From the NCBI GenBank assembly GCA_018222585.1, contig JAAFAB010000007.1, positions 62,001 through 126,000 of the forward strand: a stretch of 64,000 nucleotides of DNA. The letters are read 5' to 3'. This document shows, piece by piece, positions 1 to 64,000 of the stretch (position 1 is the stretch's first letter; each line of letters opens with the position of its first letter). The notes beneath the pieces were generated by a model. The model saw only the letters and a program-made list of their open reading frames with translations. It ran no database searches and had not been told where the DNA came from. Both the position numbers and the translations under genes were made by a program. The stretch comes from Paracoccaceae bacterium. GTDB lineage: Bacteria > Pseudomonadota > Alphaproteobacteria > Rhodobacterales > Rhodobacteraceae.

Positions 1-920
1 CCGAGCTGGTGCTGGAGCGCAACGCGGATTACTTCGGCGAAGCGCCCGCCATCGAGCATATCGTCGTGCGCAACATCCCCGATGTCGGCACCCAGCAGGC
101 GGAAATGATGTCGGGCGGCATCGACTGGATGTTCAACGTGCCGCTGGACCTGGCCGAAAGCCTGGGCGCCACGCCGATGGCCACCCATCTGGCCGGTCCC
201 GACCTGCGCGTCGCCTTCATCGTGCTGGACAGCCACGGCTACACCGACCCGGAAGGCCCGCTGACCAACGTCAAGGTGCGCCAGGCGATCAACCACGCCC
301 TGAACAAGCCCGAGATGGCGCAGTATCTCATCGGCGGCTCCGCCGAGGCGATCCACACCGCCTGCCATCCGGCGCAATTCGGCTGCGACACCTCGGTCAC
401 CAACTACGAGTACGACCCCGAGAAGGCGAAGGCCCTGCTGGCCGAAGCCGGATACGCCGACGGGTTCACCCTGCCGCTCTGGGCCTACCGCGAGAAGCCG
501 GTGGCCGAGGCCGTCGCCGCTGACCTGACCGCCGTCGGCATCGACGTGGACCTGCGCTACGTCAAGCTGGAAAGCCTCAACCAGGCCCGCGCCGCCCGCG
601 ACATCCCCGCCTATATCGGCACCTGGGGCTCTGGCGGCACCGCCGACACGGCAGCCATCGCGCGGATCCACTTCGACATGTCGAGCGACCGCAACATGTC
701 CGGCGACGAGGCCCTGGCCGAGGAAATCCTCTCGGCCGAGCAGACCAACGACCCGGCCGAGCGCAAGGCGATCTACGCCTCCGCCCTCGGCAAGATCGCC
801 GACGAGGCCCTCTGGGCCCCGCTCTTCACCTACTCGGCGAACTACCTCGTCTCGCCCGAGCTGGACTTCCCGCTGGATCCCGACGGCCTGCCCCGTCTGC
901 AGAATTCCAGCTGGAAATAA
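1..920 (+). CDS. ABC transporter substrate-binding protein, peptide/nickel type (5' end outside window)
   Basis: This is the C-terminal part (about 306 residues, frame open from base 3) of a family-5 periplasmic solute-binding protein (SBP_bac_5, DppA/OppA type). Full family members have about 500-530 residues, so roughly 200 plus the signal peptide lie upstream of the window. The block around NVKVRQAINHALNKPEM is typical of the second lobe of this family. It delivers a peptide-like or other small solute to the permease pair encoded directly downstream; the substrate cannot be read from sequence. A strong hairpin (955-982) separates it from the first permease gene. The family is clear and the substrate unknown. 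Confidence 0.9.
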   Translation, partial: ELVLERNADYFGEAPAIEHIVVRNIPDVGTQQAEMMSGGIDWMFNVPLDLAESLGATPMATHLAGPDLRVAFIVLDSHGYTDPEGPLTNVKVRQAINHALNKPEMAQYLIGGSAEAIHTACHPAQFGCDTSVTNYEYDPEKAKALLAEAGYADGFTLPLWAYREKPVAEAVAADLTAVGIDVDLRYVKLESLNQARAARDIPAYIGTWGSGGTADTAAIARIHFDMSSDRNMSGDEALAEEILSAEQTNDPAERKAIYASALGKIADEALWAPLFTYSANYLVSPELDFPLDPDGLPRLQNSSWK

Positions 921-954
921 GACGACAGAGCGCCGGGCGACCGGCGTAACCTGC

Positions 955-982
955 GGCAGGGGCCGAACCGCCGGCCCCTGCC
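955..982 (+). terminator. Intra-operon hairpin after the binding-protein gene
   Basis: A perfect 10-bp stem, GGCAGGGGCC (955-964) with GGCCCCTGCC (973-982), has an 8-nt loop. It lies 35 nt after the binding-protein stop codon and just before the Shine-Dalgarno GGAGG of the permease gene. It lacks a U-tract, so it is more likely an mRNA-stabilising or partly attenuating hairpin than a full terminator. Confidence 0.55.
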
Positions 983-998
983 CCTTGGAGGACCCAGA

Positions 999-1916
999 AT
1001 GCTCAGATACATCGCGCTGCGGGGGGCCCTTGCCCTGGCCGTGGCCTTCACCGTCTCCCTCGCGGCCTTCCTGTTGCTGAACGTGGCCGGCGACCCCGCC
1101 CAGGCCATCGCCGGCGAGGACGCCACCCCCGAGGTGATCGAGGCGATCCGCGCCCGCTACGGCCTCGACCAGCCGCTGACGGTGCGCTACTTCGAATGGC
1201 TCGGCGGCGTGCTGCAGGGCGATTTCGGCGAAAGCTACTACTGGCACAAGCCGGTGGCCGAACTGGTTGTCGACCGCGCCGACGAGACCATCGCCCTGGC
1301 CCTCTCGGCCCTGAGCGTCACCATCCTCATCGCCCTGCCCCTGGGCGCGCTGGCCGCGCTGAACCCGAATTCCTGGATCGACCGCTTCGCCCTCGGCGTC
1401 GCCGTCTCGGCGCAGGCTGTGCCGAACTTCTGGCTGGGCCTGATCATGATCATCCTCTTCGGGGTGATGATGCCGATCTTCCCGGTCTCGGGTGACAGCA
1501 CCTGGAAGCACTTCGTGCTGCCGGCCTTCGTGCTGGGTGCCTCTTCGGTGCCTGCCGTGATGCGGCTGACCCGCACCGGCCTGATCGAGGTGATGGGCGC
1601 CGACTACATCCGCACCGCCCGCTCGAAGGGGTTCCGCGGCTGGCCCCTGCTGCGCCGCCACGCCATGCGCAACGCCCTGCTGCCGGTGATCTCGGTGCTG
1701 GCGGTGCAACTGGGCCAGAAGTTCGGAGGCTCGGTCATCACCGAAAGCATCTTCGCCATCAACGGCCTGGGGCGGCTGGCGCTGGAAAGCATCCTCGGCA
1801 TGGATATCCCCACCGTGCAGATGCTGATCTTCGTCTTCGCCATCGTCTTCGTCGCCATGAACCTGCTCGCCGACATCCTGAATGCGGCGCTTGACCCGAG
1901 GATCCGCATCGGATGA
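999..1916 (+). CDS. ABC transporter permease, DppB/OppB type
   Basis: A 305-residue inner-membrane permease of the binding-protein-dependent transport family (BPD_transp_1), usual length for DppB. The first membrane segment spans about residues 9-30. The cytoplasmic EAA loop that contacts the ATPase lies near residue 197 (GADYIRTARSKGF). Start ATG at 999 is preceded by TTGGAGGACC, a good ribosome site. It pairs with the DppC-type permease, whose start overlaps its stop by 4 nt (ATGA), so the two are translationally coupled. Substrate unknown. Confidence 0.92.
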   Translation: MLRYIALRGALALAVAFTVSLAAFLLLNVAGDPAQAIAGEDATPEVIEAIRARYGLDQPLTVRYFEWLGGVLQGDFGESYYWHKPVAELVVDRADETIALALSALSVTILIALPLGALAALNPNSWIDRFALGVAVSAQAVPNFWLGLIMIILFGVMMPIFPVSGDSTWKHFVLPAFVLGASSVPAVMRLTRTGLIEVMGADYIRTARSKGFRGWPLLRRHAMRNALLPVISVLAVQLGQKFGGSVITESIFAINGLGRLALESILGMDIPTVQMLIFVFAIVFVAMNLLADILNAALDPRIRIG

Positions 1917-2827
1917 GCACCACAGACATCACCCTGACGGCCGTCGAGGACAGCGAGACCACGCCCCTCACCCCCGGCCAGATCTTCCGCAAGCGCCTGT
2001 TCGGCCACACCGGCTTCCTGATCGGCGCCTCGATCATCCTGCTGATTGTCCTGGTGGCGATCTTCGCCCCGCTGATCGCGCCCCATGATCCTTACGTGCA
2101 GTCGCTGTCGACCCGCATGTTGCCCCCGGTCTGGTCCGAGGGCGGCACATGGGAACACATCCTGGGCACCGACCAGAACGGCCGCGACTACCTGGCGCGC
2201 CTGATCTACGGCACCCGCGTGTCGATCACCATCGGCATCGGCGCCGCCTCGGTCGGGCTGGTGATCGGTGTCACGCTCGGCGTCATGGCGGGCTACTTCG
2301 GCGGCTGGATCGACCATGCCATCAGCTTCCTGCTGACCGCCCAGCTTGCCCTGCCCGGCCTTCTGCTGGCCATGGCGCTGGTCTTCATCATCGGCCCCTC
2401 GATCTGGGTCGTGATCGGCATCGTCGGCGTGCTGCACTGGACCTACTACCTGGTGGTCACCCGCGCCGCCACGCAGCGCATCCGCAACCTCGATTTCGTC
2501 GCCGCCGCCAAGGCCTCGGGTGCCTCGTCCCGCCAGATCATCTGGCACGAGATCCTGCCCAACCTCGCCTCGGCGATCATCGTGATCTTCACCTTCGAGC
2601 TGGGCATCGCGATCCTCGCCGAGAGCTCTCTCAGCTTCCTCGGTGTCGGTATCCAGCCGCCGACCCCCTCCTGGGGTCTGATGATCGCCGAGGGCAAGCA
2701 GGCCATGTTCTACCGCCCCTGGCTGGTGATCCTGCCCGGCATCTGCCTGTTCCTGCTGGTCATCGGCGCCAACCTGATGGGCGACGGCCTGCGTGACATC
2801 ACCTCTCCGGAAGGGCGCAACGAATGA
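1913..2827 (+). CDS. ABC transporter permease, DppC/OppC type
   Basis: A 304-residue permease, second half of the membrane channel. It has the longer N-terminal cytoplasmic stretch typical of DppC, a first membrane segment around residues 33-55, and the EAA loop near residue 192 (NLDFVAAAKASGAS). The start overlaps the upstream permease stop by 4 nt and its stop overlaps the ATPase start by 4 nt, so the whole importer is one tightly coupled operon. Confidence 0.92.
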   Translation: MSTTDITLTAVEDSETTPLTPGQIFRKRLFGHTGFLIGASIILLIVLVAIFAPLIAPHDPYVQSLSTRMLPPVWSEGGTWEHILGTDQNGRDYLARLIYGTRVSITIGIGAASVGLVIGVTLGVMAGYFGGWIDHAISFLLTAQLALPGLLLAMALVFIIGPSIWVVIGIVGVLHWTYYLVVTRAATQRIRNLDFVAAAKASGASSRQIIWHEILPNLASAIIVIFTFELGIAILAESSLSFLGVGIQPPTPSWGLMIAEGKQAMFYRPWLVILPGICLFLLVIGANLMGDGLRDITSPEGRNE

Positions 2828-4455
2828 GCCTGCTTGATATCCAGAACCTCGACGTCACCTTGGCGCTGCCCAATGGCCCGCTGAAGGCGGTGCGCGACGT
2901 GACCCTGACGCTTGAGCCCGGCGAAAGCCTTGGCATCGTGGGCGAAAGCGGCTCGGGCAAGTCGATGACCGCGCTGGCGCTGATGCGCCTGCTGCCCCGG
3001 TCCGCCACCTGCGAGGCCAAGGCGCTGCGCTTCGACGGCCAGGAGCTGCGCGACCTCAGCGATCCCGCCTTCGCCCGCCAGATCCCCGGCCCCCGCATCG
3101 GCATGATCTTCCAGGAGCCGATGACATCGCTGAACCCGGTCTACACCATCGGGCGGCAGATGACCGAGGCCACCGTGGCCCGGGGCCTGCTGAGCGAGGC
3201 CGAGGCCCGCCGCAAGGCCATCGACCTGCTGGACCGCGTCGGCATCCCCGACCCCGAAGGCCGGATGAGCCAGTTCCCGCACCAGATGTCCGGCGGCCAG
3301 CGTCAGCGCGTGATGATCGCCATGACCCTGATGCTGGACCCGGAACTCCTGATCGCGGACGAACCGACAACGGCGCTGGACGTGACGGTGCAGGCGCAGA
3401 TCCTCGACCTGCTGGACGACCTGCGCCGCGAGCGGGGCATGGGGCTGATCCTGATCAGCCATGACCTTGCCGTGGTGGCCGAACGCACCGACCGCGTGGC
3501 GGTGATGTACCTGGGCGAGATGGTCGAACAGGGCACCGCGCAGGATGTCCTCTACCGGCCGCAGCACGACTACACCAAGGCCCTGCTGGCCGCGATCCCG
3601 CGCCTCGACGGGCCCGCCCGCGTGCCCGCGCAGGTGGCCGCCGCGCCCGAGGTGGAAAAGGTCATCTCGGCCACCAACCTCTGCCGCGAGTTCCATTCGC
3701 GCAAGGGGCTGTTCGGGCCGAAGAAGACCGTGCGCGCCCTGGATGACGTCTCGCTGGAGCTGCGGCGCGGCGAGACACTTGCGGTGATCGGTGAAAGCGG
3801 CTCGGGCAAGTCGACGCTGGCGCGCATCCTGCTGGGGCTCGACCTGCCCGATGCGGGTGACGTGCGGATGCTGGGCCGCCCGGTGCTGGACCTGCCCGGC
3901 GCCGAACGCGCCAGCCTCGTGCAGCCGGTGTTCCAGGATCCCTATACCTCGCTCAATCCGCGCCGCCGGCTGAGCGAGATCATCGCCCGGCCCCTCGTGC
4001 TGCGCGGTGAGGGCGACAGCGCCAGCCGCCTTGCCGCCGTGAAGGACGCGATGGAGAAGGTGCGTCTGCCCGACCGCCTGATCCATGCCTACCCCAGCCA
4101 GCTTTCCGGCGGCCAGCGCCAGCGCGTCGCCATCGCCCGCGCCCTGATCACCGAACCCGAGGCGCTGATCTGCGACGAGCCGACCTCGGCGCTGGATGTC
4201 TCGGTGCAGGCGCAGATCCTCGAACTGCTGGACGACCTGCGCGCGAAGATGGGGCTAACCTGTCTGATCATCACGCATGACATGGCCGTGGTGCACGAAA
4301 CCGCCGACCGCGTCGCGGTGATGTACCAGGGCCGGGTGGTCGAGGAAGGCAGCGCCCGCGACGTGCTGGGCAACCCGTCCAACGACTATACCGCGCGCCT
4401 GCTGGCCGCCGCGCCGCGCTTCGGCGCCACGCAAGAGATGGAGGCGGTGCAGTGA
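2824..4455 (+). CDS. ABC transporter ATP-binding protein, fused DppD-DppF type
   Basis: A 543-residue protein with two complete ABC ATPase domains in tandem, equivalent to DppD and DppF joined. The first Walker A (GESGSGKS) is at residues 40-47 and the first signature is SGGQRQRV near 158. The second Walker A is near residue 323 and the second SGGQRQRV near 429, each followed by a DEPT Walker B. Both sites look catalytically intact. A short oligopeptide-type C-terminal segment follows each domain. It energises the two permeases upstream. The start overlaps the DppC-type gene and the end overlaps the lyase gene, each by 4 nt. Confidence 0.93.
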
Positions 4456-5786
4456 AGCTCTCGACCCCCGCCCTGACGCCCTCGACGCTCTTTGCCCGCG
4501 AAACGCTCTGGCAAAGCTGGCTGGATGTCGAGGCCGCCCTGGCCGAGACCCAGGCCGAAATGGGGATCATCCCCGCCGAGGCCGCGCCGGGCATCCGCGA
4601 GGCCGCCAGCCTCGCCCGCATCGGCATCGAGGAACTGCAGGCCGATATCCGCATCACCCACGCGCCGATCCTGTCGCTGACCCGCCTGCTCTCTGCAGCG
4701 GCGGGCGAGGCCGGGGCCTATGTCCACTGGGGCGCGACGACCCAGAACGTCATGCAGACCGGGCGCATCCTGCTGATCCGCGAGGCCGACCGGGCGATCC
4801 GCAAGGCCCTGGGCCAGGCGCTGCTCAAGCTGGCCGAGATGGCCGAGACCCATGCCGAGACCCTGATGCCGGGCCGCACCAACCGCCAGCACGCCCTGCC
4901 GATCAGCTACGGCTTCAAGGTGGCGGGCTGGATCGAGGAACTGACCCGCGCACTGGACCGCCTGTCGGACGGCGGGCGCCGCCTCTTCGTGCTGCCCTTC
5001 GGCGGCGCGGTCGGCGCCATGCATGCCTTCGGGCCCGAGGGGGCCGAGCTGAACCGCCGCCTTGCCGCCCGCATGGGGCTGGGCACGCTGCTGGTGCCGG
5101 GCCGGGCGATCAACGACCTCTTTGCCGACTACATCACCCAGCTTTCGCTGCTGGCGATGACGCTGGAGCGGGTCGCGGCAGAGCTCTACCTGCTGATGAC
5201 CCAGGAGATCGGCGAGATCGCCGAGCGGCTGGACGCGGGCACCGTCGGCTCGTCCACCATGCCGCACAAGGTGAACCCCAAGTACGTCGTGCGGGTGCTG
5301 GCCCAGACGGGCGAACTTCGCGGTCTCGCCGGCCCGGCGATGGAAACCGGCCGCTCCAGCCATGAAGGGGACTCGGCGCAGAACCAGATGCTCTCGACGC
5401 TGCTGGATCGCGCCGTGCCTCTGGCATGGGAGATGGCCGAGGGCTTCGACGCCCTGCTGGGCCGGATCGAGGTCAAGGCGGCGAAGATGGCCGAGAATGC
5501 CGCGCTCTCGGGCGGGGCGATCGCCACCGAAGGGCTGATGATGCGCCTCGCGCCTCTGACCGGGCGCTCGGCGGCCCATGACATCATCCACCACGCCCTC
5601 GACCACCGCAGCCCAGGCGACAGCCCGACCGAGGCGCTGGCCGCCTCGCCCGACCTGCAGGCGCATATGTCCCAGGACGAGATCCGCGCCGCCCTGGACC
5701 CGGCCGCCTACTGCGGCGACAGCGCGCGGATTTCCCGCGACGCGGCGGGTCTGGCACGCGACACGGCCCGCGCCATCGCCGGCTAG
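4452..5786 (+). CDS. Lyase of the fumarase/aspartase (adenylosuccinate lyase) superfamily, PcaB-like
   Basis: 444 residues. The superfamily signature GSSTMPHKVNP lies at about residues 266-276, and the second conserved block near residue 85 (HWGATTQNVMQTG) resembles adenylosuccinate lyase and 3-carboxymuconate cycloisomerase (PcaB). Such enzymes eliminate fumarate or open lactone or amine adducts, with the flexible signature loop carrying the catalytic Ser. Its start overlaps the ATPase stop by 4 nt, so it is the last gene of the importer operon. I infer that it acts on the imported solute or its product. No protocatechuate-pathway gene is nearby, so a PcaB role is not supported by context. 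Confidence 0.75.
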   Translation: MKLSTPALTPSTLFARETLWQSWLDVEAALAETQAEMGIIPAEAAPGIREAASLARIGIEELQADIRITHAPILSLTRLLSAAAGEAGAYVHWGATTQNVMQTGRILLIREADRAIRKALGQALLKLAEMAETHAETLMPGRTNRQHALPISYGFKVAGWIEELTRALDRLSDGGRRLFVLPFGGAVGAMHAFGPEGAELNRRLAARMGLGTLLVPGRAINDLFADYITQLSLLAMTLERVAAELYLLMTQEIGEIAERLDAGTVGSSTMPHKVNPKYVVRVLAQTGELRGLAGPAMETGRSSHEGDSAQNQMLSTLLDRAVPLAWEMAEGFDALLGRIEVKAAKMAENAALSGGAIATEGLMMRLAPLTGRSAAHDIIHHALDHRSPGDSPTEALAASPDLQAHMSQDEIRAALDPAAYCGDSARISRDAAGLARDTARAIAG

Positions 5787-6712
5787 ATCAGGTAGACGAG
5801 CCCGGCGACCCCGGGCTCGTCCCGCCGCCGCGCCTCGACATGGGCGGCCAGGCCATCCAGGAACAGCTCGGAGAGATCGGCGCGCGGCCCCTTGGCATGG
5901 ACGCTGGCATAGGTGATCCAGTGATCCCCCTCCATCGGCCGCATCACCATCCCCTGCATCGCCGAGAGCGGCAGCACCACCGGGTCGATCAGTGTCAGGC
6001 CCAGACCCTGCCGCACCATCTCGACCGTGACCATGGTCGAGCCGGTCTCGAAGGCGATCTTCGGCCGCAGCCCGGCCTCGCCCATCACCTCCTCCAGCCG
6101 GTAGCGCCAGCGTTGTCCCGTCGCCAGGGTCACCAGCGGTTCCTCGGCCAGCTGCGCCAGCGTCACCTCCTCGACCTCGGCCAGCCGATGCCCCTCGGGC
6201 ATCAGCACCGAGAGGCGCGAACGCAGCAGCGGCATGATGTCGATGGGAATGATCTCGTTCTCGACCGGCAGCGAGATCAGTCCGATGTTGTAGCCCCGCG
6301 CCGCCACCTTGCTCTCGATCTCGAAACGGCTCTCGACGTGGACGGTGCACTCCAGCTCAATCCCCTCGCGACGCAGCCGGGCGATGGTCGGCACCACCAG
6401 CCCGTTCGCCATCGGCGCCGCCGTCACCACCGACAGCCAGGAGCGCGAGCGCGAGCGCAGGTCACGGGCGATCAGGGGGATTTCCTCCAGCCCGTCGAGG
6501 GTGTTCGAGATCTGCTGGTAGAACAGCGCCCCCTCCTCGGTCAGCTGAAGATTGCGCCGGTCGCGCGAGAAGAGGTCGATCTGCAACTGCCCCTCCAGCT
6601 GCGACAGCAACCGGCTGGCCGCAGAGGCCGAGAGGTTCAGCCGCTCCGCCGCCTCGGCCAGCGAGCCGGTGGCCACCACCGCCCGGAACAGGCGCAATCC
6701 GCGTAGATTCAT
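5783..6712 (-). CDS. LysR-family transcriptional regulator
   Basis: 309 residues from the ATG at 6712 (MNLRGLRLFRAVV). I prefer this start because GGGGGAG lies 6 nt upstream; an in-frame GTG at 6730 adds six residues. The N-terminal winged helix-turn-helix (residues about 1-60, SLAEAAERLNLSASAASRLL) is followed by a LysR substrate-binding domain. Its 3' end overlaps the lyase 3' end by 4 nt tail to tail. It probably controls the importer-lyase operon, but that operon's promoter is outside the window, so the target is inferred. Confidence 0.88.
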   Translation of the reverse strand: MNLRGLRLFRAVVATGSLAEAAERLNLSASAASRLLSQLEGQLQIDLFSRDRRNLQLTEEGALFYQQISNTLDGLEEIPLIARDLRSRSRSWLSVVTAAPMANGLVVPTIARLRREGIELECTVHVESRFEIESKVAARGYNIGLISLPVENEIIPIDIMPLLRSRLSVLMPEGHRLAEVEEVTLAQLAEEPLVTLATGQRWRYRLEEVMGEAGLRPKIAFETGSTMVTVEMVRQGLGLTLIDPVVLPLSAMQGMVMRPMEGDHWITYASVHAKGPRADLSELFLDGLAAHVEARRRDEPGVAGLVYLI

Positions 6713-6801
6713 CTGGCGCTCCCCCAGCACTCCAAGCGCCGGCTCTCCCCTGCCGGATACGCAACATTCTGCGCGTTCAGTGCGGAAAGAGCAACAGAGA
6801 G

Positions 6802-7944
6802 CTAGGGCTGCCCGGGGCCGAAGGCATCACGCCAGCGTGCGGTGAACTGGGCCACCTTGGCGCGGTCCATGGCCAGCAGCATCGGCGGACCCAGCCCGAT
6901 GGGCACCTGGCGGCCGGCTTCCTCGGCGCCGTCGGGATCGGCGCCCAGCGGATCCAGCCCCACCAGCCGGTTGCGCGCCAGCACCAGCTGCCCCTCCGGG
7001 CCCAGCAGGTAGTCCAGCAGCGCCCCCGCCTCGGCATCGGCCACCGGCCCCGGCAGGATGGCCGCGCGGCTGAGAACCAGCGTGTAGTCCGAGGGCGCGA
7101 CGATCCCCAGCATGGGGTCCTCCGCCGCCCGGGTCTGCGCGTAGGACCCGAGCACGTTGTAGGCCATCAAGTAACGCCCCTCCTGCACCCCCTCGATGAT
7201 CTCGGCGGAACAGCAGGTGGCCACGGCGCCGGTACGGGCAAAGGCCTCCATCAGGGCGCCGAAGGTGCTGGCCTCCTGGCTGTCCATGAAGGCGAAGAGG
7301 AAGCCGAGGCCCGACGCCTCGATGTCGTAGGTAGCCACCTTGCCGGCGTAAGGCGTCCGCTCGGGGCGCAGCAGGTCCAGCAGGTCGAAGCGCGACCGCG
7401 GCACCTCGGAGGCGGGCACCAGGGCGCGGTTGTAGACGATGACGGCGGGCTCCCGGGTGATGCCCCAGATCTCGTTGCGCCAGCTGAGCGCGTCGGGCAG
7501 CGCGGCGGCCGCGTCCGAGGCCCAGGGCGCGGCGCAGCGGTCATTGACCAGCTTCACCAGGTGATGCACCGCCGAGCTGATCACCAGCCCGGCGCTGGCC
7601 GTCCCGGCGGCGCATTCGGCGGCGGTCAGATCATAGAGGTTGTTCGAGCCCCATTGCTCATATCGGATGGCCAGCCCGGGCCGGGCCTCGAGGAACTGCG
7701 CGATCGCCGGTGCCATGACATCAATATCCGTGGTCGTGCGCAGCACCATTTCGCGCCCGGCGCCGAAGGTACGCACCGCCTCGGGCGCCGCTGCGGTTTC
7801 GGCCGCGACTCCATGGCACAGCCCCCAGAGCACAAGCACCAGCGGCAGCAGCAGGACACGCGCCCCCCAGGCGGCCCTGGTCAACATGGCACCGCCCGAG
7901 GCCGCCCTCCGTCGCGATCTCCGTCGCGGTTCGCCGCACGTCAT
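6802..7944 (-). CDS. Periplasmic binding protein (iron/spermidine type) coupled to TctDE-like system
   Basis: 380 residues with an N-terminal signal sequence (hydrophobic segment about residues 26-47, preceded by an Arg-rich stretch), then a class II periplasmic binding fold of the SBP_bac_6/AfuA type. No permease or ATPase accompanies it. The ATG at 7944 overlaps the kinase stop (ATGA), so it is the third gene of the regulator operon. An internal ATG at 7887 would give a more ordinary signal peptide. I infer that it binds a ligand in the periplasm and informs the neighbouring sensor kinase rather than feeding an ABC importer. Confidence 0.75.
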   Translation of the reverse strand: MTCGEPRRRSRRRAASGGAMLTRAAWGARVLLLPLVLVLWGLCHGVAAETAAAPEAVRTFGAGREMVLRTTTDIDVMAPAIAQFLEARPGLAIRYEQWGSNNLYDLTAAECAAGTASAGLVISSAVHHLVKLVNDRCAAPWASDAAAALPDALSWRNEIWGITREPAVIVYNRALVPASEVPRSRFDLLDLLRPERTPYAGKVATYDIEASGLGFLFAFMDSQEASTFGALMEAFARTGAVATCCSAEIIEGVQEGRYLMAYNVLGSYAQTRAAEDPMLGIVAPSDYTLVLSRAAILPGPVADAEAGALLDYLLGPEGQLVLARNRLVGLDPLGADPDGAEEAGRQVPIGLGPPMLLAMDRAKVAQFTARWRDAFGPGQP

Positions 7945-9323
7945 TGCGCCACCTCCAGCACCAGCGCCATGCGGAAGGGTACGCTGCCGCTCATCTCCAG
8001 CCGCCCGCCGAAGGCTTCGGCCACGGCCCCGGCGATCGACAGGCCCAATCCGCTGCCCTGCGCCGCCCCCGAGACGAAACGTTCGCCCAGTTGCGCCCGC
8101 ACCTCCGCCGCCGGTCCCGGCCCCGCGTCCTCGACCCAGAGCGAGGCCCGTCCATCGGCCTCGCTGACCCCCAGCCTTACCGGCGCCCGGCCGTGCTGCA
8201 GGGCGTTGGACAGCAGGTTCTTCGCCGCCTCTGTCAGCGAGAGCGCATCGCCGCGCACCATGACCGGATACTCGCCGATTTCCAGCGCCACCGCGCCGCT
8301 GCCCGAGATCAGCGCCGGGTCCCCGGCCTCGACCGCCTCCAGTGCGATGTCGCGCAGGTCCAGCAGGGCGCGGCGGGCGGAATCGCCCCGATGCACGACC
8401 ATGGCCCGGGACAGCATCTGGTCCAGCAGGTGCCCGAGGCTCTTGGTGCGGGCATGGATGCGTCCGACCAGCACGCGCTGGCGCTCGGCGTCCGGCTCCT
8501 GCCCCGCCAGATCGGCCTGGGCGCGCAGGGCGGCGACGGGGTTGCGCAGCTGGTGCGCGGTGTCCGAGATCAACCGCCGCATGGTGCCGAACTGGCGCTC
8601 CAGGCGGCCCATGAAGCCGTTGAGGCCCAGCACCAACGGCAGCACCTCGCGCGGGACACGTCCGTCGAGCGGGGTCAGGTCCTGGGGGTCGCGCGCCTCC
8701 AGCCGTGCCGCCAGCCGGCCCAGCGGGCCAAGCGCGCCGCGCACGATCAGCACCGCCAGCACCAGCACCGCCAGCCCGCCGATGGCCAGCACCACCAGCG
8801 CCTTGCCGGTGATGTCGCGCGCCAAGTCGTTGCGCGCCCGCAGGGTCTGGCCGACCACCACGTCGACCCGCCCCGAAAAGCTGCGTTCGGCAAAGCGCCG
8901 CGACACCAGGATGTAGCGCGCCGGCTCGCCGAGGAACTCGGCATCGTAGAACCGCAGGTCGCCGCCGGTCCCGGGCGGTTCGGGCAGATCGTCATAGCCG
9001 GTCAGCAGGCTGCCGCCGGGGCCGCTGACCCGGTAGGCCACCCGGTCTTCCGGCGCCAGGGCCAGCAATTGAAAGGCCGAGGCCGGCAGATCGACCACCG
9101 GCTGCCCGTCCCGGATCGCCACCGTGCTGGCGATGTCGTTGGCGGCGCCGACCAGCAGCCGGTCGAAGGCTTCGCGCGCGGCGGTACGCCCATAGGCGAA
9201 GGCCGCCAGCGCCAGCACCACGCCACCGACCAGCAGCAGCGCCCCCAGCCCGGCCACCAGCCGCGCCGAGAGCGACAGCGTGGGCCTGAGCCCGCGGGCC
9301 TCAGCCCTCTGCGTCAAGGACAT
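7941..9323 (-). CDS. tctE: Sensor histidine kinase, TctE-like
   Basis: 460 residues. Two membrane segments (about 21-44 and 173-195) bracket a periplasmic 2CSK_N-type sensor region. The HisKA phospho-acceptor is H257 in SDTAHQLRN. The ATPase domain has its N box at about 369-378 (NLLSNALQHG) and a G box DAGPGP. It autophosphorylates and passes phosphate to the regulator encoded upstream, whose 3' end it overlaps by 23 nt. Divergent tctCBA is the expected target. The TctE assignment rests on architecture plus this neighbourhood. Confidence 0.88.
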   Translation of the reverse strand: MSLTQRAEARGLRPTLSLSARLVAGLGALLLVGGVVLALAAFAYGRTAAREAFDRLLVGAANDIASTVAIRDGQPVVDLPASAFQLLALAPEDRVAYRVSGPGGSLLTGYDDLPEPPGTGGDLRFYDAEFLGEPARYILVSRRFAERSFSGRVDVVVGQTLRARNDLARDITGKALVVLAIGGLAVLVLAVLIVRGALGPLGRLAARLEARDPQDLTPLDGRVPREVLPLVLGLNGFMGRLERQFGTMRRLISDTAHQLRNPVAALRAQADLAGQEPDAERQRVLVGRIHARTKSLGHLLDQMLSRAMVVHRGDSARRALLDLRDIALEAVEAGDPALISGSGAVALEIGEYPVMVRGDALSLTEAAKNLLSNALQHGRAPVRLGVSEADGRASLWVEDAGPGPAAEVRAQLGERFVSGAAQGSGLGLSIAGAVAEAFGGRLEMSGSVPFRMALVLEVAQ

Positions 9324-9972
9324 AGCCCAGCCCCCTCAGCGTGCGGATCACCGCGCCCGAGCCGGCGATCTTCTTGCGCAGCCGCGCCACGTAGAGCTCG
9401 ATCGCGTTCACCCCAACCACCGTGTCGTCGAAGGAATAAAGCCCCTCCAGCAGCCGGTCCTTGGAATGCACCTGGCCGCGTCCGCGCATCAGCATCGACA
9501 GCAGCGCATGTTCGCGCCGGGTCAGGTCCAGCCGCTGTCCGTGCGCCGTCACCACCCCCGCCACCGGGTCATAGGCCAGGCCGCCGAGGCTGATCTCGCC
9601 CGCCCGCTCGCTGGCCTCGCGCCGGGCCAGGACATGCAGCCGCGCCTCCAGCTCGCGCTGGTCGAAGGGTTTCACCAGGTAATCGTCGGCCCCGAAGGAA
9701 AAGGCCGAGAGCTTGTCGTCGACCGAGAAATGCGCCGTCAGCATCAGCACCGGCATCTTCTGCCCGGCGGCCCGCATCTCGCGCAGCAGGTCGACCCCCG
9801 ACCCATCCGGCAGCGTGATGTCCAGCACGACCACGTCGTAGCCCTGCACCCGCAGGCAATCGCGCGCCTCGGCCAGGGTCATCGCATAGTCGCAGGCCAT
9901 GCCGCCGGCGCGCAGGCGGGACAGGGTGGCATCGGCCAGGTCCTGAGTATCCTCCACCAGCAGAATCCGCAT
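9301..9972 (-). CDS. tctD: Response regulator, OmpR family, TctD-like
   Basis: 223 residues: a receiver domain (phospho-acceptor D51 in VVVLDITLPDGSG, conserved K101) followed by an OmpR-type winged-helix DNA-binding domain ending LRKKIAGSGAVIRTLRGLGY. Start ATG 9972 is preceded by GGAGGGGTAA. It is transcribed away from tctC, and the 182-bp divergent region holds direct repeats that suit an OmpR-family dimer. It is expected to activate the tricarboxylate transporter genes when phosphorylated. Confidence 0.9.
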   Translation of the reverse strand: MRILLVEDTQDLADATLSRLRAGGMACDYAMTLAEARDCLRVQGYDVVVLDITLPDGSGVDLLREMRAAGQKMPVLMLTAHFSVDDKLSAFSFGADDYLVKPFDQRELEARLHVLARREASERAGEISLGGLAYDPVAGVVTAHGQRLDLTRREHALLSMLMRGRGQVHSKDRLLEGLYSFDDTVVGVNAIELYVARLRKKIAGSGAVIRTLRGLGYVLDAEG

Positions 9973-10035
9973 TTACCCCTCCTTAGCGGCTGACGCGCCA
10001 CCGTCAGGGCGGGCCCGCGCCTGGTCTTGGCGTGG

Positions 10036-10100
10036 CCCTGTCGTGACCCTGTCGCGACCCGACCCTGTGACAGCTTGGTGACAGGTTCAACCGCTATATC
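10036..10100 (+). promoter_or_regulatory. Candidate TctD-regulated promoter of tctCBA
   Basis: Three copies of a CCCTGT element start at 10036 (CCCTGTCGTGA), 10047 (CCCTGTCGCGA) and 10063 (CCCTGTGACAG). The first two are 11 bp apart, one helical turn, as OmpR-type regulators prefer. A -10-like TATATC lies at 10095-10100 with only a poor -35 (AGCTTG) 17 bp upstream, as expected of an activator-dependent promoter. Inferred, not shown. Confidence 0.45.
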
Positions 10101-10154
10101 ACGCGATACCGGTCGCCGGGCAGCAGGGCCCGCGGCCCATGAGGAGGAAATCTA

Positions 10155-11141
10155 ATGGCATTCAAACATCTTCGCACGGCGCTGGCCGTCGCGGGTCTTG
10201 CCCTGACCGCCACTGCGGCTTCGGCCCAGTTCGCCCCCGAACAGCCCGAGTGCATCGCCCCCGCCAACCCCGGTGGTGGCTGGGACTTCACCTGCCGCCA
10301 GGTGGGCAAGTCGCTGCAGGACCTCGGCCTGATCTCGAAGACCATGCAGGTCGTCAACCTCGCCGGTGGCGGCGGTGGCGTGGCCTATGCGGAAGTCGTG
10401 AACAAGCGCGGTGACGACAACGACCTGATCGTCGCGGCCAGCTCGGCCACCGCCACCCGCCTGGCCCAGGGCGCCTTCCCGGGCAACACCATGGACCAGG
10501 TCCGCTGGCTGGCCTCCATCGGTGCCGACTACGGCGTGATCGCCGTCGCTGCCGACAGCGAGATCGAGACCCTGCCCGAGCTGCTGGACATGATCAAGAA
10601 CGACCCCCGTTCGGTCTCTGTCGCCGGTGGTTCGGCGGTCGGTGGCTGGGACCACCTGAAGGTCCTGATCGCGGCCAACGCCTATGGCATCGAGGAAGTG
10701 CGCAACGTCAAGTACATCGCCTTCGACGGCGGCGGCGAAGCCGTGACCCAGCTGCTCGCCGGCTCGGTTCAGGCCTTCACCGGTGACCTCTCCGAGGCCA
10801 AGGGCTTTGTCGACTCCGGCGACATCAAGGTCATCGCCGTGCTGGCGCCCGAGCGCCTGGAAGGCGAATTCTCGGCCTTCCCGACCGCCAAGGAGCAGGG
10901 CGTCGACGCCATCGGCGCCAACTGGCGCGGTTTCTACGCCCCGGAAGGCATGAGCGACGAAGCCTATGACGCCTGGGTGTCGATGATCGGCGAGCTCTAT
11001 GCCTCGCCCGAGTGGAAAGAGATCATGGCCGCCAACGGCCTGGCCCCGCTGGACCTGCAGGGCGCCGAGTTCGAGGCATTCGTCTCCGACTCCGTGCAGC
11101 AGATCCAGGATATCTCCCGCGAGATCGGCATCATCCAGTAA
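10155..11141 (+). CDS. tctC: Tripartite tricarboxylate transporter substrate-binding protein TctC
   Basis: 328 residues with a signal peptide (about 1-24, cleavage after ASA). The mature protein shows the Bug/TctC fold, with the family element PANPGGGWDFTCRQVGKSL near its N-terminus. It captures a tricarboxylate or related carboxylate in the periplasm and presents it to TctAB. The ATG at 10155 has a strong GAGGAGG-type ribosome site. It is the first gene of tctCBA, divergent from tctDE. A very stable GC hairpin follows its stop codon. Confidence 0.92.
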   Translation: MAFKHLRTALAVAGLALTATAASAQFAPEQPECIAPANPGGGWDFTCRQVGKSLQDLGLISKTMQVVNLAGGGGGVAYAEVVNKRGDDNDLIVAASSATATRLAQGAFPGNTMDQVRWLASIGADYGVIAVAADSEIETLPELLDMIKNDPRSVSVAGGSAVGGWDHLKVLIAANAYGIEEVRNVKYIAFDGGGEAVTQLLAGSVQAFTGDLSEAKGFVDSGDIKVIAVLAPERLEGEFSAFPTAKEQGVDAIGANWRGFYAPEGMSDEAYDAWVSMIGELYASPEWKEIMAANGLAPLDLQGAEFEAFVSDSVQQIQDISREIGIIQ

Positions 11142-11149
11142 ACCCCTTC

Positions 11150-11183
11150 CCGCGCGCGGCGGCCCTGTGCCGGCCGCGCGCGG
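11150..11183 (+). terminator. Intra-operon hairpin between tctC and tctB
   Basis: Perfect 11-bp arms CCGCGCGCGGC (11150-11160) and GCCGCGCGCGG (11173-11183) are followed by TCCATTTT. It starts 9 nt after the tctC stop and ends 21 nt before the tctB start. Probably it limits read-through or protects the tctC mRNA so the binding protein is made in excess over TctBA. Confidence 0.55.
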
Positions 11184-11204
11184 TCCATTTTCCGGGAGGT
11201 CAGA

Positions 11205-11636
11205 ATGAGCGACCGTATCTTCGGAGCCTTCGGGCTTCTCCTTGCCCTGTTCTATGCCTGGGCCACCCTGCAGATCCAGGAAAGCTTCCTGTCGGACGAG
11301 GTCGGACCCAAGACCTTCCCGCTGGTCATCGCCTTCATCCTCGGTCTGTCCTCGATCGTGATCGCCCTGCGCCCGGACGAGAACCCCGTCTGGCCGCCGT
11401 TGAGCCGCCTGGCCGAGATCGCCGCCGCGGTCGTGGTCATGATCCTCTACGCGCAGTTCCTGCCCGAGGCGGGTTTCGTCATCGCCACCGCGCTGGCCGC
11501 CGCCTACCTGACCTGGCGCCTCGGCACCCGGCCGCTGCAATCGCTGCTGGTCGGCGTCTGCACCTCGGTCGGCATCTACGTCATCTTCCATCTCGTGCTG
11601 GGGCTCTCGCTGGCCCGCGGCCCGCTCGGCTTCTAA
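11205..11636 (+). CDS. tctB: Tripartite tricarboxylate transporter small membrane protein TctB
   Basis: 143 residues with about four membrane segments, the usual size and hydrophobicity of TctB. The ATG at 11205 follows CGGGAGGTCAGA. It lies between tctC and tctA, the standard gene order, and forms the membrane complex with TctA. TctB sequences are poorly conserved, so position carries much of the weight. Confidence 0.85.
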   Translation: MSDRIFGAFGLLLALFYAWATLQIQESFLSDEVGPKTFPLVIAFILGLSSIVIALRPDENPVWPPLSRLAEIAAAVVVMILYAQFLPEAGFVIATALAAAYLTWRLGTRPLQSLLVGVCTSVGIYVIFHLVLGLSLARGPLGF

Positions 11637-11646
11637 GGAGACCCCG

Positions 11647-13185
11647 ATGGACCTCATGTCTTCCCTCGGCGACGGCTTCCTGATCGCCCTGACCTGGCAG
11701 AACCTGGGCCTTGCTGTGCTGGGCTGCTTCCTCGGCACGATCATGGGCGCCCTGCCCGGCCTCGGGCCGTCGAACGGCGTCGCCATCCTGATCCCGCTGG
11801 CCTTCACCCTGGGGCTAGGCGCCACGCCCTCGCTGATCCTGCTGACCTCGGTCTATTACGGGGCGATGTACGGCGGGCGGATCAGTTCGATCCTGCTGGG
11901 CATCCCGGGCGATGAGCCCGCCATGATGACCGTGCTCGACGGGCATCCCATGGCCAAGGCGGGCCGTGCGGGCGAGGCGCTGTCGCTGTCGGGCGTGGCC
12001 TCTTTCGTCGGCGCCTTCCTGGCCACCTGGGGCCTGATCTTCCTGGCCCCGCAGCTGGTCAAGTTCGCGCTCCTGTTCGGCCCGGCGGAATACTTCGCCC
12101 TCTTCGCCCTGGCCTTCGCCACCCTCGGTGGCGTCTCTTCGACGAACCAGGCGAAATCGGCCTTCGCCGCCATGCTGGGCCTCGGCCTGGCCGTCGTCGG
12201 CGTCGACACGCAGACCGGCGTGCCGCGCCTGACCTTCGGCGAGGTGCACCTCTATGACGGTCTCGACTTCCTCGTCGCCATCGTCGGCCTCTTCGCCCTG
12301 TCCGAGGTCTTCATCTTCCTCGAACACCGCCATGGCGAAGCCGATGCGGACAGCAAGAAGATCGAGGTCGGTCGCCTGACCCCATCCTGGGCGATGCTGA
12401 AGTACTGCACGCCGACCATGCTGCGCACCTCGGTGCTGGGCTTCGTGGCGGGCGTCCTGCCCGGCGCCGGCGCCTCTCTGGGCTCGTTCATCTCCTATTC
12501 CATGGAGAAGAAGCTGGTCGACAAGGAGGGCACCTTCGGCACCGGCGACCCGCGCGGCGTCGCGGCGCCCGAGGCCGGCAACAACGCCGCCGCCGGTGGC
12601 GCGCTGGTGCCGATGCTGTCGCTCGGCGTGCCGGGGTCGGGCACGACCGCCGTGCTGCTGGCGGTGCTGCTGTCGCTCAACATCACGCCCGGGCCGCTGC
12701 TGTTCCAGAACAACCCCGACGTGGTCTGGGGCCTGATCGCGGCGCTGTTCATCGCCAACATCATGCTGCTGCTGATGAACATTCCCCTGGTCGGCCTGTT
12801 CACCCGGGTGCTGATGGTGCCGCCGCGGATCCTGATGCCCATCGTGGCCATGGTCAGCTTCGTCGGCATCTACGGCATCTCGGGCAGCTCCTTCGATCTG
12901 CTGGTGATGATCGCCTTCGGGGTTGGCGGCTGGCTGCTGCGCAAGCTCGACGTGCCGCTGGTGCCGATCATCCTCGGCACCCTGCTCGGCAACACGATGG
13001 AGAACAACCTGCGCCGCGCCGTGACCATCTCGAACGGCGACTACATGACCCTGGTCGACAGCCCGCTGTCCATCGGCCTGTGGACCGTCGCCATCGTCGG
13101 ATTCATCCTGCCGATCTTCGTCGGCAAGGTGATCAAGGGGCGGATGCGCAATCGCCGCGACGCCGAGGGCTCGACCTCGGACTGA
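11647..13185 (+). CDS. tctA: Tripartite tricarboxylate transporter large permease TctA
   Basis: 512 residues with about 11-12 membrane segments. The TctA signature GALPGLGPSNGVA is near residues 33-45, and the matching second-half element GVLPGAGASLGSF is near residue 270, reflecting the internal duplication of the family. It is the transport channel for the TctC-bound substrate, driven by an ion gradient. It starts 10 nt after tctB with AAGGAG upstream. A canonical terminator follows. Confidence 0.94.
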   Translation: MDLMSSLGDGFLIALTWQNLGLAVLGCFLGTIMGALPGLGPSNGVAILIPLAFTLGLGATPSLILLTSVYYGAMYGGRISSILLGIPGDEPAMMTVLDGHPMAKAGRAGEALSLSGVASFVGAFLATWGLIFLAPQLVKFALLFGPAEYFALFALAFATLGGVSSTNQAKSAFAAMLGLGLAVVGVDTQTGVPRLTFGEVHLYDGLDFLVAIVGLFALSEVFIFLEHRHGEADADSKKIEVGRLTPSWAMLKYCTPTMLRTSVLGFVAGVLPGAGASLGSFISYSMEKKLVDKEGTFGTGDPRGVAAPEAGNNAAAGGALVPMLSLGVPGSGTTAVLLAVLLSLNITPGPLLFQNNPDVVWGLIAALFIANIMLLLMNIPLVGLFTRVLMVPPRILMPIVAMVSFVGIYGISGSSFDLLVMIAFGVGGWLLRKLDVPLVPIILGTLLGNTMENNLRRAVTISNGDYMTLVDSPLSIGLWTVAIVGFILPIFVGKVIKGRMRNRRDAEGSTSD

Positions 13186-13214
13186 TCACGCCCTTCTGAC
13201 GAAGAGTTCACCGA

Positions 13215-13246
13215 ACGCCCGGCCCCGCGTCGGGCGTTTTGCTTTG
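13215..13246 (+). terminator. Rho-independent terminator of tctCBA
   Basis: Stem ACGCCCG (13215-13221) with CGGGCGT (13231-13237), a 9-nt loop, and a T-rich tail TTTTGCTTTG. It lies 30 nt after the tctA stop on the coding strand. Confidence 0.75.
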
Positions 13247-13320
13247 TGCACCGGCGGCGTTGCGCCACACTGCATGGGCAATGGCGCAAACCGCTCTACC
13301 TGAAGGCGAGGAAACGAAAC

Positions 13321-14547
13321 ATGGGACCCGCAACCGGAGCCATCATGAAACACGCCGACCGTATCGCTGCCATCGCGGCGGTGGCGGCCATCGCCGCCCT
13401 GCTGCTCAGCAGCCCTGCCCTGTCGCAGGACTTCAACGCCGCACCGCCCAATGCGCCGGATCAGAACCCTGCCTTCCCCGGCCAGACCCGTGCCCCGGTG
13501 GTGGACCGGGGCGTCACCCTGACCCGCGAGGTGATCGCCAGCGGGCTGCGCAACCCCTGGGGCATGGAGGAATTGCCCTCGGGCGACTGGCTGGTGACAG
13601 AACGCCCCGGCGCGATGCGCCTGGTGTCGCGCGACGGCATCGTCTCGGCCCCGATCCGTGGCCTGCCCGAGGTCGATGCCCGCCGCCAGGGCGGCCTGCT
13701 GGATGTCACCGTGGCCCGCGACTTCGACCAGACCCGCCGCGTGTGGTGGAGCTTCGCCGAACCCCGCGAGGACGGCCGCAACGGTACCTCGGTGGCCACC
13801 GGGGTCCTGTCCGCGGACGGCACGCAGATGACCGATGTCGCGGTGATCTTCCGCCAGACCCCGGCCTGGGCCTCGACCATGCATTACGGCTCGCGGCTGG
13901 TGTTCGACCGCGACGGCGCGCTTTTCGTCACCACCGGAGAGCGCTCCAACCCCGAGCCGCGACAGCTGGCGCAGGACCCCTCGACCCACCTCGGCAAGGT
14001 GCTGCGCATCGCCCCCCTGGGCGGCCCGGCGCAGGGCAATCCTCGCCCCGAGGGCGCCGTGCCGGAACTCTGGTCGCTGGGACACCGCAACATCCAGGGC
14101 GCCGCCCTGGCCCCCGACGGCCGCCTCTGGACGGTCGAGCACGGCCCGCGCGGCGGCGACGAGCTGAACCGCCCCGAGGCCGGCCTGAACTACGGCTGGC
14201 CGGTGATCACCTACGGCGAGGACTACTCGGGCCGTCCCATCGGCGAGGGCCGCACGGAAGCGCCGGGGATGGAGCAACCCGTCTACTACTGGGATCCGGT
14301 GATCGCCCCGTCCGGCATGGCCTTCTACGACGGCGCGATGTTCCCCGACTGGCGCGGCTCGGTGCTGATCGGCGGGCTGGCGGGGCAGGCGCTGGTGCGG
14401 CTGACGCTGGAAGACGGCCGCGTCACCGGCGAGGCACGTTACCTGCAGGGCCAGGGCCGGGTGCGCGACGTGGCCGTCGCCCGGGACGGTGCCGTCATGG
14501 TGCTGACCGACAGCGACAACGGTGCGCTGCTCCGCCTCACGCCCTGA
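13321..14547 (+). CDS. PQQ-dependent aldose sugar dehydrogenase (glucose/sorbosone dehydrogenase family)
   Basis: 408 residues from the ATG at 13321, chosen for GCGAGGAAAC upstream; a second ATG at 13345 also fits. A signal peptide (hydrophobic stretch before SPALSQ) sends it to the periplasm. The body is a GSDH-type six-bladed propeller with recognisable blocks [29 protein letters not shown] and the late block [16 protein letters not shown]. Members such as YliI/Asd oxidise aldoses using PQQ and pass electrons to the respiratory chain. The gene stands alone after the tct terminator, and no PQQ-synthesis genes are seen in the window. Confidence 0.87.
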
Positions 14548-14693
14548 ATGCCGGACTGAGTGCCGGACGTCCCTCCGCCGAACGGCCGCAATCCGGTCAC
14601 CCGGCCAGGGGACGCGGCCCAGATGTCGGCGGGCCGGGGTTCCGCAGCGCGCTCCATCTGGCTAGGGTCACCCCGACCCGACCGGAGCCCGCC

Positions 14694-15146
14694 ATGCTGA
14701 CCCATCCCCGTCCTGCCGTCCTCTCCGTCGCGCTGCGCGGGGGCGAGGTGCTGCTTGTCCGTCGCGCCAATCCCCCAGATGCGGGTCTCTGGGGCTTTCC
14801 CGGCGGCAAGCTGGACCTCGGAGAGACCCTCGCCCAGGCCGCCCTGCGAGAGCTGGAGGAGGAAACCGGCCTGCGGGCGCTCTCGGCGGGCCCGGTCCTG
14901 GGGGCCCAGGACGTGATCGTGCCCGGCGACTCGCCCGGTGATCTGCTGTTTCACTACGTGCTGATCGCCCTGCTCTGCCACCTGCCTGCCGACGCCCCCG
15001 ATCCCCGCGCCGCCGACGACGCGCTGGAAGCCCTCTGGCTGCCGATCGAGCGGATCGCCGAACTGCCCTGCAGTGAAGGTGTCGAGGCCCTCGCCCGGCT
15101 CGCCCAGAAGCTCAGCACCGATCCGGCGGCCGATTACGCCCCCTGA
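14694..15146 (+). CDS. NUDIX hydrolase
   Basis: 150 residues with a complete Nudix box (about residues 39-61: G-x5-E-x7-REL-EEE-TGL), so the metal-binding glutamates are all present. The N-terminus is a typical beta-strand lead-in ([20 protein letters not shown]). The ADP-ribose/NADH-type substrate class is suggested by overall similarity but not provable here. The ATG at 14694 is preceded by CCGGAGCCCGCC. Likely a single-gene unit; the 146 bp upstream show no other gene. Confidence 0.88.
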
Positions 15147-15312
15147 GGCCCCGCAACCGACTGATCCGACGCGCTTTCCCGGAACGGCTGCGCGCCGCCG
15201 GGCGGCTATCCGAGCGAAACACTGCGATTTCCACAGGCGAAATCCGAGCAAAGCACTTGACTTAAAACACCCGACGATATCACTCAACTATTTGTTTTAA
15301 TTAACTTTTTTA

Positions 15313-15341
15313 TTGCACCACCGAGAGGGTCGCCCTATATC
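15313..15341 (+). promoter_or_regulatory. Sigma-70-like promoter for the four-cysteine small protein
   Basis: TTGCAC (15313-15318), a 17-bp spacer and TATATC (15336-15341) lie in an unusually AT-rich stretch (15240-15315, including TTTGTTTTAATTAAC). The predicted start of transcription is near 15348, about 65 nt upstream of the ATG at 15413. Confidence 0.6.
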
Positions 15342-15412
15342 GTTCTCAAGACAGCAAGCCAGCCGCGTGCCAGCCAGCCATCCGTGAAACGCCAGCTCGA
15401 CAGGATCAGCCC

Positions 15413-15607
15413 ATGTCCACGCATTGCAGCTCTTGCGCCTTCTACGAGGACCACAAAGCCAATTCCGCCAGCCAGCTCACCGATGCCGGCCTGTGCCGCG
15501 CCAACCCGCCGGTGAGCCAGATGGATGCCGACAGCCGCGCCTTCTGGCCGGTGGTTCAGGCGACCGACTGGTGCGGCAAGTTCGCCAACGCCTTCCCGGC
15601 GGAATAA
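15413..15607 (+). CDS. Small conserved-looking four-cysteine protein
   Basis: 64 residues, mostly hydrophilic. Cysteines at 5, 8, 28 and 54 form a CxxC-x19-C-x25-C arrangement that could bind zinc or an iron-sulphur cluster. No signal peptide or membrane segment. I do not recognise a named family. It is believable as a gene because codon use is normal for this genome, an AT-rich region with a good -35/-10 lies upstream (15313-15341), and a canonical terminator (15746-15778) lies downstream. Function unknown; metal binding is inference from cysteine spacing. Confidence 0.7.
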
Positions 15608-15745
15608 GCCTTTCGGGCGGGACCCAGCCCGCTTCCCAGCCAGCCACGGACATCCCACCGCGACTCCGGTCGCCTCCGTCAGCCAGCAAGGCCGCAAGCC
15701 CGGCCTCCGTCCGAAAGACCCTGGCCCGCGCCGAGACAAAGCGAC

Positions 15746-15778
15746 AAGGCAGCCCCTCCGGGCTGCCTTTGGTTTTTG
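15746..15778 (+). terminator. Rho-independent terminator
   Basis: Perfect 10-bp stem AAGGCAGCCC / GGGCTGCCTT with loop CCTC, then TGGTTTTT. It ends the monocistronic unit of the 64-residue protein, leaving a 3' UTR of about 140 nt. The rest of 15779-16024 holds no gene I can support. Confidence 0.8.
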
Positions 15779-16024
15779 GCGAACGCCTGTTCCCAGGCGG
15801 CCCCGCGGCGATCATCACGCAAACGTGATCGCGCGCAGCCGGCGCCCGGCGGGACATTCTGACGCGCCTTGGCATCTGCTCCGGGCCGAAAAGCCCAGAG
15901 ATGACGGGCATTTGGCCGCGCCACGATCGCCGCGACCGGACAAGCCCCCCGAAAGTCTCATTTGAGCCTGCGGGGCGCAGGCTAGTCTGATCGCGTTGTG
16001 GAAAGAGTGTCAGTAGTTACAGAA

Positions 16025-16957
16025 ATGGCGATTGCGGAAAACGTGCACGCCCCCCTGCAGCCGATCCGAATTGGCCTGGCGGGGGCCGAAAGCCGGCTTG
16101 TCCCGGTGGCAGAGGCGCTGGAAGGCGCTGCGTTGCAGCGCGGCCTGGCCCTGCGCCTGCGCCGTTTCCAGGTCGGCGATCCCCGCCGGCCCGGGGCGGT
16201 GGCGGACCTGATCGCCCAGGCGCGCGCCGCGGGCTTCGATACCCTGCATTGCACCGCCCCCCTGCTGGGCGAGTTGAGCGAGATGATCCACGACAGCGTG
16301 CCGGATGGCGACCGTGCGCGGCTCTACGACACCATTTTCCTGAACCACCGCCAGCCCCTGCAGGGATGTGACGCGGGCACCTGGGCGCTGCATTCGGCGC
16401 TCGGCAGCTTCCTCGCCGGACGCCCGGCAGAGCATGTGCTGATCCTCGGGGCCGGCCCCGAGGGGCAATCGGCGGCCATCGCGCTGGCGGCCCGGGGTGT
16501 CCGGCGCCTGACCTTCCACGATCCCGACATGAGCCGCGCCGCCTCGCTGGCCAATCTGATGCAGGAATGCGCCGAGATGCGATGCACCCTGCTGGCCTCG
16601 ACCGAGGGGCTCTTTCACGCGCGCTCGGCGCCCGGCGTGACGCGGGGTTGGATCGACGGCATCGTTCACGCCCCGGGCAGCAACATGGCGCCGCAGGAGA
16701 TCAGCGACCTTGCCCCGCCGCTCTGGCTGGTGGACATGGCCGCCTTCGCCCCGCCGACCGCCCTGTCCAACCGCGCCCGGGCCGCAGGCTGTGCGGTGCT
16801 GGAGGGTGCCGAGATCGCCCTCAGGCGCGGCGCGCGGCTGCTGGATTGCTGTGCGGAAAGAAGCCACGAAGGTTGCGGGCTGGGCTGGCTGCACCTCGAT
16901 CCCGGGACCACGGCGCCCGGAACCACGGCACGCAGCGCCGCCCGCCGCTCTGGCTGA
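16025..16957 (+). CDS. Degenerate shikimate dehydrogenase (AroE)-like protein
   Basis: 310 residues from the ATG at 16025; GTG starts at 15998 or 16007 are also possible because no clear ribosome site decides. The N-terminal half follows the shikimate-binding domain layout, and the C-terminal half has a Rossmann nucleotide-binding motif (ILGAGPEGQSAAIALAARG, near residue 140). However, the AroE substrate motif NVTxPxK reads HCTAPLLGE, losing the catalytic Lys, and the usual G-x-NTD-x-x-G reads GCDAGTWAL. It is therefore probably not a working shikimate dehydrogenase. It may be a quinate-type or neofunctionalised paralogue. No aromatic-pathway neighbours. Confidence 0.65.
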   Translation: MAIAENVHAPLQPIRIGLAGAESRLVPVAEALEGAALQRGLALRLRRFQVGDPRRPGAVADLIAQARAAGFDTLHCTAPLLGELSEMIHDSVPDGDRARLYDTIFLNHRQPLQGCDAGTWALHSALGSFLAGRPAEHVLILGAGPEGQSAAIALAARGVRRLTFHDPDMSRAASLANLMQECAEMRCTLLASTEGLFHARSAPGVTRGWIDGIVHAPGSNMAPQEISDLAPPLWLVDMAAFAPPTALSNRARAAGCAVLEGAEIALRRGARLLDCCAERSHEGCGLGWLHLDPGTTAPGTTARSAARRSG

Positions 16958-16964
16958 GCCGGAT

Positions 16965-17072
16965 TCAGCCGCGCAGCAGGCCCGAGCGCAACAGCAGCCA
17001 TTCGGTATATCCGCCCCGTCGGGGCGCCACGAGGCAATGCAGCACGAAGCGCAGCGGCGAAAGTTCGGTCAT
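16965..17072 (-). CDS. Possible 35-residue small protein
   Basis: An ATG at 17072 follows GGGGGATACC (good Shine-Dalgarno spacing) and opens a 35-codon frame with GC-rich third positions, ending in LLLRSGLLRG. It is convergent with the AroE-like gene, 7 nt from its stop. It is Arg/Leu-rich with one Cys and no clear membrane segment. Small-ORF calls of this kind are weak. The rest of the 16958-17290 gap shows nothing else. Confidence 0.35.
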   Translation of the reverse strand: MTELSPLRFVLHCLVAPRRGGYTEWLLLRSGLLRG

Positions 17073-17290
17073 GGTATCCCCCGATCCATGGTCAAGCTGC
17101 GAAAGCCCTAGCGAGACTGGATGACAGGGTCATGACGCGCCAATGTCGCACCGGTGACGGCGCCCCGTGACGAACCCGGTGACGCGCGCCCGCCTCGGCC
17201 CGCGAGGGGCCTCGCCCGCCGCGCCCGGGCCTGCGGCCGGGCCACCCGCCGCCACTGGATTTCCGCCCCGGCAGCGGCTAGGCAGGCGGC

Positions 17291-17860
17291 ATGGTCCGCA
17301 CGCTCCTCCTCAACAAGCCCTTCGGCACCCTGCCCCAGTTCACCGACAAGGGAACCGAGGGCAGCCCGCGCCCGACCCTCTCGGATCTCGTGCCGGTGAA
17401 GGGGGTCTATCCGGCCGGGCGACTCGACCGCGACAGCGAGGGGCTGATGGTGCTGACCTCTGACGGCCGCCTGCAGGCGCGCATCGCCGACCCGAAGCAC
17501 AAGCTGGCCAAACTCTACTGGGTCCAGGTCGAGGGCCTGCCCGACGAGGCCGCCCTGGAGGCCCTGCGCCGCGGCGTGACGCTGAAGGACGGCCTTACCC
17601 GCCCCGCGCGGGCCGAACGGATCGACGCCCCGGAGGGACTCTGGCAGCGCGACCCGCCGATCCGGGTGCGCAAGTCGGTGCCCGATGCCTGGATCTCGAT
17701 CGAACTGCGCGAAGGCCGTAACCGCCAGGTGCGCCGCATGTGCGCCCATGTCGGTCACCCCTGCCTGCGCCTGATCCGCGCCGCAATCGGCCCCTGGCGT
17801 CTCGACGGACTGCGACCGGGCGAATGGCGCGATGCGCCGGACCTGCCCCTGCGCGGCTGA
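17291..17860 (+). CDS. rluE: 23S rRNA pseudouridine synthase RluE-like
   Basis: 189 residues, RsuA/RluB/C/E/F family without the N-terminal S4 domain, which is the RluE layout. The catalytic aspartate is D46 in [16 protein letters not shown]. The family element [12 protein letters not shown] and the C-terminal [16 protein letters not shown] block are intact. It isomerises a specific uridine of 23S rRNA (U2457 in E. coli). The ATG at 17291 has AGGCAGGC upstream. Stands alone between unrelated genes. Confidence 0.9.
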
Positions 17861-17958
17861 AACCTGCGCAGGCGGGGCCAGCCCCCGCCCCCAGATCCTT
17901 GCGAGCGGGAAACGCCCCCCCTCATTCTCCCTGTTCATATTGGCACGCCGGAGCAGGC

Positions 17959-17978
17959 CTCGCCCGGCACCGGGCGAG
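17959..17978 (-). terminator. Hairpin downstream of dctM
   Basis: Palindromic CTCGCCCGG (17959-17967) and CCGGGCGAG (17970-17978) begin 11 nt past the dctM stop. The stem is very stable but has no U-tract on either strand, so it is a 3'-end structure or weak terminator, possibly shared with the convergent rluE transcript. Confidence 0.4.
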
Positions 17979-17989
17979 ATGCCGCGCCC

Positions 17990-19390
17990 TCAGGCCAGCG
18001 ACGGCAGCCAGAGCACGATCTGCGGGAAGGCCACCAGCCCGGCGATGGTCAGCGCATCGGCAACGAAGAAGGGCGCCACGCCGCGGAACACGTCCTGGAC
18101 CGAGACCTCGGGCCGCACGCCGGCCACCACGAAGCAGTTCAGCCCTATGGGCGGCGTGATCAGGCAGAACTCGGCCATCTTGACCACCAGGATGCCGAAC
18201 CAGATCGCGCACATGGGGCCAGACATCCCGAAGGTGCTGTCGGCCGCCGAGACCAGATCTCCGCCGTTCAGCGCCATCACCGCCGGGTAGACCACCGGCA
18301 GGGTCAGCAGCAGCATCCCGATCGCATCCATGAACATCCCCAGCACCGCATAGGCCAGCAGGATCATCACCAGCGTCATCATCGGCGCCTGGTCCAGGCC
18401 GGTGATCCAGCCCGAGAAGGCCCGAGGCAGATCCGCGAAGCCCAGGAAGCGCACATAGATCAGCACGCCCCAGATGATCGTGAAGATCATCGCGGTCAGC
18501 TTGGCGGTCTCGATCAGCGCCTCCTTCAGCTGGCCCCACTTCAGCCCGTTCAGCAGCGCCATCAGGAAGACCACGGCGGCGCCGAGCGCGCCGCCCTCGG
18601 TCGGCGTGCCCCAGGGGTCGCCGCCGAAGGGGTTGTAGATGAAGAAGACGATGATGAAGATCACGAAGAAGATCGGAAAGGCCGCCGGGATCGCGGCGAA
18701 GCGCTCGCGCCAGGTGAAGCCCTTCACCGGCGGGCCGAACCGTGGCCAGGCCAGCGCCATGCCAACGATCAGCGCGCCGTAGACCAGCGCCGAGAAGGCG
18801 CCGGGGATGAAGCCCGCCAGCAGCAGCTTGCCCACGTCCTGTTCGACGATGATGGCGTAGATCACCAGGATCGCCGAGGGCGGGATGAGGCTGGCAAGGG
18901 TACCGCCGGCCGCAACAACTCCGGCCGCGAACCTCTTGTCATAGTTCAGTTTCAGCATCTCCGGGATGGCGATACGGGCAAAGACCGCCGAGGTGGCGAC
19001 CGAGGCGCCGGAGACGGCGGCGAAGCCCGCCGTGGCGAAGACGGTCGAGACCGCCAGCCCCCCCGGAAGCCAGCCGACCCAGCGTTTCGCAGCCTCGAAG
19101 AGGGCCCGCGTCAGACCCGCGTAATAGGCCAGGTAGCCGATCAGGATGAAGGTGGGGATCAGGCTCAGCGACTGGCTGGCAACCTTGGAATGGGGCACCT
19201 GGCCGGCGGTCTTCACCGCGACGGTCAGCGCCTTGCCGAAGCGCGCCGGATCGTAACCGAACTTGGCCCAGAAGATCCACAAGAGGCCGACCAGCCCGGC
19301 GATGCCGGCGGCGAAGGCCACCCGCATCCCCAGCACCACGATCAGCAGCAGGAAGCCCGAGACGGCGATACCGATTTCAATAGGTTCCAA
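17990..19390 (-). CDS. dctM: TRAP transporter large permease DctM
   Basis: 466 residues from a TTG start at 19390, which I choose because AAGGAG sits 8 nt upstream and the frame before it overlaps dctQ with non-membrane sequence. The protein begins LEPIEIGIAVSGF and carries about 12 membrane segments, the normal DctM length. It is the sodium-coupled channel subunit of a tripartite ATP-independent periplasmic importer. It starts 4 nt after the dctQ stop, so translation is coupled. A hairpin follows the stop. Confidence 0.9.
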   Translation of the reverse strand: MEPIEIGIAVSGFLLLIVVLGMRVAFAAGIAGLVGLLWIFWAKFGYDPARFGKALTVAVKTAGQVPHSKVASQSLSLIPTFILIGYLAYYAGLTRALFEAAKRWVGWLPGGLAVSTVFATAGFAAVSGASVATSAVFARIAIPEMLKLNYDKRFAAGVVAAGGTLASLIPPSAILVIYAIIVEQDVGKLLLAGFIPGAFSALVYGALIVGMALAWPRFGPPVKGFTWRERFAAIPAAFPIFFVIFIIVFFIYNPFGGDPWGTPTEGGALGAAVVFLMALLNGLKWGQLKEALIETAKLTAMIFTIIWGVLIYVRFLGFADLPRAFSGWITGLDQAPMMTLVMILLAYAVLGMFMDAIGMLLLTLPVVYPAVMALNGGDLVSAADSTFGMSGPMCAIWFGILVVKMAEFCLITPPIGLNCFVVAGVRPEVSVQDVFRGVAPFFVADALTIAGLVAFPQIVLWLPSLA

Positions 19391-19394
19391 GGGA

Positions 19395-20027
19395 TTACTC
19401 CTTCCCGCCCGAGACGGCTTCCGCCTCTTCCGCAGCCTGCTCCGCCGCCGATTGCACCAGCGGCACGGCGACGGGATGCGTCGTGCCGGTAGCCAGGGCC
19501 CGTGTGTAGCCCCAGAGCTGCAGCAGCAGGCGCAGCGCCAGCACGCTGAAGGCCACCGGCGCCAGCAGCTTGGCCGGCCAGAGCGGCAGGGCAATGTCGA
19601 TCGAACTGTCACGGCTCCACAGCGGGCGCGCGAAATCGAAGCTGCGCTCGAAATGCGCCCAGGATCCCCAGATCAGCAGCAGCATCAGCACCAGCATGAA
19701 GAAGGTCGTCACCAGTTCGGCGCTCCAGAGCGCCCGGCCCTTCAGCCGTCCGACGAGGATATCCATGCGGATGTGGCCTCCGTCACGCTGTGTGAAGGAA
19801 ATCCCCATGAAGGCGATCAGCGGCATCAGTTGTTGAATCCAGTCAACATAGCCCGGCAGGGGCGCGTTGAAGAGATTGCGCCCGCCGACGGAAACCACCG
19901 CCAGCACCATGAGTGAAAACACCGCGATACCCGAGAGCAGCGCCATGACCCGCTCGATCCCGTATAGTCCCCGGTCAATCCGACTGAGCGCGCTGTCATC
20001 CGCCAGCACTGAGGAATGCCCTGCCAT
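19395..20027 (-). CDS. dctQ: TRAP transporter small permease DctQ
   Basis: 210 residues with four membrane segments and a long C-terminal cytoplasmic tail rich in Ala/Glu. The DctQ block WIQQLMPLIAFMGISFTQRDGGHIRMD is clear. It forms the membrane complex with DctM. Gene order dctP-dctQ-dctM on the minus strand is standard. A 12-bp-stem hairpin with a T-rich tail lies between dctP and this gene. Confidence 0.9.
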   Translation of the reverse strand: MAGHSSVLADDSALSRIDRGLYGIERVMALLSGIAVFSLMVLAVVSVGGRNLFNAPLPGYVDWIQQLMPLIAFMGISFTQRDGGHIRMDILVGRLKGRALWSAELVTTFFMLVLMLLLIWGSWAHFERSFDFARPLWSRDSSIDIALPLWPAKLLAPVAFSVLALRLLLQLWGYTRALATGTTHPVAVPLVQSAAEQAAEEAEAVSGGKE

Positions 20028-20047
20028 ATCCGCCTCTCATTCTTGAA

Positions 20048-20082
20048 AAGATCGCCCTGACAATAAGTTGCAGGGCGATCTT
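20048..20082 (-). terminator. Attenuator-like hairpin between dctP and dctQ
   Basis: Perfect 12-bp stem: plus-strand arms AAGATCGCCCTG (20048-20059) and CAGGGCGATCTT (20071-20082) with an 11-nt loop. On the minus strand the stem ends in TTTTC. It lies 11 nt past the dctP stop and 20 nt before the dctQ start, so it can act as a partial intrinsic terminator that favours binding-protein synthesis. Confidence 0.65.
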
Positions 20083-20093
20083 GAAGTGATGGA

Positions 20094-21104
20094 TTACATC
20101 TGCGCCTTGGCCAGAGCGTCCATCATCACGTCATAGAGTTCCTGCGCGGGCAGGCCCTGGGCGGTCATCTCCTCGATCCACTTGTCGCGGATCGGATCGG
20201 CTGCCTTGGCCCGGAAAGCCGCCAGGTCCTCCTCCGAGAAGGTGACTTTCTCGACACCACGCTCGGTCAGCACCTGGTCCCACTGCTCGTAGATCTTGCC
20301 GTATTCCTGCAGGTAGTGCTCCATCACCACCGGAATGGCGGCTTCCAGCGCCGCGCGATGCTCGTCCGAGAGCATCTCGTAGGCATCGGTATTGACCACG
20401 ACGGGGCAGTTGACGGTGCCCGGGTTCAGGTTGGTGGTCCACCAGTCCGCCATGTCGATGGTGCGGAAGCTGAGATGCGCATGGGGCGCGAAGGAAACCG
20501 TGTCGACGGTGCCGGAGTCCAGCGCCGCATAGGCTTCGGACGAGGTGACCGAGGTCGGCACGGCACCCACGGTGCGGAAGGCTTCGCCGATGCCGCCGGT
20601 GGCGCGCACGCGCATTCCCTCGAAGTCTTCCAGCGTGGTGCGCGGCTCTCCGGTGCCGACCAGGTTGTACTGGGGCAGCGGCGAGGGCATCAGCAGCATG
20701 GCATTCCAGCGGCCCAGATCTTCCTTTGCCGCCGGGTGGTTATAGACCGCCTGGGAAACGGCGATCTCCTCCTCCAGGGTGTTCACGCCCAGGAAGGGCA
20801 GTTCCAGAACGGTGATCGAGGGGTTCTTGTCGCGGTGGTAGCCGGCGCAGAACTGCGCCATCTCGAAGGCGCCGATCGAGATCCCGTCGAGGTTCTCGGT
20901 GTTCTTAGACAAGCCGCCGTAGGAGATGTTCAGCGTGAACTCCCCGTTGGTGGTCTCCTCCAGCACATCGGCCAGTTTCTCGACATGGCTGGTAAAGGCG
21001 CGTTCCTTGCCCCAGAGCGAGACGTTCCATTCCTCCGCGCCCGCCGGCTGGGTTGCGCCAAGGCACAGCGCCGCCGCGGCGGCACCGGTCAAAAGTGTCT
21101 TCAT
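20094..21104 (-). CDS. dctP: TRAP transporter substrate-binding protein DctP
   Basis: 336 residues with a signal peptide (MKTLLTGAAAAALCLGATQ.., cleavage near AGA-EE). The mature protein is of the DctP/TAXI class I type, with the family block MRVRATGGIGEAFRTVGAVPTSV carrying the Arg that usually binds the substrate carboxylate. It probably imports an organic acid or related solute, identity unknown. First gene of the operon. The 21105-21467 region upstream contains its promoter area but I see no clear consensus boxes there. Confidence 0.9.
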   Translation of the reverse strand: MKTLLTGAAAAALCLGATQPAGAEEWNVSLWGKERAFTSHVEKLADVLEETTNGEFTLNISYGGLSKNTENLDGISIGAFEMAQFCAGYHRDKNPSITVLELPFLGVNTLEEEIAVSQAVYNHPAAKEDLGRWNAMLLMPSPLPQYNLVGTGEPRTTLEDFEGMRVRATGGIGEAFRTVGAVPTSVTSSEAYAALDSGTVDTVSFAPHAHLSFRTIDMADWWTTNLNPGTVNCPVVVNTDAYEMLSDEHRAALEAAIPVVMEHYLQEYGKIYEQWDQVLTERGVEKVTFSEEDLAAFRAKAADPIRDKWIEEMTAQGLPAQELYDVMMDALAKAQM

Positions 21105-21467
21105 GATTTCCTCCCTTGTCGGCCCCTCCTCGTGGGCCGTTCGTGGGGCAGAAGCCTAAAGGCTGCGACCGGTCACGCAAGAAAATTCCTCTACCAACAA
21201 GACGGTAGACCGGGGCACCCTGCCCCGTCCGCGCTATCACAAACCCTGCAGGCAGCGGCGCCGCACCTGTGGATAAAAGGGATAGATTTCACTTTATCAA
21301 CAATATGCGCTGTGGATCATCTTGCCTGTCACCCTGGGTGCAGGCCAGGCGCAGCGCCGGTCACCGGAACCGGAGAGACCGGCGGGGCCCCTCTCGGGAC
21401 CAGCAGGGCCCTGGAACGAGCCGCAGCGCCAGTGTGGGGCAAATGGCGCTCCCCCCGCCGGAGTTGC

Positions 21468-21487
21468 GGGGCACAGACTCGTGCCCC
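21468..21487 (-). terminator. Stem-loop at the 3' end of the phn operon
   Basis: Arms GGGGCAC (21468-21474) and GTGCCCC (21481-21487) with a 6-nt loop, 8 nt after the phnM stop on the minus strand. Stable, but without a U-tract. It probably marks the 3' end of the phnG-to-phnM transcript. Confidence 0.45.
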
Positions 21488-21495
21488 GGGCGGGC

Positions 21496-22665
21496 TCAGC
21501 CGACCCGTTCGCCCTCGACGAAGACCGACCGCACCACGGGCACGTTGCCGCGCCGGGCGAAGCGGATCAGGTCGGCCCGCTGCCCGACCTCTAGCGCACC
21601 GCGATCGGCCAGGCCCGACGCACGCGCCGGGGCCAGCGTGACCGTGGCGAGACCGCGCGCCATGTCGCCCCAGTGCTCGCCCAGTTGCACCGCCGCCTGC
21701 AGCAGCGCCGCCGGCACGTAGTCCGAGCTGATGATGTCGAGCAGGTCCAGGTCCGCCAGTTCCAGCGCACTGACATTGCCCGAGTGCGAGCCGCCGCGCA
21801 CCAGGTTCGGCGCCCCCATGATCACCTTGATGCCATGGTCATGGCAGGCCCGCGCCGCCTCGACCGTGGTGGGGAATTCGGCCAGGCGGATGCCATGACC
21901 GGCCGAGGTCTCGACCTGGGCACGGGTGGTGTCGTCATGGCTGGCCAGCACCGCGCCATAGCGCGCCGCCGCCGCGACCGACGCCGCCTCGTGCTGCGCG
22001 CCCAGCCGGTCGTGCAGGTCGTAGAGGAACTGGATATACTCGCCGAACCCCTCCTTCGAGAGACCATTCTTGCCGCGCACGTAGTCCTCGAACTTGCCGA
22101 TATCGCTGAACTGGCGCTGCCCGGGCGTGTGATCCATCAGGGAGACGATGCCGACGTTGTCCTCGGGGCCGAACTCATCCAGCTCCTCGACCAGGGTCTG
22201 AGAGCATGTTTCGGCCCGCAGGTGCAGCTTGTGGCTGATCTTCAGCGCGCCGGCCCGGCGCATCAGCGTGATCTCGTCGGCCATGGGGCGGGCATAGCGG
22301 CGATAGTCGGCCTTGGCCCCCTCGACGATCGAGCCGACGCGGATCGCGTCGAAGACCGTGGTGATGCCGCAGCCGCAAAGCTCGGCGTCATGGGCGACGA
22401 TGGCCGCGTGATGCGGCCAGTGGGTCTTCGGACGCGGGGTGATATGGCGCTCCAGGTTGTCGGTGTGCAATTCGACCAGCCCGGGAGAGAGGTAATCGCC
22501 CTCGCAATCAACGGCGCCGCGCGGCACGGCGCCGCTGCCCACCTCGGCGATCTGCCCGTCGCGGATCACGACGTGGCCGTCGCGGATCTCTCCCGGCAGC
22601 ACCAGTTTCGCATTGGCCAGAACCGTCTCGCCCTGCCGGGCGCCCGTCGCAGTCTCGTCCTTCAT
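21496..22665 (-). CDS. phnM: Alpha-D-ribose 1-methylphosphonate 5-triphosphate diphosphatase
   Basis: 389 residues, amidohydrolase superfamily. It carries the PhnM metal-site motif LVELHTDNLERHITPRP near residue 65 and HDAELCGCGITTVFDA further on. It removes pyrophosphate from ribose 1-phosphonate 5-triphosphate to give the PhnJ substrate. Last gene of the phnGHI-JKLNM operon. Its start overlaps the phnN stop by 4 nt. A second, more diverged phnM homologue lies at 29128-30315. Confidence 0.93.
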   Translation of the reverse strand: MKDETATGARQGETVLANAKLVLPGEIRDGHVVIRDGQIAEVGSGAVPRGAVDCEGDYLSPGLVELHTDNLERHITPRPKTHWPHHAAIVAHDAELCGCGITTVFDAIRVGSIVEGAKADYRRYARPMADEITLMRRAGALKISHKLHLRAETCSQTLVEELDEFGPEDNVGIVSLMDHTPGQRQFSDIGKFEDYVRGKNGLSKEGFGEYIQFLYDLHDRLGAQHEAASVAAAARYGAVLASHDDTTRAQVETSAGHGIRLAEFPTTVEAARACHDHGIKVIMGAPNLVRGGSHSGNVSALELADLDLLDIISSDYVPAALLQAAVQLGEHWGDMARGLATVTLAPARASGLADRGALEVGQRADLIRFARRGNVPVVRSVFVEGERVG

Positions 22666-23246
22666 TCCACCTGTCCCATCATTGCCGCAGCGCGCCTGTC
22701 GCGCTGCGCGTCCAGAATGTCCAGCACCCCCCGGACCGTATCCGAGAGCTTGCCCGCGTTGTCCACCTCATGCGGCGTGATGCCCTCGGGCAGGGCAAAG
22801 CCCGCCCGTGCCAGCCGCCGCTCGATCTCTGCCGCGCTCTCGCGGCCGCGCTCGGCCAGGCGGGCCGCCAGCACCGGCACCGGCGCGCTCAGCAGCACGC
22901 AGGTGAAGCCCGGCACCCGGGCCTGCGCCAGGGGCAGCACCGCGCGCGAGAGGTTGACCAGCTTGTCCTGACCCGCCGCCAGCTCTGCCAGGACGCCGCG
23001 CGGCACGCCGTAGTGCAACCCATGCGCGCGCCAGGACAGAAGGAAGTCCCCCGCCGCCTCGCGGGCGATGAAATCCGCCTCGCTGGTGCCCTCGAAGTCC
23101 TCGCCGCCGGCTTCGCTGGGCCGGGTGATCACCCGCCGCACCAACGAGATGCCGGGTCGCGCTGCCGCGACGGCCTCCATCACCGTGTCCTTGCCGACCC
23201 CGGAGGGGCCGACCACGCCCAGCAGAAGGCCCGGTACCTGCGCCAT
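22662..23246 (-). CDS. phnN: Ribose 1,5-bisphosphate phosphokinase PhnN
   Basis: 194 residues, a guanylate-kinase-like P-loop kinase. The Walker A motif is GPSGVGKDT at about residues 13-21, and the usual phosphate-binding RRVITRPSE follows near residue 37. It turns ribose 1,5-bisphosphate, the C-P lyase by-product, into PRPP, returning the ribose unit to metabolism. The start lies one base from the phnL stop and the end overlaps phnM. Confidence 0.92.
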   Translation of the reverse strand: MAQVPGLLLGVVGPSGVGKDTVMEAVAAARPGISLVRRVITRPSEAGGEDFEGTSEADFIAREAAGDFLLSWRAHGLHYGVPRGVLAELAAGQDKLVNLSRAVLPLAQARVPGFTCVLLSAPVPVLAARLAERGRESAAEIERRLARAGFALPEGITPHEVDNAGKLSDTVRGVLDILDAQRDRRAAAMMGQVE

Positions 23247-23247
23247 C

Positions 23248-23931
23248 TCAGGCCACCTTCGCCGGTGTGAAGCCGGTCACGTCGACGGCACGGTCACAGA
23301 CCCGGTCGCGGGCCTCGACGTCGTGGAAAATGCCGACGATGGCGGCGCCGCGCGCCTTGGCCTCCTCGATCAGCTGCATGACCTGCTCGCGGTTGGCGGC
23401 GTCCAGGCTGGCGGTCGGCTCGTCCAGCAGCATCGCCGGATATTGCCGGGCAAAGCCGCGCGCGATGTTCACCCGCTGCTGTTCACCGCCCGAGAAGGTG
23501 GTGGGCGAAAGGCCCCAGAGCCGCTCGGGAATGTTCAGCCGACCCAGCAGATCCGCCGCGCGCTCCCGCGCCTCGTCCGGGCCCACCCCGACCGCCAGCA
23601 GCGGCTCGGCCACCACGTCCAGCGTCGGGACACGGGGCACCACGCGCAGGAACTGGCTGACATAGCCCAGCACCTCGCGCCGCAGCCGCAGGATTTCGCG
23701 CGGTTCGGCGCTGGCGACATCGACGTCCCCGACCATGATCCGCCCCGAGGCCGAGAGGTAGTTGCCGTAGATCATCCGCATCAGGGTGGATTTACCCGAG
23801 CCCGAGGCGCCGACCAGTGCCACGCATTCGCCCGCAGCAACCTGCAGAGAGGCGCCCTCCATCACCGGGATCACCGCCGCGCCCTGATTGTGCAGGGTGA
23901 AGGTCTTGCTGACGTCCTGAACCGAGATCAT
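23248..23931 (-). CDS. phnL: C-P lyase complex ABC-type protein PhnL
   Basis: 227 residues from the ATG at 23931 ([11 protein letters not shown]). It is an ABC ATPase with Walker [10 protein letters not shown], signature [15 protein letters not shown] and Walker [12 protein letters not shown]. PhnL associates with PhnGHIJK and is required for making the ribose-phosphonate intermediate. An upstream ATG at 23955 has TTGGAG before it, but that stretch belongs to a repeated intergenic element (see 23953-24000), so I take the inner start. Confidence 0.9.
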
Positions 23932-23952
23932 GGTCCTGCCCTGTTCCTGTTT

Positions 23953-24000
23953 CATTCGATGGCTCCAAATACTCAGGGGGTCCGGGGGCAGAGCCCCCGG
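23953..24000 (-). repeat. Repeated intergenic hairpin element, copy 1 (between phnK and phnL)
   Basis: Read on the minus strand: a perfect 8-bp hairpin CCGGGGGC-TCT-GCCCCCGG, then a C-rich run, then GAGTATTTGGAG, then CCATCGAATG. The same order of parts recurs at 25967-26020. The trailing ATG can be mistaken for the phnL start. I recall similar hairpin-plus-GAGTATTTTTGG elements as common between genes in Rhodobacterales; that is recollection, not a search. Confidence 0.65.
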
Positions 24001-24014
24001 CCGCGCCACGCCTC

Positions 24015-24806
24015 TCACACCTGCAAGACCGAGCTGACCAGCAGCTGCGTATACTCATGCTGCGGGTCGTCCAGCACCTGATCGGTCAGGCCGGTTTCCA
24101 CCACCTGCCCCGATTTCATCACCATCAACCGGTCCGCCAGCAGGCGCACCACGGCCAGGTCATGGGTAACGATGATCGCCGACAGCCCCATCTCGCGCAC
24201 CAGTCCGCGCAGCAGGTCCAGCAGACGCGCCTGGACCGAGACATCAAGGCCCCCGGTCGGCTCGTCCATGAAGACCAGCCGCGGCCCGGTCACCAGGTTG
24301 CGCGCGATCTGCAACCGCTGACGCATCCCGCCCGAAAAGGCGGTCGGGCGATCATCGACCCGATCCTCGGCAATTTCGACCCGGCCCAGCCAGTCGACGG
24401 CCTGTTCGCGGATAGTGCCGTAGTGGCGGGCGCCCAGACCCATCAGCCGCTCGCCCACATTGCCGCCCGCGCTGACGTTCATCCGCAGCCCCTCATGGGC
24501 GTGCTGATGCACGAAGGCCCAGTCGGTCCGGCTCAGCATCCGCCGCTCGGGCTCGCTCATCGTCACCGTGTCGACCAACTGGCCCGCGCGGTCGAACAGC
24601 ACCTGCCCCTCGTCCGGCGCCAGATGGCCCGCCAGGCAATTGAGCAGTGTCGTCTTGCCCGAGCCGCTCTCGCCGACGATGCCCATCACCTCGCCAGGGT
24701 AGAGATCGAAGGCCACGCCCTCGCAACCCACCCGGGCGCCGTAAAACTTCGCCAGCCCCTCGACCCGCAGCAGCGGCCCGGTGCCGATATCGCTCATGTC
24801 CTTCAT
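24015..24806 (-). CDS. phnK: C-P lyase complex ABC-type protein PhnK
   Basis: 263 residues. ABC ATPase with Walker [10 protein letters not shown], signature [15 protein letters not shown] and Walker [13 protein letters not shown]. PhnK binds the PhnGHIJ core near the PhnJ active site and supports C-P bond cleavage. The start at 24806 follows GAGGGACG; an internal ATG at 24797 is also possible. It starts 43 nt after the phnJ stop. Confidence 0.92.
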
Positions 24807-24849
24807 CGTCCCTCACTCCGTCCGATCGCAGGGGCATTGTTTCGGTCGC

Positions 24850-25713
24850 TCATGCCGCGTCCTCCGCCACGCCCAGGGCGCCGACATGCCCCGCCTCGCG
24901 CCGCTCGCGGCAGAAGTCGGTGTCCGAGCAGACATACATCCGACCGCCCGCGTCATCGGTGATCACCTCGTCGAGATAGCTCTCGCCCGCGCCACAGAGA
25001 TCACAGCACTGCGGGGCCTTCATGCGCTGGAAGGGGTAGTCCTCGAAGTCGAGGCTGACCACCTGGGTGTGGGGCGGGATCGCGTAGATCCGTTGTTCCC
25101 GCCCGGCGCCGAACAGCTGGATCCCGGCCATCTCCAGCTTCGGATTGTCGAATTTCGGGATCGGGCTGGGATCCATCACGTAGCGCCCTTCCACCTTCAC
25201 CGGATAGGCGTAAGAGGTCGCGATCTCGCCGTGCCGGGCGATATCCTCGTAGAGCTTGACGTGCATCAGCCCGTATTCCTCCAGCGCATGCATCTTCCGC
25301 GTCTCGACCTCCGAGGGCTCGAGGAAGCGCAGCGGCTCGGGGATCGGCACCTGGTAGACCAGCACCTGGCCCTCGGTCAGGTCACGCTCGGGGATGCGGT
25401 GGCGGGTCTGGATGACGGTGGCCTCGGCAGTCTTCTCGGTGGTCTCCACCTCGGCGACCTTCTCGAAGAAGCGCCGGATGGACACGGCATTGGTCGTATC
25501 GTCGGCGCCCTGGTCGATCACCTTGAACCGATCCTCGGGCACCAGGATGGCGGCCGAGATCTGCACCCCGCCGGTGCCCCAGCCATAGGGCATGGGCATC
25601 TCGCGGCTGGCGAAGGGCACCTGGTAGCCGGGGATCGCCAGCGCCTTCAGCAGCGCCCGCCGGATCATCCGCTTGGTTTGCTCATCCAGATAGGCAAAGT
25701 TGTATTCAGACAT
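24850..25713 (-). CDS. phnJ: Alpha-D-ribose 1-methylphosphonate 5-phosphate C-P lyase PhnJ
   Basis: 287 residues from the ATG at 25713 (MSEYNFAYLDEQTKR). It is the radical-SAM enzyme that breaks the carbon-phosphorus bond. The C-terminal cysteine pattern CDLC-x21-C-x5-C is intact; by analogy with E. coli PhnJ the first three ligate the 4Fe-4S cluster and the last forms the thiyl radical. Unusually, phnJ does not follow phnI directly: a 320-bp gap holds a repeat element and an opposite-strand small membrane-protein frame whose start is only 16 nt away. Confidence 0.95.
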   Translation of the reverse strand: MSEYNFAYLDEQTKRMIRRALLKALAIPGYQVPFASREMPMPYGWGTGGVQISAAILVPEDRFKVIDQGADDTTNAVSIRRFFEKVAEVETTEKTAEATVIQTRHRIPERDLTEGQVLVYQVPIPEPLRFLEPSEVETRKMHALEEYGLMHVKLYEDIARHGEIATSYAYPVKVEGRYVMDPSPIPKFDNPKLEMAGIQLFGAGREQRIYAIPPHTQVVSLDFEDYPFQRMKAPQCCDLCGAGESYLDEVITDDAGGRMYVCSDTDFCRERREAGHVGALGVAEDAA

Positions 25714-25729
25714 GACAGGAGCCCCCCGC

Positions 25730-25918
25730 ATGGACATGGTTTTCATCGCCTTCTTCGGCTTTCTGGCCCTGATCGTGGCGCTGATCCTCGGCATCGCCGG
25801 CTGGCGCGTGTTCTTCGGCGGCGCGAAGGACCTGCCGAACTCCGGCCCCGGCAGGCGCACCCGCGTACATGCCCGGGCGATCCGCCCGACCCCGGGCCAC
25901 CGCAGGCCGAAGGGCTGA
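25730..25918 (+). CDS. Small single-span membrane protein, antisense within the phn operon
   Basis: 62 residues from the ATG at 25730, with AGGAG about 9 nt upstream. Residues 3-28 form one strong membrane segment (MVFIAFFGFLALIVALILGI), followed by a basic, Pro/Arg-rich tail. Third codon positions are nearly all G/C as in neighbouring genes, which supports real coding. It reads against the phn operon and diverges from phnJ across 16 nt. I do not recognise a family. It may be a small membrane regulator or a chance frame. Confidence 0.5.
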   Translation: MDMVFIAFFGFLALIVALILGIAGWRVFFGGAKDLPNSGPGRRTRVHARAIRPTPGHRRPKG

Positions 25919-25966
25919 CACTCTCCCGAAAGCCGAACCTCCCGCAAGCCGTCCCCCTTCAGCCCC

Positions 25967-26020
25967 CATTCGATGGCCAAAAATACTCTCGCCGAAGGCT
26001 TCGCCCCCACAGGGGGCGAA
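25967..26020 (-). repeat. Repeated intergenic hairpin element, copy 2 (between phnI and phnJ)
   Basis: Minus strand: a perfect 9-bp hairpin TTCGCCCCC-TGT-GGGGGCGAA, an overlapping small stem, then GAGTATTTTTGG followed by CCATCGAATG. The conserved core matches copy 1 at about 18 of 22 positions, in the same order and orientation. It begins 14 nt past the phnI stop. Confidence 0.65.
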
Positions 26021-26034
26021 ATCACCCTTGCCGC

Positions 26035-27135
26035 TCATTCTGCCGCCTCCTGCATCTTCGCCTCATCCGCCTCGCGCCGGATCTTGCGCACCAGCTCCAG
26101 CTCGGACTGGAAGTCGACGTAATGGGGCAGCTTGATATGCTCGAGGAAGCCCGTCGCCTGGATGTTGTCGCAATGGTAGAGGACGAATTCCTCGTCCTGC
26201 GCAGGCGCGCCCTTGTCGTCCTCGCCGAACTCCTTCCAGCGCAGCGCCCGGTCGACCAGCGCCATCGAGATCGCCTTGCGCTCGGTCTGGCCGAAGACCA
26301 GGCCATAGCCCCGGGTGAACTGCGGCGGCTCGGATTTACTGCCCAGGAACTGGTTCACCGTCTCGCATTCGGTCAGCACCACCTCGCCGACCTCGATGGC
26401 AAAGCCCAGCTCGGGGATCTCGGCCTCGACCGCGACCGTGCCGATACGCAGCTCGCCCACGAAGGGGTGGTTCTTGGCGTAGCCCCGCTGGGTCGAATAG
26501 GCCATGGACAGCACAAAGCCCTCGTCACCCCGGGTCAGCGCCTGCAGGCGCAGCGGCCGCGCGGCGGGCAGCTCCAGCGGCTGACGGGTCAGGTCGTCGG
26601 GCTGGTCCTCGGCGGGTGCCGGCGCCACTTCGTCCTGGATCAGGCCCTCCTTGTTGAGGAACTCGGTCACGCGCGGCATCTCGGGATGCTCCGCCTGCCC
26701 CGCCTCGGGTGCGGGACGCTCCAGGCCCTCGGCCTCCAGCGCGAAGTCCAGCAGGCGGTGCGTGTAGTCGAAGGTCGGCCCCAGCACCTGCCCGCCCGGC
26801 ACATCCTTGAAGGTGGCCGAGATCCGGCGGTCGCATTCCATCGCGCCCGTGTCGACGGGCAGCGAATAGCCGAAGCGCGGCAGCGTGGTGCGATAGGCGC
26901 GGATCAGGAAGATCGCTTCGATCAGGTCGCCGCGCGCCTGCTTGATCGCCAGCGCCGCCAGGTCGGGATCGTAGAGAGAGCCCTCGGCCATCACCCGGTT
27001 CACCGCCAGCGCCAGCTGCTCGCGGATCTGCGGCACCGACAGCTCGGCCACCGCGGGATCGCCGCGCCGCGCCTCGTCCAGCCATTCATGCGCCTTGTCG
27101 ATGGCCTTTTCGCCACCCTTTACAGCCACATACAT
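26035..27135 (-). CDS. phnI: Carbon-phosphorus lyase complex subunit PhnI
   Basis: 366 residues from the ATG at 27135 (MYVAVKGGEKAI). Typical PhnI blocks are present (NRVMAEGSLYDPDLAALAIKQA, AYRTTLPR). PhnI forms the PhnG2H2I2J2 core and catalyses transfer of the phosphonate to the ribose of ATP/GTP with loss of the base. The start shares one base with the phnH stop (TGATG), showing tight coupling. Confidence 0.95.
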   Translation of the reverse strand: MYVAVKGGEKAIDKAHEWLDEARRGDPAVAELSVPQIREQLALAVNRVMAEGSLYDPDLAALAIKQARGDLIEAIFLIRAYRTTLPRFGYSLPVDTGAMECDRRISATFKDVPGGQVLGPTFDYTHRLLDFALEAEGLERPAPEAGQAEHPEMPRVTEFLNKEGLIQDEVAPAPAEDQPDDLTRQPLELPAARPLRLQALTRGDEGFVLSMAYSTQRGYAKNHPFVGELRIGTVAVEAEIPELGFAIEVGEVVLTECETVNQFLGSKSEPPQFTRGYGLVFGQTERKAISMALVDRALRWKEFGEDDKGAPAQDEEFVLYHCDNIQATGFLEHIKLPHYVDFQSELELVRKIRREADEAKMQEAAE

Positions 27136-27716
27136 CAGACGGCCTCCGCTTCCGTGACCTTGGTCGTGCGCGGCAGCGCCCAGAGGCGCGCACCATCGCA
27201 GAAATAGAAATCCAGCCCCAGCGGGAACAGCGCCGCATTGCGCTGGAAGGCCGCCGTCTCGGGCAGGTCCGCCGCGCGGCTGTCGCGGATGCCGGGGCCA
27301 CGCAGCGTGACAGGCACCCCACCCATCCCCTCGACGATCAGCGTCGCCGAGCGGTCGGGGTATTCTGCCGTGCCGAGGCCATAGGCCCCGAGGTCGCCAA
27401 GCGCCTGCCATGTACCGAGGGCAAAGACCGCCTCGCCCGGCCCGACCAGCGGTGCACCGCAGTGGAAGGTGATCCAGTCACGCACCTCGGCACGGTCGTG
27501 ATCGCCCGCCAGATGCACCGGGGTCTCGGGGTCGCAGAGCACCAGCAGCAGGGTCGCCGCCGCCGGGCTGACCGGCGCGGGGGCCGCGGCCAGGTCGGCC
27601 AGTTCCTGCATCTCGCCGGGGCGCGCCATGACTTCCAGCGCGGCGCGGAAGGCCCGCGCCGACTGCCGAGGCGCATCGCTGAAACCGCCCGAGAGGGCCT
27701 CGCTTGCCATCGCCAT
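27135..27716 (-). CDS. phnH: Carbon-phosphorus lyase complex subunit PhnH
   Basis: 193 residues (MAMASEALSGG). Structural subunit of the C-P lyase core with a PLP-transferase-like fold but no catalytic Lys expected. The start overlaps the phnG stop by one base (TGATG) and its own stop overlaps the phnI start in the same way. Length is normal for the family. Confidence 0.93.
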   Translation of the reverse strand: MAMASEALSGGFSDAPRQSARAFRAALEVMARPGEMQELADLAAAPAPVSPAAATLLLVLCDPETPVHLAGDHDRAEVRDWITFHCGAPLVGPGEAVFALGTWQALGDLGAYGLGTAEYPDRSATLIVEGMGGVPVTLRGPGIRDSRAADLPETAAFQRNAALFPLGLDFYFCDGARLWALPRTTKVTEAEAV

Positions 27717-28180
27717 CAATCTTCTCCCCGTACCATGGTGAAGAAATCCACCTTCGTCTGATCGGCCTTCGCGGCCCGTGCGGCCTTGGCCGAGGTCATC
27801 TCGGCCTCCAGCACCGCCAGCAGGTCGGCGCGCAGGCTGTCGGCCTCGCCGCCCTGCATCCCCGCGTCGACCAGCGCCGCGATCTCGGCCTTCTTCCGGT
27901 CGCGCCCCTGCACCATGGCGTGCCCGACCCGGCCGTCGGCCAGCTTCAGCGCACAGCGCGTCACCACCATCTCGCCCAGGTTGAAGGCCGCCCCGGTGCC
28001 CCCGGCCCGGCCGCGTACCATGACGCCGCCCACCTCGGGTGCGCGCAGCCAGTCGAACCCGGGCGCAGCGCCCCGCGCCTCCCAGAGCTGCGCCAGCCGC
28101 GCTGCGGGCGCCTTCGCCAGCAGCGACATCCAGCCGCGCCGGGCGGCCTCCGCTTCCGTCAATTCCCGCTGATCCGCCAT
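27716..28180 (-). CDS. phnG: Carbon-phosphorus lyase complex subunit PhnG
   Basis: 154 residues from the ATG at 28180 (MADQRELTEAEAARRGWMSLLAKAP), with AAGGTG 6 nt upstream. The family block FNLGEMVVTRCALKL is clear. First gene of the phnGHI-JKLNM operon. The inverted repeat at 28194-28227 lies immediately upstream, so this operon is probably repressed by PhnF, encoded divergently. Confidence 0.94.
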   Translation of the reverse strand: MADQRELTEAEAARRGWMSLLAKAPAARLAQLWEARGAAPGFDWLRAPEVGGVMVRGRAGGTGAAFNLGEMVVTRCALKLADGRVGHAMVQGRDRKKAEIAALVDAGMQGGEADSLRADLLAVLEAEMTSAKAARAAKADQTKVDFFTMVRGED

Positions 28181-28193
28181 TAGACACCTTGCC

Positions 28194-28227
28194 GATTTGT
28201 CTAGGTTACTATACAACTAGACAAATC
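28194..28227. promoter_or_regulatory. Candidate PhnF operator in the phnG-phnF divergent region
   Basis: Perfect 11-bp inverted repeat GATTTGTCTAG (28194-28204) and CTAGACAAATC (28217-28227) around a 12-bp centre. The GTCTAG/CTAGAC halves fit operators of HutC-type GntR repressors. The centre holds -10-like TATACA (rightward) and TATAGT (leftward), so a bound repressor would block both directions. A third TAGACA lies at 28181, at the phnG start. Confidence 0.65.
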
Positions 28228-28286
28228 ATTACGCGACCCGCCCTCCCGACACAAGCCATCCGCGCAAACATCCGAATGAAATTTTG

Positions 28287-29018
28287 ATGACAGATCCCCG
28301 ATCCGGCCCCCGCAAGACCCCTCTCTGGCGCTCCATCGCCGATGCGCTGACCAATGACATCGCCACGGGCCGCTACCGCCCCGGCGACCGCCTGCCGACC
28401 GAGGCCGAGCTTTCCGCCCGCTTCGGCGTCAACCGTCACACGGTGCGGCGCGGGCTGGCGGCGCTGGCCGAAAGCGGGCTGACCCACGCCCGGCGCGGCG
28501 CCGGGGTCTTCGTCGCCCAGACGCCGACCGACTACCCCATCGGGCGCCGCGTGCGCTTTCACCAGAACATCCGAGCCGCCGGCCGCCTGCCAACCCGCCG
28601 CGCCCTGACGAAAGAGCGTCGCGCCGCCACCGCGGACGAGGCAGAGCTGCTGCAAGTCCCTGTCGGGGAAGAGGTTTTCGTCACCGAGGGCCTGTCGCTG
28701 GCAGATGAGCAGCCGCTGGCGCTCTATCGGTCGATCTTCCCGCTGTCGCGCATTCCGGGGCTGCCCGACTCGCTCGACCGGTTGTCCTCGATCACCCTGG
28801 CGCTGCGCGACAACGGGGTGCCCGACTATACCCGCGCCTGGACCCGCCTGACCGCGAAGCTGGCCAATGCCCACCAGGCGCTGCACCTGCAGTTGCGCGA
28901 GGGCGACCCGATCCTGCGCACCACCTCGCTGAACGTCGATCCCGAGGGGCTGCCGCTGGAATACGGCCGCACCTGGTTCGCCGGCGACCGCGTCACGCTC
29001 ACCCTCACCGACGACTGA
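28287..29018 (+). CDS. phnF: GntR/HutC-family transcriptional regulator PhnF
   Basis: 243 residues from the ATG at 28287. N-terminal GntR winged helix (about 20-75, TEAELSARFGVNRHTVRRGLAAL) and C-terminal UTRA ligand-binding domain. Divergent from phnG across the palindromic operator, the classic place for the phosphonate repressor PhnF. It is expected to repress phn genes and itself until a phosphonate-pathway ligand binds. Confidence 0.9.
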   Translation: MTDPRSGPRKTPLWRSIADALTNDIATGRYRPGDRLPTEAELSARFGVNRHTVRRGLAALAESGLTHARRGAGVFVAQTPTDYPIGRRVRFHQNIRAAGRLPTRRALTKERRAATADEAELLQVPVGEEVFVTEGLSLADEQPLALYRSIFPLSRIPGLPDSLDRLSSITLALRDNGVPDYTRAWTRLTAKLANAHQALHLQLREGDPILRTTSLNVDPEGLPLEYGRTWFAGDRVTLTLTDD

Positions 29019-29127
29019 AACCGCTGGCCCAGTCCCGGCCCGGTCCGGGCCCGCGATTTCCGGCAAGTCGTCACGCTGACGATACAATCGGAGGTTATCC
29101 ACAGCGGACAAAAGTTCGAGCAGACCG

Positions 29128-30315
29128 ATGCCAGTGACCATGCCCCATCTCCGCCTGACCGGCGCACAGATCCTTCGTGACGGCGCGCTGCAAAGCCGCT
29201 CCATCGCCTTTGCCGAGGGCCGGATCACTCGCGGCCCGCTGCCCGAGGTCGACCTCTCCGGCTACCTGGTGCTGCCGGGAATCATCGACCTGCACGGCGA
29301 TGCCTTCGAACGCCATATCGCGCCGCGTCCCTCCGCCCCCTTCCCGATCGCCACCGGTCTGCGCGCCACCGACCGCGAGGCCGCCGCCAACGGCGTGACG
29401 ACCGCCTGGCTGGCGCAGAGCTGGTCCTGGGAGGGCGGCCTGCGCGGGCCCGAGTTCACCCTCGACCTGCTGGAGGCCCTGGGCCACTATCGCCGCGACC
29501 ACGCGCTGACCGACCTGCGGGTGCAGATCCGCTGCGAGACCCACACGGTCGAGACCGAGGCCCTGCTGCTCGAGGCGATCCGCCGTCACGGCGTCGACTA
29601 CGTGGTCTTCAACAACCACCTCGAGGAGGCGGTGCAGATGATGGCCTCGCGCCCGGAGGACCTGATGGTCTGGGCGAAGAAGGCCGGGCGGTCGCCGCAG
29701 GAGCACATGAAGATCGTCCAGGACGCGCGCCGCCAGGCCCGCGAGGTGCCGCGCTTCCTCTGTCGCCTGGCCGAGCAGTTCGATGCGCTCGGCGTGACCT
29801 ATGGCAGCCACGACGACCCGGACGGCGAGACCCGCGAGACCTTCTCGATGATCGGCGCCAAGATCTGCGAGTTTCCCACCGCCCGCTCGGCGGCGGCGCT
29901 GGCCCGCGCGGTCGGCGATCCGATCCTGATGGGCGCGCCCAACGTGGTGCGCGGCGGCTCGCAATCGGGCAATATCGCCGCGGGCGAACTGATCCGCGCC
30001 GGGCTCTGCGATGCGCTGGTGTCGGACTACTACTACCCGGCGCTGCACCAGGCCGCCTTCGCCCTCTGCGATCAGGGCATCCTGCCGCTCGCCGCCGCCT
30101 GGGAGATGATCTCGACCCGCCCGGCCGAGATCCTGCGGCTGCCCGACCGGGGCCGGCTCGATCCCGGGCTGCGCGCCGACATGGTGGTGATCAACGAAGA
30201 GACCCGGGCCATCGAGGCGACGATCTGCGGCGGTCGCATCACCCACCTGGCCGGCGAGGCCGCGCATCGTTTCGCCATGCGGCCGCAACGCGCCGCCGCC
30301 ATGGCCGCCGAATAG
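29128..30315 (+). CDS. Second PhnM-type diphosphatase/amidohydrolase
   Basis: 395 residues, clearly homologous to PhnM: an LVLPGIIDLHGDAFERHIAPRP metal-site block, then RCETHTVETEALL, YGSHDDPDGETRE and MGAPNVVRGGSQSGN. It differs from the operon copy in the first motif (LHGDAF against LHTDNL), so the two are paralogues rather than a recent duplication. Alternative starts (29128, 29140) are close together. It lies downstream of phnF on the plus strand. It may act on a different ribose-phosphonate adduct or serve as a backup; that is inference. Confidence 0.85.
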   Translation: MPVTMPHLRLTGAQILRDGALQSRSIAFAEGRITRGPLPEVDLSGYLVLPGIIDLHGDAFERHIAPRPSAPFPIATGLRATDREAAANGVTTAWLAQSWSWEGGLRGPEFTLDLLEALGHYRRDHALTDLRVQIRCETHTVETEALLLEAIRRHGVDYVVFNNHLEEAVQMMASRPEDLMVWAKKAGRSPQEHMKIVQDARRQAREVPRFLCRLAEQFDALGVTYGSHDDPDGETRETFSMIGAKICEFPTARSAAALARAVGDPILMGAPNVVRGGSQSGNIAAGELIRAGLCDALVSDYYYPALHQAAFALCDQGILPLAAAWEMISTRPAEILRLPDRGRLDPGLRADMVVINEETRAIEATICGGRITHLAGEAAHRFAMRPQRAAAMAAE

Positions 30316-30523
30316 GGTCGTCCCGGCAGGGAGTTCACCCCGCGCGCGCCATCGGCTGAGGGCAGAACGCGCCACCTCTTGCAGCTTGCCCGAAATATGC
30401 CGGGCGAATCGACAGGAGCGACGGGGGGCAGCGCGCGCCTCCCGTTTACGTGTCGCCAGATGGCGACGGGGATGAAACTCCGCCCCGCGCGCGCACGTCC
30501 GGGCGGGGTTCCCCGCCGGCCCC

Positions 30524-31141
30524 TTACCCTTCGTATTTCTCCAGGAATTCAAGCGCCGGCAGCTTGCGGAAGTCGTCCAGCCGGTCGCGCAGCACCGCGT
30601 GATCCCAGTCCCACCAGGCCAGTGCCATCAGCCGCTCGGCCACCTCCGGGGGCTGGCGCAGGCGCAGCACCCGGGCCGGCGTGCCGGCGACGATGGTGTA
30701 GGGGGCCACATCCTTCGTCACCACCGCGCCCGAGGCCACCACGGCACCGTCCCCAAGGGTGACCTCCGGCTTGATCATCGCGCCGTTGCCGATCCAGGTG
30801 TCATGGCCGATCACCGCCCGGCGCGCGCGGCGGTGCTCGAAGAAAGCCTCGTCCACCTCTGCATCGTCCCAGTAGTCGGACGAGCGATAGAGGAAATGGT
30901 GACAGGCCGCCGTCTCCAGCGGGTGATCGGTGGCGCCGATGCGGGTGAAGGCGGCGATATTTGCAAACTTCCCGACAGAGGCGTTTGCAACATCCGCATA
31001 GCGGTCGCAGTAGGCATAATCGTCGAAGCTGGAATAGGCGATGCGGCTGCCCTTGCCGATCTCGACGTAGCGGCCCAGCCGGGCCTCGGTCAGTTCGACA
31101 TCGGGGTGAAGGAAGGGGGTCTCTGCGCTCAGTCGTGCCAT
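30524..31141 (-). CDS. Hexapeptide-repeat transferase of phosphonate clusters
   Basis: 205 residues from the ATG at 31141 with GAGGATCCCC upstream. Left-handed beta-helix acyltransferase repeats occur in two blocks (VEIGKGSRI and the late WIGNGAMIKPEVTLGDGAVVASGAVV). It matches the DapH/LacA-like family described as the phosphonate-metabolism hexapeptide transferase (TIGR03308-type, from memory). Probably acetylates an aminophosphonate or pathway intermediate. It follows phnE on the same strand after a hairpin and a tandem-repeat block. Confidence 0.82.
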   Translation of the reverse strand: MARLSAETPFLHPDVELTEARLGRYVEIGKGSRIAYSSFDDYAYCDRYADVANASVGKFANIAAFTRIGATDHPLETAACHHFLYRSSDYWDDAEVDEAFFEHRRARRAVIGHDTWIGNGAMIKPEVTLGDGAVVASGAVVTKDVAPYTIVAGTPARVLRLRQPPEVAERLMALAWWDWDHAVLRDRLDDFRKLPALEFLEKYEG

Positions 31142-31159
31142 GGGGATCCTCAAGTGAAA

Positions 31160-31182
31160 CCGGAGGCCCGGCGGGCCTCCGG
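31160..31182 (-). terminator. Perfect hairpin before the hexapeptide transferase gene
   Basis: 11-bp arms CCGGAGGCCCG (31160-31170) and CGGGCCTCCGG (31172-31182) lie between the phnE tandem repeats and the transferase start. No U-tract follows on the minus strand, so probably an mRNA processing or attenuation structure. Confidence 0.45.
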
Positions 31183-31241
31183 CAAAGTCTTGCGTGGTTC
31201 CGGCGCGGGGCTCAATGCCCGAACCGGCTTGCCGGTCAGGG

Positions 31242-31306
31242 CCAGCGATCAAGGCCAGTGAGGGAGCCCAGTGATGGAGCCCGATGACAGGGCCCAGCGA
31301 TCAGGG
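31242..31306. repeat. Degenerate 13-bp tandem repeat, five units
   Basis: Five head-to-tail 13-bp units: CCAGCGATCAAGG, CCAGTGAGGGAGC, CCAGTGATGGAGC, CCGATGACAGGGC, CCAGCGATCAGGG. They end 6 nt short of the phnE stop codon and are not part of a coding frame I can support. The first and last units are nearly identical. Confidence 0.7.
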
Positions 31307-31312
31307 CTCCGG

Positions 31313-32635
31313 TCAGTGCCCGCCCGCGTCGCCCTTGATCAGCCGGCGCCGCAGCCAGCTGGAAAAGGCATCCATGGCGAAGACCATCAGCACCACCAGC
31401 AGGATGTAGTAGGTCACTTCCTCCCAGTCCTTCTGGGTGATCATCGCCTGGGTCAGCAGCAGGCCGATGCCGCCGCCGGTGATCGCCCCGATCACCGTGG
31501 CCGAGCGCGTGTTGCTCTCGAAGAAGTAGAGCACCTGGCTCAGCAGCACCGGCGTCACCTGCGGGATCACCCCGAAGCGATAGCGTTGCACCGGCCGTGC
31601 CCCGGTTGAGCGGATGCCCTCGATCTGCTTCTCGTCGACGTTCTCCAGCGCCTCCGAGAACATCTTGCCGAAGCTGCCGGTGTCGGTCAGCAGGATCGCC
31701 AGGGCGCCGGTCATCGGACCGGGGCCGAAGGCGCGGGCCAGCACGATGGTCCAGATCAGCGCATCCACCCCGCGGCAGAGATCGAAGATCCGCCGGAACA
31801 ACTGGCGCACCAGCATCAGCGGGGTGAAGTTGCGCGCCGCCAGGAAGGCCAGCGGCAGGGCGACAAGGGCGGCACCGAAGGTGCCCAGGAAGGCCATCAG
31901 CACGGTCTCGAACAGGGCCCAGGCGACATCCGCGTGATGCCACATCGGGTTGTACCAGAAATCATGCCAGATCGCGCCCGCCTCGCCGTTCAGCGCCCGA
32001 CCCAACAGGACCCCCGGCGCCAGGCCATGATAGGGGCTGTCGAGGGTGAAGAAGAAAAGCTCCCAGCCCCAGGAATAGCGGAAGACCTCGGTACGGTTGC
32101 GGGTGATCGTCACCCGGCCCGCCTCGGTGGTCACCATGACCCGGTTCTTCGAGGCGCTGATGTAATCCGGCAGATCCCCCGGCGGGAAGCTGGCATTGAC
32201 GCCGCCATTGCCCGGCGTGGCCCGGATCGTGCCATAGTCCGGCACGTCGTACTCCACGTGATCCGCGTAGTAGCGCACCTCGTGGCCCATCGGCAGGTGC
32301 ACCGTGGTCACCCCACCCGCGACCGAGACCCACTGCGGGGTCATGCCCTCGGGGTATTCGCCCTTGCGCTCGCCCTCGATGGCGTAGCTGACCACGCCGC
32401 TGCGGTTGTCGCGCTCGACATGGGTCTTGTAGCTGTAGGTGTCGCTGATCAGCCTGGCGCCGTTCTCGAGGTTGGCCCGGCCCAGCAGGCCCGGCACGTC
32501 GAAGGCGACGGCGGCATAGGCCAGGTAGGCCAGCACCAGCAGCGGCAGGGCGATGGCGGTCAGGCGCTTGGTGCGGAACAGGCGTTCGGCCCCGGCCTTG
32601 AGATCGGCGGTGCGGATATCTGCAGCCATGGTCAT
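31313..32635 (-). CDS. phnE: Phosphonate ABC transporter permease PhnE, long form
   Basis: 440 residues, against about 260-300 for ordinary PhnE. After a first membrane segment (about 28-48) comes a non-membrane region of roughly 140 residues (about 50-190, rich in beta-like segments with repeated Val/Thr/Tyr), then the usual permease core with the EAA-like loop EKQIEGIRSTGARPVQRYRFGV. By topology the extra region should be periplasmic, where it could touch PhnD. Its start overlaps the other phnE stop by 4 nt. It is the second permease half of PhnCDEE. Confidence 0.9.
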   Translation of the reverse strand: MTMAADIRTADLKAGAERLFRTKRLTAIALPLLVLAYLAYAAVAFDVPGLLGRANLENGARLISDTYSYKTHVERDNRSGVVSYAIEGERKGEYPEGMTPQWVSVAGGVTTVHLPMGHEVRYYADHVEYDVPDYGTIRATPGNGGVNASFPPGDLPDYISASKNRVMVTTEAGRVTITRNRTEVFRYSWGWELFFFTLDSPYHGLAPGVLLGRALNGEAGAIWHDFWYNPMWHHADVAWALFETVLMAFLGTFGAALVALPLAFLAARNFTPLMLVRQLFRRIFDLCRGVDALIWTIVLARAFGPGPMTGALAILLTDTGSFGKMFSEALENVDEKQIEGIRSTGARPVQRYRFGVIPQVTPVLLSQVLYFFESNTRSATVIGAITGGGIGLLLTQAMITQKDWEEVTYYILLVVLMVFAMDAFSSWLRRRLIKGDAGGH

Positions 32636-33522
32636 GCCAGAAGCTCCTCCTTGCGGCCATGGGTCAGCCGGTCGCGCAGGTGGCTTCCCAGCTGGTCGAA
32701 GGCGACGATGGTGACGAAAAGCAGCAGGAAGATCGCGGCGGCCTCGTCGTAGCGCCCGATCCCCCAGGCCATCGCGTTCTTCAGCTCGTAGCCGATGCCG
32801 CCCGCGCCGACGAAGCCGAGGATGGCCGAGGCGCGAATGTTGATCTCGAAGCGCAGCAGCGCGTAGCTGAGGTAGTTCGGCGCCACCGAGGGCATCACCC
32901 CCAGGATCATCCGCTGCGACCAGTTCGCCCCGACCGAGGCCAGCCCCTCGACCGGCTTCAGCGAGGCGTTCTCGTTCACCTCGGAAAACAGCTTGCCCAG
33001 GGCGCCGACGGTATGGAAGGCGATGGCGATCATCGCCGGCACCGGCCCGCCGCCGAGGACGAAGATCAGCACCAGGGCGATGACGATCTCGGGCACCGCC
33101 CGCATCACGTCCATCAGCCGCCGCCAGACCGGGATCATCCGCGGCCAGAGCGCCAGCCCGCGTGTCGCCAGCATCGACAGCAGGATGCCACCGACACCGC
33201 CGATCAGGGTCGAAACGGCGGCGATGTTGATCGTCTCCACCAGGGCCGGGAAATAGGTCACCAGGTTGGCGGGCAGCTCGGACAGCTTTTCGCCCGCCTC
33301 GGAGAGCAGGGCGGCCGGGAAATCGCCGATCTGGTGCAGCCCTCCCCAGAAGCCACCCGCATTGCGGGCCTCGGCGGTCATGAACCCGCTGGCCATCAAG
33401 GCCACGAAGACCACCAGCATCATCGTGCCGTAAAGGCGCTTGCGGCGGGTCTGTGCCATGTAGCTTTCGCGGATCTGGGCGGTGGCCGCGCCCTGGGCGT
33501 GCGCTGCGGTCATCTCTGACAT
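32632..33522 (-). CDS. phnE: Phosphonate ABC transporter permease PhnE, standard form
   Basis: 296 residues with about six membrane segments and the BPD_transp core (SEVNENASLKPVEGLASVGANWSQRMILG is the ATPase-contact loop). Together with the longer PhnE it forms the channel for phosphonates, energised by PhnC. It begins after the hairpin that follows phnD, and its stop overlaps the next permease start by 4 nt. Confidence 0.92.
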   Translation of the reverse strand: MSEMTAAHAQGAATAQIRESYMAQTRRKRLYGTMMLVVFVALMASGFMTAEARNAGGFWGGLHQIGDFPAALLSEAGEKLSELPANLVTYFPALVETINIAAVSTLIGGVGGILLSMLATRGLALWPRMIPVWRRLMDVMRAVPEIVIALVLIFVLGGGPVPAMIAIAFHTVGALGKLFSEVNENASLKPVEGLASVGANWSQRMILGVMPSVAPNYLSYALLRFEINIRASAILGFVGAGGIGYELKNAMAWGIGRYDEAAAIFLLLFVTIVAFDQLGSHLRDRLTHGRKEELLA

Positions 33523-33542
33523 GGGGGCTCCCGGAACAGGAA

Positions 33543-33569
33543 GAGGGCCCGCGCCTGCGGCGGGCCCTC
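33543..33569 (-). terminator. Intra-operon hairpin between phnD and phnE
   Basis: Perfect 9-bp arms GAGGGCCCG (33543-33551) and CGGGCCCTC (33561-33569) with a GC-rich loop, lying between the phnD stop (33585) and the phnE start (33522). No U-tract. Same position relative to the binding-protein gene as the hairpins at 955, 11150 and 20048. Confidence 0.55.
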
Positions 33570-33584
33570 CGAAGTCACTTGCGA

Positions 33585-34484
33585 TCAGTTGATCTTCGAC
33601 AGGCGGGCCGCGACGATCGACTTGTACTCATCATGGGTGACCGGGATGAAGTCCTTCGCGTCACCGGCGGCCACACCGTAGGCGCAGTCCGCATCCTCTT
33701 CCCAGAGGTTCGCGGTCAGTTCGGTGACCTTGTCCTTCACGTCCTGCGGCAGGGCCTTGCGCAGCACGAAGGGACCTTCGGGGATCACGTTCGACTGCCA
33801 GATCTGCACCATGTCGTTCATGTCGACCAGGCCCGCGTCCACGGCCTTGCGCAGCGCGCCCGAGTTGTAGCCGTCTTCCCAGTTGCCCAGGCCGTCGGCC
33901 CAGGTCACGCCGGCGTCGACATCGCCGTTGTTGACCGCGACGATGGTCTGCTCGTGACCGCCGGTGAAGACCACGTCACCGAAGTAGGCGCCGGGGGTCA
34001 TGTCGTAGCCGGCTTCCGCGATCTCGACGGAGGGGATCAGGTAGCCCGAGGTCGAGTTCGGGTCGCCGAAGCCGAATTTCCTGCCTTCCAGGTCGGCCAG
34101 CGAGGTCACGCCGCTGTCGGCGCGGGCGAAGCCGATCGAGTAGTAGCCGATGGAGCCGTCGAGGTTCTGCTTGACCAGCACCGGCTCGACCGCTTCCGGG
34201 TCGGCGATGAAGGTGCCGGCGTAGGAGGAAGCGCCCATCCAGGCCGCGTCGATGGTGCCGCCCAGCAGGCCCTGCATCACGCCGTTGTAGTCAGCCGGGG
34301 TGAAGACCTTCACCTCGACGCCCAGGGCCTCGGCGATCTTGTCGGCGAAGCACTGGTTCGAGGTCATGCGGTCCTGGGCGTTTTCGCCGCCGAGGATGCC
34401 GAGACGGAATTCGGTGATCTCCTGCGCGGAGGCAGCAGAGACCAGGGCAGTGGTGGCCAGGGCGGCCGCGATCAGTTTTTTCAT
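33585..34484 (-). CDS. phnD: Phosphonate ABC transporter substrate-binding protein PhnD
   Basis: 299 residues from the ATG at 34484 with AGGAG 8 nt upstream. Signal peptide MKKLIAAALATTALVSAASA. The mature protein shows PhnD blocks (LGILGGENAQDRM, WMGASSYAG, FGDPNSTSGYLIPS). It captures phosphonates in the periplasm. Second gene of phnCDEE, 64 nt after phnC. Confidence 0.94.
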   Translation of the reverse strand: MKKLIAAALATTALVSAASAQEITEFRLGILGGENAQDRMTSNQCFADKIAEALGVEVKVFTPADYNGVMQGLLGGTIDAAWMGASSYAGTFIADPEAVEPVLVKQNLDGSIGYYSIGFARADSGVTSLADLEGRKFGFGDPNSTSGYLIPSVEIAEAGYDMTPGAYFGDVVFTGGHEQTIVAVNNGDVDAGVTWADGLGNWEDGYNSGALRKAVDAGLVDMNDMVQIWQSNVIPEGPFVLRKALPQDVKDKVTELTANLWEEDADCAYGVAAGDAKDFIPVTHDEYKSIVAARLSKIN

Positions 34485-34548
34485 CTTTTCAGCTCCTTGA
34501 ATATGTCCCGGAGCGTCCTGCCCCGACACAGATGAAATTCGGGGTCGT

Positions 34549-35361
<813 letters not shown>

Positions 35362-35410
35362 GTAGTCACCCCTCAGATCCTGCAGGGGTGCTAGAGTGGA
35401 AGCAAAACGG

Positions 35411-35443
35411 AAATGTATCGGATTTGTTATCGTTTCATGACAC
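35411..35443 (-). promoter_or_regulatory. Pho-box-like triple repeat upstream of phnC
   Basis: Minus strand, three consecutive 11-mers: GTGTCATGAAA, CGATAACAAAT, CCGATACATTT. Against the Pho-box unit CTGTCATAAAT they match at about 8, 7 and 5 positions, in the correct 11-bp phase and directly upstream of phnC. Only the first unit is convincing. Confidence 0.4.
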
Positions 35444-35736
35444 GGCACAAATCTCTGCATCCTGACCCGGACAGGGCGGGGAAAGGTAAAATCCGGCGCG
35501 CTCGGCCGGACTCCCCTGCCGCGTTTTAAGACAAAGGTAAGCTCTCGGAACGTATCGTTACCTCACTGATCCCCGGGAGGGGCCAGAGCTGCACGAGCGT
35601 CCGCAGTACCGCCCTCCTGTGGGCATGGATGCCCGTCGGTCCCGCCACGGCGCCGGCTCTGCCTGCGGGCTGCGGCGCCGCAGCGTCCCGCCCGATACTG
35701 AACCCGATACTGGACCCGATGCTGAAGACGTGAGCC

Positions 35737-37296
35737 ATGACCGATGCCCCCGGCGCCTCCCTGACAGGACAAGACTCCCCGGCCTTTCCGCCGGCGGCGG
35801 CCTCTCCTGCCGCCCTGCCCGAAGGTGCCGAGGTGCCCCCGCAGGAGCAATTGGCGCGCTACCGGGTCGCCGTCGCCCTGTCGCCGGTGCCGGCGCTTCT
35901 GGTCGATTCCGCGGGAACCATCGTCGTCACGAATGCCGCGCTCGACCGGATGTTCCATTACCCCGACCGTGCCCTCGTCGGGCAAAGCGTCGAGGTGCTG
36001 GTGCCGCTGTCCTCGCAGCACCGTCACCCGACCCTGCGCGAGGCGTTCCACCGCCGCCCGATCCGGCGCGAGATGGGTCAGGGCCGCGAGGTCTATGGCC
36101 AGCGATCCGACGGCTCCTTCGTGCCGGTCGAGATCGGCCTGGCGCCGATCCCCCTGGCCGGGCAGGTGATGATCTTCACCACCGTCGTCGACATCACCGA
36201 GCGCCGCCTTGGCGAGCGGCGCCTCCGCGAGGCGCTGGATGCCGCCGCCACCGCCATGGTGATGATTGCCTCCGACGGCACCATAGAACTGGTCAACTCC
36301 GCCGCCTGCGAGATGCTCGGCGGGATCTCTGCGGACATCGTCGGGCGCAATGTCGACAGCTTCGTCCCGCCCGAGCATCGCCTCCAGCATGGCGTCTACC
36401 GGCAGAGCTACGTCAACGCCCCCCGCCCCCGCGCCATGACCGAGGGGCGCGACCTGCGGGTCGTCGGCCTGGACGGGCGCGAGACCCCAGTGCATATCGC
36501 CCTCACCCCCATCGACGGCGTCGGCGGGCAGCGCATCATGGCCACCCTGGTCGATCTCACGCAGATCATGGCGCAGGAACGCGAGCTGGAAGAGCGCAAC
36601 GCCCATCTCTCCGCCCTCAACGAGGAGCTGACTCACTTCGCCTATTCCGCCAGCCACGACCTGCGCGCGCCGCTGGCCACCATCGCCGGCCTGCTCGAGC
36701 TCTGCCTCGAGGACCTCGCCGAGGGCGAGACCGCCGAGTGCACGCGCAACATCAGCGAGGCGCTGAAGACGTCGCGGCGCAATATCCACAAGGTCGAGCA
36801 GGTGCTGACCCTCGCCCGCGCCGGACGCGAAGCCGTCGCGCCCGTCCCCGTCGATCTGGACGAGGCCGTCGCGGCGATCTGGGATGACCTGACCTGCGAG
36901 GATGCAAGCCCAAAACCGGCCTTCTGCATCGTCTCGGAGGGGTCCGCAACCTGGGTCACCGAACGTCAGACCCTGCTGACCGCGATCGAGAACCTGCTCT
37001 CGAATGCCTGTCGCTTCCGCGATCCCGACAAGGACTTCTCCTGGGTCGAGCTGCGCCTGCGCACCCTCGGCCCCAGCCTGCAGATCAAGGTCAGCGACAA
37101 CGGCATCGGCATCCCCGAGGCCGACCAGGGCCGCGTCTTCGAAATGTTCCGCCGCTCTGGCAAAAGCTCCGGCCATGGCCTCGGGCTGACCCTCGTCCAG
37201 AAGCATGTCCGCCGGCTGCGGGGCACGATCCGGCTCGACAGCTCGCCCGCCGGCACCTGCTTCACCCTCACCCTTCCCCTTCGGAGACCCTCATGA
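35737..37296 (+). CDS. Cytoplasmic PAS-PAS sensor histidine kinase
   Basis: 519 residues, no membrane segment. Two PAS domains (about 40-150 and 162-285, each ending in a VVDITERR- or LVDLTQ-like motif), a coiled-coil linker, HisKA with H307 in SASHDLRAP, and an ATPase domain with N419 in the N box and G boxes NGIGIP and GHGLGLTLV. The HDLRAP-type H box is seen in phytochrome-class kinases that pair with single-domain regulators. Its stop overlaps the next gene by 4 nt. The signal is unknown; no chromophore Cys is evident. Confidence 0.9.
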   Translation: MTDAPGASLTGQDSPAFPPAAASPAALPEGAEVPPQEQLARYRVAVALSPVPALLVDSAGTIVVTNAALDRMFHYPDRALVGQSVEVLVPLSSQHRHPTLREAFHRRPIRREMGQGREVYGQRSDGSFVPVEIGLAPIPLAGQVMIFTTVVDITERRLGERRLREALDAAATAMVMIASDGTIELVNSAACEMLGGISADIVGRNVDSFVPPEHRLQHGVYRQSYVNAPRPRAMTEGRDLRVVGLDGRETPVHIALTPIDGVGGQRIMATLVDLTQIMAQERELEERNAHLSALNEELTHFAYSASHDLRAPLATIAGLLELCLEDLAEGETAECTRNISEALKTSRRNIHKVEQVLTLARAGREAVAPVPVDLDEAVAAIWDDLTCEDASPKPAFCIVSEGSATWVTERQTLLTAIENLLSNACRFRDPDKDFSWVELRLRTLGPSLQIKVSDNGIGIPEADQGRVFEMFRRSGKSSGHGLGLTLVQKHVRRLRGTIRLDSSPAGTCFTLTLPLRRPS

Positions 37297-37715
37297 TGAT
37301 CCCGACCTATATCGTCGACGACGTGGAGTCGGACCGCTACATCGCGCGCCGCCGGCTCGCCAAGAGCGGGCATTTCAGCCCCGTGGCCGAAGCCTCGGAC
37401 GGTGCCGAATTCCTGCGCAGCTACTTCTCGGACGACCGCCGGCAAGCCGCCACGCCCTCCCTGCCGGAGCTGATCCTGCTCGACATCAACATGCCCGAAC
37501 TGAACGGTTTCGAGACCATAGAAGAGCTGAAGCGCCGCCGCGACGAGGCCCGGTCAACGGGCCAGATCGTCGCCCTTTTCTCCTCTTCCGACAACGAGAG
37601 GGATGTGGAACGCTCGCAGGCCAGCGGTATCGTCGAACACTTCTTCACAAAGCCGATCGACGACAGCGCCATCGCCGAGATCCTCGAAACCTATCGCGCC
37701 CGGGGCTACCTCTGA
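37293..37715 (+). CDS. Single-domain response regulator
   Basis: 140 residues, a receiver domain only (Rcp1-like). Phospho-acceptor D64 in LILLDINMPELNG, conserved K120 in FFTKPID, and acidic pair DD near residue 9-10. No output domain, so it must act by protein contact or in a phosphorelay. The ATG overlaps the kinase stop (ATGA); a second ATG follows at once. Cognate partner of the upstream PAS kinase. Confidence 0.9.
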   Translation: MMIPTYIVDDVESDRYIARRRLAKSGHFSPVAEASDGAEFLRSYFSDDRRQAATPSLPELILLDINMPELNGFETIEELKRRRDEARSTGQIVALFSSSDNERDVERSQASGIVEHFFTKPIDDSAIAEILETYRARGYL

Positions 37716-38485
37716 CCCAGCTCTGCCCGGGTCCCCGGTCCGGACGGCTGCAGCCCGCTGCAGGACCATTGCCAAACGGCCGCCGCGCCTCACGGCAGGC
37801 CGGCCCCTCTCCATCGGAGCCGACACAGCCACCGGCGCCGTCCCGATCTCCCGAAGTTTCATCCGTCCCGCCGGAGTCGCCGTCTCCCTGGCATCACTGC
37901 TCAGGTGGGATTGATGGGTGTCCCCTGAAATCCGCTTCCTGCGCCAGGCAGCCCCCGGGCGATGACTGGCGCATGGCCAACCCACGATCAAGACAGCCTC
38001 AATGGGTCCGCTGCGGCCTCCCGGTTGGGGAGGAAACCCGTCGCGGACGGCCTGCCCCCGATGACCAGGTCACTTTCCTTGCCACCCTGCGGACAAACAT
38101 GGCAACCCGGCGCCTCTGGCCAGCGTGGTCGATCCGGTTTCAGAACGCCCCAGACGATAGCGCGCCTAGAACCCGGGAAGCCCCATGAGCCGCACAGGCA
38201 AGGGAATGACCCTCCGCGCGACCAGCTGAACACCAGGACCCGACCGCACAGCTCCGCAACGGCCAGTGTGCCGCGCCAACAGTCAGCGGTCTTGTTGGCA
38301 GTGAAAGTCGCAGGGACACATCTGCAACAGAGGCGCAGCCCTGCAGGTACTGCGGCTGTGTGCTGCGCCGCAGCGCAGCCTCGCGGAAGAGAAAACCTGA
38401 ACAAACTGGACCGGATCGGCCACGTGCTTCGTTTGTCTCCGTCGGCACCTGGATCTGCTGCCCCTGCCCGCGAACCGCCCTTGCT
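37716..38485. other. Gene-poor stretch of about 770 bp
   Basis: No frame here has convincing domains, ribosome site or third-position bias. It separates the PAS kinase pair from the convergent regulator at 38486. The stretch is less G/C-biased than its flanks and may hold decayed genes, but I recognise no transposase or RNA. Confidence 0.5.
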
Positions 38486-39187
38486 TCAGTGTCGCCGGAA
38501 AATGAATTGGGTGGCCGGGTCTTCCAGCAGGTCCTCCCAGCTCGTGTCCCCCGCCTCGGGTACCAGGCCGAAAGAGCGCAGCATCCGCAACGTCTCGGCC
38601 AGCTGGTCATGGTGGCCCGTGCCACGGCTCAGCTCCTCGCGCACGATTTCGCGCATGGCGGCGACCAACTCGTCCCGCTGCACCACCAGCGCACGGTTAA
38701 GGCTCTGCTCCGCGATACGGCTCCCCTCTTCCAGGGCCCGCAGGATCAGTGCCTTGAGCGCCTCGCGCGTCAGGTCCGCCTTGGCCTTGTAGTCTATGCA
38801 ACCACGGCGGATCGCTTCGACCGCCACGTCGTGCCGCGCTTCCCCGCTGATCATCACCACCGGAGACTGTCCGTTCTTCTCGCCGCTGCGCAGGATCTCC
38901 TGCGCGGCCAGTCCGTCCCCATCAGGCAGGAGATAGTCAATGAAGACAACATGGTAGCGCCTCGCCTGAAGCATCTGGCGAAAGTCCTCGATCCCCGTGG
39001 CAATCGTGACCCGCACCGGCAGATCCGTCGAACGACATTCGCGCTGCAACTGCATCGCATCGAAGCGGCTGTCATCCAGCACAAGCACATTGATCAGTGG
39101 CGGCTCCGGCTCGGGCGGGATCGCGAAAACGCCCGTCGTGGGCGCGACGGCGGGGACGCCCCCGGGCTCTGTCCTGAACACCTCCAT
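38486..39187 (-). CDS. Response regulator with C-terminal helical extension
   Basis: 233 residues from the ATG at 39187 behind a strong AAGGAGG. A proline-rich N-terminal tail of about 30 residues, a receiver domain (about 31-150, D84 in VVFIDYLLPDGDG, K134 near DYKAKADL), then about 80 residues of predicted helix/coiled coil ending DPATQFIFRRH. The extension resembles no DNA-binding or enzymatic output I know. Divergent from the small kinase at 39375, which is its likely partner. Confidence 0.82.
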   Translation of the reverse strand: MEVFRTEPGGVPAVAPTTGVFAIPPEPEPPLINVLVLDDSRFDAMQLQRECRSTDLPVRVTIATGIEDFRQMLQARRYHVVFIDYLLPDGDGLAAQEILRSGEKNGQSPVVMISGEARHDVAVEAIRRGCIDYKAKADLTREALKALILRALEEGSRIAEQSLNRALVVQRDELVAAMREIVREELSRGTGHHDQLAETLRMLRSFGLVPEAGDTSWEDLLEDPATQFIFRRH

Positions 39188-39374
39188 CACATCCTCCTTG
39201 TCGCCGGATCCAGTCCCGGGGAGAGAGTTCCGCACCCCGCCTTGCCAATTCCTTAATCTGCGCGATCGACTTCCCTCTCTTTTCACGCGATTTAGGGAAC
39301 AATTCTCGGCATTTTCCGGCAGAGGGGCGAGTTTCGGTAACCGAACCTTCGTACATCCGGCGCCTGATGGAGCC

Positions 39375-40130
39375 ATGATGAACGCGCCCCCCCTGTCCGA
39401 CGCCCCCCAAGGCCAGCCCCCCGCCTCCGCCGACGCGGAGTTGGAGCAATTTCTCTATGTCATCACCCACGATCTGCGCGCCGCTTTCCGCGCTTTCCAG
39501 ACCCTCCCCGACTGGATCCGTGAGGACATGGGTCCCCTGCCGGCCGACCGCGCCGCCACGGTCGACGGCCATATCGACATGCTGGTCGCCCAGGCCAGCC
39601 GATGTGACCGCATGCTACTGGATTTGCGGGATTATTCCAGGATCGGGCGCTGTGCCGACAGCCCTGCCGAGCATGCGCTGGATGACCTCATCGGGCGCGC
39701 CCTGGTCCGCGCGCCGCTGCCGTCCGGCTTCACGCTGACGGTCGAGGGGGGTGGAATGCTGCACGGTCCCGCGAACGAGCTGGTGCTGCTCCTGTGCTGC
39801 CTGATCTCCAATGCGGTGAAACACCACGACTCGGATCGGGGCGCGCTCTCCCTGAGGGTGGCCGGAGGCGGGCCGATGCGACGCTGCGAATTCAGCGATG
39901 ACGGCCCCGGCATACCGCCCCGCTTTCACGAGGCGGTTTTCGACATGCTGCGTACCCTGCGTCCGCGCGACCAGTGCGAGGGGTCGGGCATGGGGCTGGC
40001 GATCGCGCGCCGTATCGTCACCCGGCTGGGCGGTGCGATCGCGATCACCGACACTGGTACGACGCGCGGCACGACCCTCTCCTTCACCCTGCCCGGTCGC
40101 AATCCGGAGGTGCCGCCCCGAATGAACTAG
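39375..40130 (+). CDS. Small soluble histidine kinase
   Basis: 251 residues from the ATG at 39375. It has no sensor domain beyond a short N-terminal tail. HisKA with H32 in VITHDLRAAFRAF, N146 in LISNAVKHH, and G boxes DDGPGIPP and GSGMGLAIARR. It may take its input from another protein or serve as a phosphotransfer partner of the divergent regulator. Same H-box class as the PAS kinase at 35737. Confidence 0.85.
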   Translation: MMNAPPLSDAPQGQPPASADAELEQFLYVITHDLRAAFRAFQTLPDWIREDMGPLPADRAATVDGHIDMLVAQASRCDRMLLDLRDYSRIGRCADSPAEHALDDLIGRALVRAPLPSGFTLTVEGGGMLHGPANELVLLLCCLISNAVKHHDSDRGALSLRVAGGGPMRRCEFSDDGPGIPPRFHEAVFDMLRTLRPRDQCEGSGMGLAIARRIVTRLGGAIAITDTGTTRGTTLSFTLPGRNPEVPPRMN

Positions 40131-40262
40131 TCAGGCCCCTGGCGGCAGACAGGCCGATCCTCGCTCCATCAGGCCGCGCGCGGCGCTCCGCCCGCAGGTT
40201 GCTGCCCTCTTCCCAAGCGCACCCCGCCCGGCCTATAAGCCCCCGCAAACCCGGAGGCTTCC

Positions 40263-40850
40263 ATGCGCAACGCTCAAGTGACCCGCTCGACCGCAGAGAC
40301 CGATATCCATGTCGTCATCGATCTTGATGGCACCGGCCAGTACGAATGCGACACCGGCGTGGGCTTCTTCGATCACATGCTGGACCAGCTTTCGCGCCAC
40401 TCGCTGATCGACATCACGGTGACCTGCAAGGGCGACACCTTCATCGACGACCACCATAGCGTCGAGGACGTGGGCATCGCCCTTGGCCAGGCCCTGACCA
40501 AGGCGCTTGGCGACAAGCGCGGCATCCGGCGCTACGGCGACTGTCACCTGGCGATGGACGACAGCCTGCTGCGCGCGGCCCTTGACCTCTCGGGCCGGCC
40601 CTACCTGGTGTGGAACGTCGACTTCCCGACCGAGAAGATCGGCAGCTTCGACACCGAACTGGTGCGCGAGTTCTTCCAGGCGTTCAGCACCCACGGCGGG
40701 ATCACCCTGCACGTGGACAAGCTGCACGGGCTGAACGCCCACCACATCGCCGAGGCCGCTTTCAAGGCCGTGGCCCGCGCCCTGCGCGTCGCGGTGGAAA
40801 GCGATCCGCGCAAGGGCGATGCCATCCCGTCGACCAAGGGCACCCTCTAG
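40263..40850 (+). CDS. hisB: Imidazoleglycerol-phosphate dehydratase HisB
   Basis: 195 residues, monofunctional HisB. Metal-binding motifs [11 protein letters not shown] and [11 protein letters not shown], and the family block [16 protein letters not shown], are all present. Catalyses the sixth step of histidine synthesis. The ATG at 40263 follows GGAGGCTTCC. First of the his genes in this window; hisH, hisA, hisF and hisE follow on the same strand with insertions between. Confidence 0.96.
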
Positions 40851-41482
40851 GCGCGCTGCAGGATCGGGCGGAGCAGGAGCAGCTCCGCCACCACCACGTT
40901 GGGGACCCAGCAGCTCCAGGCGACCAGCGTGTAGCCAAGATCGAAGCCGAGGCCATAGGCCAGGAACGGCAGTTGCAACCGCAGGCTGACGGCTGCCAGA
41001 GTCAGCGCTGCCGAGCGGATCATCCAGCGTCGGTGCCGGGTGATTTCCCTGCGTCGCGCGAAGCGCACCGCCTGCGCGGTCACCCCCAACCAGAGCACCG
41101 CCAGCAGCCCGAAACCCCAGCCGGCAACCGGGCCGGCAGGGGTCGTCACCGCCAGCCACAGGCCCGCCGTACCGCTCAGCAGGATGCCCAGTGCATAACT
41201 GCGCCCGATTCCGCGGTGCAAGGCCGGGCGCCGCGTCCGCAGGCCGGACCAGAACTGGAAGGGCAGCAGTGTCAGCACCAGCGGCGCCAGCAGGATATGG
41301 GTATATGTCGCGAAGGGACGAAGCTGGGAATGCTCCAGCATGACATCCATCGACTCGGCGATGCCGAAGACCAGGAAACGTAGCGACAGCAGTGCGATCG
41401 CAATGCAGAGGACCCACAGGATGCCGCTCCGCAGACGCTTCCAGGTGTTCGGACGGGGGGTCGGGGTGGTCGACAAGGACAT
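40847..41482 (-). CDS. DUF2306-type membrane protein
   Basis: 211 residues from the ATG at 41482 with GGAGAGAG upstream. About six membrane segments. Conserved-looking histidines in the loops ([27 protein letters not shown]) are usual for DUF2306 proteins, possibly haem- or metal-related. Its end overlaps hisB tail to tail by 4 nt. It is divergent from a TetR gene over an 85-bp region with two palindromic operators, so it is the probable TetR target. Confidence 0.82.
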
Positions 41483-41507
41483 GGCTCTCTCTCCGCTTTG
41501 CCGTCTC

Positions 41508-41546
41508 CTTGACAGTGTAAAGCTGAGTCGCCTTGACACTGTCAAG
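41508..41546. promoter_or_regulatory. Tandem TetR-type operators
   Basis: Two 15-bp sites: CTTGACAGTGTAAAG (41508-41522, one mismatch in the palindrome) and CTTGACACTGTCAAG (41532-41546, perfect), 24 bp apart start to start. They sit between the divergent DUF2306 and TetR genes, and TTGACA inside each may double as a -35 box, so a bound repressor would block both genes. Confidence 0.7.
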
Positions 41547-41567
41547 CCCCCTCTCTACCCTCTCTCC

Positions 41568-42152
41568 ATGACCGCCACCACGACCCAGGAAAAGACCCCA
41601 GCCCCGGCCCGCGACCTGCGGCGCGACCTGGTCGAGGCCGGCATCGCACTGCTGGAGGAAGGCGGCCTGGCCGGGCTCGGCCTGCGCAAGTGTGCGGCGC
41701 GGGCCAAAGTGTCACATGCCGCGCCGGCCCATCACTTCGCCGGGATCGAGGGGCTGCGCACGGCCATTGCCGCCGAAGGCTTCCGCCGCTTCCGCCGCAC
41801 CATGGAGGAGGCTGCCGCCGGGGTCACCGGGCCGCGCGCGCGGCTGCGGGCGATCTGTCTCGGATATCTCGGTTTCGCCCGCCAGCAACCGGCGCTCTAC
41901 GATCTGATCTTCTCGATCCGGGCCGAGACCATGGCGCCGGAACTGGCGACGGCCGCGAGGGCCGCCTACGCGGTGCTCGCCGCGTGCTGCGCCCCGCTGA
42001 CGCCGCCCGGCGCCGATCCGCGGCTGCTGGAGGCCCATGTCTGGACGGCCTGCCACGGCTACGCGATGCTCTCGCTCAGCCGCTGCTACGCCGATGACCT
42101 GCCCGAGCCGGAGCAATTCCTGGGGTTCATCGACCGCTTCACCGCCCCTTGA
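41568..42152 (+). CDS. TetR-family transcriptional regulator
   Basis: 194 residues from the ATG at 41568. N-terminal HTH (about 17-62, LGLRKCAARAKVSHAAPAHHF) and a WHG-type C-terminal domain. Probably autoregulates and represses the divergent DUF2306 gene through the paired palindromes at 41508-41546. Ligand unknown. Confidence 0.88.
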   Translation: MTATTTQEKTPAPARDLRRDLVEAGIALLEEGGLAGLGLRKCAARAKVSHAAPAHHFAGIEGLRTAIAAEGFRRFRRTMEEAAAGVTGPRARLRAICLGYLGFARQQPALYDLIFSIRAETMAPELATAARAAYAVLAACCAPLTPPGADPRLLEAHVWTACHGYAMLSLSRCYADDLPEPEQFLGFIDRFTAP

Positions 42153-42215
42153 CCCGCGCCGGATCTCGGGCCATGCCCGCAGCCGAAGACAGGATGGCCG
42201 AAGACGGGGGACCTG

Positions 42216-42860
42216 ATGCTGACGGTATTGATCGACTATGAAAGTGGCAATCTGCACTCGGCCGAGAAGGCGTTTCAGCGCATGGCGCGCGAGGTCGGCG
42301 CGGGCGAGGTGATCGTCTCCTCCCGCCCGGAGGACGTGGCGCGCGCCGACCGTATCGTGCTGCCGGGCGACGGTGCCTTTCCGGCCTGCCGGGCGGCCCT
42401 GGCGGGGGCCGGCGCGGGCTCTCTGCTGGAAGCCCTGCGCGAGGCGGTCGAGCAGCGGGGGCGCCCCTTCCTCGGCATCTGTGTCGGGATGCAGCTGATG
42501 GCCCGGATCGGGCATGAATACGAGGAAACCGAAGGGCTTGGCTGGATCGACGGGGAGGTGACCCGGATCACGCCCGGCGATACGGCGCTGAAGGTGCCAC
42601 ACATGGGCTGGAATGACCTGGTGATCGACCGCCCGCACCCCGTACTGACCGGGATCGAGACCGGCCAGCACGCCTATTTCGTCCACTCCTACCACATGTC
42701 CGTCGCCGATCCGGCGCAATTGGTGGCCCATGTCGACTATGGTCAGCCGGTCACGGCTCTGGTCGGGCGCGACACCATGCTTGGGATGCAGTTTCATCCG
42801 GAGAAAAGCCAGCAGACCGGCCTGCGGATGATCGCCAACTTCCTGAGCTGGGCTCCCTGA
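42216..42860 (+). CDS. hisH: Imidazole glycerol phosphate synthase glutaminase subunit HisH
   Basis: 214 residues. Class I glutaminase triad visible: C89 in FLGICVGMQL, H194 and E196 in QFHPEKSQ. It supplies ammonia to HisF. The ATG at 42216 follows GGGGGACCTG. Separated from hisB by the inserted DUF2306/TetR pair. The 270 bp after its stop hold no gene. Confidence 0.95.
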   Translation: MLTVLIDYESGNLHSAEKAFQRMAREVGAGEVIVSSRPEDVARADRIVLPGDGAFPACRAALAGAGAGSLLEALREAVEQRGRPFLGICVGMQLMARIGHEYEETEGLGWIDGEVTRITPGDTALKVPHMGWNDLVIDRPHPVLTGIETGQHAYFVHSYHMSVADPAQLVAHVDYGQPVTALVGRDTMLGMQFHPEKSQQTGLRMIANFLSWAP

Positions 42861-43132
42861 GGGCACCATCGGGCCCTACCGGCGAAGGCGGAGCACAACC
42901 GGGCTGCTCGTGCCTGTTCACCCCGCCCCCAAGCGTCTGACGCCCGATGGGACAGGGCGTGCAGGCCCATCTTGCAAGGGTCCGCCCGGACCCGCACGGA
43001 TTGCTGTCCACGTCAGGCCAGGTGATGACAGTGCAAGCCCGCAGGCGTCTGCATGGACCAGCGGCCTGATCACTTCGGGCCCGTACGAGAGGTCCTGGAC
43101 GCAAGTGCCCCGGGGAAAGGTGCCTGTGGCGC

Positions 43133-43567
43133 CTATTCGACCCGGGTCCAGACCTGGCTGTTGCAGATGATCCCGGCGCAGCCACGCACCGAGAGCTGGT
43201 CACCCTCGACCAGGACCTCGGCATCGACCACCTTGTCGATCAGCGGCACGTAGACCTGGCCCTGATATTCCCCGGCATTCACCGGCTGCATGTCGCGCAG
43301 CAGCATCTTGCCGACGGCGCGGGTGGTAATCGGATCGCCCTGGGGGCTGAAAGCCCGTTCCAGCCGCCCGCAATAGGCCGCACCGCAGTTGCGGATCACC
43401 ACGTAGCCCGTCTGGCCCTTTCGATCCGGCGGTGACGCCCAGGTGCCCAGCACCGCTTCGGCCGCCAGTCCCGGCCCGGCCATCCAGCTGGCTGCAGCCA
43501 CGGCCAGCGCCGTGACCACCCTCGCCCGCGGCAGAAGGCCCCTCCGGCCTCTCACGCGCTCTGTCAT
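43133..43567 (-). CDS. DUF2147 periplasmic protein, copy A
   Basis: 144 residues from the ATG at 43567 with AAGGAG 6 nt upstream. Signal peptide about 1-36, then a lipocalin-like DUF2147 domain with paired cysteines (NCGAAYCGRL, GCAGIICNSQ) and the C-terminal VWTRVE. Function unknown; some family members are linked to envelope stress or permeability. Paralogue of the gene at 43830 on the same strand. Confidence 0.83.
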   Translation of the reverse strand: MTERVRGRRGLLPRARVVTALAVAAASWMAGPGLAAEAVLGTWASPPDRKGQTGYVVIRNCGAAYCGRLERAFSPQGDPITTRAVGKMLLRDMQPVNAGEYQGQVYVPLIDKVVDAEVLVEGDQLSVRGCAGIICNSQVWTRVE

Positions 43568-43829
43568 CTCGATCTCCTTCTGGAGCGTTGATCCGGGATC
43601 ACGGCCCACCGATACGCGCAATCGCCCGTGCCGGCGCCCGCCCCGGCATCCCTCCGGACGGGCTGGGCCCCTCTCCCGGGGTAACTCTAGAAGGAAAGCG
43701 TTGCCAAACGCAGAATGGTTCCACGGGCGGCCCGCAATCCGGCAGGAACCTGCCGGTTCCGCCCCGCCACGCGACGCCTCGGCCCGGGCGGGGCCCCGAT
43801 GACCGGGCCCCCGCCGTCCCCGTCGTGGC

Positions 43830-44216
43830 TCAGCGCACGCGAGTCCAGGTCTGTTTCTTGCAGATCGGGCCGACACAGCCCGCCACCTTCAGCACATCCC
43901 CCGAAAGGTCCATCTTCGAGCGATAGACCTTGTCGGTCGAGGGCTGCCAGATCCGGCCATCGCGGTAGGTCCCGCCGCCCTCGGCCTGCATGTCCCAGAC
44001 AATCGGCTTACCCTTGTTCTCGCTCTCGTATTCGCCGGTGGCGTTGAAAGTGCGGCTGATCACGCCACAGAGCGCAGCGCCGCAGGGGGCGAAGGTCACA
44101 TGGGCATAGGCGCCGTCGTCGACCTCGGTCTTCCAGACCCCTTCCACCGGATCGGCGGCCAGGGCGGGGGTGGCCAGCAGCGCCAGCGCAAGGCCGGCAC
44201 GGAGATGTTTCAGCAT
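43830..44216 (-). CDS. DUF2147 periplasmic protein, copy B
   Basis: 128 residues from the ATG at 44216 with GGGAGG upstream. Signal peptide MLKHLRAGLALALLATPALA, then a DUF2147 domain with the same cysteine pairs as copy A (PCGAALCGVI, GCVGPICKKQ) and the same ending, TWTRVR. The two copies are diverged, so the duplication is old. They lie in tandem, 262 nt apart, on the strand opposite to his. Confidence 0.85.
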   Translation of the reverse strand: MLKHLRAGLALALLATPALAADPVEGVWKTEVDDGAYAHVTFAPCGAALCGVISRTFNATGEYESENKGKPIVWDMQAEGGGTYRDGRIWQPSTDKVYRSKMDLSGDVLKVAGCVGPICKKQTWTRVR

Positions 44217-44311
44217 GATGATCCTCCCATCGTTCTCCTCCGCCCTCATCCTGCTCACGCCCCGCTTTGCCGTGCAAGCTCTGCCTCCGATGACCCTGCG
44301 TTACGCGCGCG

Positions 44312-45457
44312 TCAACCAATGCGGGGCACCAGCCGCAGGCTGACCGGGCGGTGATCGCTCAGCATCCCCCGTCCCAGCAGCGCCTCGGCCTCTTCGAAGG
44401 CAAGGTGCTCGACCCAGCCCGAGCGCGCCCGCGCCACCAGCGGCGAGGTTCCGCCCGAGGTCAGCGCCTGGGTGAACAGGATATGATCCAGCAGGATGTG
44501 CTCGGGCCGCTCCGGGTCGAGGTCATCGCGGAACTGCGCCGTCCAGCGCAGGTGGTCGGGCTGGTCGAAGAGAGCATGGTTCAGGAACTTGCGGGCAAAG
44601 AAGACCTCGCCCTGCAGGTTCGAGATCAGGTCGTGCAGCAGGTACTCGCGTTCCATCACCTCCTTGCCGGGACCGTCGTTCAGATCGCCCAGCACGACGA
44701 TCGAGGGATCGGCCTCCTGCTGGAAACGGCGGTCGATATAGGCGCGGATCACCAGCGCCTCGGAACTCAGCTTGACCCGCGCCTCATGGGCCTCGGCCAT
44801 GAATCGCTGCACGGTCTTGGAGGCGGCGATATAGGCATCCAGATCCTCGCCCGGCTGGCGCTTCGGGATGCTGATGCCGGTGTGCTTGCTCTTCAGGTGC
44901 GCCCCGATCACCTCGTGCCGCGCGCCACCCCACTGGTAGCGCAGCACCTGCGGTTCGCGGTAGAAACGATGGGTGCGCCGCTCGGCCACGGGCACGTCCC
45001 TGATGTCGCCGAAATCGGTCAGGCGCGGCGCCGAGACCTTCCAGGTGCCATCGGCGCGGATGCTGTCCGAGGCTTCGGCACAGAAGGCGCGCCAGGTCTC
45101 GACCGGCACCAGCTCGGGCTGGATCAGGTCGGCAATGTCCTTGCGGACGAGGAACCACATCCACTGGCGCCCGTCGATCTCGTAATCCGTGCCCGCCGGG
45201 CGCATCACCAGATCATAACCCGGCGCGGCGGCGGCGGCGAAGCCCGCCATCTGATCCGCCCCGCGCGGCGCCTCGCAGAGGAACAGGATATCCGGCGCCA
45301 GCATCCCGATGAACCGCCCGACAGCAGCAATGCGCGCCTGCGCCTCGGCCAGCGAAGGCGCATCCTCGGGGAACAGGTCCTGCCCCGGCGCGTAGAGCCC
45401 CGAGACCACGCCCCAGTGACTGTCCAGCCATTCCGCATTCCAGGTCGTCAGTTTCAT
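44312..45457 (-). CDS. Endonuclease/exonuclease/phosphatase family protein
   Basis: 381 residues from the ATG at 45457 with GGAGGG upstream; no signal peptide. EEP fold landmarks: [19 protein letters not shown] (catalytic Glu), [20 protein letters not shown] and the C-terminal LSDHRPVSL. It likely cleaves a phosphodiester in DNA, RNA, lipid or a nucleotide; the substrate is not readable. Divergent from hisA. Confidence 0.86.
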
Positions 45458-45658
45458 GAGAGTACCCTCCACGTCATGAAATCTGCCGGGACAGTGCCGT
45501 CGCCCCGCCACGCCGCCAGATTGCGCGCCGGGGACACGGTTCGGCAAGTAAGGGGAACCCCCACTTGCCCGCGCATTGCAATCCATGCCCGCCCCGTGCA
45601 AAAGCCGCAGCAACAGCCCCGGGCCGCTCCGGAGCGCCTTTCTGGAAGGACCCGCGCC

Positions 45659-46381
45659 ATGATCCTCTATCCCGCCATCGACCTGAAGGACGGCCAGGCC
45701 GTGCGCCTGTTCAAGGGCGACATGGAGAAGGCCACGGTCTTCAACGACGACCCCGCCGCGCAGGCGATGGACTTCGTCGCGGCGGGCTGCGAGTGGTTGC
45801 ACCTGGTCGATCTGAACGGCGCCTTCGCGGGCAGCCCCGTCAACGCCGCCCCGGTCGAGGCGATCCTGGAACGTTGCAAGGTGCCGGCCCAGCTGGGTGG
45901 CGGCATCCGCGACATGGCCACCATCGAGATGTGGCTGTCCAAGGGCCTGGCCCGCGTCATCCTGGGCACCGTCGCGGTCGAGAACCCCGACCTGGTGCGC
46001 GAGGCGGCCCGCGCCTTCCCCGGTCAGGTCGCCGTCGGCATTGATGCCCGCAACGGTTTCGTCGCGACGAAGGGCTGGGCCACCGAGACCGACGTGCAGG
46101 TCACCGACCTTGCCCGCAGCTTCGAGGACGCGGGCGTGGCCGCCATCATCTACACCGACATCAACCGTGACGGCGCCATGCAGGGCCCGAATATCGAGTC
46201 GACCGCCGCCCTGGCCAATGCGGTCTCGATCCCGGTCATCGCCTCGGGCGGGGTGTCCTCCATCGCCGACCTGCAGGCGCTGAAGAACTGCGGCGCCCCG
46301 CTGAACGGCGCGATCTCGGGCCGAGCGCTTTACGATGGGGCCATCGACCTGGCCGAGGCGCTTGCGGTGCTGAAAGCCTGA
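45659..46381 (+). CDS. hisA: Phosphoribosylformimino-5-aminoimidazole carboxamide ribotide isomerase HisA
   Basis: 240 residues from the ATG at 45659 (AAGGAC upstream). A (beta/alpha)8 barrel with catalytic D8 in YPAIDLKDG and the second Asp in [11 protein letters not shown]; phosphate-binding ASGGVSS present. Fourth step of histidine synthesis. Its TGA shares a base with the next gene's ATG. Confidence 0.95.
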
Positions 46382-46701
46382 TGGAGCGCCGCGCCGCCCT
46401 CCGCCGGATCGACCGCATCGCCCTATGGCTGGTGCTGGCACCGCTCGGCTGCTGGGTGCTGGCCATTGCCGTCACGCTGGGCCTCTCGGCGCTTGGCTGC
46501 CAGATCGACGAGGGCTCGGCCCACAGCTGCCCCGTCCTGGGGGTCGAGCTGGCCAATTTCGCCTATTCCACCGGCGTCTTCGCCGCTTGGGGCGGGTTGC
46601 TGGTGCTGCCTGTTTCGGGCGGTTTCGCCTTGCTCTGGGGTGTCGTCCGGCTGATGCTGGCGCTTGCCCTTCCCAAGTCCACCCCGCCCGAGGACCACTG
46701 A
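46381..46701 (+). CDS. Small membrane protein between hisA and hisF, first
   Basis: 106 residues with two to three membrane segments and a short loop holding two cysteines nine residues apart (CQIDEGSAHSC). The start overlaps the hisA stop (TGATG), so it is translated with hisA. I do not recognise a family. Same layout as the gene that follows, 1 nt downstream. Confidence 0.75.
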   Translation: MERRAALRRIDRIALWLVLAPLGCWVLAIAVTLGLSALGCQIDEGSAHSCPVLGVELANFAYSTGVFAAWGGLLVLPVSGGFALLWGVVRLMLALALPKSTPPEDH

Positions 46702-46702
46702 C

Positions 46703-47047
46703 ATGCAAAAGGAAATCCTGGCCGCCGCGCTGATCCTGGTGCCGACTGCCGCCTTCTTCCTCGGCGGCATGGCCCATAACCGGCTGGCCTACTGGATGCT
46801 GCGGATCGGAGGGCTGACCTTCGCCACCCTCCTCGCCCTGTCGGTGCTGGCCGACAACATCTGCGCCGGCGCCCTGAACGCGGGCTTCTCGAGCTGCGCC
46901 GGCAGCGCGGTCTTCGGCCAGGTGATGACCTCCCTGTCGCCGATCATCCTGCTGGGCGTCGTCGGGGCGCTGACCATGGGGCCGCTGATCCTGCTCGCCG
47001 CCCTCGGGCTGGAGCTTTACACCCGCTACAGGTCCGACGCGGCCTGA
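46703..47047 (+). CDS. Small membrane protein between hisA and hisF, second
   Basis: 114 residues from the ATG at 46703, with three membrane segments and a loop with two cysteines ten residues apart (CAGALNAGFSSC). It begins one base after the previous stop. Similar size, topology and cysteine pair suggest it and its neighbour are diverged paralogues or partners. Function unknown. Confidence 0.75.
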   Translation: MQKEILAAALILVPTAAFFLGGMAHNRLAYWMLRIGGLTFATLLALSVLADNICAGALNAGFSSCAGSAVFGQVMTSLSPIILLGVVGALTMGPLILLAALGLELYTRYRSDAA

Positions 47048-47108
47048 GCGCCTTCCCCCCGCCGCCCCGAACCGCTAGACAGCGCGCAGGGACGCACCGG
47101 AGAGAGCC

Positions 47109-47870
47109 ATGCTGAAGACCCGCATCATCCCCTGCCTCGACGTGGCCGATGGCCGCGTGGTCAAGGGCGTCAACTTCGTCGGCCTGCGGGATGCGGGCGA
47201 TCCGGTGGATGCCGCGAAGGCCTATGACCTGGCGGGCGCCGACGAAATCACCTTCCTCGACATCCACGCCACCCACGAGAACCGGGGCACCATGTTCGAC
47301 GTGGTCACCCGCACCGCGGAAAACTGCTACGTGCCGCTGACCGTGGGCGGGGGCGTGCGCAGCGTGCAGGACGTGCGCAACCTGCTGCTGGCGGGGGCCG
47401 ACAAGGTCTCGTTCAACTCCGCCGCCGTGGCCGACCCGGACGTGCTGGCCCGCGCCGCCGATCACTTCGGCAGCCAGTGCATCGTCTGCGCCATCGACGC
47501 CAAGACCGTGGCCCCCGGCAAGTGGGAGATATTCACCCACGGCGGGCGCAAACCCACGGGCATCGACGCGGTGGAATTCGCCAGGCTGGTCGCTGCCAAG
47601 GGCGCCGGAGAGATCCTGCTGACCTCGATGGACCGCGACGGCACCCGCGCCGGCTTCAACCTGCCGCTGACCCGTGCCATTTCGGATGCGGTCTCGGTGC
47701 CGGTGATCGCCTCGGGCGGCGTCGGCACGCTGGATCACCTGGTCGAAGGCGTCACCAAGGGCGGCGCCTCTGCTGTGCTGGCCGCCTCGATCTTCCACTT
47801 CGGCGATCACACCATCCGCGAGGCCAAGGAACACATGGCCGCCGCGGGCATCCCCATGCGACTGCAATGA
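47109..47870 (+). CDS. hisF: Imidazole glycerol phosphate synthase cyclase subunit HisF
   Basis: 253 residues. Barrel enzyme with catalytic D11 in [15 protein letters not shown] and D130-region CAIDAKTV; phosphate motifs VGGGVRS and ASGGVGT. Uses HisH-derived ammonia to form IGP and AICAR. The ATG at 47109 follows CGGAGAGAGCC. Its stop overlaps the hisE start (ATGA). Confidence 0.96.
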
Positions 47871-48202
47871 CCGAGGCTGCAATGACCGATACGCTCTCCC
47901 GCCTCTCTGCCACCATCGAAGCCCGCCGCGGCGCCGACCCCGACAGCTCCTGGACCGCCAAGCTGCTGGCCAAGGGCCCCGAGAAATGCGCCGAGAAATT
48001 CGGCGAAGAGGCCATCGAGGCGATCATCGAGGCGGTGAAGAACGACCCCGAGAAACTGGCCAGCGAATGCGCCGACGTGCTTTATCACATGCTGGTCATG
48101 CTGGCGGCGCGCGACGTGCCGCTTTCTGCCGTCATGGCGGTTCTGGAGGCGCGCGAAGGCACCTCGGGCGTCGCCGAGAAGGCCGCCCGCCCTAAGGACT
48201 AA
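47867..48202 (+). CDS. hisE: Phosphoribosyl-ATP pyrophosphatase HisE
   Basis: 111 residues from the ATG at 47867 that overlaps the hisF stop; an alternative ATG at 47882 gives 106. The MazG-like core is intact: [25 protein letters not shown] with the metal-binding glutamates. Second step of histidine synthesis. Converges with the EamA transporter gene, overlapping 11 nt. Confidence 0.94.
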
Positions 48203-49064
48203 GCCGCGCCTGCCGCTGGCTGACCACCAGCGAGCCGACACCGGAGGCGGCGATCAGCACCAGCCCGGCCAGCGCCCAGGCATCCGGCCAGTCGCCGAAG
48301 ACCAGCCCGCCCAGCACCATCGCCGACAGAAGCTGACTGTAGACCAGCGGCGCGATCAGGCTGGCCTCGGCACGCCGGTTCGCGGTCACCAGCAGGAAAT
48401 TCCCGATGGCCGAGCCCGCCGCGCTGACCGACAGAAGCCCCGCCAGTGCCGGTGTCAGCATCGGCCAGTCTGCCCCCAGCCCGAAGGGCGTCAGCAGCAC
48501 CGAACCGACCAGCAACTGCGAGATCAGCAGGAAGCGCGGCCTGTAGGCCCCGGCCACGAGCCGCGTCATCATCAGGTAGGCGCCGTAGAATCCCCCCGCC
48601 GCCAGGGCGAAACCCATGCCTGCCGTGGCGCCGAATCCGGGTTTCACCACCAGCATCACGCCCGCGAATCCGACCGCCAGCAGCAGGCTGCGCAGCGGCG
48701 CCGGGCGTTCCTTCAGAAAGAGGATCGCCAGCAGGTAGGACACCACCGGCCCGATGAAGAAGGCGCCGAAGACATTGGCCAGCGGCTCGGTCCGAAGCGC
48801 GGTCAGGATGCAACTGATCCCGGCGGCGATGAAGACCGCGCGCAGAACCACGCGCCAGCGCAGCAGTTCGGGGAGCTCGGCCCGGCGCAGCCCGCTGAAG
48901 GGCAGCAGCGCCAGCGCCGCCAGGGCAAAGCGGCTCCAGGCGACCAGGACGGGATCGACGCCGGAGGAGGTCATCAGCTTGCCCGCCGTGTCGCCGATCA
49001 CCACGCTGGTGACCGCCGCGAAGACCAGCAGGATCAGCCCGACCAACTCAGCCCCGCGCATCAC
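48192..49064 (-). CDS. EamA/RhaT-family (DMT) transporter
   Basis: 290 residues with ten membrane segments formed by two EamA repeats (about 8-140 and 150-283). Drug/metabolite transporter superfamily. Exports or exchanges a small metabolite, which cannot be identified. Same strand as the CoA-binding protein gene, 18 nt downstream of it. Confidence 0.88.
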   Translation of the reverse strand: MMRGAELVGLILLVFAAVTSVVIGDTAGKLMTSSGVDPVLVAWSRFALAALALLPFSGLRRAELPELLRWRVVLRAVFIAAGISCILTALRTEPLANVFGAFFIGPVVSYLLAILFLKERPAPLRSLLLAVGFAGVMLVVKPGFGATAGMGFALAAGGFYGAYLMMTRLVAGAYRPRFLLISQLLVGSVLLTPFGLGADWPMLTPALAGLLSVSAAGSAIGNFLLVTANRRAEASLIAPLVYSQLLSAMVLGGLVFGDWPDAWALAGLVLIAASGVGSLVVSQRQARLSP

Positions 49065-49082
49065 CTGCCCCCCGGCGGCGCG

Positions 49083-49514
49083 TCACAGCCCCAGCCGTCC
49101 CAACTCGATCGCCGGGCAGCGGTCCATCACCACATCCAGGCCACGCACCTCGGCCATCTCGCGCGCCTCGTCGCTGATCACCCCGAGCTGCATCCAGACC
49201 GTCCTGAGCCCCGGCAGGGCCTCCAGCGCCTCGGCGACGACCCCGGGCGCGGTCTCGGAGGCACGGAAGATGTCCACCATGTCGACCGCCGGGCCGAAGT
49301 CCGCGCCAACCTCGGCCAGCGAGCCGCGCACCACTTCGCCCAGGGCCTCGGTGCCCGCCTGCCCGGGATTGACCGGAATCACCCGGTATCCCTTGGACAC
49401 CAGCAGCTCCGCGACGCGGTGGCTGGGCCTTTCGGGTTTGGGCGACCAGCCCACGAGAGCAATCACCTTCGTGCGTTCCAAAATGCCGCGAATGGTCGTG
49501 TCACTCAGGTCCAT
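49083..49514 (-). CDS. CoA-binding (Rossmann) domain protein, YccU-like
   Basis: 143 residues forming one CoA_binding_2 domain: VIALVGWSPKPERPSHRV near the N-terminus, VIPVNPG, and WMQLGVISDEA near the C-terminus. Members bind CoA-type nucleotides; role unclear. ATG at 49514. A minus-strand terminator 93 nt upstream isolates it from rlmB, so it should have its own promoter. Confidence 0.88.
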   Translation of the reverse strand: MDLSDTTIRGILERTKVIALVGWSPKPERPSHRVAELLVSKGYRVIPVNPGQAGTEALGEVVRGSLAEVGADFGPAVDMVDIFRASETAPGVVAEALEALPGLRTVWMQLGVISDEAREMAEVRGLDVVMDRCPAIELGRLGL

Positions 49515-49606
49515 GGGGTCGTCCTCCTGCTGCGTCGCGGCGCGCCCGCGCCGCCCGTCAGGATAGGAGATGGTGCCCCGCGCGCCAGTGCAAAGCCCCG
49601 CACCGC

Positions 49607-49639
49607 AATAAAAAAGCGCCCAAGGAGGACCTTGGGCGC
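49607..49639 (-). terminator. Strong minus-strand intrinsic terminator
   Basis: 10-bp stem GCGCCCAAGG (49616-49625) and CCTTGGGCGC (49630-49639) with loop AGGA. On the minus strand it is followed by TTTTTTATT. About 200 nt past the rlmB stop, so it ends a long rlmB 3' UTR or a separate small RNA. Nothing coding is supported in 49640-49841. Confidence 0.8.
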
Positions 49640-49841
49640 AGTGCGGAACGAGGGACAGTGAAAGGAAACATCGGCGTTCCAGGCCGTTGCTTCTGTACGA
49701 TACGTAAGGTGGCCGTACCGGACGTGAAGAGCGTGTAATAAGATTGTGAACAATCCCTTAAGTTGCCTTGCTAAAACGGTGGGCACCAGCCCCGCTGCGG
49801 CGGGAGGGATCCACATGGCGCGCGCCGGGCGTGGCGTGGTC

Positions 49842-50618
49842 TCAGCCCCGCGCGGCGTAGAGCGCCACGGCGGCGGCGTTGGAGACGTTGAGAGAGCCGA
49901 AATCGCTTGCAAAATCAATGCGAACCAAGGCATCGCAAACCTCTCGCGTGCGCTCGCGCAGCCCCGGCCCCTCGGCCCCGAGCACCAGGGCGACGGGGCG
50001 GTCCCGGCGACCTTCCAGCGCGGTCTCTATGCTCTGCTCGGCCTCGCCCGCCAGCCCAAGCACGATATAGCCCATTTTCTGCAATTCCAGGATCGTGTCA
50101 GCCAGGTTGCGCACCCGCAGGTAGGGCTGACGCTCCAGCGCGCCCGAGGCGGTCTTGGCCAGCGCACCGGTCTCGGGCGCCGCGTGGTGGCGCGGCGCGA
50201 TCACGGCGCGGGCCCCGAAAACCTCGGCCGAGCGCAGGATGGCGCCGACGTTATGCGGATCGGTCACCCGGTCGAGCAACACCAGGCGCGGCGCGCCCAT
50301 GCCCTCGCCGAGGGCGACATCGGTCAGAGAGCCCCAGTCGAGTGATTTCACCTCCAGCGCCGCGCCCTGGTGCACCGACTGCGGGTCGAGCGGCGCGGCG
50401 AAGCTGCGCGGGTCGCTCATCTCGGGCTCGATCCCGGCTTCCGCAACGGCATCCGCCAGCTTGTCCAGCGCATTGCGGGTGACGACCAGGCGCAGTTTCT
50501 CGCGCCGCGGGTTCATCAGCGCATCGCGCACCGCGTGCAGACCGAAAAGCCAGACGGTCTCGGCGTTCGCGGCCCGCTTGCCCTTTTCCTTGTCGATCAC
50601 CCACTGCGGTTTCTTCAT
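49842..50618 (-). CDS. rlmB: 23S rRNA (guanosine-2'-O-)-methyltransferase RlmB-like (SpoU/TrmH family)
   Basis: 258 residues: an N-terminal SpoU substrate-binding domain (about 20-95) and a C-terminal SPOUT knot with the three motifs NVGAILRSAEVFGARAVI, LVLGAEGPGL and SLNVSNAAAVALY. Uses SAM to methylate a ribose in 23S rRNA (G2251 in E. coli RlmB). The start at 50618 has GGAGAGTG upstream. Divergent from the tRNA gene. Confidence 0.92.
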   Translation of the reverse strand: MKKPQWVIDKEKGKRAANAETVWLFGLHAVRDALMNPRREKLRLVVTRNALDKLADAVAEAGIEPEMSDPRSFAAPLDPQSVHQGAALEVKSLDWGSLTDVALGEGMGAPRLVLLDRVTDPHNVGAILRSAEVFGARAVIAPRHHAAPETGALAKTASGALERQPYLRVRNLADTILELQKMGYIVLGLAGEAEQSIETALEGRRDRPVALVLGAEGPGLRERTREVCDALVRIDFASDFGSLNVSNAAAVALYAARG

Positions 50619-50786
50619 CTCACTCTCCGGCGGCGCGACGCCCGGGCGGGCGCAAGTCCATGTCTGACGTTGTGCATCGACGGGATACGGACGGTATTCC
50701 GACGTTGCCTTGGGGCCCTTCTACAGGGTTTCGGCCTCCTACGCTGCCCCCTGTGACATCGCAAGCAAAAGGGGCGGAATTTCCTG

Positions 50787-50815
50787 TTGACGCCCCCGGC
50801 CAGCCCCGGTAATCA
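50787..50815 (+). promoter_or_regulatory. Sigma-70-like promoter of the tRNA gene
   Basis: TTGACG (50787-50792), exactly 17 bp, TAATCA (50810-50815), about 40 bp upstream of the mature tRNA 5' end. A good match for a strong housekeeping promoter in this GC-rich setting. Confidence 0.65.
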
Positions 50816-50855
50816 CCCGCTCACGGTTGGACGGGGCAGCGCCCCGGACCAATTC

Positions 50856-50939
50856 GGGCGACGAGCTGCAAGGTGCGGCAGCGGACTGTAACTCCGCCGG
50901 GGAGACCCATGCCTGGTTCGATTCCAGGGTCGCCCACCA
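50856..50939 (+). tRNA. tRNA-Tyr (anticodon GUA), class II
   Basis: 84 nt including encoded CCA. Acceptor stem GGGCGAC/GTCGCCC, anticodon stem GCGGA/TCCGC around loop CTGTAAC (anticodon GTA), long variable arm with GGG-GAGA-CCC, T arm CCTGG-TTCGATT-CCAGG, discriminator A. The D arm folds as GCTG/CGGC with GG in the loop, but position 8 is G, 14 is C and 21 is G, where U8, A14 and A21 are usual. Stems and CCA argue for a real tRNA; the atypical core makes the exact identity a little less certain. Confidence 0.78.
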
Positions 50940-50973
50940 AACTCCCCTTTTATCGTTTGGTATCAATGGGCAG

Positions 50974-51037
50974 GTGTCCCGCACCGCCTGTTTTGCGGCC
51001 TAGTGATTTCAGTGGGTTAGCGGTGGAGTGTCCCGCA
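50974..51037 (+). repeat. 10-bp direct repeat just downstream of the tRNA
   Basis: GTGTCCCGCA occurs at 50974-50983 and 51028-51037. It lies at the point where composition becomes AT-richer and where an island would be expected to join the tRNA. The rest of 50940-51247 has no gene I can support and no integrase. Confidence 0.5.
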
Positions 51038-51247
51038 ATAGAGGCGGCTGAGTACTGCCCCGAGGGCAGCACGATAACGGATCAAAAGATGGTCGCCTTT
51101 AGAAGGCCGCTAGCAGTATTCGCATTGCCAGTATGCCTAGCACCTCAGCTAACAGGCCTGGCTTCCCCAGAAGCGATTTCTTACGCTCCTGTATAACGCC
51201 AACTGGTAGAGTGCAGACGCTATGCATGTGTGGGTGAGGAGCAATAC

Positions 51248-52165
51248 GTGAAGAAAAAACTCGGCAGAGCGGTGAAATTCAGGGACCATATCCTCAAGAA
51301 TCTCGACGATGATTTTTGCCCCCTGACATGGAACGGCGATCGCACTTTTTCTGATGACGTCGCCCAACGGATCCTGGATTCATTCCCGTTCTACATCGAG
51401 CCCACCGGGGTGAAGTTCCTGGAGGAGCACGCTCTTCAGCTCAATGAAGAGGAGTTCTACCGCGCGATCGCCGAGATGAGGCTGCCATTTCCAGAAGTTT
51501 GGCTGGAGCTAGATAGTCCCGCACCCAAAGGCTACCCCGACGGCAAGGCTGGCGCGATCATTGACTACACCGACGACGGACTGCGGGTCTTCACCGCGAA
51601 GCTAATCAAGCTGCCTGAAGGCGGGCATTTTACGGTCCTATATGCCGGCTCCGAAGTGCTCTTCAAACGAGATGGTAACGTCCAGCTGACGGATACCCCC
51701 GGTAGTTTCCTGGATGACGCAATCTCCGAGCGACGCAAGGGGCGCATCCGCACGGCTGAAACTGTCAACGCCCCCATCCCAATCGACACGGTACGAGAAC
51801 GCGAACGCGAAGCGCTTCAAGACGCCATTCGATCGGTAGCGAAGCTTCTTTCGATCTCAGCCCTTCACAATCGGCCTGACGTCCTAGCGGCCCCGACCCC
51901 ATCTTTGACATCCAAAGGCGCGGCCAAGAAATTTGTGCAAGGCGGGGCGAAGGTGCCTGCCAGGGAGCTGACCCTTGTGACGCTCGGCAAGGCCGGTCGC
52001 GTCCAGACCACCGCCTCGACCTCGGGCAGTAGACGCCAAGCGCATTGGGTAAGAGGGCACCTGTTTCTTGCCAGGAATGGGAAACTCACCTGGAGGCGGC
52101 CGCATGTCCGTGGAGAAGGGAGCCCACAAAAGACCCCCAGGTCAGTCGGCGCGATGCTGAATTGA
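51248..52165 (+). CDS. Hypothetical protein, possibly phage-derived
   Basis: 305 residues from a GTG at 51248, chosen for GAGGAG 6 nt upstream. The N-terminal two thirds are acidic and globular (LPFPEVWLELD near residue 85). Residues about 190-230 look helical. The C-terminus holds an HWVRGHLFLARNGKLTWRRPHVRGEG block that I associate loosely with phage and island proteins. Codon use is less GC-biased than in core genes. It precedes the methyltransferase operon by 110 nt on the same strand, so a role in that module is possible but unproven. Confidence 0.65.
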   Translation: MKKKLGRAVKFRDHILKNLDDDFCPLTWNGDRTFSDDVAQRILDSFPFYIEPTGVKFLEEHALQLNEEEFYRAIAEMRLPFPEVWLELDSPAPKGYPDGKAGAIIDYTDDGLRVFTAKLIKLPEGGHFTVLYAGSEVLFKRDGNVQLTDTPGSFLDDAISERRKGRIRTAETVNAPIPIDTVREREREALQDAIRSVAKLLSISALHNRPDVLAAPTPSLTSKGAAKKFVQGGAKVPARELTLVTLGKAGRVQTTASTSGSRRQAHWVRGHLFLARNGKLTWRRPHVRGEGSPQKTPRSVGAMLN

Positions 52166-52275
52166 GAACATAGGATCGCCGGGTCGGGCCGCAATCTGCT
52201 TTCAGACCCAACCATTTGCGGTAGTGCTATCGGGGTTCCTCGATTACTCATTGGTTAATGACGTCGAGGCCTTTG

Positions 52276-54972
52276 ATGAATCCTACCGAAATTTATGATG
52301 CTCTGGCGGAACTTGCTCGCGAGCCTTTTGACGCGACCGAGTTCCCCTTCGCTTTTGCCACAGCGACTGACGGCGCCAAGGCGGCGATCTCCAAGCTGCG
52401 CAGCGGGTCAACCAATAAGTCCGACTTGCCCGGCGGCGTGCTGTTCGGCAAGAAGTTCCACTTCGCCCCCGCGCTGGCGGGCATGACCGATGTCACTCTG
52501 GACCAGCTGCGCAGCTCGAAGAAGACCAAGACCTCGAAGCCCGCGATCCTGATCGCCACCGATGGCGAGATGATCTCGGCAGAGCACCCGGTCTCGGGCG
52601 ACACGCTCCACTGCCGTTTCGACGAGCTTGGCGACAATTTCGGCTTCTTTCTGCCCGCTGCGGGCAAGGAGCGTTACCGCGCGGTCGAAGAAAACCCCGT
52701 CGACGTCAAGGCGACCGGCAAGCTGGCCCGCCTCTATGACGCGCTGACCAAGGCGAATCCCGACTGGGGCAGCGACGAGCGTCGGCATGAGATGAACCAG
52801 CTGATGATGCGGCTGATCTTCTGCATGTTCGCCGAGGATGTCGGCATCTTCCCCGACAACCAGTTCTCGCGCCTGCTGTTCACCCATGCAGGCGACAAGG
52901 GCGAGGAAGCGCGCGAAACCATCGTCGCCGCCTTCCAGGCGATGAACCTGCTCAAGGCCAAGCGCGAGGGCCTGCCCGCCTGGACGGGCGAGCTGGAATA
53001 CGTCAATGGCGGGCTTTTTGCGGGCACCATCGATGCGCCGCGCTTTGATGCCGTGGCCTTCCGCTATCTGCGCGAGGCCTGCGACCTGAACTGGCGCGAG
53101 ATCAACCCCGACATTTTCGGCTCGATGATCCAGTCGGTCGCGGACCCCAAGCAGCGTTCGGAACTGGGGATGCACTACACCTCGGTGCCGAACATCATGA
53201 AGGTGATCGGGCCGCTGTTCCTCGATGACCTCGATGCCGAGATCCACAAGGCATGGGACCGTGGCCGCGGGCTGCAACAGGTGCTGGACCGGATGTCGCG
53301 CATCCGCGTGTTCGACCCGGCCTGCGGATCGGGCAACTTCCTTGTCGTGTCCTATCGCGAGCTGCGGGCGCGCGAGACGCGCATCCTGCGGCGGCTGGAA
53401 GAGCTGAACGGCCCCGGATCGCTGGCCATGTTCTCGGCCATCCCGATCAGCCATTTCTACGGGATCGAGATCGCGGATTTCGCCGCCGAGACCGCCAAGC
53501 TGGCGCTGTTCATCGCCGAGTATCAGGCGAATGCCAGCTTTGCCGAGGTCTTTGGACGCCGCCCCGCCGCGCTGCCCCTGAAGGATGCGGCGCATATCCG
53601 CACCGGGAACTCCCTGCGCATCGACTGGGAGGAGGTCTGTCCGCCCCCCGGTGAAGGCGAGGAAGTGTTCATCGCAGGCAATCCCCCCTTCGTCTGGTCG
53701 AATGACATGTCTAAGGCGCAGAAGCTGGAGATGGGGGACGTCTTTTCAGTTCACACAAAGCGCTACAAGGCATTGGACTATGTATCGGCATGGTACTTGA
53801 AATCAGCCGAGTACATCCGGAGTTTTGGCGGAAAAGCAGCACTGGTCGCTACCAATGCCATTTGCCAGGGCCAATCAGTCCCGATGCTTTGGCCTTACCT
53901 TTTGCAGCAAGGCGTTGAAATATTCTTTGCTCACCGCCCCTTCAAATGGAGCAATAATGCAGGCAACACTGCAACAGTAGATGTTGTTATTGTTGGCCTC
54001 CAGTGCGGGCACATCAAAGAGAAATTTCTTTTCGACGGAGACACCAAGTCGACGGTTGAAAACATAAGCCCATACATCACTCCGACGCCTGACGTGATTA
54101 TTGAATCAGCCAACCGGGGAAGCATCTTCAATCTCCCAGCAATGCCACGGGGCTGCATGCCAATAGACGGCGGACACTTGATCCTTTCACCAACTGAAAA
54201 AGATGAGCTGATCCGAGCGCGCCCAGAAAGCTCTGTATTCATTAAGAAGTTTCTGGGCGCTGACGAGCTCGTTAAAGGTGTGGAACGGTGGTGCCTACAC
54301 ATCAATGACCAAGATTTGGGTGCGGCCATGTCTATCCCGGAGGTTCGCGAGCGGATTCAGCGTGTTCGAGAAACGCGAGAAAACAGCCCCGACCCTGGGG
54401 CACAGAGCGCGGCATCGAGATCACATCAGTTCCGTGAACACATGATCGCAGTTAAAGACGCGATAGTCGTACCGGCGGTATCTTCGGAGCGCCGTCCGTT
54501 CTTGACTCCGGTTATCGTGGGCGCTGACACTGTATCATCGAACCGGAATTATGTGCTGTACGATCAACCGATCTGGGCGTTTTCGATTCTGAGCACGTCT
54601 CTACATAGATGTTGGATCTTGACGGTTTGCGGCAAACTGCAAGCACGCCCGAATTACTCTAACACCCTCGGATGGAACACTTTCCCGGTGCCGAAGTTTA
54701 CCGAGGCCCAGCTAGCCGACCTCTCGGCCTCGGCCCGCAGCATCCTGAAATGCCGCTACAGCCACTACCCAAAGACCATTGCCCAGCTCTACGATCCCGA
54801 CAAAATGCCCGACGACCTTCGCGCCGTGCATCGGGAAAACGACGAGCTGCTGGAAAGCATGTATATCGGCCGCCCCTTCCGCAATGACACCGAACGGCTG
54901 GAGAAGCTCTTCAAGCTCTATGCCGCCAAGGTGAAATCGCTGGAGGCCGCGCCAAAGAAAAAGAGGGCCTGA
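52276..54972 (+). CDS. Class I SAM-dependent DNA adenine methyltransferase, MmeI-like architecture
   Basis: 898 residues from the ATG at 52276 (GAGG 6 nt upstream; a weaker ATG lies at 52258). Motif I FDPACGSGNF is at residues 346-355 and motif IV NPPF at 469-472, the order of gamma-class N6-adenine methyltransferases. The N-terminal third matches the MmeI-type N and helical domains but shows no D..ExK nuclease motif, so it probably does not cut. The C-terminal part (about 490-800) should be the target-recognition domain and is visibly AT-richer than the rest. First gene of the methyltransferase-helicase-nuclease operon. Confidence 0.88.
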   Translation: MNPTEIYDALAELAREPFDATEFPFAFATATDGAKAAISKLRSGSTNKSDLPGGVLFGKKFHFAPALAGMTDVTLDQLRSSKKTKTSKPAILIATDGEMISAEHPVSGDTLHCRFDELGDNFGFFLPAAGKERYRAVEENPVDVKATGKLARLYDALTKANPDWGSDERRHEMNQLMMRLIFCMFAEDVGIFPDNQFSRLLFTHAGDKGEEARETIVAAFQAMNLLKAKREGLPAWTGELEYVNGGLFAGTIDAPRFDAVAFRYLREACDLNWREINPDIFGSMIQSVADPKQRSELGMHYTSVPNIMKVIGPLFLDDLDAEIHKAWDRGRGLQQVLDRMSRIRVFDPACGSGNFLVVSYRELRARETRILRRLEELNGPGSLAMFSAIPISHFYGIEIADFAAETAKLALFIAEYQANASFAEVFGRRPAALPLKDAAHIRTGNSLRIDWEEVCPPPGEGEEVFIAGNPPFVWSNDMSKAQKLEMGDVFSVHTKRYKALDYVSAWYLKSAEYIRSFGGKAALVATNAICQGQSVPMLWPYLLQQGVEIFFAHRPFKWSNNAGNTATVDVVIVGLQCGHIKEKFLFDGDTKSTVENISPYITPTPDVIIESANRGSIFNLPAMPRGCMPIDGGHLILSPTEKDELIRARPESSVFIKKFLGADELVKGVERWCLHINDQDLGAAMSIPEVRERIQRVRETRENSPDPGAQSAASRSHQFREHMIAVKDAIVVPAVSSERRPFLTPVIVGADTVSSNRNYVLYDQPIWAFSILSTSLHRCWILTVCGKLQARPNYSNTLGWNTFPVPKFTEAQLADLSASARSILKCRYSHYPKTIAQLYDPDKMPDDLRAVHRENDELLESMYIGRPFRNDTERLEKLFKLYAAKVKSLEAAPKKKRA

Positions 54973-54975
54973 CAG

Positions 54976-57051
54976 ATGGTTCAGATGGTCAATGTCACCT
55001 ACGGCACCTCCAAGGCGACGACGAACGCCCTTGGTCAGCGCCCGATGCAGGCCCGCACCTATGACGCCCGCGCTGCACAGTTCCTGCTGCTGAAGGCGCC
55101 GCCCGCGGCGGGCAAGAGCCGCGCGCTGATGTTCGTGGCGCTCGACAAGCTGCGGCATCAGGGACTTGAGAAGGTGATCGTCTGTGTGCCCGAGACCTCG
55201 ATCGGCGGGTCCTTCCGTTCGACCGATCTAACGAGCTACGGTTTCGAGGCAGATTGGGAGGTCGATGACCGCTGGAACCTCTGCCTGACCGGCGACGATG
55301 CCGACAAGCAGAAGGTGAAGGCTTTCCAGGCGTTCATGGACAGCGATGCGAAGGTTCTGGTCTGCACCCATGCCACCTTCCGCTTCAGCTTTGACGAGGT
55401 GATCAAGACCAAGGGGATCGAGGCGTTTGACAGCTGCTTCATCGCCATCGACGAGTTTCACCATGTCTCGGCCTCGGACAACAACAGGCTGGGGGTGATC
55501 CTTCGCAGCCTGATCAATCGAGCGCAGTGCCACGTGATGGCGATGACCGGCAGCTATTTCCGTGGCGATGCCGATCCGGTGCTGCGCCCCGAGGACGAGG
55601 ACCGCTTCACCAAGATCACCTACAGCTATTACGAGCAGCTGGAGGGCTATGCCTGGCTCAAGGCGCTCGGGATCAATTACGAGTTCTACAAGGGCAATTA
55701 CGTCAATGGGCTGCCGGGCGTGCTGAACCCCGATCAAAAGACGATCATCCACATTCCGCATCGAGGGTCGGCCGAGGCATTCGATGACAAGTTCAACGAG
55801 GTGGGCAAGATCATCGATCTGCTGGGCACCCATGAGGGACGCGATCCCGAGACGGGATTCGATCTGGTGAGAAAGCCGGATGGCGGGCTGCTGAAGGTCG
55901 CGGACCTGGTAGATGACGGGCCGGGGCGCGATATCGTCAAGGCTGCGCTATCGCGCGAGATCAAGGGGTCAGACGGTAAGCGCGATGATGTGGCGGACCG
56001 ATCCAAGGTCGACATCATCATCGCGCTCGGGATGGCCAAGGAAGGGTTCGACTGGGTCTGGTGTGAACATGCGCTGACCATCGGCTATCGGTCGTCCCTG
56101 ACCGAGATCGTGCAGATCATCGGGCGCGCGACCCGCGATGCACCAGGAAAACCCCGCGCGTTGTTCACCAACCTTGTTGCCGAACCCGGCGTGGAAACCG
56201 GCGTTGTGACCGATGCCGTGAACGACATGCTCAAGGCGATCTCCGGATCGCTGCTGATGGAGCAGGTGCTGGCCCCGAACTTCAAGTTCTACCGTCGAGA
56301 AGACGGCGATGTGCGGGCACCGATGGGCACCGATGACGAGGGCAATATAACCATCGGCATCAAGGGGCTGGTCGAGCCGCCCACGGACCGCTCGCGCGAG
56401 ATTTGCGAGAAGGACATGAACGATCTGATGGCAACAGCCTATCAGGAGATGGACCGGCGCGTGCTGTCGCCAGACACGGCGCCTGAGGTCGCTACGCAGA
56501 TGGTCCTGACCGATATCATCGAGAGGCGCTATGAAACGCTGGATGCCCAGGAAGCGGAATCCGTCCGTCAGCATCTGGCGGCGCATATGAACGTCCTGAC
56601 GCTGGCGCGGAAGGAAGCAGAACGTGGCTTCGCCGAGGGTCAATCGCCCCTAAGCGGCACACCTCCGAGGTCGAGCAGCGACGACGATGACAGCGAACCC
56701 GCCAGCGCACCAAACACCCTGCTGGAGATGGTCCGGAAGTTCATCAACGTCCGGGACATCGACATCGAGCTGATCGACAGCGTGAACACCTTCCAAGAGC
56801 GCTTCGAGGTCGCGTCGAAATCTCTGAACTCCGAGCTGCTGTCGCATGTCCAGTCGGCAATGGTCGCCTTGCGCGTGAACATGACCGGCGACGAGGCCAG
56901 AACGCTTTGGCCTCGCATCAAGGCGTTTCGTGCCACCGAGGGGCGCGAACCAAATGTGCATTCCGCCAACCCGCTTGAGAAGCGCATGGCAGAAGCACTT
57001 GCCTGGCTTAAGGCCGAAAAAGCCAAGCGCTTGCGTGAGGGAGCTCTGTAA
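54976..57051 (+). CDS. DEAD/DEAH-type SF2 helicase of a restriction/defence module
   Basis: 691 residues. SF2 motifs: Walker A APPAAGKS at 41-48, motif II DEFH at 159-162, motif III-like AMTGSYF, motif VI QIIGRATR at 380-387. After the two RecA folds come about 250 residues of mostly helical, acidic sequence. It starts 3 nt after the methyltransferase stop and its TAA overlaps the next ATG, so stoichiometric expression is likely. I infer a translocase or unwinding subunit acting with the methyltransferase and the GIY-YIG protein. Confidence 0.87.
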   Translation: MVQMVNVTYGTSKATTNALGQRPMQARTYDARAAQFLLLKAPPAAGKSRALMFVALDKLRHQGLEKVIVCVPETSIGGSFRSTDLTSYGFEADWEVDDRWNLCLTGDDADKQKVKAFQAFMDSDAKVLVCTHATFRFSFDEVIKTKGIEAFDSCFIAIDEFHHVSASDNNRLGVILRSLINRAQCHVMAMTGSYFRGDADPVLRPEDEDRFTKITYSYYEQLEGYAWLKALGINYEFYKGNYVNGLPGVLNPDQKTIIHIPHRGSAEAFDDKFNEVGKIIDLLGTHEGRDPETGFDLVRKPDGGLLKVADLVDDGPGRDIVKAALSREIKGSDGKRDDVADRSKVDIIIALGMAKEGFDWVWCEHALTIGYRSSLTEIVQIIGRATRDAPGKPRALFTNLVAEPGVETGVVTDAVNDMLKAISGSLLMEQVLAPNFKFYRREDGDVRAPMGTDDEGNITIGIKGLVEPPTDRSREICEKDMNDLMATAYQEMDRRVLSPDTAPEVATQMVLTDIIERRYETLDAQEAESVRQHLAAHMNVLTLARKEAERGFAEGQSPLSGTPPRSSSDDDDSEPASAPNTLLEMVRKFINVRDIDIELIDSVNTFQERFEVASKSLNSELLSHVQSAMVALRVNMTGDEARTLWPRIKAFRATEGREPNVHSANPLEKRMAEALAWLKAEKAKRLREGAL

Positions 57052-58250
57052 TGTCGCGACCGAGCTTGGAAGATATCTTCGCAGAGAACGACGAGTTCGG
57101 ACTGCTGGATGTCAAACCGCGGGCGTCTAGCGGTAGCTCCACGCAGGACCGTGGAGTTGCCGCCCTGCTCGAAGTGACAGCATTCTACGAGAACCATTCG
57201 CGCCTCCCTAATCCAGAGGCAATGGATCATGACGAGATGCGCCTCGGAGCGATCTGGGAGACCGTGAAATTGTCTCCTACTGACCCGATGCGGGCTGTGG
57301 ACCGTCTGGGATTGTTGAGCGAAGAAGCCGCGCCCACGCGGCGCTCGTGGCGGGATGCTCCTGTCGAAGCTGATATTCCTACCAGCCTAGATGACATCTT
57401 CGACGATCTCGATGTCGATGCATCATTGGTCAAACTCAAGCATACCACGCGATCTGCGGAGCGGCATGTCCCGGATCATCGCGCTGACTTCGTGCCTTGT
57501 CAGGACTTCGAGCAGTTCCGAGACCGTTTTGAGGCCGTTCAGCGTGGCTTGGAAACTGGCGAGCGCCAGGCAAATCCGGTACGGAAATGGTCTGTGATCG
57601 AGCCGATCGAAGGGGACTTTTTCATCCGGAACGGCTTGCTCGCCATGGTAGCCGAAAAGTCAGAGATGACAGCCCGCGGGGGCGCACGAGACTACCGGCT
57701 CCGTGTCATCTTCTCCAATGGCACGGAAAGTGACCCGCTCATGTCCTCTTTCCGCAAGTCCCTGAATGAAGACAAGACCGCAAGAATGGTGCAAAAAGTG
57801 GGTCTTGGTCCGCTGGACCCGGAGTGGGAAAGCGATCAATTGGAGCTCTCTGGAACCATCTACGTCGCTCGCTCGCGCTCGGAAGATACTTCGATCAGAG
57901 AGCAGCGTATGATCTTGCACAAGATTGGGGTGACCAGCCAAGACGTCTCTCGTCGGATTGCAGATGCGAAGAACGACCCGACATTTCTGCTCGCGCCTGT
58001 CGAAATCGTAGCAACCTACCAGTTGCGTAACCTATCACGCAGTAAGGTCGAGCAATTGCTGCATCGCTTCTTCGCAGCAGCAAGGGCCGACCTCTTTGTA
58101 TTGGATCGGTTCGGCAAGAAGGTTTTCCCGAAGGAATGGTTCTATGTGCTGCCCGATCAGGTCGGCAAAGCGGCCAAGCTACTGGAGGAAGGTCAGTTGC
58201 ACCTGTATCGCTATGACACAAACACACAACGAATCCTTAGAAAGGACTGA
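57051..58250 (+). CDS. GIY-YIG (T5orf172-type) nuclease
   Basis: 399 residues. An N-terminal region of about 250 residues without a clear domain (begins SRPSLEDIFAENDEFGLLD; a related SLDDIFDDLD recurs near residue 110). Then a GIY-YIG fold: GTIYV at 268-272, KIGVT from 291, catalytic-type Arg in SRRI near 300, and E334 in KVEQLLHRFF. Start overlaps the helicase stop (TAATG). The likely DNA-cutting subunit of the module. Last gene of the operon; 182 bp of AT-rich non-coding sequence follows. Confidence 0.85.
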   Translation: MSRPSLEDIFAENDEFGLLDVKPRASSGSSTQDRGVAALLEVTAFYENHSRLPNPEAMDHDEMRLGAIWETVKLSPTDPMRAVDRLGLLSEEAAPTRRSWRDAPVEADIPTSLDDIFDDLDVDASLVKLKHTTRSAERHVPDHRADFVPCQDFEQFRDRFEAVQRGLETGERQANPVRKWSVIEPIEGDFFIRNGLLAMVAEKSEMTARGGARDYRLRVIFSNGTESDPLMSSFRKSLNEDKTARMVQKVGLGPLDPEWESDQLELSGTIYVARSRSEDTSIREQRMILHKIGVTSQDVSRRIADAKNDPTFLLAPVEIVATYQLRNLSRSKVEQLLHRFFAAARADLFVLDRFGKKVFPKEWFYVLPDQVGKAAKLLEEGQLHLYRYDTNTQRILRKD

Positions 58251-58432
58251 AAGCCAAGCCCGATCAGGACGCGACTGTTACTCGCCGTCCCCTTTCTTTA
58301 GCAAGGTCACCCTGACCATAAGCATAGAGACGTCAGCAGCTTAATGACCGTGATGCTCAATGGCCGGCCATTCTAGGCTTGCCCCCATTTCCCGCCCAAA
58401 GACTTTGCCGAGGTATCTGAGGAATCCTCCAC

Positions 58433-59650
58433 ATGCGCGCGCTGCACACCGCTGACTGGCACATCGGCCAGACCCTGAACGGCTGGAGCCGCGAGGCGGA
58501 ACATGCCCGTTTCTTCGCAGCGCTGACCGATCTGATGGTCGAGGAACAGATCGACCTGCTGCTGGTGGCCGGCGACATCTTCGACACCACCAACCCCTCG
58601 GGCGAGAGCCAGCGGCTGTTCTACCGCACCATGGCCGCGATGAAGAGCCGCCTGCCCGATCTGCGCGTCATCCTCACGGGGGGCAATCACGATCCGGCCC
58701 TGCGGCTGGAGGCGCCGGGCGACGTGCTGGACAGCCTCGACATCCACACCATCGGTACCGTGCACCGCACGGGCGGGGCTGTCGACCTCGACCGCCACCT
58801 GATCCCCGTACCCGGCCCCGACGGCGCGCCCGCGCTCTATGTGCTCGCCATCCCCTTCCTGCGCGCCGCCGACCTCTCCGGCCTCAGCTTCGCCAGTGAC
58901 CAGGGCGAGGACACTGTGATCGAGGCCGCCCGCCGCTTCCACGCCGAACTGACCGAGGCCGCCCTGTCCCGGATCGGCGATCTCCCCTTGCTCGCCATGG
59001 GGCACCTGCATTGCACCGGCGGGCTGGAGGCCGAAGGCGCCGAGCGGCGGATCCTCATCGGTGGCTCTCATGCGGTCCCGCCCGATATCTATCCACCCCG
59101 CATTGACTATGTCGCGCTTGGCCACCTGCACGGGCCGCAATCGCTGGACGGCGGGCGGGTGCGCTATTCCGGGTCCTGCTTCCCGCTTTCAGCCTCCGAG
59201 ATCCGCTACACCCACGGGGTCACGATCCTCGACATTGACGGCTGCGACATCAGCGCCGCCCACCACGCCATCCCCCTGCCCGCCCCGGTACTGCGCTTGC
59301 CCGCCTCGGGCACCCTGACCCTGGACGAGCTGGAGACAGCCCTGGCCGAGATCGCACCGATCGAAGACGTGAACCTGCGCCCGCTGGTCTATGTCGAGCT
59401 GCTGGCGGAGGAGGCGCCCTCAGTGATGATGGGCCGAGCCGAGGCGCTCTTGCGCGAGGCCCCGGTGCGCCCCGCCGGCATCCGCATCCACCGGGCCGCG
59501 GAGGACAGCGCCGAGCCCCCTGCCCCCGCGCCGTCGCTGGGCGAGACCAGCCCCGAGGAGCTCTTCGCCCGGGCCTTCGAGGCGAGGAACGGCTTCGCCC
59601 CCGAGGACCGCCACCTCGCGGCCTTCCGCGATGTCCTGGCGGAGGTCTGA
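58433..59650 (+). CDS. sbcD: Exonuclease SbcCD nuclease subunit SbcD
   Basis: 405 residues, Mre11-like metallophosphoesterase. Metal ligands visible: D8 and H10 (TADWHIG), D48 (GDIFD), N85 and H86 (GGNHDP), then GHLHC and GHLHG. Nuclease partner of SbcC; opens hairpins and trims protein-blocked DNA ends. Composition returns to core-genome GC here, so the accessory block ends before it. Stop to sbcC start is 3 nt. Confidence 0.95.
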   Translation: MRALHTADWHIGQTLNGWSREAEHARFFAALTDLMVEEQIDLLLVAGDIFDTTNPSGESQRLFYRTMAAMKSRLPDLRVILTGGNHDPALRLEAPGDVLDSLDIHTIGTVHRTGGAVDLDRHLIPVPGPDGAPALYVLAIPFLRAADLSGLSFASDQGEDTVIEAARRFHAELTEAALSRIGDLPLLAMGHLHCTGGLEAEGAERRILIGGSHAVPPDIYPPRIDYVALGHLHGPQSLDGGRVRYSGSCFPLSASEIRYTHGVTILDIDGCDISAAHHAIPLPAPVLRLPASGTLTLDELETALAEIAPIEDVNLRPLVYVELLAEEAPSVMMGRAEALLREAPVRPAGIRIHRAAEDSAEPPAPAPSLGETSPEELFARAFEARNGFAPEDRHLAAFRDVLAEV

Positions 59651-59653
59651 GCC

Positions 59654-62600
59654 ATGCAGATCCTGTCGATCCGGGGCGAGAACATCGCCAGCCTCGCCAA
59701 ACCCTTCGAGATCCGCCTGGACGACGGACCGCTGGCCAGTGCCGGTCTCTTCGCCATCACCGGCGAGACGGGCGCGGGCAAGTCCAGCCTGCTGGATGCC
59801 ATGTGCCTGGCGCTCTACGGCGATTGCCCGCGCCTGTCGGGCAGCGGCACGCGCGAGGCGGTGGAGGATGTCGACGGCTCCGCCCTGCGCGCCACCGACG
59901 CGCGCATGGTGCTGCGCCGGGGCGCAGCGCGGGGCCTGGCCGAGGTCACCTTCCGCGCCACGGACGGCGAGGTCTACACCGCCGGCTGGTCCGCCCGCCG
60001 GGCCCGGGACCGCATCGACGGGCGCCTGCAGGCGGTCGAGCGCAGCCTGCTGCGCGTCTCGGATGGCCAGGTCCTGGAAAGCCAGCTTTCACGCGTGAAC
60101 GACCGGGTGACCGAGCTGACCGGCCTGACCTATGACGAGTTCCGCCGCACCGTGCTGCTGGCCCAGGGCGACTTCGACGCCTTCCTGTCGGCACAGACCG
60201 GCGAGCGGGCGGCGATCCTGGAGAAGGTCACCGGCACGCAGATCTACCGCGACATCTCGCGCCGCATCTACGAGCGCAACACAGGCGCCCAGTCCGCGCT
60301 GCAGACCCTCGAGACCCGGCGCGGCGAGCACCAACTGCTGAGCCCAGAAGACCGCGCCGCGCTGGAGAGTGAGGCCGAGACCCTGCGCGCCCGCAAGACG
60401 GCGACGGAGGCAGAACTGGCCCAGGTGACAACGGACCTCGGGCGCTACGCCGCACAGGAGGGAGCCCAGACTGCTCTCGCTCGCGCCGAGGCCCGTGTGA
60501 GCACAGCGGAGGCGGCCCTTGCCGATCTCGCGGACCAGAGGGCCTGGCTGGCCGACTGGGACCGCGCCCAGGCCCTGCGCGGCGAGCTGCGCGAGGATCA
60601 GGCCGCCCAAGCGGCGTTGCGCGAGGCGACCGAGGCCGAGGCACAGCTGACCGCAGCGGAGCGGGAGCAAGGCGAGACCGTTAAGGCGCTGGCGGAGGCC
60701 GCCACCGCGGCACAAGAGCAGCTCGAACAAGTCGAGGATGCGTTCAAGGCCCTTGGTCCGGAGTGGTCCAAGGCGGAGCAGCTCGACAGCCGCATCACCA
60801 CCGCCACGGAGGAGCTGGCCCGCGCCGAGGAGGAACTGACCCGGCGCCAGGTGGAAGCCGGAACTTCCGAGGAGCAACAGACGGCGCTGGCGGCAGAGGA
60901 CCAGCGTCTGGCCGACGCGCGGGCCGAAGCGCGGGCCGCGCTGGCGCAGATCCCCGGCCACGAGGTTCTGCGCAACGATTGGAGCGCGCTGGAGGAACGG
61001 CTCGAGGCCCGCATCGCCGCAGCGACCCGTCTGCGCCAGGCGAACCAGGAACGCGCAACGCTGCTGGAGGCCACCGCGGCACAGACCCAGGCCCGGGATG
61101 AAGCCAACGCCGAGGCCGCCGCGCTGACCGCCCGTCTGGCGGACCTGCGTCAGCAGCAGGCAGACCTGCAACCGGAACGCCAGCGCCTGCAGGCCGCCGC
61201 CCCCTCGGCGGCTCTGGCGACCCTGGGCCAGCAGCTCATCGACCTGCGCGCCCTGCGCCAGGCCGCCGCCCAGGTCCGTGAGGCCGACCGCGCGATCGCC
61301 GAGAGCGCGGCCCGGCAACGCGCTACCCTAGAGACCCGTGATCAGGCCGAAGCGGATCGCCAGCGCCTGGCGGAGGAGCTGAAGACGGCGGGCCACCATG
61401 TCGATGCGCTCTCCCGCCCCGTCGCCTCGGCCGAGGCCGCAGTCAGCGCCGAGGCGGATCACCTGCGCCAACACCTGGAGCCGGGCCGCCCCTGCCCGGT
61501 CTGCCATGCGACCGAGCACCCGGTGCAGGACGACAGCGCCTTGTCACGCCTCGCGGCCGACCTGCGCCAGCAGATGCAGGCGGCAACCGAGGCCCGTGAC
61601 GCCGCGCAGACAGCGCTGCGTGACGCAATCACACGACACGATGAGGCAGTGGCCGCGATCGCCCGCGAGGAGAACGAGGCCCCGGCCCTCGCCGCACGTC
61701 TCGCTGAGCGGCTGGAAGACCACGCCCGCCAATGCGCCGCGCTGGAGGTCAGCGCCCTGCCGGATCTCCCGACAGACCCCCGCGCCGCCGACACAGCCTT
61801 CACTGTTCTTCTGGAGGGACTGGGGGCCCGCCGCCCGGCCCTCGAGGAGGACCGAGACCGGCTGGCGGCTCTGGAGCGCAACCATCAGCGCCTCGGACAG
61901 GGGATCGAAACGGCACAGGACCAGCTGACCGCCCGGACCGACAAGGCGGCAGCGCTGACCGCCGCCCTGGCTGACAGCGAGGCGCGCGCGAAGGACCTGG
62001 CCCGTGACTGCGACACCGCAGAGCGCGAAATCGCGACCCTGGCGCCCCGGCTGGCCGATCCCCTCGCCGCCCTTGGCCTATCGCCCGAGGCCTTCGATGC
62101 CGACGGCCAGCCCGCCCTCGACGCCTTGCGCGAGACCGCCCGCCGCGCTGCGGCCCTGCTGAAGACGATCGAGGAGACCGAAACCGCCCGCACCACGCTG
62201 CTCCTCCAGCTGACCGAAGCGCGCAGCGCCGCCCGCGCGGCCACGAACCGGGTGACCGAGGCGACCGAGACCCGGGACAGCCGCAAGGCAAGTCTGGACA
62301 GCCTGCGCACCGAGCGAGCGGCACTGCTAGGGGGCGAGGCCACCGGTGCGCACCGCACCCGCCACAACGAGGCGCGCAAGGCCGCGCAGGCGGCGGCCAG
62401 CGAGGCGCAGCGACAGCATGCAGAGGTTCGTGCCCGACAGGCGCAGATCGCCGGCAGCCTGGAGACCGCACGGACCGCTCTCACCCGCGCGGCGGCCCGC
62501 CGGGACAGCGCCGCCGAGGCCCTGGCCCAGGCCTGCGCCGCCACCGGGCTGGACCTCGACCGGGTTCAGGCATTGCATGCCACAGAGGCCGATGTGGTAG

Positions 62601-63382
62601 AAAGCCGCCGAGCCGCGCTGCAGGCCGCCGAGACGGAACGCACCAGCGCCCTGGGCGCCCGCGACGAACGCCGGCAGGAGTGGGACGCACTGCAGGCCGA
62701 GGGGCTGCCCGAGACGCCGCGCGAGGATCTGCGGACCCACAAGGACGAGCTGGCCGCGACGGCTACCACGCTGTCCGAAGACCTCGGCGCGCTGACGGAA
62801 CGGCGCATGGCCGACGCCCGTGCGCGTGAGGCGCTGAAGGGTTTGGAGGCAGAGATCGAGGCGGCGCGCAAGGTGGCCGACACCTGGGCGGCGATCAACG
62901 ACGCCATCGGCTCCGCCCGTGGCGACCGCTTCGCCCAGATCGCCCAGGCCGTCACCCTGGCGATGCTGGTGGAACGCGCGAACCTGCACCTCGACCAGCT
63001 GAAGCCGCGCTACCAGCTGGCGGTGGCCGACCAGGACCTGGCGCTGCATGTGACCGACCGCGATATGGCGGGCGACACGCGACCCAGCCGGTTGCTCTCG
63101 GGCGGGGAGCGCTTCCTGGTCTCGCTGTCGCTCGCACTGGCGCTCTCGGGCATGGGCAGCCGGGGCGCACTGGCGGGGACGCTCTTCATCGACGAAGGCT
63201 TCGGCAGCCTGGACGCGGAATCCCTCGACCTGGCCATCGACGCGTTGGAGAGGCTGCAGGCCCAGGGCCGCACCATCGGCGTTATCAGCCACGTCCAGGC
63301 GATGAAGGACCGCATCCCGGTGCAGCTGGAGGTGACCAAGACCGGCGGCGGCGCCAGCGAGATCGCCCTCAGGGTCGTCTGA
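59654..63382 (+). CDS. sbcC: Exonuclease SbcCD ATPase subunit SbcC
   Basis: 1242 residues, Rad50-like SMC ATPase. Walker A GETGAGKS at 37-44; two long Ala/Glu-rich coiled-coil arms; zinc-hook CPVC at 614-617 in the middle; ABC signature LSGGERF from 1148; Walker B LFIDEGFGSLD from about 1177. Usual SbcC length is about 1050-1250. Forms the ATP-dependent double-strand nuclease with SbcD. A terminator follows 43 nt downstream. Confidence 0.95.
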   Translation: MQILSIRGENIASLAKPFEIRLDDGPLASAGLFAITGETGAGKSSLLDAMCLALYGDCPRLSGSGTREAVEDVDGSALRATDARMVLRRGAARGLAEVTFRATDGEVYTAGWSARRARDRIDGRLQAVERSLLRVSDGQVLESQLSRVNDRVTELTGLTYDEFRRTVLLAQGDFDAFLSAQTGERAAILEKVTGTQIYRDISRRIYERNTGAQSALQTLETRRGEHQLLSPEDRAALESEAETLRARKTATEAELAQVTTDLGRYAAQEGAQTALARAEARVSTAEAALADLADQRAWLADWDRAQALRGELREDQAAQAALREATEAEAQLTAAEREQGETVKALAEAATAAQEQLEQVEDAFKALGPEWSKAEQLDSRITTATEELARAEEELTRRQVEAGTSEEQQTALAAEDQRLADARAEARAALAQIPGHEVLRNDWSALEERLEARIAAATRLRQANQERATLLEATAAQTQARDEANAEAAALTARLADLRQQQADLQPERQRLQAAAPSAALATLGQQLIDLRALRQAAAQVREADRAIAESAARQRATLETRDQAEADRQRLAEELKTAGHHVDALSRPVASAEAAVSAEADHLRQHLEPGRPCPVCHATEHPVQDDSALSRLAADLRQQMQAATEARDAAQTALRDAITRHDEAVAAIAREENEAPALAARLAERLEDHARQCAALEVSALPDLPTDPRAADTAFTVLLEGLGARRPALEEDRDRLAALERNHQRLGQGIETAQDQLTARTDKAAALTAALADSEARAKDLARDCDTAEREIATLAPRLADPLAALGLSPEAFDADGQPALDALRETARRAAALLKTIEETETARTTLLLQLTEARSAARAATNRVTEATETRDSRKASLDSLRTERAALLGGEATGAHRTRHNEARKAAQAAASEAQRQHAEVRARQAQIAGSLETARTALTRAAARRDSAAEALAQACAATGLDLDRVQALHATEADVVESRRAALQAAETERTSALGARDERRQEWDALQAEGLPETPREDLRTHKDELAATATTLSEDLGALTERRMADARAREALKGLEAEIEAARKVADTWAAINDAIGSARGDRFAQIAQAVTLAMLVERANLHLDQLKPRYQLAVADQDLALHVTDRDMAGDTRPSRLLSGGERFLVSLSLALALSGMGSRGALAGTLFIDEGFGSLDAESLDLAIDALERLQAQGRTIGVISHVQAMKDRIPVQLEVTKTGGGASEIALRVV

Positions 63383-63425
63383 CGCAGCGGTCAGTGCAGA
63401 CAGGCGGTCTCACGGCCAATGCCCT

Positions 63426-63458
63426 GCCCTCTTGAACACTCACCAAGTGGGCTTTTTT
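63426..63458 (+). terminator. Rho-independent terminator of sbcDC
   Basis: 9-nt arms GCCCTCTTG (63426-63434) and CAAGTGGGC (63444-63452) with one mismatch and a 9-nt loop, followed by TTTTTT. It ends the sbcDC transcript. The remaining 63459-63675 holds no gene; it contains the promoter region of the desaturase. Confidence 0.7.
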
Positions 63459-63675
63459 CTCCAATTAGCCGCGCACGAAAACGACGGTAAGCCCACCGGT
63501 CAGGAGCATTTTGCCCTGATTTTCAGATACCCCCCGGGGGCACATCGGCATCAGCGACATCCCAAGAGACACCTGCTTGTTCTGACGCAGTGTTGGAGGC
63601 CCACGTTTCCTTGGCAAATCCGGCGACATCCGGGCTACGCTCGACGCCATAGCTGATCGAAAGGGAGCGGACGTC

Positions 63676-64000
63676 ATGAATGCGGCCTTGATCTCGACCG
63701 AACGCGTGCGGGCCGATCCATCTGTTTCGGCAGTCGACGGACGGATAGTCTGGGACCCGGTCAAATCTCTGTGGTTCAGCTCTCACGCCATCCTGGGGCT
63801 CTTGGCCCTGTTCGCCATGCCATCGGTCCAGGGGCTCGCCGTCTTCCTGCTTCTCTCGGCAGCGACCCTATGCGCAGGGCATTCAGTGGGGATGCACCGA
63901 TTGCTGATCCACCGCAGCTTCGTTGTCCCACCATGGCTGGAACGGATCCTCGTATGGCTGGGCGTCCTGGTCGGCATGGCCGGGCCTCTTGGCATGGTGC
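63676..64000 (+). CDS. Fatty-acid desaturase (3' end outside window)
   Basis: The first 108 residues of a membrane desaturase from the ATG at 63676 with GGGAG about 9 nt upstream. Two membrane segments (about 38-56 and 55-70) precede the first histidine box HRLLIH at residues 74-79, and a further membrane segment follows (about 90-105). This layout fits acyl-CoA/lipid desaturases of the FA_desaturase family; the other two histidine boxes would lie beyond the window. Confidence 0.8.
   Translation, partial: MNAALISTERVRADPSVSAVDGRIVWDPVKSLWFSSHAILGLLALFAMPSVQGLAVFLLLSAATLCAGHSVGMHRLLIHRSFVVPPWLERILVWLGVLVGMAGPLGMV

Follow-up and report, generated by a model that had tools for sequence, protein, structure and literature searches.

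The three genes examined here, in a window of 64,000 nt (the whole stretch of DNA analysed), share the architecture of the DnmA(YeeA)-YeeB-YeeC cluster known from Bacillus subtilis and Vibrio (PMC9973331, PMC7261158), and are not a new system. As far as those accounts describe it, the cluster shares with the window its gene order, an MmeI-like methyltransferase without a nuclease motif, an SF2 helicase and a T5orf172/GIY-YIG protein, with the helicase directly downstream of the methyltransferase and the GIY-YIG gene second downstream; the window differs in its host lineage and in its recognition cassette. The first-pass annotation had recognised no named system here and so implied novelty, which is not supported given that the full trio corresponds in substance to a published cluster. 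We consider it likely that the window trio is an intact restriction-modification system of the DnmA-YeeB-YeeC type, probably an ATP-dependent one.

Layout and linkage of the operon

The operon is intact in the ORF list of the window, its three plus-strand ORFs (904, 691 and 399 aa; Table 1) all being open. Read directly, the letters give TGA-CAG-ATG at the methyltransferase-helicase junction, a gap of 3 nt, and TAATG at the helicase-GIY-YIG junction, an overlap of 1 nt, in agreement with the abutting and overlapping arrangement noted at first pass. The preference for a methyltransferase start at M7 rather than at the first ATG is likewise borne out, since most rows of an alignment of relatives (A3) begin no more than 2 residues away from it.

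Whether the trio co-occurs at many loci had been proposed as a check, and the linkage is far above chance and near-obligate. Among the best 80 helicase relatives a methyltransferase gene lies upstream in 77 and a GIY-YIG gene downstream in 79, and all four misses have less than 2 kb of contig on the side concerned; in IMG/VR the corresponding counts are 34 and 40 of 43 loci. Relatives of the trio include loci from Bacillus, Fictibacillus, Paenibacillus and Tumebacillus, and of 397 further genomes sampled from the same phylum as the window, 22 carry the helicase. A Bacillus mediterraneensis trio (L141) is in the set of loci, the likeness to B. subtilis 168 being one of architecture; a match to PF20473 occurs in 7 of 14 control genomes, B. 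subtilis being one of them.

Table 1. Features of the three-gene operon (window coordinates)
Feature	Position	Strand	Basis
MmeI-type adenine DNA methyltransferase without nuclease motif (DnmA/YeeA-like), ORF 1	52258..54972	+	ORF, Pfam, 5hr4 match
Likely true methyltransferase start	52276	+	Alignment of relatives
Methyltransferase motif I, DPACGSGNF, residues 353-361	53314..53340	+	
Methyltransferase motif IV, NPPF, residues 475-478	53680..53691	+	
Probably exchanged recognition cassette, residues 479-800	53692..54657	+	Identity vs L050, GC, GC3
SF2 helicase/ATPase (YeeB-like), ORF 2	54976..57051	+	Pfam DEAD 4e-7, SF2 motifs
Helicase motif I, PPAAGKS region, residues 41-53	55096..55134	+	
Helicase motif II, DEFH, residues 159-162	55450..55461	+	124/124 sequences
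GIY-YIG nuclease protein (YeeC-like, T5orf172/MUG113), ORF 3	57051..58250	+	Pfam
Tentative SH3/Tudor-like barrel, residues about 184-247	57600..57791	+	AlphaFold2 model, low-Z matches only
Glu334 codon, catalytic glutamate of GIY-YIG domain	58050..58052	+	117/117 sequences with a letter there

The methyltransferase and its recognition cassette

Gene 1 has all five MmeI domains in Pfam (MmeI_N, hel, Mtase, TRD and C), matches the MmeI structure 5hr4 with an E value of 6.3e-144, and contains methyltransferase motifs I and IV as annotated. The claim that it has no ExK nuclease motif also holds: a D-X9-EQKS motif occurs in four of four MmeI-type methyltransferases found without partner genes, and a pattern search for D-X9-ExK did not find one in the window methyltransferase. 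A loose form of the nuclease pattern matches 3 of 13 trio-type methyltransferases (L052, L053 and L059), but at other residues, and a stricter form matches 3 of 108 (L085, L088 and L099) at unrelated residues, some of the 108 being cut at the N-terminus. MmeI itself, a type IIL enzyme, resembles gene 1 in its methyltransferase, target-recognition and C-terminal domains; its own PD-ExK nuclease (PMC7261158) is absent from the window methyltransferase, and a helicase partner is no part of MmeI.

Compared with the congeneric methyltransferase of locus L050, the window enzyme has 37-50% identity within residues 481-800 and 80-100% outside them, and the divergent segment begins directly 3' of NPPF. 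The segment has a GC content of 0.517 and a GC3 of 0.57, against 0.637 and 0.84 for residues 1-478, and this lower GC3 together with the drop in identity suggests that it is probably a swapped recognition cassette. Cassette exchange is seen in 424 of 532 close pairs, and sequence comparison supports the view that specificity evolves through swapping of a cassette that begins right behind motif IV. A recognition code has been published for MmeI (PMC4833311), and the recognition residues of the trio family mostly follow the code as given there, positions 806/808 being KD or ER in 81 of 108 methyltransferases and positions 774/810 being LR, KS or AR in 73 of 108. The window methyltransferase has Q/R at 806/808 and R/N at 774/810, which match no published MmeI pair.

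The motor, the nuclease and a candidate mechanism

Gene 2 exceeds the Pfam cut-off for DEAD and comes just under those for ResIII (21.4 bits against 22.5) and Helicase_C. Its GKS, DEFHH and MTGSYFRGD residues are kept in 124 of 124 sequences. The predicted model has a mean pLDDT of 67, a poor value, and its best PDB matches are to a wide variety of SF2 helicases; Pfam found no nuclease family in this protein, the C-terminal part of whose model is of low confidence. Gene 3 matches MUG113 and T5orf172, so that the separate GIY-YIG domain noted earlier is upheld, and Glu334 and Arg302 are present in all 117 sequences with a letter at those positions; the AlphaFold2 model of gene 3 also points tentatively to an SH3/Tudor-like barrel. 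Domains, linkage and conserved active sites all support the proposed defence role, in which the work would be split between a methyltransferase that provides recognition, an ATPase motor and a GIY-YIG nuclease.

Most likely the trio is a restriction-modification system that depends on ATP, marks a single strand and cleaves through its GIY-YIG protein, and we infer the following mechanism for it. By its homology to MmeI and its conserved motifs, the MmeI-like protein would recognise a short asymmetric site and methylate the adenine of one strand, and, its own nuclease motif being absent, it would supply recognition for the whole system. When it meets foreign DNA that lacks the methyl mark, it would bring in or license the SF2 motor; the motor would spend ATP on translocation or signalling along the DNA, and the GIY-YIG subunit would cut after this step. 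Type III enzymes mark one strand and avoid self-cutting via communication between sites; inter-site communication, which like the one-strand marking is borrowed here from other systems, would spare the host's own newly replicated, locally unmarked DNA despite the marking of one strand. If this is true, it becomes testable how a host with marks on only one strand is protected by an ATP-driven motor.

The combination of a modification and recognition subunit with an SF2 motor would be a likeness to type I and type III systems. The type III Res subunit comprises a helicase and a C-terminal PD-(D/E)XK nuclease; the window differs from both types in having no HsdS-type subunit, a separate GIY-YIG nuclease and an MmeI-type methyltransferase. 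According to PMC7261158, a type I-like system had been proposed earlier. R.CglI and H.CglI of Corynebacterium glutamicum, whose cleavage is described as NTP-dependent, also divide the nuclease and the helicase-like ATPase between two proteins, a likeness of arrangement.

Restriction and its alternatives

The verdicts told in PMC9973331 conflict, the B. subtilis cluster being called a non-functional relic and deletion of the V. crassostreae homologues having raised sensitivity to some phages. As a relic, the trio would have a methyltransferase active alone as an orphan regulatory m6A enzyme, with a helicase and a nuclease that no longer restrict, as was proposed for B. subtilis DnmA: the cluster is reported not to restrict transformation (PMC7261158), and by the account in PMC9973331 single deletions left sensitivity to three phages unchanged and phage genomes do not avoid the DnmA motif (O/E 0.97). 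The same account has B. subtilis YeeB and YeeC without short C-terminal stretches present in the V. crassostreae proteins. We think a relic unlikely for the window, where the three genes are open and keep active-site residues that are nearly invariant across the family; the Vibrio phenotype also speaks against it, as does a cassette that changes quickly, unlike the need of a fixed regulatory motif. The conservation of the active sites, the near-obligate linkage and the frequency of cassette change argue instead for a restriction system that works in the family as a whole.

BREX is thought to keep phage DNA from being replicated or transported, with no cleavage at sites, and GIY-YIG enzymes are able to nick; a similar methylation-guided block, with the GIY-YIG protein processing or nicking, would accord with the matches of gene 1 to the DISARM DrmMI models (best 8e-39) and, weakly, to PglX models. 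It is distinctly improbable in our view: core genes of BREX and DISARM are such as PglZ/BrxC or DrmABC, and a Pfam and PADLOC scan of six proteins, namely those of the trio, of the ORF before it and of sbcD and sbcC, found no BREX or DISARM core protein. The kept GIY-YIG catalytic residues also argue for phosphodiester cleavage, although cleavage by the family is not shown in what PMC9973331 and PMC7261158 relate of it. The PADLOC search suggested at first pass succeeded only for gene 1, strongly matched only as a type IIG enzyme-methyltransferase (REase_MTase_IIG, 871 bits); the helicase and GIY-YIG partner match weakly, and the label hides the three-gene nature of the system. That gene 1 is a stand-alone type IIG/IIL enzyme beside two unrelated neighbours, as the label would have it, is scarcely credible, being contradicted by the linkage and by the lack of an MmeI-type nuclease motif.

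Abortive-infection or toxin-like genes often occupy the methyltransferase-helicase junction of relatives, and none lies in the 3-nt gap of the window. On the restriction reading, we suggest tentatively, and with some doubt, that the family is a distinct active ATP-dependent class that combines one-strand marking, GIY-YIG cutting, cassette re-targeting from NPP(F/Y) and a junction docking slot for such genes, restriction and a suicidal back-up thereby standing in one operon. If general, the slot would be a practical hunting ground for new abortive-infection genes. The window operon itself sits in a variable region whose start is the 3' end of a tRNA-Tyr gene.

A described architecture in the window

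The three adjoining ORFs reported by the first-pass annotation lie where it had placed them, with 3 nt between the methyltransferase and helicase genes and a TAATG shared by the helicase stop and the start of gene 3, both read directly from the sequence. Its methyltransferase start, the methionine at 52276, is probably correct, since most alignment rows begin within two residues of this position. Gene 1 matches the Pfam families MmeI_Mtase (1.2e-97), MmeI_TRD (4.3e-69), MmeI_N (1.2e-22), MmeI_hel (3.7e-20) and MmeI_C (8.2e-15), and the solved MmeI structure at an E value of 6.3e-144. By their Pfam matches gene 2 is an SF2 helicase (DEAD, 4e-7, above cut-off; ResIII and Helicase_C slightly below theirs) and gene 3 encodes a GIY-YIG protein (MUG113, 1.6e-11; T5orf172, 1.6e-9); no NCBIfam model reached its cut-off for any of the three proteins. 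The PADLOC search that had been proposed gave a strong match for gene 1, as a type IIG enzyme-methyltransferase (871 bits, with a weaker match to DISARM DrmMI of 131 bits), but weak matches only for genes 2 and 3.

Features of the operon and its surroundings in the window
Feature	Position	Strand	Type
tRNA-Tyr gene	50856-50939		tRNA
311 aa ORF, the only sizeable one between tRNA-Tyr and operon	51230-52165		ORF
Gene 1, MmeI-type methyltransferase	52258-54972	+	ORF
Gene 2, SF2 helicase	54976-57051	+	ORF
Gene 3, GIY-YIG protein	57051-58250	+	ORF
LEDIF/LDDIF motif, residue 6 of gene 3 product	57066-57107		motif
LEDIF/LDDIF motif, residue 113 of gene 3 product	57387-57428		motif
sbcCD, adjoining the operon	58401-63382		genes

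The trio had been regarded as an unrecognised system, but the same architecture is already described, in PMC9973331, as the dnmA-yeeB-yeeC cluster, conserved in various species. There, single deletions are without effect on three phages, the DnmA motif is not avoided in phage genomes, and the cluster is judged to be a non-functional relic in Bacillus subtilis; a study of Vibrio crassostreae cited in the same text found higher sensitivity to some phages once the dnmA and yeeB homologues were deleted. According to PMC7261158, the cluster has no effect on transformation; a type I-like proposal is credited there to Morgan et al. (2009), as is the observation that MmeI homologues devoid of the nuclease motif occur next to yeeB and yeeC. 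The window trio is an intact member of an already known, under-studied type and not a new system; its points of interest are the family-level signs of activity, the exchange of a cassette and a gene slot.

The GC content is 0.68 in the left flank, 0.72 in the right flank and 0.52-0.64 in parts of the operon. DNA to the left of tRNA-Tyr is matched in all 22 genomes of the genus (the window's own counted), and each of the five relatives examined closely loses similarity at the tRNA 3' end or at most about 100 bases away (window 50856-51040). This locus is a likely integration hotspot; no attachment repeat was found. The intervening ORF has no Pfam match, no homologue among the loci compared and a single weak PHROG match, of its last part to phrog_10678 (E 5e-4). 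At the DNA level sbcCD is patchy, a long sbcD match being present in 4 of the 22 genomes (own counted), a figure that may miss diverged copies; in two genomes (G017 and G021) the match lies on a different contig from the tRNA-Tyr locus.

Linkage and active sites of the trio

Co-occurrence of the three genes is borne out at many loci. The first set, 20 loci around methyltransferase matches in genomes related to the window's, comprises 12 complete trios, one methyltransferase and helicase pair without a GIY match to the window protein (L069), three methyltransferases alone at loci that run into contig ends (L052, L057, L063) and four stand-alone MmeI types without partner genes (L056, L060, L062, L064). 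A helicase profile scan of genome contigs confirmed at least 558 relatives, and among the best 80 of these a methyltransferase lies upstream on the same strand in 77 (the three misses having 1,312-1,992 bases upstream) and a GIY-YIG gene downstream in 79 (the sole miss having 46 bases left). The IMG/VR loci contain the methyltransferase in 34 of 43 cases, all nine misses having at most 950 bases upstream, and the GIY-YIG gene in 40; of the exceptions, L157 has 2 bases left, while L191 and L199 have more than 5 kb and a partial helicase match only.

Record titles of helicase relatives include Alphaproteobacteria, Gammaproteobacteria, Cyanobacteria, Verrucomicrobia, Bacteroidetes and Bacillales, and when the phylum of the window is sampled evenly, 23 of 398 genomes, the window's own counted, have the helicase at E<=1e-60. 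Plasmid records match the helicase in 263 of 72,556 cases, 153 of them over at least 80% of its length; all four regions opened hold the trio, under the annotations DNA methyltransferase, helicase and GIY-YIG nuclease family protein, and in one of them a 43-codon ORF separates the methyltransferase and helicase genes. In G020, a genome only 66% complete, the methyltransferase is spread over two ORFs, of 558 and 638 aa, that flank a small one (L054:8720-13003), and identity to the window protein is 72% in the N-terminal half and 37% in the C-terminal half; this is perhaps a split gene or a spare recognition part. An apparent MmeI N-terminal remnant (59% identical) and a GIY-YIG remnant about 4 kb apart in G021 (L073:5045-5617 and 9365-10042) may represent a degenerate copy of the trio.

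The MmeI nuclease motif is missing from the window methyltransferase, as the first-pass annotation had claimed, whereas D-X9-EQKS is present in all four stand-alone relatives, starting at residues 65-83. A looser pattern has no match in 10 of 13 trio-type methyltransferases and matches at other residues in L052, L053 and L059; a stricter one matches 3 of 108 (L085, L088, L099), where the residues are again unrelated ones; the 108 include N-terminally cut sequences (the domain is alignable in 97 of 107 relatives). The methyltransferases without the motif are therefore those with helicase and GIY-YIG partners. In the GIY-YIG alignment (n=119) G268, Y271, K291, G293, R302 and E334 are common to all 117 sequences with letters there, and the helicase alignment (n=124) shows no variation at P42-A44, G46-S48, D159-H163 and M190-D198 and very little in motifs V and VI. 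The window proteins keep all these residues, and the NPPF, DEFH and Glu334 named earlier are all present. Two or more copies of the acidic LEDIF/LDDIF motif occur in 18 of 57 GIY-YIG sequences, as in the window protein, and may possibly serve for docking in this subgroup.

Recognition cassette and proposed mechanism

Compared in blocks of 40 residues, the window methyltransferase and its congeneric copy at L050 are 80-100% identical over residues 1-480 and 82-100% over 801-904, but only 37-50% over 481-800, a divergent segment that begins directly after NPPF. A Gluconobacter plasmid copy (L076) is 57-92% identical over residues 1-480 and 50-80% over 481-800, so that the order of relatedness reverses within the segment. 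This cassette has a GC content of 0.517 and GC3 of 0.57 (residues 1-478: 0.637 and 0.84) and coincides with a dip in the sliding-window GC plot; reversed relatedness and base composition fit import of the cassette better than fast point change. Among 532 pairs with helicase identity of at least 80%, which are not independent of each other, 424 combine cassette identity of at most 55% with identity of at least 75% over residues 1-478.

The published MmeI recognition code, by residue pairs 806/808 and 774/810 (PMC4833311), fits most of the family as aligned here: of 108 rows, 81 have KD or ER at 806/808 and 73 have LR, KS or AR at 774/810. At these positions the window methyltransferase carries Q/R and R/N, pairs that occur in 2 and 4 of the 108 rows respectively and are absent from the code pairs given in the available text of PMC4833311. 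In L050 the pairs are K/D and L/R (alignment inspected by eye), and since they differ from the window's, the two cassettes are expected to recognise different sites. For the L050 combination the code predicts G-A-G at site positions 4-6, which agrees, only as an analogy, with the GACGAG of DnmA.

Gene content, the active-site residues kept, the absent MmeI nuclease motif and cassette exchange are all read from the sequences themselves. In the mechanism that we propose, m6A would be put on one DNA strand, communication would be driven by ATP and cleavage would fall to the GIY-YIG protein. Single-strand markers face a known problem after replication, and type III systems are the source of the solution proposed: the motor would demand a site arrangement that is never unmarked in self DNA.

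The slot between the methyltransferase and helicase genes

More than 300 bases separate these two genes in 42 of the 111 loci that have both (32 of 77 genome and 10 of 34 viral loci), compared with more than 100 bases between the helicase and GIY-YIG genes in 1 of 119. The slot is empty in the window; in relatives, matches suggest that its genes are often abortive-infection or toxin-like. The slots hold 57 ORFs, of which 38 on the + strand were run against Pfam. Among the matches listed (25 of 30 families) are RhuM and Abi_2 in five ORFs each, DUF1016_N in two, and YhcG_C, AbiEii, DUF6088, GmrSD_N, KilA-N, FRG, Schlafen AlbA_2 and PDDEXK_4 in one each, together with MarR-type and other regulators; the PADLOC candidate families PDC-S05 and PDC-S23 match five members each (25 of 132 families listed). 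Of ten slot ORFs in the first-set relatives, five have no match in Pfam, and the others encode Abi_2, two PDDEXK_4, DarT-like and GmrSD_N proteins. The available text of PMC9973331 holds no description of the slot, only an uncharacterised family around dnmA. Slot DNA is present, for example, in L078, L081, L091, L110, L113, L116-L120, L122, L125, L127, L138, L140, L155 and L156, among others, and also in L051, L061, L065 and L068, the last with DarT-like, GmrSD and PDDEXK_4 proteins stacked together.
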